From assembly GCA_016213945.1 (NCBI GenBank), contig JACQZF010000016.1, forward strand, positions 62,001 to 126,000: a stretch of DNA of 64,000 nucleotides. Direction: 5' to 3'. The position numbers were made by a program, and so were the translations under genes. A model generated the notes under the pieces. It searched no databases. It saw nothing but the letters and a program-made list of their open reading frames with translations, and was not told the origin of the DNA. The DNA is from Nitrospirota bacterium. GTDB taxonomy: Bacteria; Nitrospirota; Thermodesulfovibrionia; UBA6902. This document shows, in pieces, positions 1 to 64,000 of this stretch (its first letter is position 1; the number at the start of each line of letters is the position of its first letter).

Positions 1-1
1 A

Positions 2-193
2 GAAGAGCTGTTGAACGGACTCATGATGAGGTACGACATCAGAATTGATAAAAAAGCTATTGACTCAAATGATGAACTCTATGAACTGTACAGGTTTGAT
101 ATCCCGGTGTTTGAATTCAAGGATGGTTCAACGCTGCACGGGCGTATTAAGAAACAGGACCTCCTGGATAAACTCGAAGAAAACAAAGAATAA
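2..193 (+). CDS. Glutaredoxin-like (DUF836) protein, 5'-truncated
   Basis: The C-terminal 63 codons of a gene that begins left of the window; the frame is open to base 2. The pattern of an acidic I/D-rich strand, ELYELYRFDIPVFEF and a closing glycine strand followed by a helix resembles the C-terminal half of the glutaredoxin-like DUF836 family. There the cis-Pro loop (IPV) sits next to the thiol site. The CxxC-bearing N-terminus is not visible, so redox activity cannot be judged. A TTG at position 11 could be read as a start, but the matching frame upstream argues for truncation by the window edge. The family assignment is tentative. Confidence 0.5.
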   Translation, partial: EELLNGLMMRYDIRIDKKAIDSNDELYELYRFDIPVFEFKDGSTLHGRIKKQDLLDKLEENKE

Positions 194-268
194 AGTAACA
201 CCGGCATTTATCCGATAATAAACCTGTTGATAGTCAAAGGGAAAGAGGTTGGATACAGGTTATCTGGA

Positions 269-805
269 ATGAAGAGGGTTGCGAAGGGAGAAATGCTTAA
301 CAGGTTATACGTTGTAACAGTCTTTTTATTGATATCAGGCTGTGTAACTGTTCCGCCTGTACAACATGACTTCCAGGCTGAAGAGAAGTATGCGGCAACT
401 TATGGCGAGGTTTGGCAGTTGGTAAATGGCTTTCTCTCAGATGAAAATATTTCTGTGAAGACCGGCAATAAAGAATCCGGGGCAATAGTGACCTCCGAGA
501 TCGAGGTCCCATACGAAGGTTTTCAGTATGCGTCGGACTATTGCGACTGCGGCCAGCTTGGAGGTTTATATGTTTATCATGAAATCAAGGGAGAATATAA
601 AATTCAGATATCGAAGCTTGCAGAAAAGATAGCCGCCATAAGAATAGATTCGCGCTACCGGGCGTCTTTATGGCTTGGGAAGGACTTCGTCGGCTGGGTA
701 CCGTGTGAATCGAAAGGATACCTTGAGAAGAAGTTATTTGAGCAGCTAACTTCCAGGTTTAAAACCTACCAGGAGGAGAAAGATAAAAAACCCGCAACAA
801 AATAA
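269..805 (+). CDS. Predicted lipoprotein of unknown function
   Basis: I do not recognise a named family. The product opens with a basic n-region, a hydrophobic stretch and the lipobox LISGC (Cys25 from this start), so it should be lipidated and exported. The mature part is about 150 residues, soluble, and contains a DYCDCGQLGG segment with two nearby cysteines. An alternative ATG at 293 has AAGGGAG just upstream and also gives a good lipoprotein signal. A TTG at 227 is less likely because it puts a long polar extension before the signal. The gene follows the glutaredoxin-like gene by 75 bp, and nothing nearby points to its role. Confidence 0.6.
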   Translation: MKRVAKGEMLNRLYVVTVFLLISGCVTVPPVQHDFQAEEKYAATYGEVWQLVNGFLSDENISVKTGNKESGAIVTSEIEVPYEGFQYASDYCDCGQLGGLYVYHEIKGEYKIQISKLAEKIAAIRIDSRYRASLWLGKDFVGWVPCESKGYLEKKLFEQLTSRFKTYQEEKDKKPATK

Positions 806-884
806 AGCATTCCAACCTCCCCCCCGGCTAAAAGGGGACCGGATATTTCTCCCTAAGAAAGTATCAAACTGCGCAGTGATGGAC

Positions 885-989
885 TTATTGATTTCTTAGA
901 GTGTCTTCGATTTTTCCGGCAGCACATAAGGCCATGAGAAACATGCCCAACATGCTCCCGACTACTAATCCCAGCACAAACATGATCAT
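885..989 (-). CDS. 34-residue single-span membrane protein
   Basis: Short ORF starting MIMFVLGLVVG and ending in a polar tail with IEDTLRNQ. Residues 3-24 form one hydrophobic helix with a G-x3-G pattern. GGAGG lies 4 bases before the first ATG (989) and 10 before a second ATG (983), so both starts are possible. The plan (one glycine-patterned helix, short charged tail) resembles small membrane proteins annotated in phages and plasmids (DUF3789-like), but that resemblance is only by eye. An AT-rich 24-bp inverted repeat lies 36 bp upstream. There is no partner gene on the same strand within 300 bp, and the function is unknown. Confidence 0.5.
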   Translation of the reverse strand: MIMFVLGLVVGSMLGMFLMALCAAGKIEDTLRNQ

Positions 990-1024
990 GGTGCCTCCAA
1001 TGGTTAATTGTTTACACTTATATT

Positions 1025-1048
1025 AATTTCTATAAAATTATAGAAATT
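1025..1048. promoter_or_regulatory. AT-rich 24-bp inverted repeat, operator-like
   Basis: Perfect 11-bp arms AATTTCTATAA and TTATAGAAATT flank an AA centre. The site lies 36 bp upstream of the 34-residue ORF on the minus strand, inside a very AT-rich stretch (about 1010-1110). A role as repressor site or promoter element is inferred from position only. Confidence 0.3.
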
Positions 1049-1214
1049 ATAGTGCAAATAATATACCCAAACAAATAAATTATATTTATAATTTTATGCT
1101 CCTACAGGGACTTGCACGAAAAAAGGCGTGTAATTTTATTTGCCAATTTCAAATTTGATTTTTCAATGAAAGTTGACAGCCATATTGACAATATTCTGTC
1201 AATGTGACAATGAC

Positions 1215-1245
1215 AAAACTGCAAGCGATTTACGCTTGCAGTTTT
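1215..1245 (-). terminator. Hairpin terminator after the nap operon
   Basis: Perfect 13-bp stem AAAACTGCAAGCG with a 5-nt loop; on the minus strand the stem ends in TTTTG. It lies about 50 bp beyond the stop codon of the last nap gene (napD at 1294), as expected for a Rho-independent terminator. A smaller inverted repeat, ATTGACA-N6-TGTCAAT, sits just beyond it at 1184-1203. Confidence 0.6.
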
Positions 1246-1293
1246 CTAAAACGCCCCTCTTTAAGTGGCCCAGCAAATGCTCGTGAGTATTGT

Positions 1294-1551
1294 TCAGGCT
1301 TGCAAAGTCGTTGGCTCTTCATCCGCTCCTTCAATGCTGAAGTAGGCAAGATGTACATTTTTTACACCCTGGATATCCTTCAGGGGTTCAAAGTCGCTTT
1401 TTACTTTTGCCATGGTCTCTCTTTCGATAAGGAAAACTACTTTTTCGTTATCGACTTCATTAACCTCAATTTTTCTCATCTTTAATTCGTCAACTATTTT
1501 GTTCACTTCTTTTAATTCATTTGCCTCAATAAATCCGCTTGCGACAACCAT
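1294..1551 (-). CDS. napD: NapD-like maturation chaperone (distal copy)
   Basis: An 85-residue protein with the small ferredoxin-like fold pattern of NapD: VVASGFIEA strand, helix, strand VVFLIE, helix, and the closing GVKNVHLAYFSIEG strand. NapD binds the Tat signal peptide of NapA in the cytoplasm and holds it back until the cofactor is loaded. The start at 1551 is chosen because GGAGGT sits just upstream; the open frame runs further back without an RBS. It is the last gene of the nap block, and a second NapD-like gene begins the block at 9669. Having two copies is unusual and may reflect two Tat-exported iron-sulfur or molybdenum clients (NapA and NapG). Confidence 0.8.
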   Translation of the reverse strand: MVVASGFIEANELKEVNKIVDELKMRKIEVNEVDNEKVVFLIERETMAKVKSDFEPLKDIQGVKNVHLAYFSIEGADEEPTTLQA

Positions 1552-1612
1552 ATTACCTCCCTTGTTAGAGTTGCTAATCATTTCACATCTTCGTCCTGTC
1601 CGCAGGTAGTAA

Positions 1613-1670
1613 GCGGGCATCCAGTATTTTATATTCTGGATTCCCGCTCAACAGACTGCGGGAATGACGC
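1613..1670. repeat. Partial copy of the MITE-like palindromic repeat
   Basis: This stretch matches the central part of the elements at 29891-30035 and 36021-36166, including the CATCCAG half and the GATTCCCGCTCAACAG stem with GCGGGAATGAC. The terminal inverted repeats are absent, so it is a fragment. It lies between napD and napH and interrupts an otherwise tightly spaced operon. Confidence 0.7.
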
Positions 1671-1680
1671 TTACGAATTC

Positions 1681-2652
1681 TTACTTATGGGCCCTTAAAC
1701 TCATACTTACAAGTTTTCCCTTGGTCCCGCAGCCCTCAACGCATCTTCCGCAGTATATGCAATTAGTATCACGCAGTCCGGGCTGGTCCAAATGATGAGT
1801 TATTTTCACATCCATATAACATACCTGTTCGCAGAGATTACATTCCCCGCAATTGCCTTCTTTGAAGCGGAGCTTCAGCAGGCTTAGTTTATTAAAAAGA
1901 CCATAGGTGATCCCGACAGGGCATAAAATTTTGCACCAGAGACGCGGGGCAAAATATTCAAGCAATAAAAGGGAAAGTAAAGCTGAGCCTGAATATATTA
2001 ACACTGTCTTGCTGACGGGCAGGTCAAGTGCAAGAAATACACTGGAATTGAACACCATGAAAAAATTGGTCAGATGAGAGAGATAGCGCGTGAAAAAGGG
2101 GACCCCAAGTATTGCTGAAACAGCGAGCAGCCCGGCAGCGATCCCGTAGCCGATTATCCCGCTATGTCTCCCCTTGTCAAGGGGAGAATTTAAGAGTGGT
2201 CTTACGTTCTGTCTTCTGTCTCCTGTCTTCTGTATTCTTATTTTGTCAACCATCTCAAAAAGGAAATCCATGGGACAGCACCATCCACAGAAAGCCCTGC
2301 CGAAGATCAGGTATATTCCGGCAACAGGGAGCACGCCGGTTAGTGCCTGCATAGTAATGCTCTTTGAAGCGGCGAAACTCTCAAAAAAGGCAAAAACATT
2401 AATGAGATTTATGGACCAGAAGGCCAAAGAAGCGGTTGGCCCTCCCACAAGAACCTTTATCCGCAAGAATTGCAGGAGGAATAATATGGTGATGGAGAAG
2501 AGGACGTATCGACGGAGTCGGGATAGTCTGAGCTTAAAGTTTAGAATTTTGAGTTCGGAGACACCCCCCCTAAGCCCCCCCTTGCTAAGGAGGGGATGGG
2601 GATCCGGAGTGTCTGGTTTTACGTCTTCACCGTCTTTTAGCCAATAACTCAT
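1681..2652 (-). CDS. napH: NapH-like membrane iron-sulfur quinol dehydrogenase
   Basis: Integral membrane protein with about four helices, a periplasm-facing FCGWCCP motif, a CKILCP motif, and two C-terminal [4Fe-4S] motifs (CGECNLCEQVC and CIYCGRCVEGC). This is the NapH/CcoG-like plan. NapH takes electrons from the quinol pool and passes them to NapG. The start at 2652 is the ATG nearest downstream of napG (22 bp gap). An earlier in-frame start would overlap napG by more than 80 bp. The first 35 residues and a loop after the first ferredoxin-like helix are encoded by dispersed repeats (PLLSKGGLRGG, and a Lys/Arg-rich loop). The true family start may therefore be near the first transmembrane helix. 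Confidence 0.85.
   Translation of the reverse strand: MSYWLKDGEDVKPDTPDPHPLLSKGGLRGGVSELKILNFKLRLSRLRRYVLFSITILFLLQFLRIKVLVGGPTASLAFWSINLINVFAFFESFAASKSITMQALTGVLPVAGIYLIFGRAFCGWCCPMDFLFEMVDKIRIQKTGDRRQNVRPLLNSPLDKGRHSGIIGYGIAAGLLAVSAILGVPFFTRYLSHLTNFFMVFNSSVFLALDLPVSKTVLIYSGSALLSLLLLEYFAPRLWCKILCPVGITYGLFNKLSLLKLRFKEGNCGECNLCEQVCYMDVKITHHLDQPGLRDTNCIYCGRCVEGCGTKGKLVSMSLRAHK
2165..2237. repeat. Two dispersed repeats inside napH
   Basis: A short palindrome (TCTCCCCTTG and CAAGGGGAGA) is followed by a TCTGTCTTCTGTCTCC tandem motif. Both are in frame and encode a loop, PLLNSPLDKGRHSG plus a GDRRQ-type segment, between transmembrane parts of NapH. They belong to the same repeat types seen between and inside other genes of the window. 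Confidence 0.6.
2560..2612. repeat. In-frame G/C-tract palindrome in napH
   Basis: Imperfect palindrome of C-runs, central TTGCTAAG and G-runs, with outer arms GACAC and GTGTC. It is translated in napH as PLLSKGGLRGG near the N-terminus. It is a member of the KGG-encoding family also found in napG, lpxK, waaA, the UMF1 transporter and three fatty-acid genes. Confidence 0.65.
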
Positions 2653-2674
2653 AACTCTTAACTCTTCACTTTTT

Positions 2675-3475
2675 TTATCTGTACTCGCGTTCAACCAATT
2701 TTCCCCTTTCCATGATGTTCGGAAGGTTTTGACTGTAGACAATGTTATACCTCTCCTCATTAGGCATGGACATAAGTTTTTTAAATCCGCTTACGTAAGA
2801 CGACTTAACTGTTTCATACTGTTTTTTGGTAATCACTTTTATTGCCGAGCCTCCGAGCGGGCAGTATTTAACGCACAAGCCGCAGCCGACGCAATTGTCA
2901 TTTATGTACGGCTGATTGCCCCATTCGCCGTTATAGAAATCAAAGACCTTTGCGCCCATCGGACATGCCTTGCTGCATGACAGGCAGACATCGCCGTTCC
3001 AGCCGAAACACAGTCCGAAATCAATGAGCGCTATTCCCATTGCAGTATTCTCTTTTTCGACTTTTTGCAATGCGCCTGTAGGGCAGTGTTTCGGGCATTC
3101 CATGCAAAGACCGCATGGGAAGTCTCTCATGTCTTTTATGTAAGGCGTGCCGTAATTTAATACCCCCCCTATCCCCCCCTTGGCAAGGGGGGGCGAAGGG
3201 GGGGTAAAACCAGCTATTGCAATGGCATCATATTTCATCACATGGCATACGTTTGCGCACACGCCGCAGCTTATGCACTTCGCCCTGAATTCTTTTTCAG
3301 GTAAGGCGCCGGGCGGTCTTATTAAACCGCCGGCGCCTATATTGGGGAGAGGCCCTTTCGGGCCTGCTGAGGGGTCGTCAGCGGCACTTGCCATAACACG
3401 GGGGTTATCACCGAGTATCGCTGCTGTTCCTACCAAAATTGAACTAATTAATAAATCTCTTCTTGTCAGATTCAA
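2675..3475 (-). CDS. napG: NapG-like periplasmic ferredoxin-type protein
   Basis: A 266-residue Tat substrate (RRDLL at residues 5-9 followed by a hydrophobic stretch) with four cysteine clusters for [4Fe-4S] centres: CISCGVCANVC, CGLCMECPKHC, CLSCSKAC and CVGCGLCVKYC. NapG relays electrons from NapH toward the periplasmic nitrate reductase. It is encoded between napA and napH, and the napH start is 22 bp downstream. Between the first and second clusters an 11-residue insert, PPSPPLAKGGI, is encoded by a C/G-tract palindrome. The insertion keeps the frame and spares all cysteines. Confidence 0.88.
   Translation of the reverse strand: MNLTRRDLLISSILVGTAAILGDNPRVMASAADDPSAGPKGPLPNIGAGGLIRPPGALPEKEFRAKCISCGVCANVCHVMKYDAIAIAGFTPPSPPLAKGGIGGVLNYGTPYIKDMRDFPCGLCMECPKHCPTGALQKVEKENTAMGIALIDFGLCFGWNGDVCLSCSKACPMGAKVFDFYNGEWGNQPYINDNCVGCGLCVKYCPLGGSAIKVITKKQYETVKSSYVSGFKKLMSMPNEERYNIVYSQNLPNIMERGKLVEREYR
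3161..3206. repeat. In-frame G/C-tract palindrome in napG
   Basis: TACCCCCCC at the left and GGGGGGGTA at the right flank a core CCCTTGGCAAGGG, giving a 46-bp palindrome. It is translated without a frameshift as a PP-x-PPLAKGGIGG-type peptide between two iron-sulfur motifs. Confidence 0.7.
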
Positions 3476-3528
3476 TTAATTCCCTTTATTTACGGGTAAG
3501 CCCCGTAAAAAAATTCCAAAGGAGTGTT

Positions 3529-3628
3529 AAACCCTGCCGCAGAGCGGCAGGGTTTTATTTCTGATGGGGTAAGGATTCAAGGGTTAGAGGGGAAATTCAG
3601 GTGGGAAACCCCTTGAACCCTTACCCAT
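3529..3628. other. Hairpins between napA and napG
   Basis: The 159-bp gap holds two hairpins. The first (3529-3555) has a 12-bp stem, AAACCCTGCCGC, with a 3-nt loop. The second (about 3566-3628) pairs GGGTAAGG-type and CCTTACCC-type arms. On the minus strand the first is not followed by a clear U-run, so it may modulate napA versus napG levels or stabilise RNA. On the plus strand it is followed by TTTTATTT. The interpretation is open. Confidence 0.4.
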
Positions 3629-3634
3629 GCTTTT

Positions 3635-6600
3635 TTAAACCACTATCTTCCCCGGCTCTGCCTGTCTTCCCTTGGTCTTGCCCTTGTATATTTTCACTGC
3701 AAACATCTTGTAGTCTGCCTGAAAGCTGAACGGGTCGAAGGCGTCGCGCATTATCATATTGATGAGCTTATACTCATCAAACCAGGGAATAAACACATAG
3801 TCGTGTCTTGGTCCGCCTGTGGCTTTTGCGACATCAAGCACCTTTGCCGGAAGCTCGATTTTTCCTCTTGGAGATTCTACAATTACCGAATCGCCGTTTT
3901 TGATGTCGAGTTTTTTGGCGAGCAGTTCATTGAGCTCAACATACGCCCCCGGCACCGCACGCGCACGCTCAGGGACCCTCGTAGTCATGCTGCCTGAATG
4001 CCAGTGTTCCACAACCCTTCCGGTGCATGCGCCGTATTTATATTCAGTCGTGTCGATAATCAGGAGAGTGCCGCCGTCCGGCTTTGCATATTCGTGCCTT
4101 AAGTTATGGAACTCGGCAGGACTCAGCGCTATGTTCTTAAGGGCATCCATATCTTTGTCGGGATCGCCCATAACAAGGGCTGTGTATTTGGCAAGCTCAT
4201 CATAGGGAAGGGCGCTGTTTTCAGCCACTTTTGCCGGATTAAATTTTCTCTCGACAACTGAAACAGTCTTGTACTTTGCAAACTGTTTGCCGTCAAATTT
4301 GCAGGCCCACCATGGATTGGCCCAGGCAATCGCTCTTCCATCCCAGCCCGGAATTTTTTTGGTCTTGCCGTCGGCAGTTGTTAAATCAACCATGCCGTTA
4401 ATAAAGGCATTGGAGTTATAGAAGCTTGCATACCATCCGTCCGGAAGATTCTGCGCCTTCTGGTATTCCTTGTCCGCCTTCATTGAGCTGACATTCTTCT
4501 CCAGCCACTCGCCATAGACAGGGTTAAATTCTTTCATGTTCTTTAGATAAAAGGTTGTCTTGCCGTCTATGTGCGGATCGTATGGATAAGCATACTGGAT
4601 TCTCGACTGGTATTTTTCATATCTCTGTTTCATCTCCGGATTTGTATGGACTTCTTCAGGGAATGGGATCCTGTATCCATGATTCTGTTCAAGAAGAAGT
4701 TCGCGCTTCATGCCGCTGAAGTCATATCCTGTACCTTTGGAAAGCGCTCTGAGTTCATCCCAGATGTTCCAGGAGAATTTTCTGTTCCATTCCTTTGTCT
4801 TGCCGGCATCAATGGTCTTTTTCAGCCAGTCAGCTCCATCATATTCAGCAGGCCAGAACTGAGATACGTGACCCTTCGGCACAACGCCTTTTTCCTCAAG
4901 CCGCCTCATTATGCAGGCAAAGATGGTGTGGTCAGGAAGAGTGTTGCCGTAAGGCTCAATTACCTGTTTAATGACCTGATAACGTCTTTCAAGGTTGCCG
5001 AATATAAACTCCTTCTCATACCAGCTGGATGCGCCAAGCACAATGTCAGAGACCTGCGTTGTTGCATTGGGGAAGGCCTCAAGCGTTACCACAAGCGGCC
5101 ATGCAGTACCTTTGCCGGAAAGCCCCATTGCCTGCCTGTATGGCCATGAATATGGAAGGCTCTGTCCGGCATTAACGGTTGAGATGAACATCGTCTTGAT
5201 CTGGCCCGCGCCCAGTCTCCTGAACATCTCCATGGTATGCGGACCGGCCTTGTCATGAATCTTTATTTTTGCTGTCTCTTCAGCTATTGCGCCATCGGGC
5301 ATCCCCTGCTTTTTCAGATACTCTCCGGCCCTGTCTTTCCATATCTTCTCAACCGCTTCCCTGTGTGCGGGATTTGCCACAAGTCTTCCGTAAGGCAAGG
5401 CATGACAAAGCGCGCCGGGGGCCCTGATACCGCCGCAGGCGTTCGGCTGGCCTGTAAAACTGAATGAATGCCTGCCCGGCTTGACCGCCTTGCCGGTTAT
5501 AAGATGCAGCATGTGAAGCGATGCATTGGTCCATGTCCCCTGAAGTTTCTGGTTTACGCCCATGCACCACGCTGACAGGGTATATCCATCTGCAAACCAT
5601 TTGGCCGCGAGTCTTAAGGCCTCAGGCCCGCTTATGGCCTTCCATGTCTTTGTGGCCTTGTCATAAAGGAGCGGAGATTCGCCTTCAAAAATCATCTCCG
5701 AAACCTTTTCAGGCTTATAATCTTCAAGGAATTTGAGAAATACTGCAAAGCCCTTATAGAGGTCTTTCATTACCTCCTCTTCAGACGCATATTTTGTCTT
5801 CAGGCTTGGATATGTCTTCCTCGGCTCTGCCGTGTATGAGAGGTCCCATGCAGCGTCTCTCGTGCCGCCGTAGTGTGTCTTTATCCATGTCTTCTTGACA
5901 TCTTCATGGATGCCGAAGCTCACATGCCTTTCAATGAATTTTTTGTCAAGATATTTCCACTTTGCCTCAACCGTTCCTTTCTCCACGTCTGCCTTGGCCC
6001 CGTCAAGTTCATGTGCAATAACATATGCGATTGAATTGATAAGCACGAGGTCCCGGCCTGTTGCAAACGGCAGCCACAGATCGGCAATGGTCCCGGAACG
6101 CGTCTTTCTTGGGTCGGCAAGGATGACCTTGACATTCGGGTTCTTTGATTTCATGGCGGCCATCCTGTTGAAGATTATCGGATGTCCCTCTGCCGTATTG
6201 CTCCCGATGAGAAAAAGTGTATCGGCATGTCTGCCATAATCAGGATCAGGCACATCTATATCATCAAGAGAGCCGTACGGCTCGTCTTTTCCAAATGTAT
6301 ATAGATAACCGACAACTGCGGAAGCCATACACATTCTCGGTTGCCCTTCGATGGCATTGTTGGCAAGCATCCCGCCGCCTTTAAATACCTTGTTCATGAC
6401 ATGGGATTCTTCAGTGCCGAGCTGACCGCTGCCGTAGAAAGCAACACTGTGCTTGCCGAAGTCTTTAACGGATTTATCCACAGCATCAGCCACAAAGTTT
6501 ATTGCATCATCCCACGGCACGAGAACGAAGTTCTCTTTCATGTCAATTTCGGAAGGCGTCAGCCCTTTAGGGTCTTTGGTAGTTTTTCCCTCAAGCACTC

Positions 6601-6970
6601 TTGGGGAATTGACAACATCGGGCTTGCCTGTTTTCGGGTTGATCCATTCCTTTCTGAACAACGCTCCCTTGGGTCTCTCATTGTAAGCCATAGCTTTGTG
6701 GAGATAAAAACCTTTTGTGCAAAGGACGCCTCTGTTTACAGGGCTCTTGATATCTCCTTTTATCGCCAAAACTTTTGTTACCTTTCCTGCCGCGTCCACC
6801 TCGCAGTCTGCAATCATCGTGCAGCCGACAGCGCAGAACCTGCACTGCCCGACAGGTAAGGATTTGGTAGAGATAGCAGCGTAAATCATTTCCGGCACGC
6901 TTACGCCAGCGGCAGCGGCAGCGGCTATCATGGCGCTGCTTCTAAGAAAAGTTCTTCTGGTAATGTTCAT
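3635..6970 (-). CDS. napA: NapA-like periplasmic molybdopterin oxidoreductase (large form)
   Basis: A 1111-residue DMSO-reductase family enzyme. The Tat signal RRTFLRSS is at residues 5-12. A [4Fe-4S] motif has Cys43, Cys46, Cys50 and Cys84. The likely Mo ligand is Cys214 in PRMCMASAVVGY, which is the Nap-type signature. Downstream are GSNTAEGHPI and other MGD-binding motifs, and the C-terminal beta-barrel domain carries ARAVPGAYVELNELLA. Nap-type enzymes reduce nitrate to nitrite in the periplasm. The usual length is about 800-950 residues, so the extra mass (for example residues 300-400 and 700-900) is notable. The neighbours napG, napH and two napD copies support a nitrate-reductase role. 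Another oxyanion substrate cannot be excluded. Confidence 0.83.
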   Translation of the reverse strand: MNITRRTFLRSSAMIAAAAAAGVSVPEMIYAAISTKSLPVGQCRFCAVGCTMIADCEVDAAGKVTKVLAIKGDIKSPVNRGVLCTKGFYLHKAMAYNERPKGALFRKEWINPKTGKPDVVNSPRVLEGKTTKDPKGLTPSEIDMKENFVLVPWDDAINFVADAVDKSVKDFGKHSVAFYGSGQLGTEESHVMNKVFKGGGMLANNAIEGQPRMCMASAVVGYLYTFGKDEPYGSLDDIDVPDPDYGRHADTLFLIGSNTAEGHPIIFNRMAAMKSKNPNVKVILADPRKTRSGTIADLWLPFATGRDLVLINSIAYVIAHELDGAKADVEKGTVEAKWKYLDKKFIERHVSFGIHEDVKKTWIKTHYGGTRDAAWDLSYTAEPRKTYPSLKTKYASEEEVMKDLYKGFAVFLKFLEDYKPEKVSEMIFEGESPLLYDKATKTWKAISGPEALRLAAKWFADGYTLSAWCMGVNQKLQGTWTNASLHMLHLITGKAVKPGRHSFSFTGQPNACGGIRAPGALCHALPYGRLVANPAHREAVEKIWKDRAGEYLKKQGMPDGAIAEETAKIKIHDKAGPHTMEMFRRLGAGQIKTMFISTVNAGQSLPYSWPYRQAMGLSGKGTAWPLVVTLEAFPNATTQVSDIVLGASSWYEKEFIFGNLERRYQVIKQVIEPYGNTLPDHTIFACIMRRLEEKGVVPKGHVSQFWPAEYDGADWLKKTIDAGKTKEWNRKFSWNIWDELRALSKGTGYDFSGMKRELLLEQNHGYRIPFPEEVHTNPEMKQRYEKYQSRIQYAYPYDPHIDGKTTFYLKNMKEFNPVYGEWLEKNVSSMKADKEYQKAQNLPDGWYASFYNSNAFINGMVDLTTADGKTKKIPGWDGRAIAWANPWWACKFDGKQFAKYKTVSVVERKFNPAKVAENSALPYDELAKYTALVMGDPDKDMDALKNIALSPAEFHNLRHEYAKPDGGTLLIIDTTEYKYGACTGRVVEHWHSGSMTTRVPERARAVPGAYVELNELLAKKLDIKNGDSVIVESPRGKIELPAKVLDVAKATGGPRHDYVFIPWFDEYKLINMIMRDAFDPFSFQADYKMFAVKIYKGKTKGRQAEPGKIVV

Positions 6971-7004
6971 TTATTCCACCTCCTCATTTTAAATAACATA
7001 CTGT

Positions 7005-7080
7005 TAAACCACAGAGGCGCTGAGACACTGAGAAAGAAGATGAGAAGATACTTCTCCGTGCCTCCGTGTCTCTGTGGTTA
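7005..7080. repeat. Dispersed AACCACAGAG inverted repeat (copy 1)
   Basis: Outer arms AACCACAGAGGC and ...GTCTCTGTGGTT with inner GAGACACTGAG and CTCCGTGCCTCC segments form a long imperfect hairpin. Six further copies lie in the window (15528, 16268, 31243, 32702, 42382, 46278), all intergenic. This one separates napA from the monoheme gene. Confidence 0.8.
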
Positions 7081-7088
7081 ATTCCAAT

Positions 7089-7586
7089 TTATTTCCCCGG
7101 CATAATTGAAAATCCATCAGTGCCCACTACATCTCCCACTGGTGAAAAATCTCCATTGGCAGCCACGGCCATTATAGTCAGATCAACCCCGGTCTCTATC
7201 TTTTCAGAAGGCGCTTTCCATCCGAAGGTCCATTCTCTGAAGGCAGAGCCTTCCTGCGTATGGGTCATAATCCCTTCGCTCAACTGAGTGTCTTTTTTAT
7301 CCACAACTTTCAGTTCACCGGCTGAAGCAATAAGGGCAAACCCGCCCGCCACATCGCCGAAGCTTTGGTTGTCACTTTCAATAGTTAACGTCATCTTGTA
7401 AGTCTTGCCGGGAACATAGTTTTTAGGCAGCCCGTCAATTTTCACTTCTGCCGAGCCTTCTCCCTGATGACATCCGATACATTCGAAATTAGGCGCGCTG
7501 TTATTATGACTGTTCCCTCTGTGGGCCGCTAATAAGATCAATCCCGCAAGCAATATAATCACTAAAATAAATTTCTTTGCCATCAT
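7089..7586 (-). CDS. Monoheme Reeler-like domain protein
   Basis: Exported protein of 165 residues: N-terminal hydrophobic signal, one CxxCH haem-c motif (ECIGCHQGEG) just after it, then a beta-rich domain with LPKNYVPGKTYKMTLTI. The latter resembles Reeler/DOMON-type modules often attached to a haem site in environmental bacteria. The most likely role is periplasmic electron transfer or binding. It lies between the HAO-like cytochrome and napA, which makes it a candidate small carrier in place of the missing NapB or NapC. The start is set at an ATG (7586) preceded by GAGGTGG; a GTG at 7592 and an ATG at 7583 are alternatives. Confidence 0.7.
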   Translation of the reverse strand: MMAKKFILVIILLAGLILLAAHRGNSHNNSAPNFECIGCHQGEGSAEVKIDGLPKNYVPGKTYKMTLTIESDNQSFGDVAGGFALIASAGELKVVDKKDTQLSEGIMTHTQEGSAFREWTFGWKAPSEKIETGVDLTIMAVAANGDFSPVGDVVGTDGFSIMPGK

Positions 7587-7625
7587 ATCCACCTCTTACC
7601 CTCCTTTTCTTTAAGATTTGAACAT

Positions 7626-7668
7626 ATTGAAGAGGGAGAAGAGGTTCACGGACCTCTCCCTCTTCAAT
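7626..7668 (-). other. Strong intercistronic hairpin
   Basis: Arms ATTGAAGAGGGAG and CTCCCTCTTCAAT extend through a 3-nt bulge to AGGT/ACCT around a short loop. It lies 21 bp after the stop of the octaheme gene and before the monoheme gene. There is no U-run, so an mRNA-stabilising or processing element for the abundant cytochrome message is more likely than a terminator. Confidence 0.45.
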
Positions 7669-7688
7669 ACCGTTGAATCAACTAAAAA

Positions 7689-9146
7689 CTACTTGTAGCG
7701 TTCCTGAAATTCCTTAACGCGCTTCGCGCGATCGGCTTTAGCCGCCGGGTCTTCTTTGCCGATAGCCCAGTTATGATTCGGGGTATTCATAACTTCAGTA
7801 AGCATCGCCTCAAGCTCGCCAGCGAGTTTCTTGGCATCAGCACTGCCGCCTTTACCCAGCTCAATGACTTCCTGCAGTTCAGGCACGTAGGAGCCGTACC
7901 AGTTTCTGGCCAGATCGTAATTGCCGTGCCACTGCGTGTAGTCCGGCGCCATCATTGAAGCTGCATGACGCACGCGGCGTCCTTCATGGTGCCAGAGCTC
8001 AAACCATGTGTAGTCAATCTTCTGGGCGAATTCGGCATATTCCTTTCCCTTTACCGCCTTCAGCACTTCGGTTGCCTTCTTGAAAAGCTTTTCGCCGGGC
8101 TTGGCCCATTTATCACTGTAGAGTTCAAGCTGGGCCTCATACTGGGTATAAAAAGCCTGCACAAAGTTTTCATTATGGCACTTGTTGCATACCTTGACCA
8201 TGCTTGCCTTGCGCATATCACCGGTAATCGCAGCGGATGCCAGCCCCCACTTCTTGTCTGTTTCATGGGCCTGTTTTAGCTGTGGCGGGCGGTTGTTCCA
8301 CTTTATGCGCAGTCCGATATTATGTGTGACCGGGAGTTCATCAGTGGCCGACATATGACATGTAGCGCAGGTAGGCGCGGCGAAATAATCCTCACCAACG
8401 ACCCATTTGGCAGAGTCAAGATTCATCTTGTCTTTGTTGGCATAATAATTGATCCCGTGTTTGGATTCGTTGTAAATCTCGATTTGCGGATGGTCGGGCC
8501 CCATGTGGCATCTGCCGCAGTTCTCAGGCTGGCGCGCCTGGGCAACTGAAAATTCGTGACGCTGGTGACACGCCGTGCAGCTTCCCTCGGAGCCGTCGGG
8601 GTTTACCCTTCCCATTCCGGTGTTGGGCCAGGTGGCGGGGTCAAGTTTTCCATTTTTGTTGACCTTTACTACAGAGCCGTGACACTGCCAGCATCCGTTG
8701 ACAGCGGCGGCGGAAACACCTTCAGGAAATCCCTCGGTCTTCATCCCACGGTTTCCTTCGGCGACCTCAGCAAGGGTGTTGTCGAGCGAGCCCATGATGC
8801 GGCCGGCCTTGGAGTGATGCGAATTCTCGAATTCGTCAAACTCTCTTCCATGACATTTCGCGCAGTCTTTTGGTGATACGATTATGGCGATGAGTTTTCC
8901 CTCGTGCTCGAAGGCATCTATATCGCCTTTTTGCGCCTCATGACATTCAAAGCATCCGACATTGGCGCGATAATGTTTGCTCGCGCCCCATTGCTGGTAA
9001 ATGTTGACGGTTGTCTGGCTGTGGCAGGTTACGCATTGCTGGCTGTCTTTTGAAAGCTCCCTCGGAATATTGATCTTTGTCTCGGCGAATACACTTGTTG
9101 TCCAGACGAGCAGGACAATAATTAATAAATTAACAACTTTTGACAT
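7689..9146 (-). CDS. Octaheme HAO-like cytochrome c
   Basis: A 485-residue secreted protein with a signal peptide (cleavage near FAET) and exactly eight CxxCH motifs, with first Cys at residues 38, 65, 95, 152, 190, 210, 260 and 320. After the last haem there is a helical region with APDYTQWHGNYDLARNWY (about residues 400-417), typical of the hydroxylamine oxidoreductase (HAO) family. HAO-like proteins in nitrate-ammonifying Campylobacterota work in the reductive direction, and this gene sits in a nap operon. Whether the cross-linking Tyr of oxidative HAO is present cannot be settled without an alignment. GGAGGGTAATAAG precedes the ATG. Confidence 0.85.
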   Translation of the reverse strand: MSKVVNLLIIVLLVWTTSVFAETKINIPRELSKDSQQCVTCHSQTTVNIYQQWGASKHYRANVGCFECHEAQKGDIDAFEHEGKLIAIIVSPKDCAKCHGREFDEFENSHHSKAGRIMGSLDNTLAEVAEGNRGMKTEGFPEGVSAAAVNGCWQCHGSVVKVNKNGKLDPATWPNTGMGRVNPDGSEGSCTACHQRHEFSVAQARQPENCGRCHMGPDHPQIEIYNESKHGINYYANKDKMNLDSAKWVVGEDYFAAPTCATCHMSATDELPVTHNIGLRIKWNNRPPQLKQAHETDKKWGLASAAITGDMRKASMVKVCNKCHNENFVQAFYTQYEAQLELYSDKWAKPGEKLFKKATEVLKAVKGKEYAEFAQKIDYTWFELWHHEGRRVRHAASMMAPDYTQWHGNYDLARNWYGSYVPELQEVIELGKGGSADAKKLAGELEAMLTEVMNTPNHNWAIGKEDPAAKADRAKRVKEFQERYK

Positions 9147-9435
9147 CTTATTACCCTCCTTTAAAATTAGCTGTGCCTGATTCCAAAAAGATTCAGGTGT
9201 AACGTCTACAAGTTAATTTGATTTTCGTGTTGAGCCCTGATCACCCCCTCTTTTATTTTCAGTCCCGATACAAGAGTGCAGTGTTTCATAATATTCAGGC
9301 CGGCTGTTGAAAATCTCAACCTGTTTCTCCTCTTGTCTTTCATTAGCATATTGAATCCATCGCGTCAATATTTATAACAGTTGCTTATTCCGTAATTTGC
9401 ATTTGTATTAATTGCAGTTTCAAATGGCCGGGCGA

Positions 9436-9669
9436 CTAATTTATAAAGCGGTAGTAGGCAAGATTAATTTCTTTAACTCCGTCAATCATTGCCAGTTCCC
9501 TTGAAATTGCCGGCCCGTTTTCCAGGCTTTCAGACGATACGTCCACAATCATCCGGTCGGTATCGGCGGTAATGCTGCTGATCCCCAGTTTACTGTTAAC
9601 GCCGAGGGTCTTTTTTATCTGGTCCGATTTTTCCGGGAGAATGTTTATCAATAAGCCCAGAACTACCAT
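9436..9669 (-). CDS. napD: NapD-like chaperone (proximal copy)
   Basis: A 77-residue protein with the NapD pattern: VVLGLLINI strand, helix, MIVDVSSES strand, helix with AMIDGVKEINLAYYRF. It differs strongly from the copy at 1294-1551. GGAGGA precedes the ATG. It is the first gene downstream of the four direct repeats at 9728-9767 and probably the first gene of the nap/octaheme transcript. The 289-bp gap to the octaheme gene may hold a second promoter; I see no convincing FNR box there. Confidence 0.7.
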   Translation of the reverse strand: MVVLGLLINILPEKSDQIKKTLGVNSKLGISSITADTDRMIVDVSSESLENGPAISRELAMIDGVKEINLAYYRFIN

Positions 9670-9727
9670 GGAAAATTCCTCCGTCTTTGAATTGCTGACT
9701 ATCTGATTAAAGGTTAACAGGTAGTTT

Positions 9728-9767
9728 TGTAAATGTGATGTTAATGTGTGTAAAGATTCTGTAAATG
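9728..9767. promoter_or_regulatory. Four direct repeats, likely OmpR-type regulator site
   Basis: Octamers TGTAAATG (9728), TGTTAATG (9739), TGTAAAGA (9749) and TGTAAATG (9760) recur at 11, 10 and 11 bp. OmpR/PhoB-family regulators bind direct repeats with this spacing. The array lies 59-98 bp upstream of the proximal napD start and next to the gene for an OmpR-type regulator, so it is the natural candidate for that regulator's activating site. Confidence 0.55.
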
Positions 9768-9841
9768 TTTTGGGTTCTTCAGGGAATTATATTGAAGAAA
9801 GATTCCGGACAAGCCGGAGTGACAAAGAAGCCGGATTTAAC

Positions 9842-10522
9842 TTACTCCTTAAACATATAGCCCGCGCCGGGCACGGTGAGGATATATTGGGGATTTGAAG
9901 GGTCTTTCTCGATCTTTTGCCTGAGATGCTGGATATGCACGTCTATCACTCTGCTCCATGAGTAAATTTGGGAGCCTTTCCAGACGGATTTTCTGATCGT
10001 GTCTCTGCTTAATGCCTCTCCCCGGTGGTTTGTAAAAAAACAAAGCAGCTCAAATTCCTTTGGAGTAAGGTCAATCTTTCTCCCCGAAACCGTGACAAGA
10101 TGTTTTTTGAAATCGATTTTGATGCTGCCTATGCTAATTTCTTCTTTTGTGATCTGCGGGGCCGCCCGCCGCAGGCAGGCCTTTATCCTTGCCAAAAGCT
10201 CAAGCGTCTCAAAGGGCTTTACCACATAATCATCAGCGCCGCTTTCAAGGCCGATGACTTTGTCAGAGACCTTGTCCCTTGCGGTAAGCATTATGACAGG
10301 GACCTGAGGCAGATCTTTTCTTAAACTGCGGCAGATTTCAATGCCGTCTCCGTCGGGCAGAGTAAGATCAAGAAGTATGAGGTCCGGCGGGCTTTCAGAT
10401 ATCAGCGACTGCGCTTTTGTCCAGTTGTTTGCAGTATCAACTTTATACTCGTGAAGTTCAAGGTTTGCCTTAAGGACTTTTAATATGTCTTTGTCGTCGT
10501 CAACAGCAAGAATTCTGTTCAT
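9842..10522 (-). CDS. OmpR-family response regulator
   Basis: A 226-residue regulator: receiver domain with the acidic DDDKD pocket, phospho-accepting Asp in LILLDLTLPDGDG, LTAR and the conserved Lys in VVKPF; then a winged-helix DNA-binding domain ending VPGAGYMF. It lies 20 bp downstream of the haem-binding histidine kinase, its probable cognate partner. The nap/octaheme block follows on the same strand, with an array of TGTAAATG-like repeats in between, so control of that block is the best inference. Confidence 0.9.
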   Translation of the reverse strand: MNRILAVDDDKDILKVLKANLELHEYKVDTANNWTKAQSLISESPPDLILLDLTLPDGDGIEICRSLRKDLPQVPVIMLTARDKVSDKVIGLESGADDYVVKPFETLELLARIKACLRRAAPQITKEEISIGSIKIDFKKHLVTVSGRKIDLTPKEFELLCFFTNHRGEALSRDTIRKSVWKGSQIYSWSRVIDVHIQHLRQKIEKDPSNPQYILTVPGAGYMFKE

Positions 10523-10542
10523 AATTTAAATACCCCTCACAC

Positions 10543-12201
10543 TTAACCCTCTCCCGTTCCTCTCTTCGGTAATGTGAAATAAAACGTGCTGCCCTTCACT
10601 GCTTCCCCGCTTATCACGTTGATTTCGCCGTGATGCGCTTCGATTATACCTTTGCATATTGCAAGGCCGAGGCCGGTGCCCTGTTTCCTGCCTATTGTAT
10701 AAAATTTATCAAAGATTTTTTCCCGGACTTCAGCAGGGATGCCCGGTCCTTCGTCTTTTATGGATACCGTAACTTTATCTTCAGTCCCTGCAACTGAGAC
10801 AAGAATTTCAGCGCCGTCCGGGCTGTAGTTAATTGCGTTTGAGAGGAGATTTATCAGGACCTGTCTTGTCCTGTCTTCATCAGCATAAATAAATATGCCG
10901 GCAGTTGCCGTTATCCTGAACGTGATATTTTTTTCGCTTGCCGTAGTGTGGAAACCTGTGATTACCTCTTTAATAAGAGATGGCAAATCCACCTCCCTGA
11001 ACTCCAGATCAAAAATTCCCGATTCAATACGCTCAATATCCAGCGTGTCGTTGACCATTCTTATTAATCTGTCGGCGTTGTTTTTTATCACATCAAAAAA
11101 CTCCTGAAGATCATCTGCGCTTTTGGCGGTTTTCGGGAGCATTGAAAACCGTGCCGTGATATAATCCATCGCGCCTTTAATCGAGGTCAACGGGGTCCTG
11201 AGCTCGTGTGATACCTTTGCGATGAAATCGGATTTTCTCTCATTCAATTCAGTAAGCCTCGCGTTCGCGTCCGCAAGGCCCTTTGTTGCGCTCTGTACCT
11301 TGTTTTCAAGGCCAGTATGATATTCCCTCAGAGAGTTTGACATTGTAACAAACGCCCTCGTGAGGTCCTCAAGCTCATCGCCGGTCCTGGTCACAGGGAT
11401 TCCGGTTTCCCTGCCTTTTGAAAAATCCCTCATGGACATCTTCAACTGGTTTACGGGACGCAGCACAAGCTCCTTCATCATAATAAACAGGACCAGCATC
11501 AGGGTCGCAATAGTGGCTACGCTTGTTAAAATGATAGTCCTTTTTTCAGAGTCTATCATTGAGAGGGCATAATCCATGGGAATCGACACGCTGATAGCGC
11601 CTCTCACATCTCCGACTTTATAGCCTTGATGCCAATGACATTTAAGGCAGGGCTGCTCAACATAAAGCGGCGCTATGTAGCGGTAAAAATGTGAAGGGCC
11701 TATTTTCTCCACCGTTGAAGATTCTTTTATCTTATTTGCTTCAAATGAAAGCAATGCCGCTTTCTCGAATTCATCAGGCGCGTTCTTGGGGTTTATCAAT
11801 TTCAGGCTCGTTATATTGAACCAGTAGGCCCCGGACTTTTTGGCGTATTCCGACAGTTCCTTGGTCACCATGGCAGGGCTTTCCTTTATATACTTTTTGC
11901 CGCTGATGTCTTCCATTTCCGGCTCGGAGAGATAGGGGTTCGGTTTTTTCCAGGGCATTTTCTCTACAAAAATACCGCCGTGGTCTGCGATCCATCTCCT
12001 GGTAAGGACGATTTGCGCAAACAAAGTTTTTGCCTGCATATCAAGCTGTTCAATGACGAGTTTTCTGTCCTTCTCCAAAATCAGGTAGGTTGACAAGCTC
12101 ATGGCCATGGTCAATACGACAGCCGTGCCTATGACGAATTTAAGGCTGAGGCTGATCTTTAACGCCCTGAACTCTCTTAAGAGTGCCTTTATTTTTTGCA
12201 T
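10543..12201 (-). CDS. Haem-binding (DUF3365-like) sensor histidine kinase
   Basis: A 552-residue kinase. There is a transmembrane helix near residues 20-42, then a periplasmic sensor domain of about 170 residues containing one CxxCH motif (Cys185, Cys188, His189 in QPCLKCHWHQGYK). This arrangement is typical of DUF3365/Tll0287-like haem-c sensors. A second transmembrane helix (about 213-235), HAMP, a HisKA domain with FIAKVSHELRTPL, and an HATPase with NAINYSPDG, DEGPGIP and GTGLGLAI follow. It is probably a redox or NO/nitrite-type sensor. It is the first gene of the kinase-regulator pair upstream of the nap/octaheme block. Confidence 0.87.
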   Translation of the reverse strand: MQKIKALLREFRALKISLSLKFVIGTAVVLTMAMSLSTYLILEKDRKLVIEQLDMQAKTLFAQIVLTRRWIADHGGIFVEKMPWKKPNPYLSEPEMEDISGKKYIKESPAMVTKELSEYAKKSGAYWFNITSLKLINPKNAPDEFEKAALLSFEANKIKESSTVEKIGPSHFYRYIAPLYVEQPCLKCHWHQGYKVGDVRGAISVSIPMDYALSMIDSEKRTIILTSVATIATLMLVLFIMMKELVLRPVNQLKMSMRDFSKGRETGIPVTRTGDELEDLTRAFVTMSNSLREYHTGLENKVQSATKGLADANARLTELNERKSDFIAKVSHELRTPLTSIKGAMDYITARFSMLPKTAKSADDLQEFFDVIKNNADRLIRMVNDTLDIERIESGIFDLEFREVDLPSLIKEVITGFHTTASEKNITFRITATAGIFIYADEDRTRQVLINLLSNAINYSPDGAEILVSVAGTEDKVTVSIKDEGPGIPAEVREKIFDKFYTIGRKQGTGLGLAICKGIIEAHHGEINVISGEAVKGSTFYFTLPKRGTGEG

Positions 12202-12286
12202 AACATCTTAAAAAGATTATACATTACATTCACATAAAAATAGTCAGTAGATTTTTTGAAATGAATATCATAAACTAAGGACAGTT

Positions 12287-13024
12287 ATGTTAATAGCAGT
12301 TTGTTTTCTATCAATTCTTCTCATCCCATCACTCGCTCACGCATGGGGTCCCCTTACGCATGTTTATCTCGGCTATCAGGTGCTGGACGTGGGAGCAGCC
12401 CTTATCCCCGCCGGGTTATACGGTATTTTAAAAAGGTATAAAAGCGATTTCCTGTACGGCAATGTAATAGCCGATATAATCCTCGGCAGGAGGTTTCAGG
12501 GGCATGAGAAAAATTCCCATAACTGGGACAACGCATGGAAGTTGCTTGAAGCCGCAAAGACAAACCGGCAAAAAGCATTCGCTTACGGTTACCTGACACA
12601 TCTTTGCGCGGACACTGTTGTACATAACAACAGGACGACAATGATGCCTTTCGGACATCCAATCCTCGAGGTCAAGGCGGACAGTCTGATTGACAAGAAG
12701 TACAGGATGACGCTCAGGAGTCTTGACAAGGTCATGCAAAAAAGACATGACCTGTTCCTTGAGGACAATCTTGAAAGCCACTTCTTCTCTTTTAAAACCA
12801 ATAAAAGGATATTCAAGAGCTTTCTCGTACTGTCGCGGCTGCCCAATTACGCCCCGATTTCCAATTTTATCGATGACCGCTTCCCCTATGAAATCCCCGT
12901 GGTGGATATTAACAATTTCCAGCAGGAGGCTGTATCAAGGATGCTGGAGCTGCTGAGTAACGGCAAAGATTCAGAAGTGCTAAAAGAGCATCCCCTGGGA
13001 ATATATCAAAGAAAAGCCTCTTAG
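12287..13024 (+). CDS. Zinc-dependent phospholipase C-like protein
   Basis: A 245-residue protein with a signal peptide ending AHA, leaving Trp as the first mature residue (WGPLTHVYLG). The zinc-dependent phospholipase C/S1-P1 fold uses the N-terminal Trp as a zinc ligand. Further His/Asp ligands are plausible in NVIADI, HEKNSHNWD and YLTHLCADTVVH. It is shorter than secreted phospholipases and may act on another phosphoester. It is divergent from the kinase gene, with AAGGACAGTT before the ATG. No functional link with the neighbours is evident. Confidence 0.7.
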   Translation: MLIAVCFLSILLIPSLAHAWGPLTHVYLGYQVLDVGAALIPAGLYGILKRYKSDFLYGNVIADIILGRRFQGHEKNSHNWDNAWKLLEAAKTNRQKAFAYGYLTHLCADTVVHNNRTTMMPFGHPILEVKADSLIDKKYRMTLRSLDKVMQKRHDLFLEDNLESHFFSFKTNKRIFKSFLVLSRLPNYAPISNFIDDRFPYEIPVVDINNFQQEAVSRMLELLSNGKDSEVLKEHPLGIYQRKAS

Positions 13025-13041
13025 TCCAGCGTATTAAATCG

Positions 13042-13108
13042 TAACGCGTGATGCGTAATGGGTGAAAAGAACAACTCATAACGCATTACGGTACGCATCA
13101 CGGCGTTA
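13042..13108. repeat. Intergenic inverted repeat AACGCGTGATGCG
   Basis: Imperfect palindrome with arms AACGCGTGATGCGTAATG and CATTACGGTACGCATCACG. It fills most of the gap before scpB and may be a mobile palindromic repeat of a type not otherwise seen in this window. Confidence 0.5.
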
Positions 13109-13155
13109 GCAGAGATTGTGTTTTTAGATGAATTTTGTTACGATTTTACCTCACC

Positions 13156-13875
13156 ATGGAAGACAGAGAAGCAAAATCCATAATCGAGGCAATTCTTTTT
13201 ATAGCAGCTGAACCGTTTACCGTTGATTCGCTCAGAAATATTTTAGAGATGGACAAGGTTGAGGTTGAGAGGCTTGTCAAAGAGCTTGTCTCTGATTACA
13301 TGATCAATAACACGGGCCTTCTCATCGTGGAAGTAGCGGATGGGGTGCAGATGGTCACAAACCCCGCATGCGCCCCGTGGGTGAAGAAGCTCCTTGCAAC
13401 CGCAGTTCCCACAAAACTGTCCCAGCCGTCTCTCGAAACACTTGCAATAATCGCCTACAAACAGCCGATCATCAAGGCGGAGATTGAAGCCATCAGGGGG
13501 GTCAATTCAGACGGCGTTGTGAAAACGCTGCTTGAGAGGAAACTCATAAAGTTACTTGGCAGGAAGGAAGTCCCCGGCAGGCCTCTCATGTACGGTACGA
13601 CAAAGGAGTTCCTCCAGTATTTCGGGCTGAAGGATTTAACAGAGCTGCCGACACTCAAAGAGTTTCAGGAATTTGAAGTTCCGGAGGCGCCGGAACATCT
13701 TCCCGAGGGGGCGGAGATTAAGGAAACTTTCGCTGAAGAGGAATACGATTCTGTCGTTGTGTCGGATGACCCCGCGCAAAACGAGGTCCAACCTGCGGAA
13801 GAGACGGAAGTCAGCACGGAACAGTTCACTGGAGAGCAGGCAGCAGATGTGGCCGCACCGCAAGAGGAAAAGTAA
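13156..13875 (+). CDS. scpB: Segregation and condensation protein B
   Basis: A 239-residue ScpB: two winged-helix domains with IIEAILFIAAEPF, LSQPSLETLAIIAYKQPI and RGVNSDGVVKTLLERKLI. ScpB works with ScpA and SMC in chromosome compaction. The C-terminal 60 residues are strongly acidic and Pro/Glu-rich, longer than usual. The ATG at 13156 is preferred; a TTG seven codons upstream adds residues that the family lacks. scpA is not adjacent in this window. The gene converges with the small gene ending at 13878. Confidence 0.88.
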   Translation: MEDREAKSIIEAILFIAAEPFTVDSLRNILEMDKVEVERLVKELVSDYMINNTGLLIVEVADGVQMVTNPACAPWVKKLLATAVPTKLSQPSLETLAIIAYKQPIIKAEIEAIRGVNSDGVVKTLLERKLIKLLGRKEVPGRPLMYGTTKEFLQYFGLKDLTELPTLKEFQEFEVPEAPEHLPEGAEIKETFAEEEYDSVVVSDDPAQNEVQPAEETEVSTEQFTGEQAADVAAPQEEK

Positions 13876-13877
13876 TA

Positions 13878-14042
13878 TTATTTTTTTTCAGCCTTCTTAG
13901 TTTCTTTGTTCTCTGTTTTTTCCTCTTTTATGGATAAATCTTTCACATAATCAATGCATCGTATGTCCTTGCCGCTTACCGAGAATTTTTTCTGGCAAGT
14001 CTCCCTCCATGCACAGATCGCGCAGATGGTCTTTTCATACAT
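13878..14042 (-). CDS. 54-residue four-cysteine protein
   Basis: A short ORF with an excellent RBS (GAGGAGGAG, 3 bases before ATG). The N-terminal half carries four cysteines (positions 7, 10, 16 and 29) in TICAICAWRETC and DIRCID; the C-terminal half is a Lys/Glu-rich tail. The spacing C-x2-C-x5-C-x12-C suggests metal or iron-sulfur binding. The start overlaps the 3' end of the PD-(D/E)XK-like gene by 8 bp, implying translational coupling. I do not recognise the family with certainty. Confidence 0.62.
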   Translation of the reverse strand: MYEKTICAICAWRETCQKKFSVSGKDIRCIDYVKDLSIKEEKTENKETKKAEKK

Positions 14043-14895
14043 TGGCTCCTCCTCTATCGAGGGAATCTTTCAGACTTTTATTCCAAAAGAAGCTCAGCGC
14101 TGTCCCGATGTTCGCCTCGATGCTCTCTTTTGAGTTTATTATAAAGATTTTCCCGCTTATATGAAACAGCTCTCTCTCTATCCTCTCAACCGGCGCCGGT
14201 CCTTTATACCGCCTTTGTAATTCCGCCTCGAACATGGGCACGATCTTGTCCTTCATCCTGAGTTCAGTGTCGTCAAGGAAGATCGATATGTCCGGCGACA
14301 GATCTTCCGCGCGGTCCAGAAACGCGGTGACTTCCCTGTTGTAGATCTGCTTTGGCGGAGAGGATTTGATCTCCATGTAAACGATTGAAGATTCGATTTT
14401 CGCAATAATGTCATAATCGCCTCCGACTTTAGGCCTTTTGAATTTCACTCCCCACACGGCCTCAGCTTTAAACTCTCTTTGAATTAATCTTGCAACGAAC
14501 CACTCAAGGGTTTCCCCGAAGCTCTTTACAGGGCGTTTTTTTATGCGATAGCCTTCACGCAGCCGTTCAATAACACCAGTCTTCAGAAGAAAGTCGATAT
14601 ATTGCGCCGTCACTTCCTTTGTCGCGTATCTTGTTACTGTCTCAGGCGTAAAAAAGTCCTGGTGTTTTATGACATCACGGAGGAACAGCCTGAAGGAGTA
14701 TCTTTTTAACTTTTCAAAGTAGGGCCCCAGATATTTTCTCTGAAGCAGGAGCAGGTCTTCTGCAGGTTCCCTTTTATAAATCCTGAAACCCCGGAGCTTC
14801 AGCATGGCTTCAAGTGAAGGCGTAAGCCCGGCCACGGTTTTGCGGAGGCGCTTGATCTCCGCTTTCAGGAGTTTGATGTCATCAGTCATTGCCAC
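14035..14895 (-). CDS. PD-(D/E)XK nuclease-like protein
   Basis: A 286-residue protein. It begins with a short coiled coil (residues 1-30), then a helical region with a winged-helix feel (TPETVTRYATKEVT...DFLLKTGVI). A core follows with GGDYDIIA, a strand and VYMEIKSSPP, which is the D...ExK pattern of the PD-(D/E)XK nuclease fold. The C-terminus IFIINSKESIEANI is typical of uncharacterised members found in several phyla. The role could be DNA processing or repair. It is cotranscribed with the four-cysteine small protein. No methylase is nearby, so a restriction role is not supported. Confidence 0.6.
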   Translation of the reverse strand: MAMTDDIKLLKAEIKRLRKTVAGLTPSLEAMLKLRGFRIYKREPAEDLLLLQRKYLGPYFEKLKRYSFRLFLRDVIKHQDFFTPETVTRYATKEVTAQYIDFLLKTGVIERLREGYRIKKRPVKSFGETLEWFVARLIQREFKAEAVWGVKFKRPKVGGDYDIIAKIESSIVYMEIKSSPPKQIYNREVTAFLDRAEDLSPDISIFLDDTELRMKDKIVPMFEAELQRRYKGPAPVERIERELFHISGKIFIINSKESIEANIGTALSFFWNKSLKDSLDRGGANV

Positions 14896-14967
14896 TGGTT
14901 CTATTTTAACGCAGAAACCTGTCTGTCATTGAGAGGGGTGAAAGCAGCGAAGCAATTCCGGACGAAG

Positions 14968-15483
14968 CTACAGGAGTTTTTTTATCTTTTCCCAGTCAAC
15001 GCTGTTTTTGACACAGTCAAATACGTTGAGATGAATGCCCTGTGTCTTTATGTCCCGGCTGTCTATTTTTACCCCGTTGTTTGTGATTTTTTCGGAATGG
15101 ATGCCCCGTTCTATTTCATAATCACAAGCAACGCCGATGACCCCTTTGAGTTTTTTTCTCCGGACCAGTCTTTTCGTGAAACCGACGCTTGGCGAGATAT
15201 AGAATTGATAGCCTTTCTGCACCGCAAGAGCATAAATCTCACCGCATCCGCACAGTTTACATTTGCTGCACAGGACCCCGTCAAACTTTGAGAATTTCGC
15301 AGGGCATTTATCGTGGATCAGGCAATGAGGGAGGATGACAGCAATGTCTTTTTTATTCAGCTTCAGGAAGTCTTCCCTGTAGTACTCATTGATCACTGAC
15401 ATAATGTCGCATCTTTTAAGGCTGAGGAAACCCTGAGCTTTATAAAGGAGCAGCTTACTGACGAAGCCTAATTTTTTCAACAT
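14968..15483 (-). CDS. DUF116 family protein
   Basis: A 171-residue protein with the DUF116 signature: PHCLIHDKCPAKF, then CSKCKLCGCGEI, then the GFTKRLVRRKKLKGVIGVACDYEIERG segment with a conserved Cys. The cysteine pattern suggests metal or iron-sulfur binding. Some family members sit near lipoate or methionyl-tRNA formyltransferase genes, but here the neighbours give no clue. Usual members have an N-terminal membrane helix, and this one has only a short hydrophobic stretch, so the start may differ. Confidence 0.75.
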   Translation of the reverse strand: MLKKLGFVSKLLLYKAQGFLSLKRCDIMSVINEYYREDFLKLNKKDIAVILPHCLIHDKCPAKFSKFDGVLCSKCKLCGCGEIYALAVQKGYQFYISPSVGFTKRLVRRKKLKGVIGVACDYEIERGIHSEKITNNGVKIDSRDIKTQGIHLNVFDCVKNSVDWEKIKKLL

Positions 15484-15527
15484 CTCATGAGGATAACATA
15501 ATTAAGCCGGATTAATTAACCGGGAAA

Positions 15528-15620
15528 AACCACGGAGGCACTGAGACACGGAGAAAAATAACCATAAAAATATAGAGATTATATTTTTAACTTTCTCAGT
15601 GCCTCCGCGTCTCCGTGGTT
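15528..15620. repeat. AACCACAGAG-type inverted repeat (copy 2)
   Basis: Arms AACCACGGAGGCACTGAG and CTCAGTGCCTCCGCGTCTC close on an AT-rich loop. Intergenic, between divergent genes. Confidence 0.8.
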
Positions 15621-15760
15621 ATTTATATGTAATTCAACTTTATTACGAATTAACTATTAAATTATGCGGATGCTTTTTTATGCTGTATAATTTGGTTATA
15701 TGGAGAGTCCGGGAAAATTAGCTGAAGAGCGGGTGAGGCAAAAAGAAAGGAGGGATGCCT

Positions 15761-16219
15761 TTGAAAAAGCTTAACACCCTGATAACAATAATGTCCGTTT
15801 CAATGTTCATCTTTACCGCTGAGTCGTTCGCGCAGATGGGAATGAAATGGAGAGGAAGCGGAGGCTGGGGGATGGGTTCCGCTTACGGCAAGATGTATAA
15901 TCCCCAAACCGTTGAGACCTTAAGCGGCGAGGTGGTCAGCGTCGATAAGATCACCCCGATGAAAGGCATGAATTACGGCGTGCACCTGACCGTTAAAACC
16001 GACAAGGAGACAATCTCTGTCCACCTTGGTCCTGGCTGGTTCATGGAGAACCAGGACATGAAGATTGAGCCTAAAGACAGGATTGATGTCAAAGGCTCAA
16101 GAATTACCTTCCAGGAAAAGCCGGCCCTTATTGCCGCTGAAGTGACTAAAGGCGATGAAACACTGAAACTCAGAGATGAAAACGGCTTCCCCGTATGGAG
16201 CGGCTGGAGAAGAAGATAA
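15761..16219 (+). CDS. Periplasmic OB-fold-like protein of unknown function
   Basis: A 152-residue exported protein: signal peptide to about SFAQ, a Gly/Met/Trp-rich linker, then a beta-rich domain with TLSGEVVSVDKITP, GVHLTVKT, ISVHLGPGWFM and DRIDVKGSRI. It resembles periplasmic OB-fold proteins found near redox genes in metal-reducing bacteria. GGAGGG abuts an ATG at 15755 with no spacer, so the TTG at 15761 (six bases further on, LKKLNTLI) is the more credible start. TATAAT occurs at 15686 as a possible -10. The function is unknown. Confidence 0.6.
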   Translation: MKKLNTLITIMSVSMFIFTAESFAQMGMKWRGSGGWGMGSAYGKMYNPQTVETLSGEVVSVDKITPMKGMNYGVHLTVKTDKETISVHLGPGWFMENQDMKIEPKDRIDVKGSRITFQEKPALIAAEVTKGDETLKLRDENGFPVWSGWRRR

Positions 16220-16267
16220 AATGCAAAGCCCGCCCGTCTTCAGCTAATAATTGAATAATAAGAATTT

Positions 16268-16358
16268 AACCACAGAGGCACGGAGGCTCAGAGGGAGCAA
16301 GTAGAAAACCACGTAGTTCTTACTTTACCTTTCTCCGTGCCTCCGTGTCTCTGTGGTT
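16268..16358. repeat. AACCACAGAG-type inverted repeat (copy 3)
   Basis: Arms AACCACAGAGGCACGGAGG and CCTCCGTGTCTCTGTGGTT; intergenic, just upstream of the UMF1 transporter gene. Confidence 0.8.
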
Positions 16359-16416
16359 TTTTTAAAGCTGCTTTTCAACTAAAGCCGGGTGTACAACTTA
16401 CGCTCCGTGTCTGTAG

Positions 16417-16422
16417 TATAAT
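16417..16422 (+). promoter_or_regulatory. Possible -10 box, nearly leaderless start
   Basis: TATAAT lies 11 bp before the ATG of the UMF1 gene, and no Shine-Dalgarno sequence is visible. If used, transcription would begin within a few bases of the start codon. The -35 region is not convincing. Confidence 0.3.
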
Positions 16423-16433
16423 TAATCCTGATT

Positions 16434-17786
16434 ATGCAGACCGACAACAGGAAAGCAGTCCTTGCCTGGGCGATGTATGACTGGGCCAATTCGGCATTTG
16501 CCACTACGATCATGGCGGGTTTCTTCCCCATTTTCTTCAAGCAGTTCTGGAGCGCAGGCGTTGATACAACCGTGAGCACGGCAAGGCTGGGGCTGGCTAA
16601 TTCCATAGCAGGCACAACCGTGGCATTGCTCGCTCCTCTGCTTGGCGCGATTGCGGACAAAGGGACCTCAAAGAAAAAATTCCTCACCTTCTTCGCTTAC
16701 ATGGGAGTAGTCATGACCTCGTCTTTATACATGGTTTCAAAAGGCGACTGGGCCATTGCGATGACGCTGTATATTTTCGCGATCATCGGGTTTTCCGGCG
16801 GGAATATTTTTTATGATTCGCTGATCACCGCTGTTGTCTCGGAGAAGAGGCTTGATTTTGTCTCGGCGCTCGGCTTTTCCATCGGGTATCTTGGCGGCGG
16901 ACTCCTTTTCGCATTAAATGTGTGGATGACGCTTAGCCCCGCGACCTTCGGAATTGCCGACGCTTCAGAGGCGGTTAAATTTTCATTCTTCTCCGTAGGC
17001 ATCTGGTGGGGAGTATTTTCAATCCCGCTGATCATCTTTGTAAAGGAGCCACGATACCCCCCTATCCCCCCCTTGGTAAGGGGGGGCGACGGGGGGGTAA
17101 ATGAGAAGGCATTATCAGGCATGAACGTGGTCAGGGCAGGGCTTGTTCAATTAAAAAACACCTTTCATGAGATACGTCATCTGAAAACCATATTTCTCTT
17201 TCTCCTTGCATACTGGCTATATATAGACGGGGTGGATACCATCATTGTGATGGCGCTGGATTACGGCATCTCTATCGGCCTGCAGGTAAATGACCTGATC
17301 GTCGCGCTTCTCATTACGCAGTTTGTCGGTTTTCCGTGTGCCATAGGATTCGGTTATCTCGGCGGAAAGATCGGCGCAAAGAAAGCCATTTTTATCGCGA
17401 TAGCCGTGTATTTATTTGTCTCCGTCTGGGGCGCTTTCATGCACAGTAAAAATGAATTCTACATCCTGGCTGTGATAGTCGGCATTGTCCAGGGAGGGGT
17501 CCAGTCCCTGAGCCGCTCGTTCTTTGCGCGGATAATCCCTGTTGAAAAGTCGGCGGAGTATTTCGGGTTCTACAATATGATCGGAAAATTCGCAACTGTG
17601 CTCGGCCCTGTTTTTATGGGCGGGACAGGACTGGTTGTAAGGGCGATGGGCTATAGCAGCGATATAGCCTCGCGCGCGAGCATCACGTCTATCTCGCTGT
17701 TCTTCATAACCGGCGGGATACTATTATCTCTCGTGAATGAAGAAAAAGGAAAAGAAGAAGCAAGATACCTGTCGCAGAAGACGTAG
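16434..17786 (+). CDS. UMF1-family MFS transporter
   Basis: A 450-residue integral membrane protein with about 11-12 helices. It opens with AWAMYDWANSAFATTIMAGFFP, the hallmark of the UMF1/Atg22-like branch of the major facilitator superfamily. The family is linked to amino-acid efflux in yeast, and bacterial substrates are unknown. In the central cytoplasmic loop (about residue 207) a palindromic repeat encodes PPIPPLVRGGDGG without breaking the frame. The loop position explains why the insertion is tolerated. It is monocistronic between repeats. Confidence 0.85.
   Translation: MQTDNRKAVLAWAMYDWANSAFATTIMAGFFPIFFKQFWSAGVDTTVSTARLGLANSIAGTTVALLAPLLGAIADKGTSKKKFLTFFAYMGVVMTSSLYMVSKGDWAIAMTLYIFAIIGFSGGNIFYDSLITAVVSEKRLDFVSALGFSIGYLGGGLLFALNVWMTLSPATFGIADASEAVKFSFFSVGIWWGVFSIPLIIFVKEPRYPPIPPLVRGGDGGVNEKALSGMNVVRAGLVQLKNTFHEIRHLKTIFLFLLAYWLYIDGVDTIIVMALDYGISIGLQVNDLIVALLITQFVGFPCAIGFGYLGGKIGAKKAIFIAIAVYLFVSVWGAFMHSKNEFYILAVIVGIVQGGVQSLSRSFFARIIPVEKSAEYFGFYNMIGKFATVLGPVFMGGTGLVVRAMGYSSDIASRASITSISLFFITGGILLSLVNEEKGKEEARYLSQKT
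17055..17099. repeat. In-frame G/C-tract palindrome in the UMF1 gene
   Basis: TACCCCCC...CCCTTGGTAAGGG...GGGGGGGTA, nearly identical to the element in napG, and translated as PPIPPLVRGGDGG. Confidence 0.7.
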
Positions 17787-17811
17787 GAAAATATTTTCAT
17801 CCTTTCATATT

Positions 17812-17841
17812 GTAGGGACGGGTTTGAAACCCGCCCTTACT
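17812..17841. repeat. GGGCGGGTTT-type palindrome
   Basis: GGGACGGGTTTGAAACCCGCCC forms a compact hairpin in the 3' region of the transporter gene. It is the same family as the perfect palindrome inside the amidase gene at 38905. The rest of 17787-18078 holds no supportable gene. Confidence 0.55.
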
Positions 17842-18078
17842 TAATTCAACCAGAAAGCGAGATTGAGAGAAATTGACAGAAATGTTTCTTACTGTTATTG
17901 GCAATACCTGCAATTTAATAATTCAGAAGATGCAACAGCTTGATGATTAACGATAGGAAGGAGCAAAATTTGATTCAGAAAGATACTTTGAGGCCTTGTA
18001 AGAATTATGTCCTCCCCTCTAATACAATCAATAGATTTATCCGATAATATGAATAGATACTTTATGCCGGGGTGAGTT

Positions 18079-18285
18079 ATGAAAAGTGATGACAAAAATT
18101 CCAAAACGTATAAACTTCGATTTGGTGAAATTGCAATAATGAAGGGATTTCTCACCACATCACAATTGGAAGGAGCCTTATCAGAAAAAATAGGATATAG
18201 GCCTATAGGAGAGATCGTTTTAGAGAGAGGCTGGATGACATTAGATCAAATAGATATGGTTTTGGAAGAACTCAACAGTAAATAA
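18079..18285 (+). CDS. 68-residue MshEN-like helix-loop protein
   Basis: A small soluble protein, essentially one copy of a module with RFGEIAIMKGFLTTSQLEGAL and RPIGEIVLERGWMTLDQI. This resembles the N-terminal MshEN/GspE-type motif known in type II secretion ATPases and as a c-di-GMP-binding module in MshE. Two similar units occur inside CheA at the far end of the window. GGGGTGAG precedes the ATG. It stands alone between the UMF1 transporter and the PEP-CTERM gene. A regulatory or adaptor role is an inference. Confidence 0.6.
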   Translation: MKSDDKNSKTYKLRFGEIAIMKGFLTTSQLEGALSEKIGYRPIGEIVLERGWMTLDQIDMVLEELNSK

Positions 18286-18316
18286 ACGCCAACATTCTAA
18301 TCCTGATAACAAAACC

Positions 18317-19018
18317 TTACCTTTTTCTTTTCAAATATCTTCTTCCTGCTAAAAGTGTTCCACCAGCAAGAAAAAGAATAGAGCTTATCGGTTCAGGAAC
18401 AACCGTTGCACTCCCGACCCATCCACTGCCATCGCCGGTAGTGATGCCCTGGATGTGTGCCGCTGCAAAATAGGTACCGTTGCCACCAGCAGGTGCACTC
18501 GTAAAGTTGAAAGATGAAGCATTAATTATCCCTCCGGTGCCGTATTTGATATCGTAAATTATCGTCTCGTTATCAGTGAATCTGGAAGCAAAGTCTCCCG
18601 GAGGCGGCGGCATGTCAAAATTGATATCATATAAGCCGTCTCCATCTGCCTGGTAGGCGTTAGAGCTCCCGGTTACCGAATTTGGTGCAGCAGCAGAGGT
18701 GTTCACCGCATTGAAAGAGAGCAGAGATGCGTTCAGTGACGGGTCGAGATTGAAATACATATGAGTTGAGGATTCATTACCTGGATCCAGATTTGCAGCG
18801 AAAATAGTCAGTCTGACATCATACCCCGAAGCGGCAGCGGTATCGTCAAACGTCGCGATTAACCATGGCGCAGAGCCTGCAGGGCTGGTCCCGCTGAACG
18901 TAACATCATAATTGAAAGTAAGAGAGCTTCCCTGAGCTTGAACAGCCATTAGTGCCGTAAAGATAAATAATAAAGCAGGGAGTAGAATAATTTTTGATAT
19001 GTTTGTCATTTTTTTCAT
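18317..19018 (-). CDS. PEP-CTERM sorted exported protein
   Basis: A 233-residue protein with an N-terminal signal peptide (to about AQGSS), a low-complexity beta-rich body and a C-terminal VVPEPISSILFLAGG helix ending RRYLKRKR. This is the PEP-CTERM tripartite sorting tag recognised by exosortase, which cuts at the PEP motif and anchors or releases the protein at the surface. ATG 19018 with AAGGAGAGG upstream is preferred over an upstream in-frame start. No exosortase gene is in the window. The 209-bp upstream gap is very AT-rich and probably holds the promoter. Confidence 0.8.
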   Translation of the reverse strand: MKKMTNISKIILLPALLFIFTALMAVQAQGSSLTFNYDVTFSGTSPAGSAPWLIATFDDTAAASGYDVRLTIFAANLDPGNESSTHMYFNLDPSLNASLLSFNAVNTSAAAPNSVTGSSNAYQADGDGLYDINFDMPPPPGDFASRFTDNETIIYDIKYGTGGIINASSFNFTSAPAGGNGTYFAAAHIQGITTGDGSGWVGSATVVPEPISSILFLAGGTLLAGRRYLKRKR

Positions 19019-19227
19019 AAAAGTCCTCTCCTTATACAGGACATGTAATAAAAGCATTTAGTATCAGATAAATTTAAATTACATTTTATATGTCTATATG
19101 TCAACTATATAAATTTTATAAGTAATATAAGATTTATATATTAGTATAGTTGCGCAAATAGGCTTTCACATTTATTCTGAGTAGACGGAAAACTCTATTG
19201 TGAGATGAGCACGTAAAAAAGGCAGAA

Positions 19228-19626
19228 CTAATCACTCACGATCTTTACCGTCGCCCTTCTGTGTCTCGGGCCGTCGAATTCGCAGAAGAACACTGATTGC
19301 CACGTGCCGAGAAGGAGCTTGCCCCCGTCAATAATAACTGTCTGTGAAGAGCCGGCAAGGGTGGATTTGATGTGGGCGTCGGAATTGCCTTCGGTATGCA
19401 GATAATTGGCGCTGTGCGGGACCAATTTGCTGAGAGCTACCTGAATGTCTTTCACAACAGAAGGGTCCGCGCCTTCGTTTATTGTCACGCCTGCTGTTGT
19501 GTGAGGCACATAGATACAGCACATGCCGCTTTCTATTCCGGCTTCATCTATGAGCGCCTGCAATTCAGCAGTAATGTCCACAAATTCGTTCCGGGACCTT
19601 GTCTTGATGTTGATATTTTTTACCAT
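19228..19626 (-). CDS. yjbQ: YjbQ/UPF0047 family protein
   Basis: A 132-residue protein with the UPF0047 core: CCIYVPHTTAGVTINEGADPSV, NSDAHIKSTLAGSSQTV and LLLGTWQSVFFCEFDGPRHRR. The clustered His and Glu residues form the active site. E. coli YjbQ has weak thiamine-phosphate synthase activity, but the physiological substrate is unsettled. It is a complete, single-domain copy. It shares the minus strand with the lpxK block, separated by a palindromic repeat. Confidence 0.88.
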   Translation of the reverse strand: MVKNINIKTRSRNEFVDITAELQALIDEAGIESGMCCIYVPHTTAGVTINEGADPSVVKDIQVALSKLVPHSANYLHTEGNSDAHIKSTLAGSSQTVIIDGGKLLLGTWQSVFFCEFDGPRHRRATVKIVSD

Positions 19627-19636
19627 CTCTTCCTCC

Positions 19637-19722
19637 GTCTGTCATTCCGGCTTGTCCGGAATCATTCTTCTTTGCACCGCAGCTTCGTCGTCAAGAAGGA
19701 TTCCCGGCAAGCGGGAATGACA
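19637..19722. repeat. REP-like inverted repeat overlapping the lpxK 3' end
   Basis: GTCATTCCGGCTTGTCCGGAATC and its inverted partner GATTCCCGGCAAGCGGGAATG pair across a 40-nt loop. The partner encodes the last nine residues of LpxK. Related copies lie at 9792-9830, 23283-23397 and 33249-33309. Confidence 0.75.
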
Positions 19723-20815
19723 AATCAAAAATATAATTATAAAAATCATCCTCAGCAGTAAATTCAATCCTGAGTGCGAATATGTTGTCAGGCAGTTGCA
19801 GGTCCCGGAGCTTCACAAAATCTTTCTCAGTTGTAATGATGTCCAGCCCGGCTGCCCAGGATATTATTTTATCAATATCACGCTGTTTATAAATATAGTG
19901 GTCTCTGAAGGATTTGAAATCAGCGATACTGGCCCCATTTGAAATTAATGTATCTTTGAAATATTGCGGATTGGCAATGCCGGCAAACGCATAGACATTT
20001 TTGTTCTTTAAAACATCGAGGCCTATTGGTTCCTTGGACGCGTTAACAACGGCTGTGGGTTTATGCGAAGCTGTGTACACCGGTGCTTGCTGATTATATC
20101 TTTTAATTTTTTGAACAAGATTTGAGAGAGACTCCCTGCTGATCATGTCAGCTTTTGTGATTACCATGATACTCGCCCGCTTAAGAGATTCAAGAGGTTC
20201 TCTCAGCCTGCCTTCCGGGAAGAGTTTTTCATTTCCGAATGGATTGACCGCGTCAACGAGGACTATGTCAATGTCCCTGTGAAGCGCCCAGTGCTGAAAG
20301 CCGTCGTCGAGAATGAAGATCAGTGACGGGTAACGGGTGACGGGTGACGGGTTTGCAGGGGCAAACGGCTGTTCGGCCCTATCGGATTCTGAGAAAAGAT
20401 GTTCAATAGCAAAAAGCCCCCCCTTGTATCTGTCCGCGCATTTGACTATGGGGACATCTTTTAATCTATCAGCCAGTAACACCGGCTCATCCCCGGCGTC
20501 AATTCCGGTGCAGATAACTACCCCCCCTATGCCCCCCCTTGTTAAGGGGGGGATGTCTGTGTTCTGTGCCCTGTGTTCTGTTGCCTGAACAAAGCACGGC
20601 CCTTTCACTTTGCCTTTATATCCTCTTGTTAAAATGCACGGCATGAGCCCACGCTTTATTGCCTCCTCTGCAATTGCTATCACGGCAGGGGTCTTGCCTG
20701 TGCCGCCGAGGGTTATATTGCCGACGCTGATGACTTTCGCAGGCAATCTCCCCGGCTTAACAAATGACCTTTTGCATCTGAGCCCTAAACCATATATTCC
20801 GCTAAGTAGTCCCAA
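19691..20815 (-). CDS. lpxK: Tetraacyldisaccharide 4'-kinase
   Basis: Membrane-associated lipid A kinase that adds the 4' phosphate to the tetraacyl disaccharide. It has LSGIYGLGLR near the N-terminus, the Walker-A-like VGNITLGGTGKTP, and the FILDDGFQHW and ITTEKDFVKL motifs. Codon TTG at 20815 is chosen because GAGGT lies 5 bases upstream and the overlap with waaA is then only 14 bp; an ATG at 20911 would give a 110-bp overlap. The reading frame contains a PPLTRGGIGG insert and a (GTGACGG)n-encoded segment, and the C-terminal SFPLAGNPS comes from a REP-like repeat. Confidence 0.85.
   Translation of the reverse strand: MGLLSGIYGLGLRCKRSFVKPGRLPAKVISVGNITLGGTGKTPAVIAIAEEAIKRGLMPCILTRGYKGKVKGPCFVQATEHRAQNTDIPPLTRGGIGGVVICTGIDAGDEPVLLADRLKDVPIVKCADRYKGGLFAIEHLFSESDRAEQPFAPANPSPVTRYPSLIFILDDGFQHWALHRDIDIVLVDAVNPFGNEKLFPEGRLREPLESLKRASIMVITKADMISRESLSNLVQKIKRYNQQAPVYTASHKPTAVVNASKEPIGLDVLKNKNVYAFAGIANPQYFKDTLISNGASIADFKSFRDHYIYKQRDIDKIISWAAGLDIITTEKDFVKLRDLQLPDNIFALRIEFTAEDDFYNYIFDLSFPLAGNPS
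20322..20352. repeat. Short tandem repeat in lpxK
   Basis: GTGACGGGTAACGGGTGACGG-like 7-bp units repeat about four times. They are read in frame as a NPSPVTRYPS segment between conserved LpxK motifs. Confidence 0.55.
20518..20585. repeat. In-frame G/C-tract palindrome plus CTGTGTTCTG repeat in lpxK
   Basis: A C-run/TTGTTAA/G-run palindrome followed by GTCTGTGTTCTGTGCC-type repeats. It is translated as a Gln/Arg/Asn-containing stretch then PPLTRGGIGG, inserted between two LpxK motifs. Confidence 0.65.
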
Positions 20816-22115
20816 TGAAACCTCGAACCAGTTCGATGGCCCTTTTGACCGCGCCGGAATTTTTTTCAACGAGCGCCTTTGCGATTTGTCCCATACGGGC
20901 GGCCTTTTCATTATTGTTCAATAGATTGTTGACTGTTATTGAAATATCATTTGCGTCTTTGACCATAAGAGCGGCGGACTTTTCAAGAAACTCTCCTGCC
21001 ATCGGGAAATTATCCATGCAGGGGCCGAAGATTACCGGCCTGGCCCAGTAAGCCGGCTCTAAAATATTGTGTCCCCCTTTTGGCACGAGACTGCCGCCTA
21101 TGAATGCTATTGAGGCCTTTGAAAAAACATGCGGCAACTCCCCGATGGTATCGAGAAGGATGATGTCCGGGAAAATCCCCCCTTGCCCCCCTTTGTCAAA
21201 GGGGGGGATAATTGTTCCCCTCTCAGGCAAAGAGGGGATAGGGGAGATTTTGTCTATGTTCTGCATTTCCGTCCGTCTGATAAAATTCAGGTTTCTCCTG
21301 CTGATAATCTCCGCGACTTCGTCAAACCTCTCAGGGTGCCTCGGGGCAATGATGAGTTTTAGATCAGGATGTTTTTGTTTTATTACTTCATATGCATCAA
21401 AGATTATTTCTTCTTCGCCTTTGTGGGTGCTTGCGGCGAGCAGGATCTTGCCTTCGACATTATCCAGCCAGTCTAAATGTCCCGATTTGTCCAAGTCGAT
21501 ATCAAACTTAAAATTTCCCATGACGCCGACCTTGTGTTTATGAGCGCCGATTGCGATGATCCTTTCAGCGTCACCCTTGCCCTGCATGTAGAAGAAATCA
21601 ATATTCGACAGAAACTTCCACATTAAAAAACTTAGCCGCCTGTATCCCTTAAATGATTTATGCGATATCCGGCCGTTTAAAATAATGATCTTGGAGCCCG
21701 CTCTTTTTAATGCATGAAAGAGGGCAGGCCAGAGTTCCGTTTCTATTGTTATGAAGATTTGGGGCTTCAATAAATTGACAACCCGTTTAACGCAGACCCC
21801 CGTATCCAGCGGCATATACATAATCCTGCCAGCCTCAGGGAATTTCTCCCGCGCGACCTTTTGTCCCGTATACGTAGTTGTGGAGAGCGCAATCCGTTTA
21901 CCGGGGAATTCTTTCTTCAGCATTTTTAAAAAAGGCACGCACGCGATAACTTCTCCAACCGAGACCGCGTGGACCCATATGTCCGTTTTTTCATAAGTGG
22001 AGAGGCCGAGGCGTTCGCTTATAAATGCTCGCCTGTTTTCCGGTCCTTTTTTAAACAGGAGTTTCGGAAGGTAAAGAAGAACCGCTATGGCGGAAATGAA
22101 ATTATACAGCAGCAT
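20802..22115 (-). CDS. waaA: Kdo transferase (GT30)
   Basis: A 437-residue 3-deoxy-D-manno-octulosonic acid transferase that attaches Kdo to lipid IVA at the inner membrane. An N-terminal hydrophobic anchor is followed by WVHAVSVGEVIACVPF, IETELWPALFHAL, NGRISHKS and a C-terminal GGSLVPKGGHNILEPAYW donor-site motif. Upstream of that motif, at about residues 290-315, a double repeat encodes PSLPERGTIIPPFDKGGQGG. This is a tolerated insert in a loop. It is transcribed lpxB, waaA, lpxK with gaps of a few bases or overlaps, so one lipid A operon is likely. Confidence 0.92.
   Translation of the reverse strand: MLLYNFISAIAVLLYLPKLLFKKGPENRRAFISERLGLSTYEKTDIWVHAVSVGEVIACVPFLKMLKKEFPGKRIALSTTTYTGQKVAREKFPEAGRIMYMPLDTGVCVKRVVNLLKPQIFITIETELWPALFHALKRAGSKIIILNGRISHKSFKGYRRLSFLMWKFLSNIDFFYMQGKGDAERIIAIGAHKHKVGVMGNFKFDIDLDKSGHLDWLDNVEGKILLAASTHKGEEEIIFDAYEVIKQKHPDLKLIIAPRHPERFDEVAEIISRRNLNFIRRTEMQNIDKISPIPSLPERGTIIPPFDKGGQGGIFPDIILLDTIGELPHVFSKASIAFIGGSLVPKGGHNILEPAYWARPVIFGPCMDNFPMAGEFLEKSAALMVKDANDISITVNNLLNNNEKAARMGQIAKALVEKNSGAVKRAIELVRGFIGTT
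21171..21250. repeat. In-frame double palindrome in waaA
   Basis: Two adjacent C-run/G-run palindromes, one centred on TTTGTCAAAG and one on CTCAGGCAAAGAG. They are read in frame in WaaA as PERGTIIPPFDKGGQGG. Confidence 0.65.
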
Positions 22116-22118
22116 TTT

Positions 22119-23246
22119 TTACCATCCCGCCATTTCCCCGACAATCGAGGCTACCCTTTGAGTAGGCCTCTTACCCTGCATGATCTCCCGGATTTTTTTC
22201 AGAGAGGCAATCATTTCATCTCTGTACTGCTGATCTCTCAGGATTTTCTTCAGCTCCGAAAAGACCCTGTCAGGATTCGCATCCTTTTGCAACAATTCTT
22301 CAACAACCTGTCTGCCGGACAGGATATTGACCAGCGAGATGAATTTGACCTTCACAAACAATTTAACAAGATGAAAAGTAACCGGAGATACTTTGTAAAA
22401 AACAACCATCGGCGTGCCTAAAAGCGCGGTCTCAAGCGTTGCAGTGCCTGAAGCCACTGCGGATGCCTCTGAGCAGGCAATGGCCTCAGTAGTGCGTCCC
22501 CGAATTATTTTGACATAGTCCGGCAACCCTTCAGGGAGACCGGATTCGGTAGTGAGAGGAACGGCTATTTGAACATCGGGGAATTCATGATGGATCTTCC
22601 CGGCAATTTCTTTGATGATTGCCTGATGTCTTTTGATTTCACCGGGCCTGCTTCCCGGAAGCAGGGTGACCACCTCTTTATCCGTGTCAAGTCCGAGACT
22701 TTTCTTTATATCTTCCTTTGTCAGGGGAATATTTATTGTCTCTGCAACAGGATGCCCGACAAATTCGCAGGGCAGGCCGGTATTTTTGTAATAGTCCACT
22801 TCAAACGGAAACAGTACCGCCATCCTGTTTACCAACGCTGCAATCTTCTTTACCCTTCCGCCGCGCCATGCCCACACCTGAGGACTGACGTAATAAAGTA
22901 TTGGAATGCCCGCCGCCTTTGCCCTCCGGGCAAGTGCAATATTGAAGTCTGGATAATCTATGAGGACGAGGACATCGGGTTTTTTCTGAAGCAGCGCCTC
23001 GGTTGCCGTCCTGAGAGTGTTTTTGATTTCGCTTAAATGCCTGACGGCCTCAACAATGCCGACTACATGTGAAACAGGGGCAATGAGCGAAACGCCTTCA
23101 TTTTTCATACGGGAGCCGCCGATGCCGAAGATCTCAGCATCAGGCCAGCGTCGTTTAACCTCCCTGCTCAGCATGGCGCCGTATAGCTCCCCGGACGCCT
23201 CGCCCGCGCTTATCATCAGCTTTCTTGACACCACATAAAATATCAT
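22119..23246 (-). CDS. lpxB: Lipid-A-disaccharide synthase
   Basis: A 375-residue GT19 enzyme condensing UDP-2,3-diacylglucosamine with lipid X. Signature motifs are ISAGEASGELYGAML at the N-terminus, YYVSPQVWAWRGGRVKKI in the middle and SGTATLETALLGTPMVV near the C-terminus. ATG 23246 gives a family-like N-terminus; no clear Shine-Dalgarno is visible for any start. waaA begins 3 bp after the stop, so the genes are cotranscribed. The upstream gap to 23541 is filled with REP-like repeats. Confidence 0.92.
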   Translation of the reverse strand: MIFYVVSRKLMISAGEASGELYGAMLSREVKRRWPDAEIFGIGGSRMKNEGVSLIAPVSHVVGIVEAVRHLSEIKNTLRTATEALLQKKPDVLVLIDYPDFNIALARRAKAAGIPILYYVSPQVWAWRGGRVKKIAALVNRMAVLFPFEVDYYKNTGLPCEFVGHPVAETINIPLTKEDIKKSLGLDTDKEVVTLLPGSRPGEIKRHQAIIKEIAGKIHHEFPDVQIAVPLTTESGLPEGLPDYVKIIRGRTTEAIACSEASAVASGTATLETALLGTPMVVFYKVSPVTFHLVKLFVKVKFISLVNILSGRQVVEELLQKDANPDRVFSELKKILRDQQYRDEMIASLKKIREIMQGKRPTQRVASIVGEMAGW

Positions 23247-23282
23247 TAATCGGAGGGTTAGTTCAATGCATTGCACATTTGT

Positions 23283-23397
23283 TTGTCATTCCCGCTTGTC
23301 GGGAATCCTTCTTTCATCTGTCATGCTGGCTTGTCCAGCATCTTTCTTCATGATGATTCCGAACAAGTCGGAATGACTGGACAAGCCGGAATGACAG
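23283..23397. repeat. Cluster of REP-like palindromes
   Basis: GTCATTCCCGCTTGTCGGGAATC followed by GTCATGCTGGCTTGTCCAGCATC and then their inverted partners GATTCCGAACAAGTCGGAATGAC and GACAAGCCGGAATGAC. This is a compound long hairpin between divergent genes. Confidence 0.75.
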
Positions 23398-23541
23398 AAA
23401 TGGACGAAGGTTATCGTATAAATTCTCACAATTCAGGGATAAGTGTATTTACCACTTACGGAATTGGATATATAATTAAAAATAAAGGGGGGTATAAGAT
23501 TAAGGTGTTTCACTGAACATACCCAAGTGAAGGGGGTCGCG

Positions 23542-24480
23542 GTGGTCAAGAAAATATTTAATCTGTTACTCATCCCTCTGATTCTCACCGTTATTGTCAA
23601 CTGCAAAAAAGCTGAATCCCAGAAAGTAAATCTCGCAAAAAAAGAAACCACAACGCCAGTCAAAAAGCCGTCAAACGGAAAATCTGTCAGAATCGCGGTC
23701 GGCGGAATGATTACCCCCAAGGAAGGTTTTGCCTATTACCGCAGGCTCCTCGATTATATAGGTGAGAAATTGGACCGGCATGTGGAATTTGTGGACAGGG
23801 ACAATTATGCAGAGATAAATGAACTGTTGAAGAATGGAGAAATAGAAGCTGCTTTTGTATGCGGCGGCCCTTATGTTGAGGGGCATAAGGAATTCGGGAT
23901 GGAGCTTTTAGCCGCCCCTCTGGTCTACGGCGAGGCTGTGTATTATTCCTATATCATCGTAAATCAGGATAGCCCCATACACATGTTTCAGCAATTACGT
24001 GGTAAAAGGTTTGCCTTCACAGACCCGATGTCCAACAGCGGCCAACTGGTCCCTACTTACATGCTGGCAATGATGAACGAGACTCCTGACACATTTTTTA
24101 AATCATATATATTCACCCAGTCGCATGATAAAGCGATAAAAGCAGTAGCGCAGGGAATTGTTGACGGCGCGGCAGTGGACAGCCTGATATGGGAATACGC
24201 CAGCCGCACGAATCCTGTATTTACCTCAAAAACAAGGATCATAAAAAAATCACTCCCTTACGGGATCCCGCCGGTGGTAGTCCGCCGGGGATTGGATCCG
24301 GAACTGAAGGAAGCTTTAAGACAGATATATCTTAACGTGCACAATGACAAAAAAGGCAGGGAGATCCTCGATCATATGATGATAGACAAATTCATTCCCA
24401 TAGACGACAGCGCTTATGATTCAATCAGGGAGATGAAGGCGTGGGTTGCCAAACAGGCGTTAGGGAAGAAATCAAAGTAG
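23542..24480 (+). CDS. PhnD-like periplasmic binding lipoprotein
   Basis: A 312-residue type II periplasmic-binding fold of the phosphonate/phosphite-binding PhnD family. Signal and lipobox (VIVNC) come first, then RIAVGGMITPKEGFAYYRRLLDYIGEKL, FVCGGPYVEG, LRGKRFAFTDPMSNSG and GIVDGAAVDSLIWEY. GTG 23542 has AAGGGGGT four bases upstream and is preferred to the GTG at 23527. No ABC permease or ATPase follows. Instead a HAMP-GAF-GGDEF gene starts 7 bp downstream, so this protein probably presents a ligand to that sensor rather than feeding a transporter. Confidence 0.83.
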   Translation: MVKKIFNLLLIPLILTVIVNCKKAESQKVNLAKKETTTPVKKPSNGKSVRIAVGGMITPKEGFAYYRRLLDYIGEKLDRHVEFVDRDNYAEINELLKNGEIEAAFVCGGPYVEGHKEFGMELLAAPLVYGEAVYYSYIIVNQDSPIHMFQQLRGKRFAFTDPMSNSGQLVPTYMLAMMNETPDTFFKSYIFTQSHDKAIKAVAQGIVDGAAVDSLIWEYASRTNPVFTSKTRIIKKSLPYGIPPVVVRRGLDPELKEALRQIYLNVHNDKKGREILDHMMIDKFIPIDDSAYDSIREMKAWVAKQALGKKSK

Positions 24481-24487
24481 ATAACTT

Positions 24488-26188
24488 ATGAAAGTTATAA
24501 GCCTAAGAACTAAAATTCTGGTGATGATGGCAGGGCTGATAATGCTGTCAGGCATTGGGACAATGGTTTTCATAAAGACTGCGCTATACCAGAAACTTTT
24601 TATCAAACTTGAAGAAAGAGGAATAACTATAGCCAGGTATATCGCAGAGAACAGCGTTAATCCCATATTGACAGAGAAGTTCTATCAACTTGAGATGATG
24701 GCAAAGGATGTTAAAAGCACTGAGGAGGACGTTGAATATATATTTATTCTTGATGAACACGGTAATGTTTTAGCGCATACCTTTGACAAAGGCTTTCCTG
24801 TTGATCTGAAGATGGTTAATGTTATAGAAGCAGGAAAGGCATTCAGCGTTAAGACCGTTAGGGCCGGAGAAGAAGATGTTCTTGATATTGCCGTCCCGAT
24901 TCTGACGGGAGATGCAGGGGTTATTCATCTCGGTATTTCACATGCCTCCATAACAAAAGATATTAATGAGATTATAAGGTTTTTGCTCTTGATAGTTACC
25001 GCGATAATGTTTGCCGGGATCACCGCTGCAATTGTCCTTTCAAAGACAATAACCAAACCTGTCTCCGAGCTTACAAAGGCGGTGCGAGTTGTGGGCGGAG
25101 GCGATTTAAATTATACGGTTAATATAGGTGCAAACGATGAGATAGGGCAGCTTTCTGAATCCTTTAATAAAATGACAAGGGACCTGAAAGAAAGAACAGA
25201 CGAGCTTGAGAGAATTAATTCGGAATTGTCAATGCTGCAGGCCATCTCAATGGCGGCAGCCAGCACCATGAAACTGCATGACCTCTTTGCTGCCGTGCTA
25301 TATACATTAGCAAGTTTCAGGATATTTAAAATTGAATATAAAGGTGTGATATTCATCATTGACGGCGACAGGCTGAAGCTTGCTTTCCAGACAGGATTCC
25401 CAGAGCAATTTGTGGAGGCGCACAAATTTATGAAGGTCGGGGAATGCATCTGCGGGCTCGCAGCAGAGACAGGGAAGATTACTGTATCCCCGGATTGCGC
25501 GGCAGACAACAGACACACTCTTAAGTATCCAGGAGAGACTCCTCACGGTCATATAATTATCCCTCTTGAGGCAAGACACATGATTTTGGGGGTGTTGTGT
25601 TTGTACCTTCCTGTTGGGATTGAAGTAAGCGAACGCGAAATGGCGTTGTTTTATACCATAGGCAGCAGGATAGGGGCGGCAATCGACAACATAATGCTCT
25701 ATGAAGAGACAAAAGAGCTTTCCCTGCACGACCCTCTCACAAAGCTTGCCAACAGACGGTTGATGGACTATGTGCTCGGAACCGCGTTTGCCAAAGCACA
25801 GAGGGGCGAAAGTCAATTTTCAGCAATGATGATAGACATAGATTATTTCAAAAAATACAATGACACATACGGGCATACCTTCGGAGATAATGTGCTTATT
25901 GAGGTTGCAAAGATACTTTCAAAGGAGATAAGGCAGATAGACCTCGGCGTCAGATACGGCGGGGAGGAATTCCTTATCCTGCTTCCTGATACAGGATTAC
26001 CGGAAGCTTGCGATGTCGCTGAGAGGATAAGAAGGGAAGTGGAGGCAAAGACAGGAATTACCGTAAGCCTCGGGGTCTCCTGCTATAATTACAAGATGCA
26101 GGAAAAAGAAGAGATCATTATGAGAGCGGACGATGCCCTTCTGCAGGCAAAGCGGAAAGGAAGAAACCGGACAGAGGTCAATGCGTAG
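24488..26188 (+). CDS. Membrane diguanylate cyclase with HAMP and GAF domains
   Basis: A 566-residue sensor enzyme: transmembrane helix (about 10-30), a periplasmic domain of about 120 residues, a second helix (about 160-182), HAMP, a short coiled coil, a GAF domain (about 255-405) and a GGDEF domain. The active loop is RYGGEEF, and RQID five residues before it matches the inhibitory I-site RxxD. It should make c-di-GMP with product inhibition. The PhnD-like lipoprotein gene ends 7 bp upstream, which suggests a paired sensor. The 3' end overlaps the convergent acyltransferase gene by 11 bp. Confidence 0.88.
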   Translation: MKVISLRTKILVMMAGLIMLSGIGTMVFIKTALYQKLFIKLEERGITIARYIAENSVNPILTEKFYQLEMMAKDVKSTEEDVEYIFILDEHGNVLAHTFDKGFPVDLKMVNVIEAGKAFSVKTVRAGEEDVLDIAVPILTGDAGVIHLGISHASITKDINEIIRFLLLIVTAIMFAGITAAIVLSKTITKPVSELTKAVRVVGGGDLNYTVNIGANDEIGQLSESFNKMTRDLKERTDELERINSELSMLQAISMAAASTMKLHDLFAAVLYTLASFRIFKIEYKGVIFIIDGDRLKLAFQTGFPEQFVEAHKFMKVGECICGLAAETGKITVSPDCAADNRHTLKYPGETPHGHIIIPLEARHMILGVLCLYLPVGIEVSEREMALFYTIGSRIGAAIDNIMLYEETKELSLHDPLTKLANRRLMDYVLGTAFAKAQRGESQFSAMMIDIDYFKKYNDTYGHTFGDNVLIEVAKILSKEIRQIDLGVRYGGEEFLILLPDTGLPEACDVAERIRREVEAKTGITVSLGVSCYNYKMQEKEEIIMRADDALLQAKRKGRNRTEVNA

Positions 26189-27149
26189 ACATTAGCTCTT
26201 TTTTCCCCTTGTAGGTTTTCCAGCGGTTATGGATCCAGAGGTATTGTTCAGGATACTTCCTGATAATGAATTCCATCCTGCGCGTCATCTCTCCGGTTAT
26301 CCTGATGATCTCCTCTTTCTCGCTTGTATATTCTTTGGGATAAACAGGGTCGCTGACAAAACCTTCATACCGGTTGTTTTCCGGTCTCCGGCAAACCGCC
26401 ACAACAACAACCGGCCTCTTAAAATTTATGGCAAGTATTGCGGGGACAGGCGTGGTGGTTGCCTTGCGCCCGAAGAAATCAACCAGGACGCCTTTCATCG
26501 TGCTTTGGTCCGGCAGCATCCCGATGGACTTGCCGGATTGCAGGGTTTTCTGAAGTACGAATAACGCGTTCTTTTTTGGTATGATGACCTGGCCTCTTGA
26601 AGCGCGGCTCTCAAAAATGAGTTTTTCAAGATATTCATTGTCCAGGGGCCGCGCAACAATTGCGAGGGGAATTCCTGCAAAAGCGCTGACACGCGGGAGG
26701 ATCTCCCAATTACCCATATGCGGCGTAACGAAGATGCAACCGCGGGACTCGTCGTGTATTCTTTTTGCCTTACTGAAAAGATCTTCAAGGTTTTCCGCGT
26801 AATAGTTAAGCCTTTCCATAGCATCAGGAGAGGAAAAAAGATAGCGGAGCTTTACGATTTCCAGAAAGGTCAGAAAGAAAGAGGTGCAGCTTTGACGCGC
26901 GATGCGTCTGATCTCGTCCCCTGTTTTTTCACCTTTGAACGCGTGGCGCAAATTCTCAATTGCAATATTCCGGCGCTTTTTGCTGAGGTGATAAAGCAGG
27001 CCGCCGAGAAGGCCGCTGATAACACGGATTATATTTAAGGGAACGGCGCGGCAGACTTGAATAATGAAATATGCGGCAGTATATTCGATGATTTTTATGA
27101 ATTTATTTTTTTTGCGTTTCTTTTGGGCCAATGGTCTAATAATCTCCAC
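26178..27149 (-). CDS. LpxL/HtrB-like lysophospholipid acyltransferase
   Basis: A 323-residue inner-membrane acyltransferase: basic N-terminus, one hydrophobic helix, then HMGNWE (the HX4(D/E) catalytic motif), LPDQSTMKGVLVDFFGR and a C-terminal LWIHNRW motif. Family members add secondary acyl chains to lipid A, and homologues also occur in aryl-polyene clusters. It is the last gene of the ketosynthase block (25 bp after the upstream gene), so it could transfer the product of that block to a lipid rather than act in standard lipid A assembly. Confidence 0.82.
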   Translation of the reverse strand: MEIIRPLAQKKRKKNKFIKIIEYTAAYFIIQVCRAVPLNIIRVISGLLGGLLYHLSKKRRNIAIENLRHAFKGEKTGDEIRRIARQSCTSFFLTFLEIVKLRYLFSSPDAMERLNYYAENLEDLFSKAKRIHDESRGCIFVTPHMGNWEILPRVSAFAGIPLAIVARPLDNEYLEKLIFESRASRGQVIIPKKNALFVLQKTLQSGKSIGMLPDQSTMKGVLVDFFGRKATTTPVPAILAINFKRPVVVVAVCRRPENNRYEGFVSDPVYPKEYTSEKEEIIRITGEMTRRMEFIIRKYPEQYLWIHNRWKTYKGKKELMSTH

Positions 27150-27150
27150 T

Positions 27151-27174
27151 AACCCCTCTTTGTCAAAGAGGGTA
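27151..27174. repeat. Short C/G palindrome between genes
   Basis: ACCCCTCTTTGTCAAAGAGGG, a reduced member of the KGG-type palindrome family. It fills the gap between the ketosynthase-like and acyltransferase genes. Confidence 0.5.
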
Positions 27175-28464
27175 TTAGCTCACTTCCACAATTACCGACG
27201 AGGATTGTCCCCCTACGCCGTAGCTGATTGAGAGGAAGCGGTCCTTATTGCAGGGCTGCGGAGAATTTGAAATCCGCAATTCGGAGAATTCCTTTTCTGT
27301 TTCATGAAAGTTCAATGTCGCGGGAACGGTCTTTTTTTTCACAGCGTGTATTCCGTAGATTACTTCTGCAATGTCGCTTGCCGCTCCGATATGGCCCGTG
27401 TACGGCTTGAGTCCGCAGATAGGGATGTCAGATTTTTTATTTCCCAAAGTATCCATGATGGAGCGCAGTTCCGATTTGTCTCCTTTAGGGGTGCCGCTTC
27501 CGTGAGGGATGATACAAGCAAGATCGTCAATGCCGCAATCGGTTTCATTCATTACTAATTCGATATTGCGTTTGATGACTTTCTCAGGCACTCCGAGACG
27601 CTGGTTGGAGGGGAATTCAATACAGTTCTCAACTCCGGTTATCTTCCCGAAAATATTTGCTCCCCACTGTTTTGCAGCATCGGCGGACGCCAGGAGTATT
27701 GCCGCTCCGCCTTCGCCGGGAATAAAACCATCCCTGTTTTTGTCAAAGGGTTTGTATGAGTGAACGCCTGATTTGCACTTTGAAAGGATCCCCAGTCCCT
27801 CAAGTTCATATAGCGGAATCTCTGTAATCCAGTTGCCGTAGCCCACTGCCAGGGCGATGTCCGCCTTGTTTTGTTTAATGCTCCTGTATGCCAGCTCAAG
27901 TGCATTTCCCCCGTAAGGCGAGAGGCTCGCAAGGCTGGTGTTAGGCCCCATGAATTCCACATACGCCGAGAGGAAACTGAACAGGTTATTTGAAAGAGAT
28001 TCCAGTAAGAAAAACGGACTGACCTTGTTCAATGCCGCGTTGTTCAGCTTTGCCTGATCAACGGTTTGCCACGTTGAGTCAGAGCTGTCTTTAAGCGCGG
28101 GATACATGAAGTCGTAACCGACCTTTGTGAAATTTCCCGAGGCGACATATATCGCCCTTCTGCCGGGCGGGACCTCTGAAATCTTTTCACGCAGCGAAGA
28201 CACCGCTTCACATGACGAACAGAATCCAAGGATGGCGCCACGGTTAAGGAATTTCATCTGCCCTTCCTGTTTTGGAGGCAGGTCCTGAGGAAGCGCATAT
28301 TCTTTTACCTGAGCATAGTACTGTAAATAATCCGGCAGGCCGTCAAGCGGATAATGCCCGATGCCTGTCTTCATTGCCGTAATGTTGTTCATGTTCTCGT
28401 CAACATTTTTCCCAAGCGGCGTTGTAAGTCCTATGCCGGTTATGACGACTTCTCTTGCAGACAT
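27175..28464 (-). CDS. Ketosynthase homologue lacking the catalytic Cys (CLF-like, copy 2)
   Basis: A 429-residue thiolase-fold protein of the FabF type. It keeps HGSGTPKGD (first His) and KPYTGHIGAASD (Lys and second His). The segment that should hold the nucleophilic Cys reads SLASLSPYGG, with no Cys. Such Cys-less homologues act as chain-length factors paired with an active ketosynthase in type II polyketide and aryl-polyene systems. A 1-bp overlap with the dehydratase-like gene upstream implies coupled translation. The active partner is probably the FabF-like gene at 31307. Confidence 0.78.
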   Translation of the reverse strand: MSAREVVITGIGLTTPLGKNVDENMNNITAMKTGIGHYPLDGLPDYLQYYAQVKEYALPQDLPPKQEGQMKFLNRGAILGFCSSCEAVSSLREKISEVPPGRRAIYVASGNFTKVGYDFMYPALKDSSDSTWQTVDQAKLNNAALNKVSPFFLLESLSNNLFSFLSAYVEFMGPNTSLASLSPYGGNALELAYRSIKQNKADIALAVGYGNWITEIPLYELEGLGILSKCKSGVHSYKPFDKNRDGFIPGEGGAAILLASADAAKQWGANIFGKITGVENCIEFPSNQRLGVPEKVIKRNIELVMNETDCGIDDLACIIPHGSGTPKGDKSELRSIMDTLGNKKSDIPICGLKPYTGHIGAASDIAEVIYGIHAVKKKTVPATLNFHETEKEFSELRISNSPQPCNKDRFLSISYGVGGQSSSVIVEVS

Positions 28465-28946
28465 TATAATTTCATCTCTCTCGTCAGGACACTGAAAAAT
28501 TTCTTCATCTCATCAACATCTTCAATTTCTTCAACCGGCACCACCTTGCCTTCAAACTCCGCGACGATCTTTTTCTTCCCCTTCACCAGCCCTATTCCCC
28601 TGTATATTCTTTTTTCCCCTCTATCAAGAGGGGTAGGGGGTGTGTTTCCCTCTTGCTTCTCCATTAGCTGGACCTCAAGCTCCACCTGGTCCCCCGGCAG
28701 CGCAAAACTGTAGAAATTTGATTTTAGCACCCTGCTGATCAAAAACCAGTTCCTGAAATCCGAAGACGCGGCCTCAAGCCAGCCTGTCAACTGCGTCAGC
28801 GCCTCAAGCAGCATGACGCCCGGCATGATGGGGTTTTTAGGAAAATGAAATTCAAGGAAGTCCTCGCTCATGGCAACGTTCTTGACGCCCTTTATAAGCT
28901 CTCCCGATTTCCATTCCGTGATGTGGTCTATTAGTAAGTAACGCAT
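28464..28946 (-). CDS. FabZ/FabA-type hotdog dehydratase-like protein (copy 2)
   Basis: A 160-residue hotdog protein with HFPKNPIMPGVMLLEALTQ, the FabZ-type active-site region (His, and Glu in place of Asp). Beta-hydroxyacyl-ACP dehydratases remove water in chain elongation. An in-frame repeat adds a PPTPLDRGEKRIYRG segment in a loop near residue 105. It lies directly upstream of the Cys-less ketosynthase. A second hotdog gene at 32797 may form a heterodimer with it, as in ApeI/ApeP. Confidence 0.78.
   Translation of the reverse strand: MRYLLIDHITEWKSGELIKGVKNVAMSEDFLEFHFPKNPIMPGVMLLEALTQLTGWLEAASSDFRNWFLISRVLKSNFYSFALPGDQVELEVQLMEKQEGNTPPTPLDRGEKRIYRGIGLVKGKKKIVAEFEGKVVPVEEIEDVDEMKKFFSVLTREMKL
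28611..28645. repeat. In-frame palindrome in the hotdog gene
   Basis: TTTTCCCCTCTATCAAGAGGGG with flanking G-runs, translated as TPPTPLDRGEKR. Confidence 0.55.
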
Positions 28947-29012
28947 AAAGTTTAATGGTTTAATAATAAGGTGGGTTTATTCTAAACAAACAGAAGGGGA
29001 AATGTGAAGTTT

Positions 29013-29291
29013 TTATGTTTTGTTGACATCAGAGCCTCTTGCAAAATATATCTTACAAGAGGAGAGGACACTCTCTTTATTGAGGTTAACAATTTCAATT
29101 AAATTGCAGAATTTCTCGAACTCCTTAATCCGTTTGTTTGCGTTTATACTCTGGAGACCGCTGACAATCTCATAATAAGAGATTATTGAGACAGCAAGTG
29201 AATCAATATTGTCAGAGACTTTTTCCTTAAGTCTCATGTCCCCTTTAAGATAGAATGAAATAATGTTGGTATCTAAAAGATATTTTCTCAC
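29013..29291 (-). pseudogene. Truncated VapC-like PIN toxin
   Basis: A 92-residue ORF starting MRKYLLDTNIISFYL (first PIN acidic residue) with SIISYYEIVSGL (second acidic residue). Full VapC toxins run to about 130 residues with a C-terminal Asp-containing motif; here the frame stops after ARGSDVNKT. No continuation is seen in other frames. A frame-lost or inactive RNase toxin is therefore likely. Its start overlaps the upstream antitoxin-like gene by 4 bp (ATGA), the usual toxin-antitoxin arrangement. Confidence 0.6.
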
Positions 29292-29536
29292 AATACTCTT
29301 TTTCTGAACGTTTTTTGACGCCGTGACCCAATCTCATCCAGAGCCGCTGCTTCTTCAGAGGACAGGTCTTCCCATATGCCGAAAAATTTTAAAGCCGCTC
29401 GACTGCAGTCCTTAACATCTTTTTTCCGGCTCTCAATGCCTATCATGAAATAGTGGATAACATCATAAAGCTCCGTAATCTTATCTTTAGGAATCTTTTC
29501 CACTTCCCGAATGATTTTTTCTTTAATGCCCGGCAT
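29288..29536 (-). CDS. Antitoxin-like protein upstream of the PIN fragment
   Basis: An 82-residue, mostly helical protein with KIPKDKITELYDVIHYFMIG and a basic C-terminus. It resembles the small helical antitoxins encoded before PIN toxins. AAGGAGG precedes the ATG, and the stop overlaps the PIN ORF. With a truncated toxin it may be a relic or may serve as an orphan regulator. The exact antitoxin family is not recognised. Confidence 0.55.
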   Translation of the reverse strand: MPGIKEKIIREVEKIPKDKITELYDVIHYFMIGIESRKKDVKDCSRAALKFFGIWEDLSSEEAAALDEIGSRRQKTFRKRVL

Positions 29537-29572
29537 TGTTGCCTCCTTGTACGGCTATTTTAGCATAAAGAC

Positions 29573-29873
29573 TCAAGCTGCGCTCCACACTTTACGCCTT
29601 TTTACAAAATATTCTTTTGCTGAAACAGGCTTGCCTTTAATCTTCTTTGCTTTTTCAATCAGCGCTATATCAAAAAGGTCCTCTCTTAATTCAGTGTCAC
29701 TAACGATCTTTTCAAGGAAAGCCTCTCTTTCCTTGCTATGGAGCGCTTTAAAGGCTGTAAAGAAAACCTCTGCCGTTGCCTGACTTGTTTTGGAAAGATA
29801 GTGGTTTTTGTCCTTGTCGAATTTTGAGATCAGTGCCCCGATTTTTTTCCGCGAATGAATTGATGTCGGACAT
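29573..29873 (-). pseudogene. Antitoxin-like gene with a frameshift in a 7-A run
   Basis: Starting at ATG 29873 (GGGAG upstream), the first residues read MSDINSFAEK. After a run of seven A (T on the plus strand, 29842-29848) a -1 base change would continue as IGALISKFDKDKNHYL... to VKRRKVWSAA and a stop at 29573. Without the change the frame ends after about 40 residues. The restored 99-residue product is helical with a C-terminal KGKPVSAKEYF motif, as in type II antitoxins. It may be a mutation, an assembly error, or a programmed slip at the A-run. Confidence 0.58.
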
Positions 29874-29890
29874 AAATAATCTCCCCTATT

Positions 29891-30035
29891 TAGAGTCTGT
29901 CCATAAATTACACAGTTTCAATTTCGTCATGCCCGAAGTCCTTAATCGGGCATCCAGAACTATTTAAAAAGACTGGATTCCCGCTCAACAGACTGCGGGA
30001 ATGACAGTTCAATGTTCGAATTTGGACAGACTCTA
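29891..30035. mobile_element. MITE-like element (145 bp)
   Basis: Bounded by inverted repeats with core AGAGTCTGTCCA and TGGACAGACTCT. Inside are two hairpins (CATGCCCGAA/CGGGCATCCAG and GATTCCCGCTC/GCGGGAATGAC types). A second copy in opposite orientation lies at 36021-36166, and a fragment at 1613-1670. No coding capacity is present, so it would need a transposase in trans. It sits between acpS and the toxin-antitoxin remnants. Confidence 0.7.
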
Positions 30036-30046
30036 TTTAGTTTGTA

Positions 30047-30442
30047 TTAATTCTTATCCGCTCCAACCAGTATCACACTTGCCACAGCGTAATCTGACGA
30101 ATGTGAAATGGAGACGGTGAGCTGGTTGATCTTTCGTTTCCTGCTCATCTTCTTTACCCAGCCGGTGAATGAAAGCGCAGGTTTTCCCGAAGGGCCGGGT
30201 ACGGTTTCGATTTCCTGGAAGGAATGGTCAACTCCTGCGCCGGACATGCCGATGCCGAGCGCTTTCAGGCTCGCCTCTTTTACCGCGAAGCGTCCGGCAA
30301 AATGGATATGAGGGTCTTTTCTCGAAAGACAATATTCTCTTTCTTTCTCGGTGAAAATATCCGACATGAAACTTTTATTTTTAAGGGCGATATTCCTGAA
30401 TTTTGAGATCCCCACAATATCTATTCCCTGATATATTTTCAT
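30047..30442 (-). CDS. acpS: Holo-ACP synthase
   Basis: A 131-residue 4'-phosphopantetheinyl transferase of AcpS type. GIDIVGISKF, FAGRFAVKEASLKALGIG and SISHSSDYAVA mark the magnesium and CoA sites. It activates acyl carrier protein by attaching phosphopantetheine. It sits inside the ketosynthase/dehydratase block, although no ACP gene is found in the window, so the carrier must be elsewhere. It may be the cell's only AcpS or one dedicated to this block. Confidence 0.88.
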   Translation of the reverse strand: MKIYQGIDIVGISKFRNIALKNKSFMSDIFTEKEREYCLSRKDPHIHFAGRFAVKEASLKALGIGMSGAGVDHSFQEIETVPGPSGKPALSFTGWVKKMSRKRKINQLTVSISHSSDYAVASVILVGADKN

Positions 30443-30478
30443 TCGTTTTCTTCCTGATTGCTGATAGCTGACCGCTAT

Positions 30479-31231
30479 TTATGAAACGCTCATGCCTCCG
30501 TCTACGGGGATAGCCTGACCTGTGATGTAATCAGCTTTGTCGGAGGCGAGGAACACGATGAGGTTTGCGACATCTCCCGGTTCGCCGAACCTGTTAAGCG
30601 GGATTTGTTCAAGGATTCTATCTCCGGCCCTTTTCCTCACGCGGGTGCTCATGTCAGTGACGGTCATCCCCGGTAAAACCGCATTGACCTGTATCCCTTT
30701 CCCCCCCAGCTCGACAGCGCATGCGCGGGTGAATGAGATCAGCCCGCCTTTTGCCGAGGCATAGTTTGTCTGCCCCCGGCCTCCCTTCAGAGCGCCGATG
30801 GATGAGATATTGATGATCTTGCCCGAATGGTTCGCCATCATCATTTCCGCGGCGTATTTGGTGCAGAGGAACGCGCCCCTCAGGTTTGTGTCAAGCACCT
30901 TGTCCCACTCGGAGAGCTCCATTGCCAAAAGCAAATTGTCTTTAATGACGCCTGCGTTGTTTACCAGTATGTCGAGCCGGCCGTATTTATTTTTCATAAA
31001 ATCAAAAAGCGCTTTGACCCCATCCGGGGAGGATATATCGGCCTGAAAAATATCCACCTCACCGCCTGAATCAGCGACGGCTTTTTTCACGTCCTCCGCC
31101 TTCTCTGCGGACTTATTGTAATTGATAATAACCTTCGCGCCTGCCTTTGCAAGCAGGATGGAGGTCTCCCTCCCGATCCCCCTTGAGCCGCCGGTAACGA
31201 GTGCGACTTTGCCTGTAAGATCAATATGCAT
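30479..31231 (-). CDS. fabG: 3-oxoacyl-ACP reductase (FabG-type)
   Basis: A 250-residue short-chain dehydrogenase. NADPH motif TGGSRGIGRE, NNAG, catalytic Ser in NISSIGA, and the Tyr/Lys pair in YASAKGG are all intact. It reduces beta-ketoacyl groups in chain elongation. ATG 31231 has AAAGGAG upstream; an earlier in-frame start adds a repeat-derived peptide. It lies between the active ketosynthase and acpS. Confidence 0.88.
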   Translation of the reverse strand: MHIDLTGKVALVTGGSRGIGRETSILLAKAGAKVIINYNKSAEKAEDVKKAVADSGGEVDIFQADISSPDGVKALFDFMKNKYGRLDILVNNAGVIKDNLLLAMELSEWDKVLDTNLRGAFLCTKYAAEMMMANHSGKIINISSIGALKGGRGQTNYASAKGGLISFTRACAVELGGKGIQVNAVLPGMTVTDMSTRVRKRAGDRILEQIPLNRFGEPGDVANLIVFLASDKADYITGQAIPVDGGMSVS

Positions 31232-31242
31232 CAATTCTCCTT

Positions 31243-31309
31243 TAAACCACAGAGGCACTGAGACACAGAGAAAAAGTATTTCCTCCGTGCCTCAGTGTCT
31301 CTGTGGTTA
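31243..31309. repeat. AACCACAGAG-type inverted repeat (copy 4)
   Basis: Arms AACCACAGAGGCACTGAG and CTCAGTGTCTCTGTGGTT. The right arm overlaps the stop codon of the ketosynthase gene. Confidence 0.8.
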
Positions 31310-32671
31310 TATATTATACTTTTTTATCACAAGCGACGCATTCTGTCCGCCGAAGCCGAATGAGTTCGATATTGCCGCTCGCACAACTTTCGATCTTTTA
31401 ACATCCGGCACATAATCCAGGTCGCATTTGGGGTCGGGGGTTTTCAAATTAAGGGTTGGATGAATTTCATTTCTGTTGACGCTCAATGCTGTGAACACGA
31501 ATTCCGGGCCGCCCGACCCTGCGAGCAAGTGCCCGATAACTGATTTAGTCGAATTAACGCACAGGTTGTTTGCGTGGCCTTTAAATACATTTTTTATTGC
31601 CAGTGTCTCCGCTGAATCATTGAGCTTCGTGCTTGTGCCGTGCGCGTTAATATAATCAATTTCTTCGGGTTGCGTGTTTGCGTCCGAGAGCGCGGCCCGC
31701 ATCGCCTTTTCAGCGCCTTCTCCTTTTGGATGAGGCGCGGTCACCTGATACGCATCCATGGTTGTCCCGTATCCCGCAACCTCGGCATATATTTTTGCCC
31801 CGCGTTTGAGCGCGTGTGATTCCTCCTCAAGGACAACAACTCCTGCGCCTTCTCCCATTACAAGCCCGCCCCTCTTCCTGTCAAAAGGCCTGCAAACTTC
31901 TTCAGGATTATCTGATGAAGTGTTTGCCGCGCCAAGCAGGACAAAGAAGACAAGTCCCACAGGGTTTATCATTGAATCTGCTCCGCCTGCCGCGATCAGG
32001 TCGGCGTCTCCCCTGCGGATCGCGCGGAATGCAACCCCAATTGCCTGCGAGGAAGATGCACATGCCGTGGTTATCGTAGTGTTGAAACCGTTCAGCCCGA
32101 ATTTTTTTGCGATCAGCGCGGCGGGCCTGTTTGAATTATTTTTGATGAGGGATTCATTGTGGACGTCTCTGTATTCTTTGCCGAATTTTTGATAATCAAA
32201 TTTTTTGTTATTACCAACCCACCTCTGAATATCCTCCAGCCGGTTTATTCCAAGTCCTGCGGCGAAGGCAACGCCGTAACGTGTATTGACAAAAAATCCC
32301 CCTGTCTCCCCCTTTTTCAAAGGGGGACATATTTTATTCCCCACTTTAACAAAGGGGGGTGAGGGGGGATTTTGCAAAGGACCACTTATAATTTTGGCAT
32401 CATGTAATGCTTCCTTTGCAGCCCATAGGGCAAACAGGGTCCTGCGCTCGCCTTCGATTTTTGCATCTTCCGGGAATTCTGTTTGAATTTTATTCCAGTC
32501 AGCTTCTTTGACTGCGCCGGCTGCCTGCACGGGAGATTTCCCGGCGCCAGGATATGTCAGCTTACTGATCCCTGAAACTCCGGCAAGCGCCTTCTGCCAG
32601 TTCTCTTCAACCTGAAGGCCGAGGGAAGTGGCCATACCAAGTCCTGTGATAACAACCCTGCGTTTATTCAT
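31307..32671 (-). CDS. fabF: Beta-ketoacyl-ACP synthase II-like, catalytic
   Basis: A 454-residue ketosynthase with an intact triad: Cys in TTACASSSQAI, His in NAHGTSTKLND and His in TKSVIGHLLAGSG, with the closing SNSFGFGGQNASL. It condenses malonyl-ACP with an acyl chain. Near residue 105 a 28-codon stretch (PPSPPFVKVGNKICPPLKKGE region) is encoded by a double palindromic repeat in a surface loop. It is the only Cys-bearing member of the three ketosynthase-like proteins here, and so the probable catalytic partner of the other two. Confidence 0.88.
   Translation of the reverse strand: MNKRRVVITGLGMATSLGLQVEENWQKALAGVSGISKLTYPGAGKSPVQAAGAVKEADWNKIQTEFPEDAKIEGERRTLFALWAAKEALHDAKIISGPLQNPPSPPFVKVGNKICPPLKKGETGGFFVNTRYGVAFAAGLGINRLEDIQRWVGNNKKFDYQKFGKEYRDVHNESLIKNNSNRPAALIAKKFGLNGFNTTITTACASSSQAIGVAFRAIRRGDADLIAAGGADSMINPVGLVFFVLLGAANTSSDNPEEVCRPFDRKRGGLVMGEGAGVVVLEEESHALKRGAKIYAEVAGYGTTMDAYQVTAPHPKGEGAEKAMRAALSDANTQPEEIDYINAHGTSTKLNDSAETLAIKNVFKGHANNLCVNSTKSVIGHLLAGSGGPEFVFTALSVNRNEIHPTLNLKTPDPKCDLDYVPDVKRSKVVRAAISNSFGFGGQNASLVIKKYNI
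32291..32375. repeat. In-frame double palindrome in fabF
   Basis: Two C-run/G-run palindromes centred on TTTTTCAAAG and TTTAACAAAG, read as PPSPPFVKVGNKICPPLKKG. Confidence 0.65.
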
Positions 32672-32701
32672 AGAGAATGTCTGTTCATGTTTTAAATTTA
32701 A

Positions 32702-32787
32702 ATAACCACTGAGTCACGGAGACACAGAGGGAAATAATAAAAACATAGTATTATACTTTTGCCTTTCTCCGTGTCTCTGTGGTTATT
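32702..32787. repeat. AACCACTGAG-type inverted repeat (copy 5)
   Basis: AACCACTGAGTCACGGAGAC and CTCCGTGTCTCTGTGGTT arms around an AT-rich loop, between the hotdog and ketosynthase genes. Confidence 0.75.
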
Positions 32788-32796
32788 CATAGTATC

Positions 32797-33237
32797 TTAT
32801 ATCTTGATACCGCTGTAGTAATAGAACAGGTCCATAAGCGCTTTTGAATCGACCTTTTGAACGTGGCTGTAGATGATGCGGTCCATTTCAGCGATTGTTT
32901 CCCCGTCAACCGTAATCCACGCCCTGCCGAGCGAATCTCTTTTTGATGTCGAGATGATCTCTCCGTGGATCTCAGCCTTGAATCCCGGTCTTAGATCAGG
33001 AGTAATATTTACGCCTTCAACGAGAGACATGACAGCGGAAAGTTTGAAATCATGTGAATAGATGACAAGCCACCCTAAAAGCTGGGCCATGGCCTCAATG
33101 TATATTACTCCGGGAACAAGCGCCTTCTTCCTGAAATGCCCTCTCAGGAATTCTTCCGAAAGCGTAAAGGTCTTCACCCCGGTTATTGATCTGCCTTTTT
33201 CGATGTTCTCGACCTTGTCGTAGTATAGAAAACGCAT
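32797..33237 (-). CDS. Hotdog dehydratase-like protein (copy 1)
   Basis: A 146-residue hotdog-fold protein resembling FabZ/ApeP: GHFRKKALVPGVIYIEAMAQ holds the region of the catalytic His and Glu. The pattern is weaker than in the copy at 28464, so it may be a non-catalytic partner. It lies between a Cys-less ketosynthase and the active ketosynthase. Confidence 0.7.
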   Translation of the reverse strand: MRFLYYDKVENIEKGRSITGVKTFTLSEEFLRGHFRKKALVPGVIYIEAMAQLLGWLVIYSHDFKLSAVMSLVEGVNITPDLRPGFKAEIHGEIISTSKRDSLGRAWITVDGETIAEMDRIIYSHVQKVDSKALMDLFYYYSGIKI

Positions 33238-33248
33238 TTAATTTTTCC

Positions 33249-33309
33249 TGTCATTCCCGCCCAGTCGGGAATCTTCTTCAAGAAAGATTCCCGACAAGCC
33301 GGAATGACA
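33249..33309. repeat. REP-like inverted repeat
   Basis: GTCATTCCCGCCCAGTCGGGAATC and GATTCCCGACAAGCCGGAATGAC-type arms; intergenic. Confidence 0.75.
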
Positions 33310-33344
33310 TTTCTAAATCAATAAGATTTATCAATATGCTTTAA

Positions 33345-34616
33345 CTAATCCAATGCCTCTATTATCAAGCTCGCGCATTGCCCTTCATAGCTAAATGAAT
33401 TTACCACAATTCGTTTTATGGTTGTTTTCAGCGGCCCTTTGTTAACAAGATTAAACCTGATATTTTTGTCCGGTGGCAGAGAGTTGTGGACCGCTGGAAT
33501 TATACCATTTTCAAGGATGTATGTTCCGAGGATGATATCAACTGCGGGAGCGCCCGCGAGCATATGTCCCAACGCCCCTTTTGATGAAAATACATTCACC
33601 TTATTTATACAATCTGAAAACGTATGATGTATCGCCTCTATCTCATTTGCATCGCCCATACGAGTGCCGTCGCCGTGGGCGATGATCAGATCAATATCTG
33701 AAGGCGCAAGTCCAGCCTTGATGAGCGCCTGCTCCATAGCATTTGATATCGCCGCTGAAGCAGGGCAATTGTATTCATCGCTTTTTCCAAAGGCAGAGGC
33801 ATATCCGGTAATTGCTGCGAAGTATGGCACCTGTCTTTTCTTTGCTGAGGAGAGGAGTTCCAGTGTGACAACACCGCAGCCCTCTCCCAAAATAGTCCCG
33901 GTCCTATTCCCACCAAACGGCCGGCAAAGAGGTTCATCAAAAAATCCCCCTGCAGCCCCCTTTTTCAAAGGGGGATTATTCTCGCTTGATGTATTCAATA
34001 TGCCGGATAAGGAAGCTCGCGCAAGGCTCAGTGGAGATGATTTCTCACTGACACCTCCTGCAAGAACGGCCTGCGCCTTTTTTTCGATGATCGTATTTAG
34101 CCCTTCCATTATCGCCTGTGCGCCCGAGTCGGCATGAGGAGAGAACACAGCGCTTTCTCCTTTAATGCCGAGGTTGATCGCAGCCTGGCAGAAGCTTATA
34201 TTGTTCAGCATGGAAAGCGGCCAGAGGGGATAAATTTCCTGAAATGCACCGGAATAAAATGCGTCATAGTCTAAGCTGCCATGCGCATCTAATGATTTTA
34301 CAACAGCAGGCAAAAGGTCATCAATGTTGTAGTCGACCATTCCCATTCCCGCAAAAAAACCAATGTCATCTTTGGGAATAGATGACGTATCAAGACGTGA
34401 ATGCCTGAAAGAGTCCTGACTTGATTTCAGCAGCATGTGGGCGTGTTTATCCATGATGCGCGCGTCTCTCGGATGGATGCCGAGTTCTGCAGGATTAAGT
34501 TCCGGTACTTGCGCGGCCCCGGATTTGCCTGAAAGCAGCGCGTCCCATGTCTCTGACGCGTTTGGCCCCAGAGAAGAGACAAGGCCAAATCCTGTGATGA
34601 CGACTTTATCTTTCAT
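33345..34616 (-). CDS. Ketosynthase homologue lacking the catalytic Cys (CLF-like, copy 1)
   Basis: A 423-residue FabF-like protein. The first His is kept (HGDGTRMGD) and so is the Lys/His region (SSKGALGHMLAG), but the nucleophile region reads AVFSPHADSGAQAI without Cys. It is therefore more likely a chain-length factor or structural partner than a catalyst. A palindromic insert encodes PPLKKGAAGG near residue 215. It is the first gene of the block on the minus strand, with a weak leader region to the lipoprotein gene. Confidence 0.75.
   Translation of the reverse strand: MKDKVVITGFGLVSSLGPNASETWDALLSGKSGAAQVPELNPAELGIHPRDARIMDKHAHMLLKSSQDSFRHSRLDTSSIPKDDIGFFAGMGMVDYNIDDLLPAVVKSLDAHGSLDYDAFYSGAFQEIYPLWPLSMLNNISFCQAAINLGIKGESAVFSPHADSGAQAIMEGLNTIIEKKAQAVLAGGVSEKSSPLSLARASLSGILNTSSENNPPLKKGAAGGFFDEPLCRPFGGNRTGTILGEGCGVVTLELLSSAKKRQVPYFAAITGYASAFGKSDEYNCPASAAISNAMEQALIKAGLAPSDIDLIIAHGDGTRMGDANEIEAIHHTFSDCINKVNVFSSKGALGHMLAGAPAVDIILGTYILENGIIPAVHNSLPPDKNIRFNLVNKGPLKTTIKRIVVNSFSYEGQCASLIIEALD
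33940..33976. repeat. In-frame palindrome in the CLF-like gene
   Basis: AATCCCCCTGCAGCCCCCTTT and AAAGGGGGATT, read as NNPPLKKGAAGGFF. Confidence 0.6.
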
Positions 34617-34788
34617 AGGTAATAATGCAGCAAAGATTATTTTAACGCATTTTTTTGCGGGCCGAAGAGCCGCAATTTGCTATAGTCTAAAGTAACCGCG
34701 GAATGATTATCAACTTTAACGGGCAGTAACTTGCGTTGATGACAGTTTCATGATATATAATGATTAAAAGCTTTAAAAAGGAGGAACA

Positions 34789-35205
34789 ATGAAAAAAATT
34801 ATTTCACTGATAATGGCGCTTGCGTTACTGGTTGCGGTATCCGGCTGCACGGCGTATCATGCCCAGGGGGCCGGCGCAGGCGGAGCTGTAGGCGGGGTGG
34901 CGGGAGCTCTTCTTGACAGGAAAAATCCGTGGAGGGGCGGCATTATCGGCGCAGTTCTCGGCGCCATCGCGGGCGCTACGATTACGGATATTTCAGCGCA
35001 GGCTGCAAGAGAGGCAGCGCAAAACAACAGGCCGGTGGAATACAGAACAAGCGATGGACGAGGTGTCTATCAGGCTTATCCACTCGATTATGACGAAAAG
35101 ACAAAATGCCACAAGGTCCAGGAAAAGGTCTATGAAGACGGAAAGCTTGTGAAAGACCATGTCAAAGAAGTCTGTGAGGGTGAAAAAACAGAGAGAAAAT
35201 ATTAG
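34789..35205 (+). CDS. Glycine-zipper lipoprotein
   Basis: A 138-residue outer-membrane-type lipoprotein: lipobox AVSGC, then GAGAGGAVGGVAGALL and GGIIGAVLGAIAGATI, two glycine-zipper segments as in SlyB/OmpA-linked small proteins. A soluble C-terminal domain with YRTSDGRGVYQAY follows. AAAGGAGGAAC precedes the ATG. It may stabilise the envelope or form part of an outer-membrane complex. It is monocistronic, with a terminator at 35253. Confidence 0.78.
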   Translation: MKKIISLIMALALLVAVSGCTAYHAQGAGAGGAVGGVAGALLDRKNPWRGGIIGAVLGAIAGATITDISAQAAREAAQNNRPVEYRTSDGRGVYQAYPLDYDEKTKCHKVQEKVYEDGKLVKDHVKEVCEGEKTERKY

Positions 35206-35252
35206 CCGTGAATTGATAGCTTCCGGGTCATAGGATTACATGTGTCTTGATT

Positions 35253-35286
35253 AACAAAGGGACGGCAGAGATGCGGTCCCTTTGTT
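35253..35286 (+). terminator. Rho-independent-type hairpin after the lipoprotein gene
   Basis: AACAAAGGGAC and GTCCCTTTGTT form an 11-bp stem with a 12-nt loop, 48 bp after the stop codon. The U-run is short, so termination strength is uncertain. Confidence 0.55.
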
Positions 35287-35421
35287 ATGCTTGAGATTTT
35301 CTCCCCCATTTTCGTAATCATAACTCTATCATATGTGATTAACTATGATATGGTAAAATACCACGTCTTAAGTTACCGGTGATCATCATTATTTAAATCG
35401 GATGGGAGAGGAAGACAGGGT

Positions 35422-35979
35422 ATGTCCCAAAAGATATCGATCGTTTTGACGCTGCTGGCAAGCTTAATAATCAGTATTGTCTACGCCGAAGAAAAAACAG
35501 ACGGGAATATTTATCTGAATGTTCCTAATGAGACTTTGCGATTAACTCCTGATGGAAAGAAGGCCGGTACTTTATTTCATGGGACACAGCTTAAGGAAGT
35601 AGAGAGGCAGGGGGATTGGGTGCGCGTACAGGCGGAAGGGTGGGTGCCGGTTCAGTCCGTTTCAAAGGAAGAGCCGAAACAGGTCCAAAAGGCCAAGGAT
35701 TGGCTTGAGATAAAATCGTGGAAATGGGCCAATGAGAAAAATGCGCGCCGTATAAGAATAGAAGGCTTTATAGTAAATAATTCCTCTGACACTCTCAAAG
35801 AAGTGAATATGTTCATCACTGCAAAAGATGCGAACGGGAATCTTCTGGGCATTGCAGAAGCCGATATAAAACCTAAAGAAATGCCGCCCGGGGTTACATC
35901 GATCTTTAAGGCATACATTAAGAATGCCCTCTGTCCCACGAGGACAATTGACATCACCTACAGATTTGACGTCAGATAA
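35422..35979 (+). CDS. Exported SH3-like and beta-sandwich protein
   Basis: A 185-residue secreted protein: signal peptide to about VYAE, then an SH3b-like domain (LNVPNETLRLTPDGKKAGTL...GWVPVQ), then a DUF3426/FxLYD-like beta-sandwich with GFIVNNSSDTLKEVNMFITAKD and IKPKEMPPGVTS. Such two-domain proteins may bind peptidoglycan or other envelope parts. It is single, with no clear partner. The exact family is uncertain. Confidence 0.65.
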   Translation: MSQKISIVLTLLASLIISIVYAEEKTDGNIYLNVPNETLRLTPDGKKAGTLFHGTQLKEVERQGDWVRVQAEGWVPVQSVSKEEPKQVQKAKDWLEIKSWKWANEKNARRIRIEGFIVNNSSDTLKEVNMFITAKDANGNLLGIAEADIKPKEMPPGVTSIFKAYIKNALCPTRTIDITYRFDVR

Positions 35980-36020
35980 CTTAGGGTTAAGAGTTGTGAG
36001 TGAAGAATTAAGAGTTTAAA

Positions 36021-36166
36021 TAAAGTCTGTCCATAAACTCGAACAGTTAACTGTCATTCCCGTAGTCTGTTGAGCGGGAATCCAGTCTTTCCGATAAGCT
36101 CTGGATGCCCGATTAAAGATTTCGGGCATGACGAATTTAGAAATCATCATTTATAAACAGACTCTA
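36021..36166. mobile_element. MITE-like element (146 bp), inverted copy
   Basis: Inverted copy of the element at 29891-30035: ends TAAAGTCTGTCCA and TAAACAGACTCTA with the same two inner hairpins in reverse order. It lies upstream of argH; the promoter of argH may partly depend on what lies between it and the ATG. Confidence 0.7.
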
Positions 36167-36235
36167 AATAGATTTTCAGATGTTTGATGATGTATAGCTT
36201 GACTATACTGAAGGTTAAATTTTATCCTTACTTTT

Positions 36236-37504
36236 ATGAAAAAACTTTGGGGAGGCAGATTTAAAGAAGGGACGGAGAAGGTGGTGGAGGACTTTACTTC
36301 TTCTCTGTCTTTTGACGTCCGCCTCTGGAAGTACGATATCGCTGGAAGCGTAGCCCACGTAAAGATGCTCGCAAAGCAGAAGATTATCCTCAGGAAAGAT
36401 GCTGAATTGATCCTTCAGGGTCTACAGGAAATAAAAGAAGAGATTCAGACAGGCAGGTTCAGGTTTTCCGATAAACTCGAAGACGTGCACATGAATATCG
36501 AGCACGCCCTTACCAGGAAAATAGGCGCAGCCGGCGGTAAGCTGCACACTGCAAGAAGCCGGAATGATCAGGTGGCCCTTGATCTCAGGCTATTTCTCAG
36601 AGACGAGATTTCGGGGATTTTAAAATTAATCGGAAAATTTCAAAAAGTCCTCGTCACAACGGCAGAGAAACACATTGACACTGTGATGCCCGGATATACT
36701 CATTTTCAGAAAGCCCAGCCCGTGCTTCTTGCGCACCATCTTCTTGCTTACTATGAAATGTTAGACCGCGACATGCAAAGATTTGAAGATTGTCTTAAGA
36801 GGGTAAATGTCCTGCCGCTTGGTTCCGCGGCGCTTGCAGGCACAACATTTCCGATCGACAGGAAATATGTGGCGCGGCTTTTGAAATTCCCCTCCATATC
36901 GGAAAACAGCATGGACGCGGTGTCCGACCGGGATTTTGTGATCGAATTTATTTCGGCGTCAAGCATATTGATGGCGCACTTATCGCGCCTCTCGGAAGAA
37001 ATAATTATTTGGAACAACGACCAGTTTGGATTTATTGAATTGCCTGACGCCTTTACAACCGGCTCCAGCATAATGCCCCAGAAGAAAAACCCCGACGTGC
37101 TCGAATTGACGAGGGGCAAAACCGGAAGGGTCTTTGGTAATCTCATGTCGATACTGACTGTAATGAAAGGCCTGCCGCTTGCATATAACAGGGACATGCA
37201 GGAGGACAAAGAGCCGGTTTTTGATACGGTTGATACTGTAAAGTCGTGCCTCCTGGTATTGACAGAGATGTTTCCGAAGGCCCGGTTCAACAGTAAGGCG
37301 ATGCAGCAGTCGGCAGAGAAGGGGTTCCTGACAGCTACAGACCTTGCGGAATATCTTGTAAAAAAAGGTATGCCGTTCAGGGAAGCTCATAGCGTCACCG
37401 GCGCAATAGTTAAATACTGCATTGACGGAGACAGGGCCATGGGCGATTTCTCTTCTTGCCTGCGGCAGGAGAGGAGATCCGGTCCCGATAGAGCCCATGA
37501 TTGA
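36236..37504 (+). CDS. argH: Argininosuccinate lyase, C-terminally truncated
   Basis: A 422-residue lyase that splits argininosuccinate into arginine and fumarate. [42 protein letters not shown] and [16 protein letters not shown] are all present, so the active-site parts are intact. About 50-60 residues of the normal C-terminal domain are missing: after [18 protein letters not shown] the reading runs into the lipobox-like segment of the next gene in another frame. A deletion joining argH to that lipoprotein gene, or an assembly collapse, would explain this. No Shine-Dalgarno is seen, and the start may be nearly leaderless. Confidence 0.85.
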
Positions 37505-37856
37505 AAAGGCCGTTGAAGAGAAATCAGATGAAGGGCAGCGCGAACAGACAATTCAGAAGCCTGAACAGGAGCCGGTAAAAACAACGGCCCTTTCCGCGCC
37601 AACCGGGTTGATGGGCGTGTATACGCAGCAAGGCATTGTTCTTACGTGGGACGACATGGAAGGACAGGATATCAATCTGTACAGGATATACCGTTCTACC
37701 GGCGGTGATTTTACAGTGGCAGGCGAGACGGTCACCCCTGCTTTTACCGATAAAAACGTGGGACCGGATAAGAGATATATTTACAAGGTCACAGCAGTAG
37801 GAGCGGCAGAAGGCCCGCCTTCAAAAGAGACAATAATTTCAACGGAGATAAAGTAG
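37422..37856 (+). CDS. Fibronectin type III lipoprotein, 5' end lost
   Basis: A 144-residue ORF overlapping the argH end by 83 bp. It contains [17 protein letters not shown], a lipobox and the CGxxGDP segment of LptM-like or Fn3 lipoproteins often found after argH, then a fibronectin type III fold ([20 protein letters not shown]...YRIYRSTGG). The n-region and start of the signal peptide are absent: upstream codons are read from argH. It is probably the partner of the argH truncation in a single deletion. gmhA follows at once. Confidence 0.7.
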
Positions 37857-37857
37857 G

Positions 37858-38442
37858 ATGAGGGAGAAAATTCTAAAGGCATTTGAAGAAAGCGTGTCCG
37901 TCAAACAGCAGTTTGTCAACGAAAACATCAACACTATTATAGAAGTATCAAGGATAATAGCCGACAGTTTCAGCAAGGGCTGCAAGCTCCTGCTTTTCGG
38001 CAACGGCGGCAGCTCCACCGACGCGTCACATATTGCCGCTGAATTTGTAAACAGGTTCATGAAGGACCGCCCGCCATTTCCGGCTATCGCGCTTAACACC
38101 GACATGGCGGTCATCACCTCCATTGCTAATGACTCCGATTATTCGGAGATCTTTGCCCGTCAATTAAAGGCGCTCGCGCAGGAGGGCGATGTTGTTATCG
38201 CAATCAGCACCAGCGGGAGCTCTCCCAATGTTTTAAAGGCGATTGACGTTGCAAAAAAGAAGAAACTTAAGACCATCGCGTTTACCGGCGCAAAGGGCGA
38301 CAAGCTTGCGTCCAAGGCTGACTATATCTTTGTTGTCCCCTCAGCCAGCACTCCAAGAATTCAGGAGACCCACATTACGCTTGCACATGTGCTCTGCCAG
38401 ATGGTGGAGGAGTTACTTCTTGAGAGCCACAGAAAGAAGTAG
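37858..38442 (+). CDS. gmhA: Phosphoheptose isomerase
   Basis: A 194-residue SIS-domain isomerase converting sedoheptulose 7-phosphate to D-glycero-D-manno-heptose 7-phosphate for the LPS inner core. LFGNGGSSTDASHIAAEFVNRF, AISTSGSSPNVL and the C-terminal THITLAHVLCQMVEELL motif are intact. It starts 1 bp after the stop of the Fn3 lipoprotein gene. It is full length. Confidence 0.9.
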   Translation: MREKILKAFEESVSVKQQFVNENINTIIEVSRIIADSFSKGCKLLLFGNGGSSTDASHIAAEFVNRFMKDRPPFPAIALNTDMAVITSIANDSDYSEIFARQLKALAQEGDVVIAISTSGSSPNVLKAIDVAKKKKLKTIAFTGAKGDKLASKADYIFVVPSASTPRIQETHITLAHVLCQMVEELLLESHRKK

Positions 38443-38518
38443 AAGATAAAATACCCCTCTTCACCTCGACCGGACATGGAATATCAACCGCCGGAAATGC
38501 TAATATTCATATCTGCGT

Positions 38519-39511
38519 ATGAAAAAGATTGTTTTATTATCGGTCGTCCTTTTTTTATTGCCCGCTGTTTCAAAAGGGGAAAAAAACCCCATTAAATTAA
38601 GAACAAGCTTTAACCCCGGCTACCTGAGGATTGTCCTTGAAGGCGCGGATGAAATAATAGCAAAGACAATTGTCAATCAGAAGGGGCAAAACATAGTAGT
38701 GACCTTCCCCGGTCCTGATTTTCAAATTCAGACGGAGAAGGGAACAGTTGTTTACAAAAAGATAAATAATTCGGTCACGTTTTCCCCCGGTGATTTCAGG
38801 GGACTGAAGGTGTTCAGCCTTCAAAATCCGGGCAGGCTTGTCCTGGATGTGTTTCAGGGAGAGAAGAAAGGCGAAAAGAATAAGGACGGTTTAAATAATT
38901 CACCAGCAGGGGCGGGTTTAAAACCCGCCCCTGCTGCGAAAACAAAAACACTTGTGATTGACCCTGGACACGGCGGTTTTGAACGTGGAATTGTCAGAGG
39001 CGATAATGCGGAGAAAAGCGTTGTCCTTGATATCGCTGGAAGGCTCAGAGCCCTTGCGGAGAAAGGGGCCTTTGAAAGCTCCCTGACCAGAAACGGCGAT
39101 CTTTTTATGACCCGGAGCGAGCGGATAAAATATGCAAACGGCAGCGCAGCCGACATCTTCATAAGCCTGCATGTCGGAAACCATAAAGATATTGTGATCT
39201 ATATTCCCGTGATCACCGAGACTGTCCCTGATGCGGCCAGGCCTTATTTGTACAACAAAGGCCAGGACGAATATTTAAAGAAGACCGTTGACCTGCTGAA
39301 TGCTGAGAAAGACGCTTTGACAGAGGAGTTCGGCAGCGATATGGTGACGGTCAGGCCGCTTCCTTATAGTATACTTTCCCACGTAGAGGCTGCGGCGCTT
39401 ATGATCGAACTGCCTTCTTTTGACACATATTATTCCGAAGACTTTAAAACGAAGACGGCAAGCGCGTTATATAAGGGGCTTTATTTATATGAGGAAAGCT
39501 ACACGAAGTAA
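38519..39511 (+). CDS. N-acetylmuramoyl-L-alanine amidase with AMIN-like domain
   Basis: A 330-residue exported enzyme: signal peptide, an AMIN-like beta domain (about 25-115), a linker and an Amidase_3 domain with DPGHGG (zinc His), AEKSVVLDIAGRL (Glu), ISLHVGN (second His) and MIELPSF (C-terminal Glu). It cleaves septal peptidoglycan cross-links. The linker holds a palindrome-encoded PAGAGLKPAPAA peptide. It overlaps the next gene by 23 bp. Confidence 0.87.
   Translation: MKKIVLLSVVLFLLPAVSKGEKNPIKLRTSFNPGYLRIVLEGADEIIAKTIVNQKGQNIVVTFPGPDFQIQTEKGTVVYKKINNSVTFSPGDFRGLKVFSLQNPGRLVLDVFQGEKKGEKNKDGLNNSPAGAGLKPAPAAKTKTLVIDPGHGGFERGIVRGDNAEKSVVLDIAGRLRALAEKGAFESSLTRNGDLFMTRSERIKYANGSAADIFISLHVGNHKDIVIYIPVITETVPDAARPYLYNKGQDEYLKKTVDLLNAEKDALTEEFGSDMVTVRPLPYSILSHVEAAALMIELPSFDTYYSEDFKTKTASALYKGLYLYEESYTK
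38905..38935. repeat. 31-bp palindrome inside the amidase gene
   Basis: Arms AGCAGGGGCGGGTTT and AAACCCGCCCCTGCT around a single A, without mismatch. It is in frame and encodes the linker between the two domains. A shorter intergenic relative lies at 17812. Confidence 0.75.
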
Positions 39512-40040
39512 TAAGTTGAGCAAGTCGTTCATCCTTGTGCTGATCATTGCCTTTGTGATCAGTACGGGGGCGAGTTATTTCTTTCTAAAAGGAAAGTTTA
39601 CATTTGATACTTCTTTTGTAAATGAGCTTGCGTCAAGGCAGGGCAAGACAGAGAACAGGGAGCAGAAGGAAGAGACGCGCAGGCTCTATGAGTTCAAGGC
39701 AAGCACAGAGGGTGCAGAGACAGGAAAAGATGCAGCGCTTGCTTCGGCTGAAGACGCAATAAAAAGATATCTGAAGACTTACAGGGCAAGCCTTCTGGAT
39801 CTATATATGGATAAGGACGGTATCGTCTATATCGATCTCGGGAATGAACTCAAGAAAGATTTTAAAGGAGATGCATCCGAGGAGCTGGGCATCATCGCCG
39901 GATTATATAAAAGCATAGAGCCGGTGGTCTCCGGCCTTACAGCCATGAAAATCCTGATAGAAGGCCATGAGGCTGAAACTCTCGGTGGACACCTGGACAT
40001 ATCAAAACCGATAGGAAAAGAAATTGCGGAAAATATCTGA
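39489..40040 (+). CDS. GerMN-domain protein
   Basis: A 183-residue protein: basic start, one transmembrane or signal helix (SFILVLIIAFVIS), a Glu/Lys-rich spacer, then a GerMN domain (VYIDLGNELKKDF...VSGLTAMKILIEGHEAETLGGHLDI). GerMN proteins are envelope proteins, and the pairing with an amidase is common. ATG 39489 is chosen over an upstream start that would lie deep in the amidase gene. Confidence 0.75.
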   Translation: MRKATRSNKLSKSFILVLIIAFVISTGASYFFLKGKFTFDTSFVNELASRQGKTENREQKEETRRLYEFKASTEGAETGKDAALASAEDAIKRYLKTYRASLLDLYMDKDGIVYIDLGNELKKDFKGDASEELGIIAGLYKSIEPVVSGLTAMKILIEGHEAETLGGHLDISKPIGKEIAENI

Positions 40041-40905
40041 CAGGCCCATAGGGGTATTTGATTCAGGCGTCGGCGGCCTGACCGTCATGAAGGAGATCAT
40101 GCGCCAGTTGCCTGAAGAAAAAGTGCTATATGCCGGTGACACCGCCCGCGTCCCCTACGGAATAAGATCTGCGGAGACGGTTGTCCGGTATTCCCTGGAG
40201 ATGGTGGATTTCCTCGTCAGGAAGGGCATAAAACTTTTGGTAGTTGCCTGTAATACCGCTTCAGCTTCTGCCTTGACCGCTATAAAAGAGAGGTTCGACA
40301 TACCTGTAATCGGAGTGATAGAGCCCGGGGCAAGGAAAGCCCTGGAGACCACAAGGTCCAAAAAGATCGGCATAATTGGCACAGAGGGAACGATAAAAAG
40401 CAACTCGTATGTTCACGCGATAAACGCTTTGTACGGCAACAAGCCCATAGTGATGAAAGAGCACGGGGCCATACATTTTGACAGATACTTTGAGGTGAGC
40501 CTTGGAGGGCTTTCCATTTTTACAAAGGCATGTCCGCTTTTTGTTCCGCTTGCCGAGGAAGGCTGGGCCTCAAGTGACGTCGCTGTTCTTACAGCAGGGC
40601 ATTACCTCGAAGGACTTAAGAAAGAACCTATTGACACCCTCGTCCTGGGCTGCACGCATTACCCATTGTTGAAGGGTGTTATTTCCCGGATCATGGGTGA
40701 GAACATAACGCTGATAGATTCCGCACGGGAAACAGTCATTGAGGTGAAGAAGGCGCTGCTCCAATACGGCATAGAAGGCAATTCTCTTTCCGGTCCGTTA
40801 TGGACGTACTACGTCACAGACTCGCCTGAAAGATTTATAAAGGTAGGCGAGCGGTTTCTAAGCCGGAAGATAGAACAAATAGAAAATATAAATGTAGGAG
40901 GATAA
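40024..40905 (+). CDS. murI: Glutamate racemase
   Basis: A 293-residue racemase providing D-glutamate for peptidoglycan. Two catalytic Cys lie in VVACNTASA and LGCTHYPLL; FDSGVGGLTVMKEI and DTARVPYG bind substrate. It is about 20-25 residues longer than usual because of a stretch around IHFDRYFEVSLGGLSIF before KACPLFVPL. The TTG start overlaps the GerMN gene by 17 bp and has AGGAAAAG upstream. Confidence 0.9.
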   Translation: MRKISDRPIGVFDSGVGGLTVMKEIMRQLPEEKVLYAGDTARVPYGIRSAETVVRYSLEMVDFLVRKGIKLLVVACNTASASALTAIKERFDIPVIGVIEPGARKALETTRSKKIGIIGTEGTIKSNSYVHAINALYGNKPIVMKEHGAIHFDRYFEVSLGGLSIFTKACPLFVPLAEEGWASSDVAVLTAGHYLEGLKKEPIDTLVLGCTHYPLLKGVISRIMGENITLIDSARETVIEVKKALLQYGIEGNSLSGPLWTYYVTDSPERFIKVGERFLSRKIEQIENINVGG

Positions 40906-40908
40906 CGG

Positions 40909-41625
40909 ATGCGGACTGATGGAAGAAACGCGGATGAGTTGAGAAAGATCAATATCGTAAGTAAATTCCTGGCCACTGCCGAGGGGGCTGTGCTGATAGA
41001 GATGGGGGCCACAAAGGTAATTTGTACGGCAACGATAGAAAACAGGGTGCCTCCTTTTTTAAAAGACCAGAACAGGGGATGGATCACTGCCGAGTATTCG
41101 ATGCTTCCAAGGGCGACGTCTGTCAGGACGGTGAGGGAATCGACCGCCGGCAAAATAGGCGGCAGGACGCATGAAATTCAGAGACTCATCGGAAGGGCCA
41201 TGCGCTCAGTTGTAGACCTGACTGCTTTAGGCGAGAGGACCATCTGGCTTGACTGCGATGTCATTCAGGCTGACGGAGGGACCAGGACGGCCGCAATAAC
41301 AGGGGCGTTTGTCGCTCTCAAGCTGGCGATAAGATATGCACTGGAGAACAAGATAATTACCAGGCAGCCGATCAACGATTATATCGCCGCAGTGAGCGTG
41401 GGCATAGTTGAAGGTGAGCCGAGACTGGACCTTTCTTATATTGAAGATTCAACAGCAGAGGTTGATATGAATATCGTTATGACAGGGTCAGGTAAATTCA
41501 TAGAGGTCCAGGGCACCGCGGAGACCCGGCCGTTTGACAGGATGCAGCTGCAAAAAATGCTGGACTTTGCCGAATCAGGGATCAGGAAGATCATAACCGT
41601 CCAGAAGGCAGTGCTGGGGGAGTAA
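40909..41625 (+). CDS. rph: Ribonuclease PH
   Basis: A 238-residue phosphorolytic exoribonuclease trimming tRNA 3' ends. [40 protein letters not shown] and [19 protein letters not shown] are intact. It starts 3 bp after murI with AGGAGG upstream. It is full length, with no unusual residues. No rdgB follows it as in many genomes; radC does. Confidence 0.93.
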
Positions 41626-41671
41626 GTTAGTTGCATCCTGTAACCTGAATCTTGTATTCTTTAACGGGGAT

Positions 41672-42364
41672 ATGGAATACGGGAGCATTAAAGGATGGCC
41701 TGAATCAGAGAGGCCGAGAGAGAGACTTCTCAGTCTCGGGGCAGGGAGCCTGAGCACGGCCCAGCTGCTTGCGATAATTCTGCGGACCGGCGGGAAAGAG
41801 AAAAGCGCGGTAGGCCTTGCGCGGGAGCTGCTCTTACAGTTTAACGGTTTAAAAGAAATAGAAGACGCCTCCGTGGCTGAATTCTCAAAGACAAAGGGAA
41901 TAGGAAACGCAAAGATCGCCCAGGTGAAGGCCGCCCTTGAGCTTGGCAGGAGGCTGTTGCAGGACGAGGCAGGCAATGCTTTGGTAAAGCTGTCTTTCAC
42001 GAACAGCCGCGAAGTGTATGAATATTATCATCCGAAGTTTTACGGCCTGAAAAAGGAAAGGTTTCTTTGCGCCATGCTTGATGCAAAAAACAGGGTCTTT
42101 AAGGAAACAGTTGTTTCTGACGGCACGCTGACATCTTCCCTTGTGCACCCGCGCGAGGTGTTCAGGTATGCGATCAAGGAAGCCGCCGCTTCCGTGCTGT
42201 TTGTTCATAATCATCCAAGCGGGGACCCTACCCCGAGCAGGGACGATATAGATATAACAAAGAGGCTTGTTGAAACAGGTAAGATAGTTGGCATCAATGT
42301 CCTGGACCACGTGGTGGTTTCAGACGGAAGATATACCAGTATCATGGAGAAGGGTTATTTGTAA
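41672..42364 (+). CDS. radC: RadC/JAB1-MPN domain protein
   Basis: A 230-residue protein with an N-terminal helix-hairpin-helix and a JAMM-type metal motif HNHPSGDPTPSRDD plus an upstream Glu in the EVF segment. The name refers to a DNA-repair phenotype now considered unproven, so the role is unclear. It is 46 bp after rph and ends at a palindromic repeat. Confidence 0.9.
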   Translation: MEYGSIKGWPESERPRERLLSLGAGSLSTAQLLAIILRTGGKEKSAVGLARELLLQFNGLKEIEDASVAEFSKTKGIGNAKIAQVKAALELGRRLLQDEAGNALVKLSFTNSREVYEYYHPKFYGLKKERFLCAMLDAKNRVFKETVVSDGTLTSSLVHPREVFRYAIKEAAASVLFVHNHPSGDPTPSRDDIDITKRLVETGKIVGINVLDHVVVSDGRYTSIMEKGYL

Positions 42365-42381
42365 TATTAAAATTATACAGA

Positions 42382-42475
42382 AAACCACAGAGACACGGAG
42401 GCACGGAAATAAATAAGAGAGAGTCAGGAGTACTTAATTCTAAACTCTCTGTGTCTCAGTGCCTCTGTGGTTAAA
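42382..42475. repeat. AACCACAGAG-type inverted repeat (copy 6)
   Basis: AACCACAGAGACACGGAGGC and GTCTCAGTGCCTCTGTGGTT arms with a 50-nt loop, between radC and purH. Confidence 0.8.
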
Positions 42476-42505
42476 TTTTTTTTATGAATTGAGTGAGGAG
42501 GAAAA

Positions 42506-44056
42506 ATGGCGAAGGTGCAAAGGGCGTTAATAAGCGTTTCTGACAAGACCGGGATAGTTGAGTTTGCGAAAGCGCTCAGCGGTCTCAAGGTCGAGATAAT
42601 TTCCACAGGCGGTACGGCAAAGACATTAAGCGATCAAAAGCTCAAGATCGAAGAGGTTTCAAAATATACCGGGTTCCCGGAAATGCTTGGCGGAAGGCTG
42701 AAGACCCTTCATCCGAAGATCCACGGAGGATTGCTCTGGAGAAGGGACAACACCCAGGACGAGAGGGACATAAAGGCGAACCAGATAAAATCCATAGACA
42801 TGGTCGTGGTCAATCTCTATCCGTTTGAGCAGACAGTGTCCAAGCCAAATGTTGCGTTTGACGAGGCCATTGAAAATATTGACATCGGAGGCCCGACGAT
42901 GCTCAGAGCGGCGTCAAAAAATTTCAGGGACGTTGTAGTTATCGTTGATCCCGCGGATTATGATAAGGTCATCCAGGAGCTGAAGACCCACAACGGCGAG
43001 GTAAGCTACGATACGAAATTCTATCTTGCGCAAAAAGTTTTCGCGCACACTGCAAGGTACGATACCCTGATCTCCAACTATCTCAGCAGGCACGGCAAGA
43101 CAGGAGAGACCTTCCCGCAGTATTACACGCAGAGCTATCTCAAAATTAATGACCTGCGCTACGGAGAAAATCCTCATCAGAAGGCCGCGTTATACAAAGA
43201 GCCTTTATACAACGGGCTTTCCATCGTTGATGCAAAAATCCTGCAGGGCAAGGAGATGTCTTACAATAATTATCTTGATTCAGGCGCGGCGCTTGATCTT
43301 ATCAGGGAATTTAAAAAACCCGCCGCCGTCATTATCAAACACAATAACCCCTGCGGCGTTGCGACAGCGGACGCTATTGAGTCGGCATATGTTAATGCAT
43401 ATGAAATAGACCCCCTGTCTGCCTTTGGAGGAGTCATCGCATTGAACAGGGACGTAAATGTTGCAACCGCAAAAGAGATACTGAAACTGTTTGTTGAAAT
43501 AATAATTGCCCCGGGATTTGACCCTGAAGCGCTGAAGCTCCTGAGCGCAAAACCCAACATAAGGCTGCTTGCACTGGATCTATCGCAGGCGCCTTCAGGT
43601 TTTGAGATCAGAAAGCTCCAGGGCGGGCTTCTCGTCCAGGAAAGAGACACGGCAATGGTAAGTGATTTTAAATCGCTGAAGGTGGTCACAAAGAGAAAGC
43701 CTTCGGATGACGAACTAACCGCACTGGAATTTGCATGGAAGGTCTGCAAGCACATGAAGTCCAACGCGATCGTATTTACCGCAACGGACCGCGCGCTCGG
43801 CATCGGCGTTGGCCAGACAAGCAGGGTTGATTCCGCAAAACTTGCAGCCATGAAGGCGGTCCATCCTCTGAAAGGCTCCGTTGTCGGCTCGGACGCGTTT
43901 TTCCCTAACAGGGACGGCATAGACTTCCTCGCATCGGTAGGAGCGACCGCGGTAATACAGCCCGGCGGCTCCATCAAAGACAATGATGTCATTGCCGCAG
44001 CGGACGAGCACAACATTGTCATGGTGTTTACTGGAATGAGGCATTTTAAACATTAA
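42506..44056 (+). CDS. purH: Bifunctional AICAR transformylase/IMP cyclohydrolase
   Basis: A 516-residue enzyme for the last two steps of IMP synthesis. The N-terminal cyclohydrolase domain has RALISVSDKTGIVEFAK and STGGTAKTL. The transformylase domain carries LRYGENPHQKAALY, IIKHNNPCGVA and the C-terminal FPNRDGIDF...QPGGSIKD. GAGGAGG precedes the ATG. It is followed by purD and purE. Confidence 0.95.
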   Translation: MAKVQRALISVSDKTGIVEFAKALSGLKVEIISTGGTAKTLSDQKLKIEEVSKYTGFPEMLGGRLKTLHPKIHGGLLWRRDNTQDERDIKANQIKSIDMVVVNLYPFEQTVSKPNVAFDEAIENIDIGGPTMLRAASKNFRDVVVIVDPADYDKVIQELKTHNGEVSYDTKFYLAQKVFAHTARYDTLISNYLSRHGKTGETFPQYYTQSYLKINDLRYGENPHQKAALYKEPLYNGLSIVDAKILQGKEMSYNNYLDSGAALDLIREFKKPAAVIIKHNNPCGVATADAIESAYVNAYEIDPLSAFGGVIALNRDVNVATAKEILKLFVEIIIAPGFDPEALKLLSAKPNIRLLALDLSQAPSGFEIRKLQGGLLVQERDTAMVSDFKSLKVVTKRKPSDDELTALEFAWKVCKHMKSNAIVFTATDRALGIGVGQTSRVDSAKLAAMKAVHPLKGSVVGSDAFFPNRDGIDFLASVGATAVIQPGGSIKDNDVIAAADEHNIVMVFTGMRHFKH

Positions 44057-44062
44057 CAGAGA

Positions 44063-44085
44063 GCTTATAGCTGACAGCTATAAGC
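44063..44085. repeat. Short perfect inverted repeat
   Basis: GCTTATAGCTG and CAGCTATAAGC around a single A, between purH and purD. Confidence 0.6.
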
Positions 44086-44110
44086 AGACAGCTTTTAGGA
44101 GGTCTTAATT

Positions 44111-45385
44111 TTGAAAGTTCTTGTTATCGGCAGCGGGGGCAGGGAGCACGCCCTTGTGTGGAAGCTCAGCCAGAGCCCGAAGGTTGATAAAATATTTTGC
44201 GCCCCCGGCAACGCGGGCATTGCGGAGATCGCGGAATGTCTTGATATAAAGGCGGACGATATCGACGCTTTGCTGAATTTCGCCAAATATGAATGGATCG
44301 ACTTGACGGTCGTAGGCCCGGAGGTCCCGCTTTCCGCTGGGATCGTTGACGCCTTTATCAAAGAGGAGCGGAGGATCTTTGGCCCGGACAAATCCGGCGC
44401 GAGGCTCGAAGGCAGCAAGGTCTTTGCAAAGGAATTCATGCTCAAGTATGGGATTCCCACTGCTGAGCATAAAACATTTTCATCCTATCTTCATGCCGAA
44501 GAATATATAAGGTTAAAAGGCGCGCCGGTTGTAATAAAGGCGGACGGCCTTGCAGCAGGCAAAGGCGTGTTCGTATGTGAAACCGTTGAGGAGGCGACAG
44601 ACGCGCTGAGGCAGATAATGAAAGAAAAGGCCTTCGGCGACGCCGGCCATAAGGTTGTCATTGAGCAATGTTTAAGAGGCGAAGAGGCGTCGTTCATGGT
44701 CCTGACTGACGGCAATACAGTGGTCCCGCTTGCCACATCACAGGACCACAAGACCATCTTTGATGGAGACAAAGGGCCTAACACCGGGGGAATGGGGGCC
44801 TACAGCCCGGCGCCTGTGATAACAAAAAGCCTGGAGACAAAGATCATGAAGACCGTGATCGATCCTATCATGAAGGGGCTTGCAAGAGAGAGGATAAATT
44901 TCAGGGGCGTGATTTACGCCGGGCTGATGATATGTGACGGGAAGCCTTATGTGCTTGAATTCAACTGCCGCTTTGGCGACCCTGAAGCCCAGCCCATCTT
45001 AATGAGACTTGACTGCGATCTTTTTGAGATGTTAAAGGCGACCGCGGAAGGAAAATTGAAGGACGCATATATCTCCTGGAGAAACGATGCCGCTGTCTGT
45101 GTGGTCATTTCATCAAAAGGCTATCCCGGCAAATACGAGAAGGGCAAAGTGATCAAGGGGCTTGATGAGTTCAGGGATGATAAGGACACAATGATTTTTC
45201 ACGCGGGGACCAGCCTGAATGACGGGAAGTTTGTCACGTCCGGCGGAAGGGTCCTCGGTGTGACCGCGCTCGGCAAAGACATCCAGACCGCTAAAGAAAA
45301 TGCGTACAAGGCCGTTGAGAAGGTCCATTTTGACGGGATGCATTACAGGAAGGACATAGCGGACAAGGCGATCAAGAAACAGTAG
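44111..45385 (+). CDS. purD: Phosphoribosylamine-glycine ligase
   Basis: A 424-residue ATP-grasp ligase joining glycine to phosphoribosylamine. VLVIGSGGREHALVWKL, VVGPEVPLSAGIVD, VIKADGLAAGKGVFV and EFNCRFGDPEAQP are intact. The start is TTG, with AGGAGG eight bases upstream. It is full length. Confidence 0.94.
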   Translation: MKVLVIGSGGREHALVWKLSQSPKVDKIFCAPGNAGIAEIAECLDIKADDIDALLNFAKYEWIDLTVVGPEVPLSAGIVDAFIKEERRIFGPDKSGARLEGSKVFAKEFMLKYGIPTAEHKTFSSYLHAEEYIRLKGAPVVIKADGLAAGKGVFVCETVEEATDALRQIMKEKAFGDAGHKVVIEQCLRGEEASFMVLTDGNTVVPLATSQDHKTIFDGDKGPNTGGMGAYSPAPVITKSLETKIMKTVIDPIMKGLARERINFRGVIYAGLMICDGKPYVLEFNCRFGDPEAQPILMRLDCDLFEMLKATAEGKLKDAYISWRNDAAVCVVISSKGYPGKYEKGKVIKGLDEFRDDKDTMIFHAGTSLNDGKFVTSGGRVLGVTALGKDIQTAKENAYKAVEKVHFDGMHYRKDIADKAIKKQ

Positions 45386-45450
45386 TCGGTAGACAGTAGC
45401 CGGAGGCAACTACTAACTACCCTCTACTAACTACTAAAACGGGAGGAATT

Positions 45451-45945
45451 ATGAAGCCGAAAGTTTTGATAGTCATGGGCAGTGATTCCGATTTACCGGT
45501 CATGGAAGAGGCCGGGAAAATTTTAGAGGAATTTAACATACCTTATGAAATGACCGTCTCCTCTGCTCACAGAACACCGGAAAGGACAGTGAAGCTTGTA
45601 AGGGATGCGGAGAAAAACGGCGCTGAAGTTATCATTGCGGGCGCAGGCGCAGCAGCGCATCTTGCAGGAGTTATCGCCTCCCACACGGTGCTTCCGGTAA
45701 TCGGAGTTCCTATTGATTCATCACCGCTTAAAGGCGTTGACGCCCTGTATTCAACAGTCCAGATGCCTCCCGGCATCCCGGTTGCCGCAATGGCGATAGG
45801 CAAGGCTGGAGCAAAAAACGCCGGCATATTTGCAGCGCAGATTCTGAGTATAAAAGATCCGATTATTGCGAGCATCCTCAAAGACCACAGGAAGAAAATG
45901 GCTTCAGATGTGCTGAAGAAAGCGAAGAAGGTAGAGAGAGCTTAA
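45451..45945 (+). CDS. purE: N5-carboxyaminoimidazole ribonucleotide mutase
   Basis: A 164-residue class I PurE with GSDSDLPVM, SSAHRTPERT and the GAGAAAHLAGV loop. Class I enzymes rearrange N5-CAIR to CAIR and normally work with PurK, which is not in the window. GGGAGGA precedes the ATG, and hisI follows 9 bp later. Confidence 0.92.
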   Translation: MKPKVLIVMGSDSDLPVMEEAGKILEEFNIPYEMTVSSAHRTPERTVKLVRDAEKNGAEVIIAGAGAAAHLAGVIASHTVLPVIGVPIDSSPLKGVDALYSTVQMPPGIPVAAMAIGKAGAKNAGIFAAQILSIKDPIIASILKDHRKKMASDVLKKAKKVERA

Positions 45946-45954
45946 GGAGGAGTG

Positions 45955-46275
45955 ATGGTCCCGGAGCTGAAATATGACGACAAAGGGTTGATTCCCGCAA
46001 TCATACAGGATGTGAAAACCAGTGAAGTTTTGATGATGGCGTACATGAACAGAACTTCTCTGGAAAAAACGATAGAAACAGGCAGGACCCATTTCTGGAG
46101 CAGGTCGAGACAGAAATACTGGATGAAGGGAGAGACGTCCGGCAATGTCCAGATCGTGAAGGAGATATTATACGATTGTGATGCGGACACACTTTTGATA
46201 AAAGTTGAACAGGTTGGCCCAGGCGCCTGCCACACTGGAAACAGGACCTGCTTCTTCAGAAAGATCGACATTTAA
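45955..46275 (+). CDS. hisI: Phosphoribosyl-AMP cyclohydrolase
   Basis: A 106-residue metal-dependent hydrolase of histidine synthesis. Conserved [31 protein letters not shown] and [12 protein letters not shown] contain the zinc and magnesium ligands. GGAGG lies 4 bases before ATG 45955 and only 1 before a GTG at 45952. It stands alone from other his genes, next to purE. Confidence 0.93.
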
Positions 46276-46277
46276 AA

Positions 46278-46425
46278 TACCACATAGACACAGAGGCACG
46301 GAGTAAGATAAACACAGAGTTAATAGTCTTGAGTTAAGTTATTAGAGACTATTTAAATTCAACGTCCTTGACTCGTAACTCCTTACTCTTAACTTAATCT
46401 CAGTGCCTCTGTGTCTCCGTGGTTA
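46278..46425. repeat. AACCACAGAG-type inverted repeat (copy 7), extended
   Basis: Outer arms TACCACATAGACACAGAGGC and GCCTCTGTGTCTCCGTGGTT hold an additional inner repeat built from GAGTTAAG/CTTAACTC-type arms. At about 148 bp it is the longest copy. Confidence 0.75.
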
Positions 46426-46448
46426 ATTTTCTTAAAAGGGGGGACATT

Positions 46449-46796
46449 ATGAAGACTTTGGGTGAAAAAGGCGAGGGGCTCGCCGCAGCATTCCTGAAGA
46501 AAAAGGGCTACAGCATCATCGAGCAGAATTACAAAAACAGCATCGGCGAGATTGACATAATTGCGAAGGACGATGACACTCTTGTTTTCATCGAGGTAAA
46601 GACAAGGGAGAGCATTGAATTCGGCCTTCCGTTTGAGGCAGTTAACAATAGAAAGAGGCGCAAGATAGCCAATGTCGCGCTGTTATACCTTAAAAGATTT
46701 GACGACCTTCCCCAATGCAGATTCGATGTCCTGAGTATCTGTTACAAAAACGGCAAACCGGAGTTTGAGCTGATCAGGGATGCGTTTGAGGTCTGA
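46449..46796 (+). CDS. YraN/UPF0102 family nuclease-like protein
   Basis: A 115-residue protein of the UPF0102 (YraN) family: EKGEGLAAAFLKKKGY, NYKNSIGEIDIIAKD and VFIEVKTRES carry the E...D...ExK pattern of the PD-(D/E)XK fold. The role in vivo is uncertain. ATG 46449 has GGGGGG upstream; an earlier start is less likely. It converges on rpoD. Confidence 0.85.
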   Translation: MKTLGEKGEGLAAAFLKKKGYSIIEQNYKNSIGEIDIIAKDDDTLVFIEVKTRESIEFGLPFEAVNNRKRRKIANVALLYLKRFDDLPQCRFDVLSICYKNGKPEFELIRDAFEV

Positions 46797-46827
46797 CCCT
46801 GAACAACTCAAACTCCGGACATTAAAC

Positions 46828-48408
46828 CTACGCCCTCTCTAAAAAGAGCTTGAGGTTCTGACTCCTTGAGGGATGTCTCAGTTTTCTCAAGGCCTTTCCT
46901 TCAAGCTGCCTTATGCGCTCTCTTGTGACCCTGAATTGTTTCCCTACCTCTTCAAGGGTTTGAGAGACGCCGTCTCCGATGCCGAAACGTCTTTCAATTA
47001 TCTCGGCCTCTTTCTTAGTAAGAGAGGTCAAGGCCTTTCTGACCTGCTCCTTTAATTCATGCTGTATGACAGAGTCCAGCGGAATGAGCGAGGCCTTGTC
47101 TTCGATAAAGTCTTCAAGATGGCTGTCCTCATCGTTTCCTATAGGCGCTTCCAGCGATACGGGTTCTTTGCATACCTTGAGAATTTCACGCACCTTATCA
47201 AGGGAGAGATTCATTCTCTTTGCAATTTCCTCCGCCCTCGGCTCCCTCCCTAACTCCTGAACAAGACCTTTTGCCACCTGGGTCAGTTTGTTAATGGTCT
47301 CAATCATATGCACCGGGAGCCTTATGGTCCTTGCCTGGTCCGCAAGAGCGCGGGTTATTGCCTGCCGTATCCACCATGTTGCGTATGTGCTGAATTTGTA
47401 TCCTCTTTTATAATCGAATTTGTCGACAGCGCGCATCAACCCGATGTTGCCTTCCTGTATCAGGTCTAGCAGGGTGAGCCCCTTGCCGAGGTATCTTCTT
47501 GCTATGCTGATTACCAGTCTCAGATTGGCTTCGGTCAGGGTTTTCTTTGCTGCGGCAATTTCTTTTTCGCTCTCCTGGATAAGCGTTAATGCGCGCTCCA
47601 CATCTTGACCTTTAATTCCAAGCTCCTGCTCTACAAGTGTTAATTCAGTTTTAAGTCTCTTGAAATTGTCATACAGCATTTTAACTTCACTGGAATTTTT
47701 GCCTGATTCTGCTGCTGCTTTCATCAATGTGTTTTTGTTTTTCAACTTTTCAACTGGAATATTTACTGCCTCCCGGATATCTTCAATCTCCCTGCAAATA
47801 TTGACATGCAGTGACGCGAGTTTCTTGAACTGGGTGCAGAACCCCTCAATTATTTCCTCACGGAAATGAAGATCGGAGATAGTACTTACTATCTTTGAGG
47901 AATTTTCTGATAACTGAAATTTTGCCTTTTCGATTTCCTGGGCGTTTTTTAGTTCAGAAAGTCTTTTTAAATAAAAATCTCTTCTCTGGAAAAGGGATTT
48001 TAATGATTTTATGGTGTTGAGAAGGTCATCCAGAATTTTCTTTTTCTCCGTGTCGGCCAAATCTTTTTCAACCGGACTGATGCCGTTCAGCGATACCCTC
48101 TTTTCTTTCAGAAGATATGGCAGATACAGAGTTTGTTTGACAGCAAAGGGGGCGGCAAAAATAGTCTCTAAAATCGCCTCCCTCGCGTTCTCGATCTGCT
48201 TGGCAATCTCGACCTCTCCTTCCTTGTTAAGAAGGGGAAGCGATTCCATTTCACGGAGGTACATCTTTATCGGGTCATCCGAGAAGTAGTTTGACGCCGG
48301 GTAAACGGCTTTGGCATCATGTACGGAATTGTCTATTTCCTCAATCAGCACATCGTGATCCTGATATTTTTCATCCTGAATTTCAACTTCTTCTAATGTT
48401 TCTTTCAT
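46828..48408 (-). CDS. rpoD: RNA polymerase sigma-70 factor
   Basis: A 526-residue primary-type sigma factor: region 1.2 ([16 protein letters not shown]), a long non-conserved region, region 2 ([17 protein letters not shown]...[32 protein letters not shown]), region 3, and region 4 with [18 protein letters not shown]. Region 1.1 is very short. Its gene follows a STAS gene and two Cys-rich small genes on the same strand. It may be the housekeeping factor or a second group 1/2 factor; dnaG, its common neighbour, is not here. Confidence 0.9.
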
Positions 48409-48595
48409 TTCTCCTGCCTCCTGTCAGATATAAGAGCTTAAGCTGCTTTAAGGTATTTAAGCCGGCGACTTCAGAGCTGATTCTAAAGCCGCTCTTCTGA
48501 AAAAACTTCCTGCTTTCTTCTCTGTACGCAGGGTCATAAAGGTCTTCCAGAGATTGAAGGATAATAGCCTCGGCAAGATTCTTTATCCCCTTCAT
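48383..48595 (-). CDS. Small conserved-looking protein before rpoD
   Basis: A 70-residue mostly helical protein ([21 protein letters not shown]) that overlaps the rpoD start by 26 bp. ATG 48595 is used because the region upstream belongs to the STAS gene. No RBS is visible; re-initiation after the STAS stop (19 bp upstream) is possible. The family is not recognised. Confidence 0.5.
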
Positions 48596-48614
48596 CTTTA
48601 TGTCAGGCAATTTA

Positions 48615-48974
48615 CTAGTTGTAAACTGCTTTTTTCGCGATGTCGTCTGATGACTCATCATTAACATATTTGCAAGCAACCTTATCTTCCTTATTCTTTG
48701 CAGTACGGTTTAACAGATCTGATGAATAATCTTCAGGCACATTTGTTAAAATCAAAGGGTTCTTCAGCCTTACCGAGATGAGATAAGCCTGTCTTATCAG
48801 ATGTAAACACTTAAAATCGATCTTGCTGACTTTTTTGAAATTTAACACTGCCCGGTCACTACTGTGTATTGCCTTCATCAACACCATTTTCAGGTCGTCT
48901 TCGCATTCACTTGTGAGCTCTCCGCAGAAAGTAAATATCCCTACGCGCTGAAACTGTTCAAATTCGCAATCCAT
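48615..48974 (-). CDS. STAS-domain protein
   Basis: A 119-residue protein with a STAS (anti-sigma antagonist) fold: VGIFTFCGELTSECEDDL, AVLNFKKVSKIDFKCLHLI and a following helix. In SpoIIAA-like proteins a Ser in this region is phosphorylated; here the equivalent site reads KIDFKCL, so that residue may be altered. No anti-sigma kinase is next to it. ATG 48974 has AAAGGAAA upstream. Its position two genes before rpoD suggests a link to sigma control. Confidence 0.72.
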   Translation of the reverse strand: MDCEFEQFQRVGIFTFCGELTSECEDDLKMVLMKAIHSSDRAVLNFKKVSKIDFKCLHLIRQAYLISVRLKNPLILTNVPEDYSSDLLNRTAKNKEDKVACKYVNDESSDDIAKKAVYN

Positions 48975-49001
48975 CGTTTCCTTTCCTGTTCCCTTCATAG
49001 G

Positions 49002-49241
49002 TTAAACCCTGTAATTGTTGTAAATTTCCTTTCTCACGGGACAATTGCAGATATATGAGTATCCGAATGTTATTTTGTAATGGCATAATCCATTTTTATT
49101 TACGGGCCTTATAAAATGAATTTTTTCATCAGCGCAGTCTTCTACTTCACAAAGGCATTCCCGACTGCCACCCAGGCAGGAAAAATTGCTCCTGCATTTC
49201 GTTGCATTCCTTAAAATTATGTCGCTTACTTCCAGCTTCAA
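49002..49241 (-). CDS. 79-residue eight-cysteine protein
   Basis: A small protein with Cys16, 22, 29, 31, 36, 53, 65 and 67, with NATKCRSNFSC and YICNCPVRKEIY. The spacing suggests one or two metal or iron-sulfur sites. The TTG start lies 1 bp after the stop of the upstream gene and has AGGTGA upstream, implying coupling. The family is not recognised with certainty. Confidence 0.55.
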   Translation of the reverse strand: MKLEVSDIILRNATKCRSNFSCLGGSRECLCEVEDCADEKIHFIRPVNKNGLCHYKITFGYSYICNCPVRKEIYNNYRV

Positions 49242-49242
49242 T

Positions 49243-49446
49243 TTAATTCACCTGTATAAAGGTTTTTTTTTCATGAGGCATAAGGTCCTTGATCTTTGCA
49301 GAGTATGGACATTTATCATATTTTTTTGTCTTACAGTATGAATGGATTTCCGACAGATTCGGCACATAAGGTTTGTCTGCTTTTTTACAAAGCAGTATGA
49401 TGCCATCTACCCATTCCACCAATTCAGGACATTTAACACTGTTCAT
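49243..49446 (-). CDS. 67-residue four-cysteine protein
   Basis: A small soluble protein with Cys6, 20, 38 and 46 (LLCKKADKPY and YCKTKKYDKCPYS). GGGGGGC precedes the ATG. It is the first gene of a run leading through the eight-Cys and STAS genes to rpoD. A redox or metal-sensing role is inferred from the cysteines only. Confidence 0.55.
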   Translation of the reverse strand: MNSVKCPELVEWVDGIILLCKKADKPYVPNLSEIHSYCKTKKYDKCPYSAKIKDLMPHEKKTFIQVN

Positions 49447-49893
49447 AAGCCCCCCTCTTTCTTATATTTATTTGATTTGATTTCTATTGCGAGATCGAAC
49501 AGAGCCATTTAATAAATTAGCCTTTAAGTTATCGGCTCCCTAATTACTCAATAACTAATTATAGTTCGACTCTTATCAACCTCGCCAAGTGGAGCGTTTT
49601 TAGGAGAAAAACTCTGCCCCCTTCTTAATTACGTGCCCCACATTGAGTTACAAGATAAACCAAAGATGCGATAGGAATATAACAACTATCATGCCAGGAA
49701 GGGATATGATTGTGATATGGTTGTCAGCATCAAGAATCTTTGGATGCAACTATTTGTTTTTTAAGAATTTAATTTGGATCGAATAATGCTTGAGACATTT
49801 AATGCAGTGACCGGAACCGATGACGAATAAGAACATAAAACCGTGACATGTCATGAAGTTGTGCATGTCATGAAACCATGACATGTCATGGTA
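49447..49893. other. 447-bp intergenic region
   Basis: No gene is supported. It should hold the promoter of the small Cys-protein/STAS/rpoD operon, but I see no clear -35/-10 or -24/-12 pair. The left half is AT-rich; the right end has the ACATGTCATG repeats described separately. Confidence 0.6.
49844..49892. promoter_or_regulatory. Three CATGTCATG repeats, two within palindromes
   Basis: CATGTCATG occurs at 49847, 49864 and 49882, about 17-18 bp apart. The first lies in the palindrome TGACATGTCA and the last in ACCATGACATGTCATGGT, a perfect 18-bp palindrome. They sit just past the stop of the NtrC-type gene. A regulator-binding array or an unusual 3' structure are both possible. Confidence 0.45.
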
Positions 49894-51585
49894 TTAGTGG
49901 ATATTTTCAGATGTTATGTTGAATTTTTCGATCTTGCGGTAAATCGTCCTGACGTTTACTCCAAGAAGGCGGGCTGCCTTGGATTTGTTCCATCCCGACT
50001 TCTCCAGCGCATCGATTATCACTTGCGGTTCCAGTGTAGTGTCGTCTGTGAGTAAGGTATCACGGATCTTGAAGTTTTGCGGCAGGCAGTCGACAACAAT
50101 GGTATTTTGGTGGCATACAATAAAGGCGTGTTCAAGTGTGTTTTCCAGTTCCCTGATATTACCGGGCCAGTAATAATCCATAAAGATTTTCTGCACATCT
50201 TCCGATACGGCATCTATATTCTTATTCAGTTTATTGTTTAACTTTTGTAAAAAATGGGTTACGAGAAGCGGGATGTCGTCCTTCCGTTCCCTGAGTGGGG
50301 GCAATTGCAACTCCATAACTTTCAGTCGGTAATAAAGGTCCTCCCTGAATTTACCGAGCCTAACTTTTTTCTGGAGGTCCTGATTAGTGGCTGCAATAAT
50401 CCGGACATCAACTTTTACCGGGGTTGAATCACCCACGCGGTCAATTATTTTCTCCTGGATAACTCTCAAAAGGCGCAACTGCATATTCATTGAAATGTCA
50501 CCTATTTCATCGAGGAAAATGGTGCCTCCTTCCGCGCTTTGAAAACGTCCTGTCCTGTCCTTGTCGGCGCCGGTAAAGGCGCCCTTAACATGGCCAAAAA
50601 GCTCGCTTTCAAGCAGGTTCTCTGACAATGCCGAACAGTTTACTTTTACGAAGGGTTTGTTGCTTCGCGTCCCGGTATAATGGATGGCGTCGGCAACAAG
50701 TTCTTTCCCGCTTCCGCTTTCTCCGGTAATTAAAACTGTTGTCTGGACATCAGCCAGATCTTCTACGAGCGCATAAATCTTCTGGATCTTTTCATTCTGT
50801 CCGATTATGTTGTGAAATTGCCTGCGCTCTTTCAGGTTTCTCTCAAGGAAGCTCAGAAGGGTTTCGTCCTTTACAACCATAACGGCCCCGTAAAAAGCCC
50901 CTGAAGTGTTTAGAAGCGGTGAAGCGCTTATTGTCACAACTTTTCTGCCGTTGTTATGCGGGCATTCCGAGCGGTACAACTCTGCCGGTTTTTTTGCTTC
51001 AATGGTCCTTTTAAGGACGTCAAAACATTTGCCTTTGCAGTTAGCTGAAAAATTTGAAAAAGCCTTTCCTATCCAGCCGCGGTCAATGCCGCACATATTT
51101 TTGGCTGCTTCATTTACCTCAAGCACCGTCATATCTTTGTCCACCGTAATAATAGCGTCCTTTACACTCCTGAATATTGCCTCAAGATTGGAGCGGTACT
51201 GTTCGGTTTTTTTCTGCAGGGTGTTATGCTGCAAGGCCATTGCGGCAGTGCGAAGGAGGGTCGCCTGCCTGACGGGTTTGGATATATAATCAAAAGCGCC
51301 CATACGCACCGCTGCAGACGCTGTTTCAACATTGGGGTATCCGGTAATCATAATTACGGGACCGTTGATCTTTTTCATTCTTATTTCTTTCAGGATATCA
51401 AGCCCTGATTTGTCACCGAGAATAATGTCTGTGAATATAACGTCGAAACCTTCCTCGGTTATCCTGGAGATGGCCTCATCATAGTCTTTTGCAGTAGTTA
51501 CGGAATACCCTTCATCCGAGAGAAAACTTTCAAATGTAAACCGGATGCTTTCTTCATCATCAATTACGAGTATTTTTTCGTTCAT
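49894..51585 (-). CDS. NtrC-family sigma-54 activator with PAS domain
   Basis: A 563-residue regulator: receiver domain (Asp in VIFTDIILGDKSG, Lys in YISKPV), a PAS domain with a Cys cluster (NCKGKCFDV, ECPHNNGRK), AAA+ domain with GESGSGKE, the sigma-54 contact loop GAFTGA, GTIFLDEIGD, and a Fis-type HTH (SKAARLLGVNVRTIYRKI). ATG 51585 follows AAGGGG. It is likely the output of one of the two kinases directly upstream. Its targets should have -24/-12 promoters. Confidence 0.9.
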   Translation of the reverse strand: MNEKILVIDDEESIRFTFESFLSDEGYSVTTAKDYDEAISRITEEGFDVIFTDIILGDKSGLDILKEIRMKKINGPVIMITGYPNVETASAAVRMGAFDYISKPVRQATLLRTAAMALQHNTLQKKTEQYRSNLEAIFRSVKDAIITVDKDMTVLEVNEAAKNMCGIDRGWIGKAFSNFSANCKGKCFDVLKRTIEAKKPAELYRSECPHNNGRKVVTISASPLLNTSGAFYGAVMVVKDETLLSFLERNLKERRQFHNIIGQNEKIQKIYALVEDLADVQTTVLITGESGSGKELVADAIHYTGTRSNKPFVKVNCSALSENLLESELFGHVKGAFTGADKDRTGRFQSAEGGTIFLDEIGDISMNMQLRLLRVIQEKIIDRVGDSTPVKVDVRIIAATNQDLQKKVRLGKFREDLYYRLKVMELQLPPLRERKDDIPLLVTHFLQKLNNKLNKNIDAVSEDVQKIFMDYYWPGNIRELENTLEHAFIVCHQNTIVVDCLPQNFKIRDTLLTDDTTLEPQVIIDALEKSGWNKSKAARLLGVNVRTIYRKIEKFNITSENIH

Positions 51586-51669
51586 GATTTTCCCCTTCAC
51601 CCAGAACTACAATTAATCACAGAGAACATAGAGCTATATTTTGATTGTCAGGAAACTGTGATCCTTGTT

Positions 51670-53673
51670 TTACGTAATCTTCGGATTTACCGGCAGTTCA
51701 ATGATAACTTTTGTGAATTTATTCTTGACGCTGCTTAGCCTTATATTACCATTGTGATTTGCGATAATGCTATGGCTGATGCTTAACCCAAGCCCTGTCC
51801 CGACATTGGCTGGTTTTGTGGAGAAGAACGGATTCATCACTTTGTCCATAATTTCCTGAGGTATTCCCGTCCCCCTGTCATGAAACGTTATACGTACATG
51901 AGGCTTCTGATTGACCGATGCATTCTGCCCGGCAATCTCCAGTATTTTATTATTATGAGGTTTTGGATACTTCTGGTTCAGGGCGTATCTGGCGTTGCTG
52001 ATGATATTCAGAAATACCTGTTCAATCTGTTGCGTAATGACGAAGACGGCTGGTAGATCACAGGGAATGCTCACCTTTAGCTGGATGCCGTCCTTTTTCA
52101 ATTGGGTTTCAGTCATGGCGAGTATCTCGGAAAGCATACTGCTTATGTAAGCCGGGTATTTTTCATCGTTGGTGTTCCTGGTAAAGGAAAGCAGGTTCCT
52201 GACGATGTTGGCAATCCTGTCGCCTTCTTTTATGATTCTGCAGGCGATATCATGCTCTTTACTTCCCTGCGCACTTTTATTGGCAATTATTTCGGAGTAA
52301 TTGAGGATGCCGTTGATGGGATTGTTGATCTCATGGGCCACGCCTGCCGCAAGTTCACCAAGCGCTGCGAGATGTCCCGCACGTATGGCTTCCGCCTCGG
52401 CGCGCTTAATCTCGGTAATGTCTCTTGCAATTGCCCTTATTTCTGCTACTTCGCCTTGATCGTCAAATTCTGCAAACACATTTATACTTGCGGGGAATGT
52501 GGCGCCGTCTTTTTTGACAAATGTCCTCTCAAGATTTTTCAAGACTTTCTCATTCTTTAATTTCGGAAAGTCTTCTTCAAGAAGCCTCCTGGAGTCCCCT
52601 GTGAAAAAGTCGGCAATAGGCCTTCCGATTATCTCTTCTTTTTTATAGCCTAACATTTTCGCCTCGGTGTCATTGCAGTCAATGATTATCTTGTCTTTGT
52701 TCAGAGAGTGATACATGTCAGGGGCGTTGTTGTACAGGTCGCGGTATTTCTTTTCCGATCTCCTGAGTTGATTTTCAACTTCCCTGCGGTCCATGATCTC
52801 CTGACTGAGGAGTTCATTTGAGGCTGTTAGTTCTGTTGTGCGGTCTTCAACAAGCTTCATAAGCTCGTTGCGGTGTTTTTGCAGCTCAATCTCCGCCAGT
52901 TTCCGGTCAGTGACATCCCTGACAAGTTTTATTCCCGCAACTATTTCCCCCCTGGAATTTTTTAAAGGTGATGATGTCAGCTCGAGACACAGCAACCCAT
53001 TATCAGTAGATAAATGACGCTCCGACTTGTGCACCATCCCGTCTTGAAAAGTTTTTTCAACGGGGCAGCCTTCACAAACAGTGTCGAGGCCTTCATATGA
53101 CTTATAACAGTAGTTGCCCGTTTGATCTCCGTACAGCTTATTCTGGATCTCATTTTGGTATATGATCCTGTAATTAGTGTCCTGGATAATAATTCCGTCG
53201 CCGAGGGCCGCGATAATCGCCTCTATTTTTTTCTTTTCCTCGTCCGCTCTTGAGATCATTGCCTTAATACGGTCTTCGACCTGCTTGCGCTCGGTGACGT
53301 CCCTGATTATATGGATTATCCCAACCGGCTCATTGCTGATGTCGAATTGGGGAATAGCCCTTATTTCAATGAATGAATTTAAATGCGGCTCAAACATCTC
53401 GCTGATAATGGGTTTTCCCGTCTTCAGACAATTACAGCTTGGACACTCATTCGGAGGGGAGTTTTTCCCGTGATAATATTTATAGCATTTTATTTTCCTG
53501 CCGTTTAAAAAAGGTAGCCTCAGGACCTTTTCAGCCGCCTTGTTGGCATATACAATGTTAAAATCCCTGTCGTGAATGGTGATTATATCGATAATGCTGT
53601 CGAATAGATTTTCCCAGTCGGTTAACTGAAAGGGTGTTTTTTTTGTCTGCCTGCGTGTTCGTGTTTTACTCAT
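51670..53673 (-). CDS. Cytoplasmic multi-PAS histidine kinase
   Basis: A 667-residue kinase without transmembrane helices: PAS1 with CYKYYHGKNSPPNECPSCNC, PAS2 with CYKSYEGLDTVCEGCP, a coiled coil, PAS3, HisKA with LGELAAGVAHEINNPINGIL, and HATPase with FHDRGTGIP and GTGLGLSIS. The Cys groups may bind a metal, haem or iron-sulfur cluster. It starts 4 bp after the stop of the paralogous kinase and precedes the NtrC-type gene. Confidence 0.88.
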   Translation of the reverse strand: MSKTRTRRQTKKTPFQLTDWENLFDSIIDIITIHDRDFNIVYANKAAEKVLRLPFLNGRKIKCYKYYHGKNSPPNECPSCNCLKTGKPIISEMFEPHLNSFIEIRAIPQFDISNEPVGIIHIIRDVTERKQVEDRIKAMISRADEEKKKIEAIIAALGDGIIIQDTNYRIIYQNEIQNKLYGDQTGNYCYKSYEGLDTVCEGCPVEKTFQDGMVHKSERHLSTDNGLLCLELTSSPLKNSRGEIVAGIKLVRDVTDRKLAEIELQKHRNELMKLVEDRTTELTASNELLSQEIMDRREVENQLRRSEKKYRDLYNNAPDMYHSLNKDKIIIDCNDTEAKMLGYKKEEIIGRPIADFFTGDSRRLLEEDFPKLKNEKVLKNLERTFVKKDGATFPASINVFAEFDDQGEVAEIRAIARDITEIKRAEAEAIRAGHLAALGELAAGVAHEINNPINGILNYSEIIANKSAQGSKEHDIACRIIKEGDRIANIVRNLLSFTRNTNDEKYPAYISSMLSEILAMTETQLKKDGIQLKVSIPCDLPAVFVITQQIEQVFLNIISNARYALNQKYPKPHNNKILEIAGQNASVNQKPHVRITFHDRGTGIPQEIMDKVMNPFFSTKPANVGTGLGLSISHSIIANHNGNIRLSSVKNKFTKVIIELPVNPKIT

Positions 53674-53677
53674 TTTC

Positions 53678-55681
53678 TCAATTGCTGCGCACTAAATTTT
53701 CTTGCTTGCATGCCGGAAGTTCGATTATTACATTTGTAAAATCACCTTCACCGCTGGTTATTATAATTTTACCGCCATGGTTGTTAATTATGCTGTGGCT
53801 GATGCTTAATCCCAGTCCAGTCCCAAGGTTGCCGGGTTTTGTGGTAAAAAAGGGATTCATTACCTTGTCCAGTATTCCGGCGGGTATGCCTGTGCCCTTG
53901 TCATAAAACATTATCCGCACATACGAATTATCATCATTGCTTAACGCTTCCCCGGTAATCTTAAGTATTTTATCATCATGCGCTCCCCTGTATTTCTGGT
54001 TCAGGGAATACCTGGCGTTACTGATGATATTCAGGAACACCTGCTCGATCTGCTGGGGCTGGGCAATGACCTGTGGCAGATCGGGAGGGATGTTCATCAG
54101 CAGGACAATACCGTCTTTTCTCAGTTGCGCTTCAGTCAGGGAAAGGGTGCTGCTGATTATTCCATGTACCCCGATGGGATGCCTTTCTTCTTTACTGTCA
54201 CGGGCAAATGAAAGGAGGTTTCTGACGATAGTGGCAATCCTTTCGCTCTCCTTGATGATCCGGTTGGCTATTTCAGACTCCGTGCTTCCCGGACTGTTTT
54301 TATTCGCCAGTATCTCGGCATAATTTAAAATGCCGTTAACAGGATTGTTGATTTCATGGGCGACACCGGCTGCAAGCTCGCCGAGGGCCGCAAGCTGGCT
54401 CGCCCTCACAGCCTCTGTCTCCGCCCTCTTGCGCTCATCGATTTCTTTTAAGAGTTTCTCGTTGGTCCTTTTCAGTTCGGATGTGCGCTCCTCGACAATC
54501 TCCACAAGCTGACTGCCGTGTCTTTCCAGCTCATCCTCTGTGCGTTTGCGCTCAATGCCGATTGCTATCACATCGGCTATTAACGCAAGGGCTTTGACAG
54601 CGGTGGCCGATAAAGGTTTGCGGGAAAATAACGCCATGACACCAACGAGTCTGTTTTCCACAACAAGCGGATGCCCTGCAAAAGCAGTCATTCCTTCCTC
54701 CCTGACCCAGTCCTGGTCATGAACAAGAGGATCACCCAAAATGTTATTAGTCAGGTGAGGGCTGAGGTTTTTTGCTATCATGCCGATCATGTATTGGCCA
54801 AATGGTATCCTGCTGTGAAAGCCGTTTGTGTGCGTGTATATCCCGGCGCTGCACTGCAGTTCAAGGACATTTTCCTCTACGTTAAAAGTCCAGACGCGGG
54901 CAAAGGGTGCGTCGAGGTATTTGACCAGAGACTCCGCGCAGCGCTGAAGGGCGTTTTGAAGGGTGATGCTTTTGGCAAGGGACAATGCCACCTCGGCGCT
55001 CAATTCAGCCAACTGCATCCTCTCTCTCAACTCCCCGGCAGCCCCTTCCGCTCTCATGATAGCGTCCTCAAGCTGCTGTTCCATTTCCTTGCGTCTGGTT
55101 ATGTCCCTGACCACGTGAATTAATCCCGTAAAATTTTTGTTTTTATCCAACCGGGGCATCGTTCTTATTTCAATAAATTTGTTTAAATACGGTTCAAAGG
55201 TTTCATATATATCGGGGTTGCCTGTTTTAATGCTTGCGCAGGACGGGCATTTTTCAGGAGCGGAAGACTTTCCATGATAATACTCAAAGCATTTTTCATT
55301 GCTAATATTTTTTATAAAAGGGAGGGATAGTATTTTCGTTGCCTCTTTATTTGCTTGTATGATATTGAAGTCTTTATCATGGATGGTAATTATGTCAGTA
55401 ATACTGTCAAACGTTTCTTCCCAGTCGTTTTTTGCCTGAATAAGCTGATCCTCGAGAATCTTCTGTTTGGATACGATCCTTGAGGTCACTATTCCGAAGA
55501 GGATAAACCCTACTATAAAGAATGTGCGGAAATAAAACTCATGCGGGGACACCTCAAATATCAGCGAATCTGAAAATGACGAATTGGATGCAAAGAAATA
55601 GGAGTCAATGAATGCATCGATTACCCACAAAGATATACCGGCGATGATTGAGGATAAGACTATCTTATGGTTTTCTTTCAT
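53678..55681 (-). CDS. Membrane PAS-GAF histidine kinase
   Basis: A 667-residue kinase with two N-terminal helices (about 8-28 and 50-70), a PAS domain with CFEYYHGKSSAPEKCPSCASIKTG, a GAF domain (about 220-370), coiled coil, HisKA (LGELAAGVAHEINNPVNGIL) and HATPase (FYDKGTGIP). It shares PAS and kinase features with the next gene, so the pair arose by duplication and domain shuffling. It follows cheB after 113 bp. Confidence 0.87.
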   Translation of the reverse strand: MKENHKIVLSSIIAGISLWVIDAFIDSYFFASNSSFSDSLIFEVSPHEFYFRTFFIVGFILFGIVTSRIVSKQKILEDQLIQAKNDWEETFDSITDIITIHDKDFNIIQANKEATKILSLPFIKNISNEKCFEYYHGKSSAPEKCPSCASIKTGNPDIYETFEPYLNKFIEIRTMPRLDKNKNFTGLIHVVRDITRRKEMEQQLEDAIMRAEGAAGELRERMQLAELSAEVALSLAKSITLQNALQRCAESLVKYLDAPFARVWTFNVEENVLELQCSAGIYTHTNGFHSRIPFGQYMIGMIAKNLSPHLTNNILGDPLVHDQDWVREEGMTAFAGHPLVVENRLVGVMALFSRKPLSATAVKALALIADVIAIGIERKRTEDELERHGSQLVEIVEERTSELKRTNEKLLKEIDERKRAETEAVRASQLAALGELAAGVAHEINNPVNGILNYAEILANKNSPGSTESEIANRIIKESERIATIVRNLLSFARDSKEERHPIGVHGIISSTLSLTEAQLRKDGIVLLMNIPPDLPQVIAQPQQIEQVFLNIISNARYSLNQKYRGAHDDKILKITGEALSNDDNSYVRIMFYDKGTGIPAGILDKVMNPFFTTKPGNLGTGLGLSISHSIINNHGGKIIITSGEGDFTNVIIELPACKQENLVRSN

Positions 55682-55794
55682 GACCTGCTTGATGTTCCCG
55701 GCAGTAAGCCGGAAATGCCCGTGTATATTCTTTTAAGACTTTTATATCTTACCACGACTAACGATTAAAGATAAAATATGAGGCAGCGTTCAGA

Positions 55795-56871
55795 TTACTT
55801 CTGCAGGCTGCAAATCCTGATAACCTCAGGGGCGATCTTCTCAAGCGGCAAAACCTTATCTACTCCGCCACGCTTTATCGCCTCATTCGGCATTCCGAAG
55901 ACAACCGAGGTGTTTTCATCCTGAGCGAAATTGTATGCCCCGGCTTCTTTCATCTCAAGCATTCCCCTTGCCCCGTCGTCACCCATTCCTGTCATGATTA
56001 CGCCCAGGGCGTTTTTTCCTGCGTAGCGGGCTGCTGAGCGGAACAGCACGTCAACAGAGGGACGATGCCTGCATACCAAAGGGCCGTCTTTCACTTCCAC
56101 GTAATATCTTGCGCCGCTTCTTTTTAGAAGGGTATGGCGGTTTCCCGGTGCAATAAGCGCCCTGCCGCGTATCACGGTATCATTGTCTTCAGCTTCCTTC
56201 ACCGTCACCTGGCATAAGCCATCCAACCTGCGGGCAAAGGCCGCGGTAAAGTTCTCAGGCATGTGCTGCACTATCACAATGCCCGGCGCATCGGGCGGAA
56301 GGGCCTCAAGAAAAACCCTGAGCGCCTCTGTCCCGCCGGTTGAGGCCCCTACCACCACGACTTTTTCTGTGGTCTGTATCATCGCCTTTGTCTCAGGTTT
56401 TGCGATTACGGCATCGGCGGTGAGTTTTGGTGTGACCTTTAAGGGTTTTGAGTTGAGTGGCGTCAATTTTGCTGAAGCTGCGGCTTTAACAGCATCGCAT
56501 ATTAACATTTTTGATTCCTCAAGGTATTTTTTTGCGCCGATACGCGGCTTCTGTATTACGTCTACAGAGCCGTATTCCAAAGCCTTTATTGTGGTCTCCG
56601 AGCCCTTTTCAGTAAGGCTTGAGCACATGACCACCGGGATGGGGCGCTGGCTCATAATTTTCTGAAGAAAAGTGATGCCGTCCATGCGCGGCATTTCTAC
56701 ATCAAGTGTGATAACGTCGGGGACTTCGTGTTTAATTTTCTCCGCAGCAATGTACGGGTCGGCGGCAGTCGCCATAACCTCAATCTGCGGGTCGGACGAG
56801 AGGATCTCCTCCAGTGCCTGCCTGACAACAGCCGAATCGTCAACGATAAGAACCTTTATTTTGTTCTTCAT
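55795..56871 (-). CDS. cheB: Chemotaxis methylesterase
   Basis: A 358-residue CheB: receiver domain ([14 protein letters not shown], Asp in [11 protein letters not shown]), a long linker and the methylesterase domain with GASTGG (Ser), VQHMPENF (His) and [10 protein letters not shown] (Asp). It removes methyl groups from receptors. ATG 56871 is preferred, with GGAAGGATATTG upstream; an earlier start overlaps cheR. Confidence 0.92.
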
Positions 56872-56902
56872 CAATATCCTTCCCAGCCCTGTGCCCTTTG
56901 CT

Positions 56903-57787
56903 TCATCCTGGTTTCCTGTAGATGGTCGTTGACACTGATACAAGCGGGATGTTCATGTTGTGCAGGGTTTCAGAATGTCCCAAGAAAATATATCCCCCCG
57001 GACTGAGGTGGCGGCAGAATTTGTTCAATAACTTCTCCTGCGTCGGTCTGTCAAAGTAGATCAGGACGTTCCGGCAAAAAATAATATCCAATGGCTCTCT
57101 CATACCGAAATCACCTTCCAGAAAATTCAGTCTCCGGAACTTCACCTTCTCCCTCAACCCGGGAACTATTCGCACAAGATTTTGATTACGGTCCCGGCCG
57201 CGAAGCAGATATTTCTTCCGTAGAATACCGGGAACGGGATCTGCGCTGTCGTGACTATAAATAGCGTTCTTCGCCTTCTCCAGCACCTTTGTTGATATGT
57301 CGGTTGCAAGGATTAAAAAATCGAATCCGCTTTTGGGGTAATTTTCAGCGAATTCACTGAGGACCATTGAGAGTGTGTACGGCTCTTCGCCAGTGGAACA
57401 TCCAGCGCTCCAAACCATGAGTTTCCTGCGAGAGTCCGTGCATTTTTTGCTCATCAGTGCGGGTAACGCAATACTGGTCAAGTATTGAAAATGCTTTGGC
57501 TCACGGAAGAAGTCCGTCTTGTTGGTCGTGACCACATCTATCATGTGGACCAGTTCATTCTGCATCCCTTCAGGGCGGAAAAGATAATCGCAATATTCTC
57601 TGTATGTTCTTAATCCCAAAGCGCGCAGTCTTTTGTGAAGACGCGATTCAAGCATGACTTTTTTAACAGGTGGCATCTTGATGCCGCATTCATTATATAT
57701 AAAATCACTGAGACGAGTGAAGTCATGATCAGAAAGTTTTGCTTTGAATAAGTTCAAGTGCACGCTTTCATTTATTACAGGTGTCAT
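56903..57787 (-). CDS. cheR: Chemoreceptor methyltransferase
   Basis: A 294-residue SAM-dependent methyltransferase: helical N-terminal domain, [15 protein letters not shown] (SAM site), [13 protein letters not shown] and [11 protein letters not shown]. It methylates glutamates on receptors. It lies between cheW and cheB, with a terminator-like hairpin 46 bp upstream of its start. Confidence 0.92.
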
Positions 57788-57832
57788 ACGGTTTTATCCC
57801 GTGAATTTTTTCGTAATCAAGTTATTTTCAAT

Positions 57833-57859
57833 AAAAAAAGGCAGGCACACAGGCCTGCC
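57833..57859 (-). terminator. Hairpin terminator after cheW
   Basis: GGCAGGCC and GCCTGCC arms with a short loop, followed on the minus strand by TTTTTTTATT. It begins just after the cheW stop and should limit reading into cheR. The reverse strand also has a weak U-run. Confidence 0.65.
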
Positions 57860-57865
57860 GCCTTT

Positions 57866-58384
57866 TTAGTTTTTACCCTCGCTATCTTTTGTCCTTCCGC
57901 CCGCATCCTGCACCATCGTCAGTTCATCCATTGAAAACACCTTGTCAATATCAAGGATGATAATGAACTCTCCATCCCTTTTACCCATTCCCTTGATGAA
58001 TTCCGTGTTCAGTCTCATGCCAATTTTTGGCGCAGGCTCTATCTGCTCCGGCTCAAGCTCAAGGACCTCCTGCACGGAGTCCGCAAGCGCGCCAAGTATG
58101 GTCTTCTCTCCGTCAACCGAAACTTCAACAATGATAATACATGTGGTTATCGACTTCTGCGTCTCTGTCATGCCGAATTTTAATCTTAAATCCACCACTG
58201 GCACCACACTGCCTCTCAGGTTGATCACTCCACGCATGAAGTCAGGTGTTTGTGGCACCTTGGTCACTTTTGTAAATTCAAGCACCTCACGCACTTTTGC
58301 TATATCGAGCGCAAATACTTCTTCATCAAGCTTGAAGGTCAGATGCTGTGTTGCCTCTATTATTTCAGCTATGCTCATGGTCAT
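57866..58384 (-). CDS. cheW: CheW-type coupling protein
   Basis: A 172-residue protein with the CheW fold: FKLDEEVFALDIAKVREVLEF, GVINLRGSVVPVVDLRLKFG and DIDKVFSMDEL. It joins chemoreceptors to CheA. A short polar tail follows the last strand. Confidence 0.92.
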   Translation of the reverse strand: MTMSIAEIIEATQHLTFKLDEEVFALDIAKVREVLEFTKVTKVPQTPDFMRGVINLRGSVVPVVDLRLKFGMTETQKSITTCIIIVEVSVDGEKTILGALADSVQEVLELEPEQIEPAPKIGMRLNTEFIKGMGKRDGEFIIILDIDKVFSMDELTMVQDAGGRTKDSEGKN

Positions 58385-58449
58385 CTCCTTTTTTATAAAA
58401 AGTGTCAGTGACAGTAAAAAGACCTAATTGACACTGATCACCGACACTT

Positions 58450-60156
58450 TCAATATTTCTCAAATTCCTCATCCAGGTTTCTGTTGCCGTCCATTTCGAG
58501 CACTACACCCGCGGGCTTTGGTGCATGAACGGTTGCCGGCTTGGGGTTTAGTGAAGTCGAGAGCGCCGCTTTTGCAGGGGCAGTTGTCCTGGTTTCTGGA
58601 GCCATTCTTTTCACTCTTGCTGTTGTTTGCCTTGCACTGTAATTGCCACCTTCTATTTTAAAGAATGCAATAGTGTCCTGAAGCTGTTCCGCCTGTGACG
58701 CCAGTTCCTCTGCCGTGGATGACATCTCCTCTGAGGCCCCCGCATTCTGCTGAATCACTGTGTCAAGCTGCTGTATCGCCCTGTTTATCTGCTCTACGCC
58801 TGCGTTTTGTTCATTGCTCGCCGCACTTATCTCCTGTACCAGCTCCGCCGTCTTCTGGATGTCGGGAACAAGTTTTGTTAGCATCTCTCCTGCCTTCTCC
58901 GCTACCTGTGTGCTTGTGGATGATAATTGGCTGATCTCTGCCGCTGCCGTCTGGCTCCTCTCCGCGAGTTTTCTTACTTCTGCCGCAACCACCGCAAAGC
59001 CTTTACCGTGCTCTCCCGCGCGTGCGGCTTCGATCGCCGCGTTAAGCGCTAACAGGTTCGTCTGTCTCGCTATCTCTTCGATAATTGATATCTTGCCTGC
59101 TATCTCCTTCATGGCTGTCACTGCCTCTGTAACAGCCCTTCCGCCTTCCATTGCGTCAATGGCTGCCTTCTCCGATATCTTTGCGGTCTGCTGTGAGTTG
59201 TCCGCATTTTGCCTGATATTGGATGCCATCTGCTCCATTGACGATGAGGTCTCTTCAATAGACGACGCCTGTTCAGTTGCGCCCTGCGACATCTGCTCCG
59301 AGCTTGCGCTTAACTCCTGGCTGCCGGAAGATACGTTATCCGCCGCAGCTTTTACGTCGCTCACAATCTCCCTCAGTTTCTCAACCATGTGTTTCATTGA
59401 GGTAAGCAGTTGTCCCGTCTCGTCCTTGGTTCCGGCTTCGATATCCAATGTCAGATCGCCCTCAGACAACTTGTTTGCCACATGTACTCCTTGACTTAGA
59501 GGCTGCGTAATACTGCGTGTTATTAAGAGGCTGGTCCCCATGCCGATAGCAATAGCTATTAGCGTGAGAACTATTAAAATAGTGTTTACCCTGGCAGTGA
59601 AACTTTCAATTACATCTTCTTCGCCTTCCATGGTTTTATTGGCAGCATTAGCAAGCTCCTCTGCTGACGTTTCAAGTTTGTGGCTTTCATTCTTAACTTC
59701 TTTAATGGCATTATTGCCTTCCTGTGGTGTATTTATCTTTCCGGCTTGAAGCATGCCGTAAACTTTGTTGAATCCTGATGCATATCCGCCTAAATTTTCC
59801 TTTATCTGCTTAACTGCATCCTTGTCGTCCTGATGAACTGCTACTTTTTCGAGGTCACCGATTATTGCTGTCAGATGATTGTATTGTTCTTTCCATTTGC
59901 CTTGATACTCAGCCTGTTTTTCATATGATCCCATATTAAGAAATATATCTTTTTCAAATCTGCGAAGATTAAGTATATCCGTATGCGCTATTGACGAATT
60001 TTCCGCAATCTGTGCCTCACCTTGGAGCATTGTAATAGTTTTGTTAGAAACTGATTGAACCCCCCAATAGCCTGATCCCATTATCGTCAAGAGTAAAAAT
60101 AACACGATGCCGAATCCCAGCATCAAACGTGTCCCGATTTTCATGTTTTTCAACAT
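58450..60156 (-). CDS. Membrane chemoreceptor with 4HB sensor
   Basis: A 568-residue methyl-accepting chemotaxis protein: helix (about 10-30), a helical periplasmic domain of about 160 residues, a second helix (about 190-213), HAMP, and a signalling domain with [22 protein letters not shown]. The C-terminus ends LDEEFEKY, an aromatic-x-x-aromatic tail that may tether CheR or CheB. AAAGGAGGAAGG precedes the ATG. The cheW gene follows. Confidence 0.9.
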
Positions 60157-60218
60157 TTACCTTCCTCCTTTGTTGTTTTACAGCGCCTGCAAGGATTTAT
60201 AGTCCATGCAGGCTCTAT

Positions 60219-61877
60219 TCAGTATTTTTCAAATTCTTCATCAGCGCGTCCGTTGTCATCCATTTCAATCACGGCCCCTGCAGTTTTATGGCCCTCCTTT
60301 CCGGCAGTAGATACGGGAGACAAACGTCTTGATGATATTTGAGTATTATTTAAAGAAGTTGCCTTTGTTATTTTTTTAGAAAAGAAAGTTTTTTCTCTGT
60401 TATCATGCTGGTTATTATTTATGCCGTCATCAGCAGTCTTGAAAAATGATACGGCGCCTTTTAAGAGTTCTGCCTGGGACGCAAGTTCTTCAGCGGTTGA
60501 AGATAGCTCATCTGAAGCCCCGGCATTGTCCTGTATTACCTTGTCAAGCTGTTGCATTGACGCATTTATTTGCTCCGCCCCTGTACTCTGTTCATTGCTT
60601 GCCGCGCTTATTTCCTGCACAAGCTCCGCAGTCTTCTCTATGTCAGGGATAATCCTTGAGAGCATGTTGCCTGCTTTTTCAGCGATACCCATGCTGACAG
60701 ATGATAATTCATTTATCTCAGCTGCAGCAGCCTGGCTTCTTTCCGCGAGCTTTCTTACCTCTGCGGCCACCACCGCAAAACCTTTTCCGTGCTCTCCCGC
60801 GCGCGCGGCCTCAATGGCAGCGTTAAGCGCCAGCAGATTGGTCTGCCGCGCAATTTCTTCGATGATTGATATCTTGTTGGCAATTACCTTCATTGCCTCT
60901 ACAGCCTCCGCAACCGCTTTGCCTCCCACATGCCCGTCTGCCGCTGCTTTTTCGGAAATCTTCGCGGTCTGCAGTGCGTTGTCTGCATTTTGTTTTATGC
61001 TGGAGGCCATCTCTTCCATTGCCGACGCAGCTTCTTCAGCTGCAGAAGCCTGCTCCGTTGCCCCCTGTGACATCTGTTCGGAATTGACACTCAACTGCTG
61101 GCTGACCGAGTATACGCTGTCTGCCGTAAGTTTTACGTTCAATACAACATCCCGGATTTTACCCAGCATTTTGGATAGCGAATTACCGAGGATGTCTTTT
61201 TCTGAAAGGGGTTCCACTTTAGTGTCAAGATCGCCGTCCGCTATTCTCTCGGCAGCCTCAGCCAGTCTGTGAAGATTGTCAATTACTTTGTTCACGCTTC
61301 CTGTTATCCGGCCTATTCCATCATCGCGCCCGGCTGCTAAATGTATTGACAGGTCTCCCATGCTTAACGCATCAAGATTTCTCTCGAGCACGCTGATCTG
61401 CCCTTCCAGGTATTCCTTCTGGTCGTGTGATTCTTTCTGAAGACGATTAAGCTCCGATATGTCAATGATGACCTCCATGCCGCCATAAGCATGGCCCTGC
61501 CCGTCTATCAGAGGAGAGCAGACCGCCTGTATCGGGAACCGGCTCCCGTCTTTAGTTTCCGCGATTGTCTCGCCGATTATCACATTGCCTGTCTGCATAC
61601 AGTTTTTAAGCGTGCAGTTCGTTGTTCCGCAAAGCGGCGTTTTAGCGAATTGCCCGCAGGTCATCTTCCCAACCACATCCTCCCGGCTGTAGCCCATTCT
61701 CTTTAAAGCAGCGTCATTAATAAATGAGATAGTTAGATCCTTGTTAACAACAAGCATTGGTGCGGCTATAGCCCCTGTAATATTCTTATATTGCATGAGT
61801 TCCTGTTCCAGTTCACTGTTCCTGTTTTGCAATCTTTGATTTTCATCAAGTAAATCTTTTTTAAAAAATTTGAGCAT
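60219..61877 (-). CDS. Cytoplasmic PAS chemoreceptor
   Basis: A 552-residue receptor with no transmembrane helix: coiled coil, PAS domain with [15 protein letters not shown] and KNCMQTG, HAMP-like segments, and the signalling hairpin [22 protein letters not shown]. The end ADEEFEKY matches the neighbouring receptor. The four clustered Cys may hold a metal or iron-sulfur site, for cytoplasmic redox sensing. Confidence 0.88.
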
Positions 61878-61947
61878 TTTAAAACCTCCTGCCTATGTTT
61901 GCTTTTTTAATTTAGAACCTTATTTATGTAAAGCCGGGGTATCTCCC

Positions 61948-64000
61948 CTACGCATTAGTTGTGACTTCCTCCAGTTCGGCAGTTTGAACGAGCTTAACAA
62001 CATCGAGAATCAGCGCTACTGTTCCGTCGCCGAGTATTGTCGCTCCTGAAATCCCTTCTATAGTTTTGTAAAACCTTCCTAATGACTTAATTACCGTTTG
62101 ATGTTCTCCGATAACATGGTCAACCACAAAACCCACCCGGTGACCGTCTATCGAAGTGATGACAATCTGTTCGATAGACGGTTTGCCGCCGTTTATGCTG
62201 AACTGCTCTCGCAAGCTGATATACGGGACTATCTTTCCTCTGACATTCGCTATCTGTCTTCCGTGTGTCCTTGCTATATCATCGCCAGTGAGCTCCACGC
62301 ATTCTTCAACCGAGAAAAGCGGCATGACATAGTAGTCCGGTCCTATCTTCACCAGAAGTCCCTCGATGATAGCGAGGGTGAGAGGGAGTTGCAGAGTTAT
62401 TGTTGTTCCAACACCTTTCCGGCTGGTTATATCAATTGAACCTCTCAGGTTCTCGATAGCCCTCTTTACAACGTCCATGCCCACCCCCCGGCCCGATACA
62501 TTGGTTATTGTTTTTGCCGTTGAAAAGCCGGGGGCAAGGATTAGTGAAAATATTTCTTTTTCCGTCAGATCGTCAGCAGGAGCTATCATCCCCTTTTCGA
62601 CAGCCTTGGCGCGAATGACCTCAGGGTCAATCCCTGCTCCGTCATCTACTATTTCAATTAATACATACGCTCCCGAATGTCTGGCAGAAAGCTGCAGCAG
62701 TCCCTGTGCGGGTTTACCGAGGGAGCTTCTTTTGCCGGGCTGCTCAATGCCGTGGTCTATGCTGTTTCTTATCAGATGCACAAGCGGGTCGTTGAGTCTC
62801 TCGATTACTGTCTTGTCGATCTCGGTTTCAGCCCCTTCTATAAGCATTTCTACTTCCTTGCCTGTCTCTGCGGAAAGGTCCCTTACAAGGCGTTTGAATT
62901 TGCTGAACAGAGCGCCGATGGGCACCAGCCTGACACTCATTGTGTTGTCCCTGAGTTCTTCGGTAAGCCGCTCAACTTCTTCTGCTATGAGAATAAGTTC
63001 GGCGTCGCTTTTAGATGCGGCAGTCTGAGTGAGTCTTGCCTGGACCGTAACAAGTTCTCCAACAAGGTCCACAAGGCGGTCTAGTTTGTCGGAGGAAACA
63101 CGGATGCTTGACGCCGCTTCAGCCTGCTGAGTGCTCTGCTTGGTCTCTTTTATGCTTTTGATTTCCCTGAGGTGCTGTTGTTCGGAAAGTGCCGCTTCAA
63201 GCTTTTGGGGTTCAATCACATTTGCTTCAACCAGCATTTCTCCAATGCGCTTCTGCTGCCCGAGCACTTTCCTGAGGTTTTCCTGTGTTATAAATCCGCG
63301 CTCAATAAGTATCTCGCCGATCTTCTTATTGCCGAATTCCTCGTCGAATTTTCCTGTGTCGTCAATGACGTCGATACTGAGTTTGCATTCATCCTCAACG
63401 AAGATAAAGACGTCTTTGATTGCGTTCATCCCTTTGCTTGTTGTGATGATGATGTCCCAGTATGTGTAGCATGACTCAGGGTCAATGTCCTCCAATTGAG
63501 GAATTGCGTCAGTATATGCAAGGATTTTACAGTTGCCGAGTGTACATAGTTCATCTAATAAAAGAACGGGGTCTATCCCCTTTGTGAAGATGTCTGGATT
63601 GGGGCGGAACTGTATCCTGAATGTGATGTTCTTGTTTTCAGTCTTAGATGCACATTCATTTATTATTGGAGCAACTGCATCCCTGTTTTCTTTATGCTCT
63701 TTTTGTATCGCAAGTTTTCTAAAGTATATGAGAATTTCTTCGCCTCCTGTCACAGTATCCCCATCAGGGGAATCAAGCAATCTTTTAATGTGGTCACGGG
63801 CGGAGAGGGTCAGGTCAATCAGTTGTTTTGTGACAGGAATTTTACCGTTTCTTACAAGGTCAAAAACAGTTTCGACTTCGTGGGCAAATGCCGCGATCTT
63901 GTCGAAGCCGAACATGGACCCTGAACCCTTGATGGTATGAAGCGCGCGGAAGGCGCGGCCGATAAGCTCCCCGTCATCCGGTGTTTCTTCCAGCGCAAGC
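61948..64000 (-). CDS. cheA: CheA histidine kinase with inserted MshEN-like repeats, 5'-truncated
   Basis: The frame runs past base 64000, so the N-terminus is outside. Visible parts in order: HPt with ALHTIKGSGSMFGF (phospho-His), a region of about 150 residues, a double motif IGEILIERGFITQENLRKVL and IGEMLVEANVIEPQKLEAAL, a dimerisation helix pair, HATPase (LIRNSIDHGIE, DDGAGID, GRGVGMDVVK) and a CheW-like C-terminal domain. The double motif resembles the MshEN/GspE N-terminal unit and is not part of standard CheA. It heads the chemosensory operon in this window. Confidence 0.9.
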   Translation of the reverse strand, partial: LALEETPDDGELIGRAFRALHTIKGSGSMFGFDKIAAFAHEVETVFDLVRNGKIPVTKQLIDLTLSARDHIKRLLDSPDGDTVTGGEEILIYFRKLAIQKEHKENRDAVAPIINECASKTENKNITFRIQFRPNPDIFTKGIDPVLLLDELCTLGNCKILAYTDAIPQLEDIDPESCYTYWDIIITTSKGMNAIKDVFIFVEDECKLSIDVIDDTGKFDEEFGNKKIGEILIERGFITQENLRKVLGQQKRIGEMLVEANVIEPQKLEAALSEQQHLREIKSIKETKQSTQQAEAASSIRVSSDKLDRLVDLVGELVTVQARLTQTAASKSDAELILIAEEVERLTEELRDNTMSVRLVPIGALFSKFKRLVRDLSAETGKEVEMLIEGAETEIDKTVIERLNDPLVHLIRNSIDHGIEQPGKRSSLGKPAQGLLQLSARHSGAYVLIEIVDDGAGIDPEVIRAKAVEKGMIAPADDLTEKEIFSLILAPGFSTAKTITNVSGRGVGMDVVKRAIENLRGSIDITSRKGVGTTITLQLPLTLAIIEGLLVKIGPDYYVMPLFSVEECVELTGDDIARTHGRQIANVRGKIVPYISLREQFSINGGKPSIEQIVITSIDGHRVGFVVDHVIGEHQTVIKSLGRFYKTIEGISGATILGDGTVALILDVVKLVQTAELEEVTTNA

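Follow-up and report, generated by a model that had tools for sequence, protein, structure and literature searches.

In a widespread subfamily of the chemosensory kinase CheA, represented here by a Nitrospirota protein, the linker between a P2-like domain and P3 carries a compact pair of repeats of the MshEN/GSPII type, and there is about an even chance that this putative cyclic di-GMP (c-di-GMP) receptor feeds the kinase. The repeats are related in sequence to MshEN, follow a predicted P2-like domain and are conserved across phyla. The protein is encoded at the end of the window, the 64,000-nucleotide stretch that was analysed (positions 62001-126000 of contig C35 in a 3.5-Mb genome). The complete cheA gene encodes 709 amino acids (L007:3949-6078:-), with the N terminus beyond the window end and the first 26 codons outside it. 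Its Pfam domains are those of a CheA, i.e., an Hpt domain with a likely phospho-accepting histidine, a dimerisation domain, HATPase_c and CheW (Table 1).

Further chemosensory genes follow cheA in the same orientation. Upstream of cheA, past the window end, the same strand encodes a STAS protein, a CheY-like receiver, a protein of 408 aa (with an MCP match) and a regulator of the LuxR type. The 408-aa protein (L007:6902-8128, contig C35) adjoins CheY and combines the MCP signalling match with a sub-threshold match to CheZ. A second, different CheA is encoded on contig C12 of the same genome, and the organism probably has a flagellum because FlhA is present in the genome. GGDEF-domain matches number 23 in the genome, with one of them inside the window. 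At window positions 23527-26188, a gene for a phosphonate-type substrate-binding protein is directly followed by one for a GGDEF protein with sCache, HAMP and GAF domains.

Table 1. Features of the cheA region and of the 68-aa stand-alone gene, in window coordinates
Feature	Position	Strand	Residues and details	Basis
cheA, window part	61948..64000	-	residues 27-709 of 709	Hpt, H-kinase_dim, HATPase_c, CheW matches
Hpt (P1)	63787..63975	-	residues 35-97; HTIKG, likely phospho-accepting His47	Pfam, sequence
P2-like domain	63358..63627	-	residues ~151-240; ferredoxin-like fold	AlphaFold2, Foldseek
MshEN/GSPII-type unit 1	63253..63324	-	residues 252-275	NF053729, profile comparison, alignment
MshEN/GSPII-type unit 2	63178..63249	-	residues 277-300	NF053729, profile comparison, alignment, AlphaFold2
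H-kinase_dim (P3)	62932..63111	-	residues 323-382	Pfam
HATPase_c (P4)	62377..62790	-	residues 430-567	Pfam
CheW-like domain (P5)	61978..62364	-	residues 572-700	Pfam
Chemosensory genes after cheA	55795..61877	-	same strand as cheA	Pfam (MCPs), translations (CheW/CheR/CheB)
MCP	60219-61877	-		Pfam
MCP	58450-60156	-		Pfam
CheW	57866-58384	-		read from translation
CheR	56903-57787	-		read from translation
CheB	55795-56943	-		read from translation
68-aa protein, two MshEN-type units	18079..18285	+		NF053729, alignment, AlphaFold2, Foldseek
68-aa protein, unit 1	18118-18189	+	residues 14-37	
68-aa protein, unit 2	18202-18273	+	residues 42-65; 4-residue linker after unit 1	

The two units of the CheA, KIGEILIERGFITQENLRKVLGQQ (residues 252-275) and RIGEMLVEANVIEPQKLEAALSEQ (residues 277-300), are 24 residues each, are joined by a single residue and together span window positions 63178-63324. 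The original prediction had read them as a double MshEN-like motif ahead of the dimerisation part, and both the motif and its relation to MshEN are borne out. With the NCBIfam c-di-GMP motif model NF053729, the CheA reaches 48.1 bits, above the curated cut-off of 38. A profile of CheA fragments aligns with a profile of MshEN pairs in hhalign at 97.3% (E 2e-11), with a single gap of exactly four residues between the units, and in the PDB, the CheA profile matches the c-di-GMP receptors MshE (5htl) and PilF, and also PilB. The highest-scoring pair of units in the CheA reaches 56.2 bits, compared with no more than 11.7 bits when the entire protein sequence was shuffled 300 times. A chance or low-complexity resemblance could be argued from a short motif made of common residues, for which Pfam gives just a sub-threshold match to DUF4388, but the profile comparisons, the PDB matches, NF053729, the shuffles and the conservation among relatives refute this explanation and leave it next to no probability.

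The Pfam MshEN model (PF05157) reports neither the CheA nor a 68-aa stand-alone protein of the same window, and it finds six other places in the genome, where its matches adjoin, without overlapping, the motif pairs found by NF053729. Since the Pfam model misses both proteins, the lack of a PF05157 match cannot be taken to mean that the repeats are missing. The repeat segments also drew FumaraseC_C and other weak hits in Pfam, which were short and sub-threshold and were set aside.

For MshE, two motifs with a five-residue joint are described, each holding half of the ligand, with contacts from Arg1, Leu2, Gly3, Leu17, Leu21 and Gln24 (PMC5013675). In Thermus PilF, lysine at position 1 binds better than arginine, and a single Gln-to-Glu replacement at position 24 weakens binding ~80- to 160-fold, while replacing both glutamines abolishes it (PMC11731258). 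The PilF GSPII-C domain binds despite its longer linker (PMC12002112). Like the N-subdomain of MshEN/GSPII (V. cholerae MshE 5htl, Thermus PilF GSPII-B and the NF053729 model), the CheA pair is made of two half-motifs of 24 residues, has the same contact positions, passes the NF053729 cut-off and has four helices, predicted in the case of CheA. It differs in being housed in a CheA, in being followed by P3 where MshEN has a C-terminal subdomain, and in its linker of 1 residue, against 5 in MshE and 7 in PilF GSPII-C in the PDB-profile alignment made here. Loss of the ligand-contact residues had been named as a finding that would count against the original reading; in the CheA family these residues are for the most part retained, and every contact class is kept in both units of this CheA. 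It follows the two-motif consensus except that position 10 of unit 2 is Asn instead of Gly and that there are conservative replacements (Lys for Arg, Ile for Leu). The Asn takes the place of the MshE turn glycine, and the same residue is frequent there in PilB MshEN domains of the lineage.

The placement of the repeats has to be revised. The units had been taken to stand where a standard CheA has P2, but AlphaFold2 on residues 140-333 (40 aligned sequences; mean pLDDT 85.3) predicts a P2-like domain with the order b-a-b-b-a-b ahead of them, at a pLDDT above 90. In Foldseek this domain matches P2 of Thermotoga maritima CheA (1u0s_A; prob 1.00, TMt 0.58, E 0.011), with other ferredoxin-like proteins matching equally well or better, and a Pfam search of the protein gave no P2 match. 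Because the predicted domain precedes the units, the repeats sit in the P2-P3 linker of the model and would not replace P2. Structure prediction of the insert bears out the original proposal as far as helix order, with four predicted helices in the order of MshEN (residues 253-260, 265-274, 278-284 and 290-323), the last of which, starting in unit 2, would continue to residue 323, towards the P3 dimerisation helices. The Foldseek match list for the CheA fragment is dominated by the P2-like domain and so is silent on how the repeats pack.

The survey of relatives shows how regular the compact pair is. A first set comprised 62 aligned CheA rows, including the query, from whole-protein relatives scoring above ~400 bits, with second-type CheAs left out. 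A filter recognised two units in 50 of these rows, with a spacing of 25 residues in 47 and of 27, 37 and 41 residues in the other three. Twelve rows fail the filter; by eye, ten of them have no clear pair or another linker sequence, and two (L023 and L025) do have units that the filter or alignment did not register. A second set of 50 further loci, all confirmed as CheA against the query, came from a search of 246 genomes of the Nitrospirota phylum and shares some genomes with the first. The 25-residue spacing was found in 47 of the 50, with gaps in the match in the other three, and this set leans towards that spacing because the search model was built from such pairs. In 26 MshEN pairs of pilus- or secretion-type ATPases from related genomes, the linker is five residues in every case, so the unit spacing is mostly exactly 25 residues in CheA and 29 in MshE. 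L025 and L026, distant CheA relatives, have much longer linkers between two units, and in L021, L022, L074 and L121 the pair is preceded by an additional degenerate unit.

Merging the 25-residue pairs of the two sets (47 and 47) gave 85 distinct CheA pairs, all with this spacing by selection. Gly3 is present in all 85 in both units. The position-24 Gln is kept in all 85 in unit 2 and in 66 in unit 1; position 1 is Lys or Arg in 68 pairs for unit 1 and in 71 for unit 2, and position 4 is Glu in 62 and 78, respectively. At position 11 of unit 1, which belongs to the hydrophobic core, 60 of the 85 have Asp and five, including this CheA, have Phe. Residues E8, R9 and D11 of unit 1 and A20 and E23 of unit 2 are conserved in the CheA pairs and not in MshEN. 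Among the 47 pairs of the first set, 25 keep all contact classes in both units, this CheA among them.

The architecture is widespread in Nitrospirota, Desulfuromonadales and other groups, with the named CheA relatives mostly from the first two. Geotalea, Geomonas and Geobacter argillaceus are culturable relatives that carry this CheA. Repeats are absent from some relatives and are therefore dispensable for a CheA. On a tree of 61 sequences that excluded the repeat region, presence or absence requires 5 changes, compared with a mean of 9.5 for shuffled labels. The tree fits old presence followed by several losses, including in Desulfovibrionaceae, with repeated gain as the alternative.

Several lines favour the explanation that the pair is a putative c-di-GMP receptor passing the level of the messenger into the kinase: the NF053729 score above cut-off, the hhalign match to MshEN, the PDB matches to MshE and PilF, and the retained contact residues. 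The position-1 Lys was counted for binding because lysine suits binding in Thermus PilF (PMC11731258), and the genome's GGDEF-domain matches were counted for c-di-GMP reading. Counted against it were the spacing of 25 rather than 29 residues, the silence of PF05157, the frequent Asp11 of unit 1, the Asn of unit 2 and the relatives that lack repeats. Judged from sequence, the contact residues favour binding, the one-residue linker may or may not allow the pocket, and the kinase could plausibly be under c-di-GMP control. Such control could work by changing the freedom of P1 and P2 to reach the kinase core or through action on P3 via the long helix. A search of the literature found no published case of binding by an MshEN-type pair with a linker shorter than five residues and no test of c-di-GMP binding by the compact CheA version.

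A somewhat less probable, though serious, competitor takes the repeats for a structural or docking module, with MshEN-like hairpins kept and c-di-GMP lost, that would serve as a P2-P3 spacer or as a site for a partner protein. The conserved compact spacing, the CheA-specific conserved residues and the variable unit number, with one more in some relatives, are in line with it, as are PilB-PilZ complex entries among the Foldseek matches of the stand-alone 68-aa fold. There is also precedent in the N-terminal domain of Xanthomonas PilB, which has been solved in complex with PilZ. The polar contact positions 1 and 24 are mostly kept, however, although a structural need for them is not known, and the last Gln of unit 2 is invariant. 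The compact pair might instead be unable to close on itself and form its pocket between the chains of a CheA dimer, with unit 1 of one chain meeting unit 2 of the other. CheA is a dimer, and the NF053729 search aligned the first half of the model with unit 2 and the second half with unit 1. This arrangement is quite improbable, as the preference for one order is slight: both units tend to look like motif I, and the direct order scores better in 30 of 85 pairs. A swapped unit order, hinted at by the NF053729 alignment, gave no clear signal when the 85 pairs were checked. A bolder form of the receptor explanation, rather unlikely though less so than the inter-chain pocket as such, is that the compact pair is a second, CheA-specific MshEN geometry through which c-di-GMP would act directly on the kinase, perhaps via a pocket shared by two chains.

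The PilZ chemoreceptor Tlp1 and MapZ, which acts on CheR, tie c-di-GMP to chemosensory pathways, the entry point in such systems being the receptor or CheR and not CheA. Cbp1 is described as another PilZ chemoreceptor making this link (PMC6454048). If the compact pair binds, c-di-GMP would reach the central chemosensory kinase directly in many Nitrospirota and Desulfuromonadales. The family also offers a natural test of how short an MshEN pair can get and still bind, and of what remains otherwise. The MshEN-CheA fusion is of a kind already known and is also covered by NF053729: MshEN-CheA and MshEN-CheX fusions were listed by Wang et al. 2016, whose main text names the same domain combination without a CheA sequence or spacing (PMC5013675). 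No description of the compact 25-residue spacing was found in the literature, that paper being covered by its main text. At E <=0.1, DUF4388 (PF14332) matches 25 of 40 fragments from CheAs and 25 of 28 of the stand-alone proteins; its match to this CheA is below the curated cut-off and covers part of the profile. The present analysis adds that the repeats are predicted to lie behind P2, that compact spacing prevails, how the repeats are spread and where they are absent, and that the 68-aa protein has probably lost ligand binding.

The original prediction saw that protein as nearly one unit by itself, and it turns out to hold two. It scores 49.0 bits with NF053729 (cut-off 38), and its pair scores 13.3 bits, compared with at most 3.0 bits when it was shuffled 1000 times. 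The best Foldseek match of its AlphaFold2 model is MshE with c-di-GMP (5htl_B; TMq 0.72, rmsd 1.3, with E 0.5 for a very short chain). It is one of a distinct family of small proteins that have two units and share this predicted fold. The family has a match at E <=0.001 in 44 of 61 related genomes, some larger proteins also being picked up, and 28 aligned members have Phe15, Gly44, Ile46, Gln57 and Leu62 in common. The unit-1 Gln is nearly invariant in these 28 but lost in this copy, in which position 24 is Lys in one unit and Leu in the other. Binding of c-di-GMP in the known way has probably been lost in this protein because the two glutamines that it lacks are the ones that, when replaced together in Thermus PilF, cost that protein its binding (PMC11731258). 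No gene context is shared across the family among its neighbours, sharing being confined to small subgroups, and no match pointed to a phage origin. Family members show weak matches to EpsG, a chain-length-determinant tyrosine kinase (TIGR03029). The gene adjoining that of the 68-aa protein (window 18317-19057) encodes a protein with a PEP-CTERM-like tail. Elsewhere, a 125-aa protein (L245:3297-3674; G000:C73), encoded beside a von Willebrand-type-looking gene, has three or four MshEN-like units by eye.
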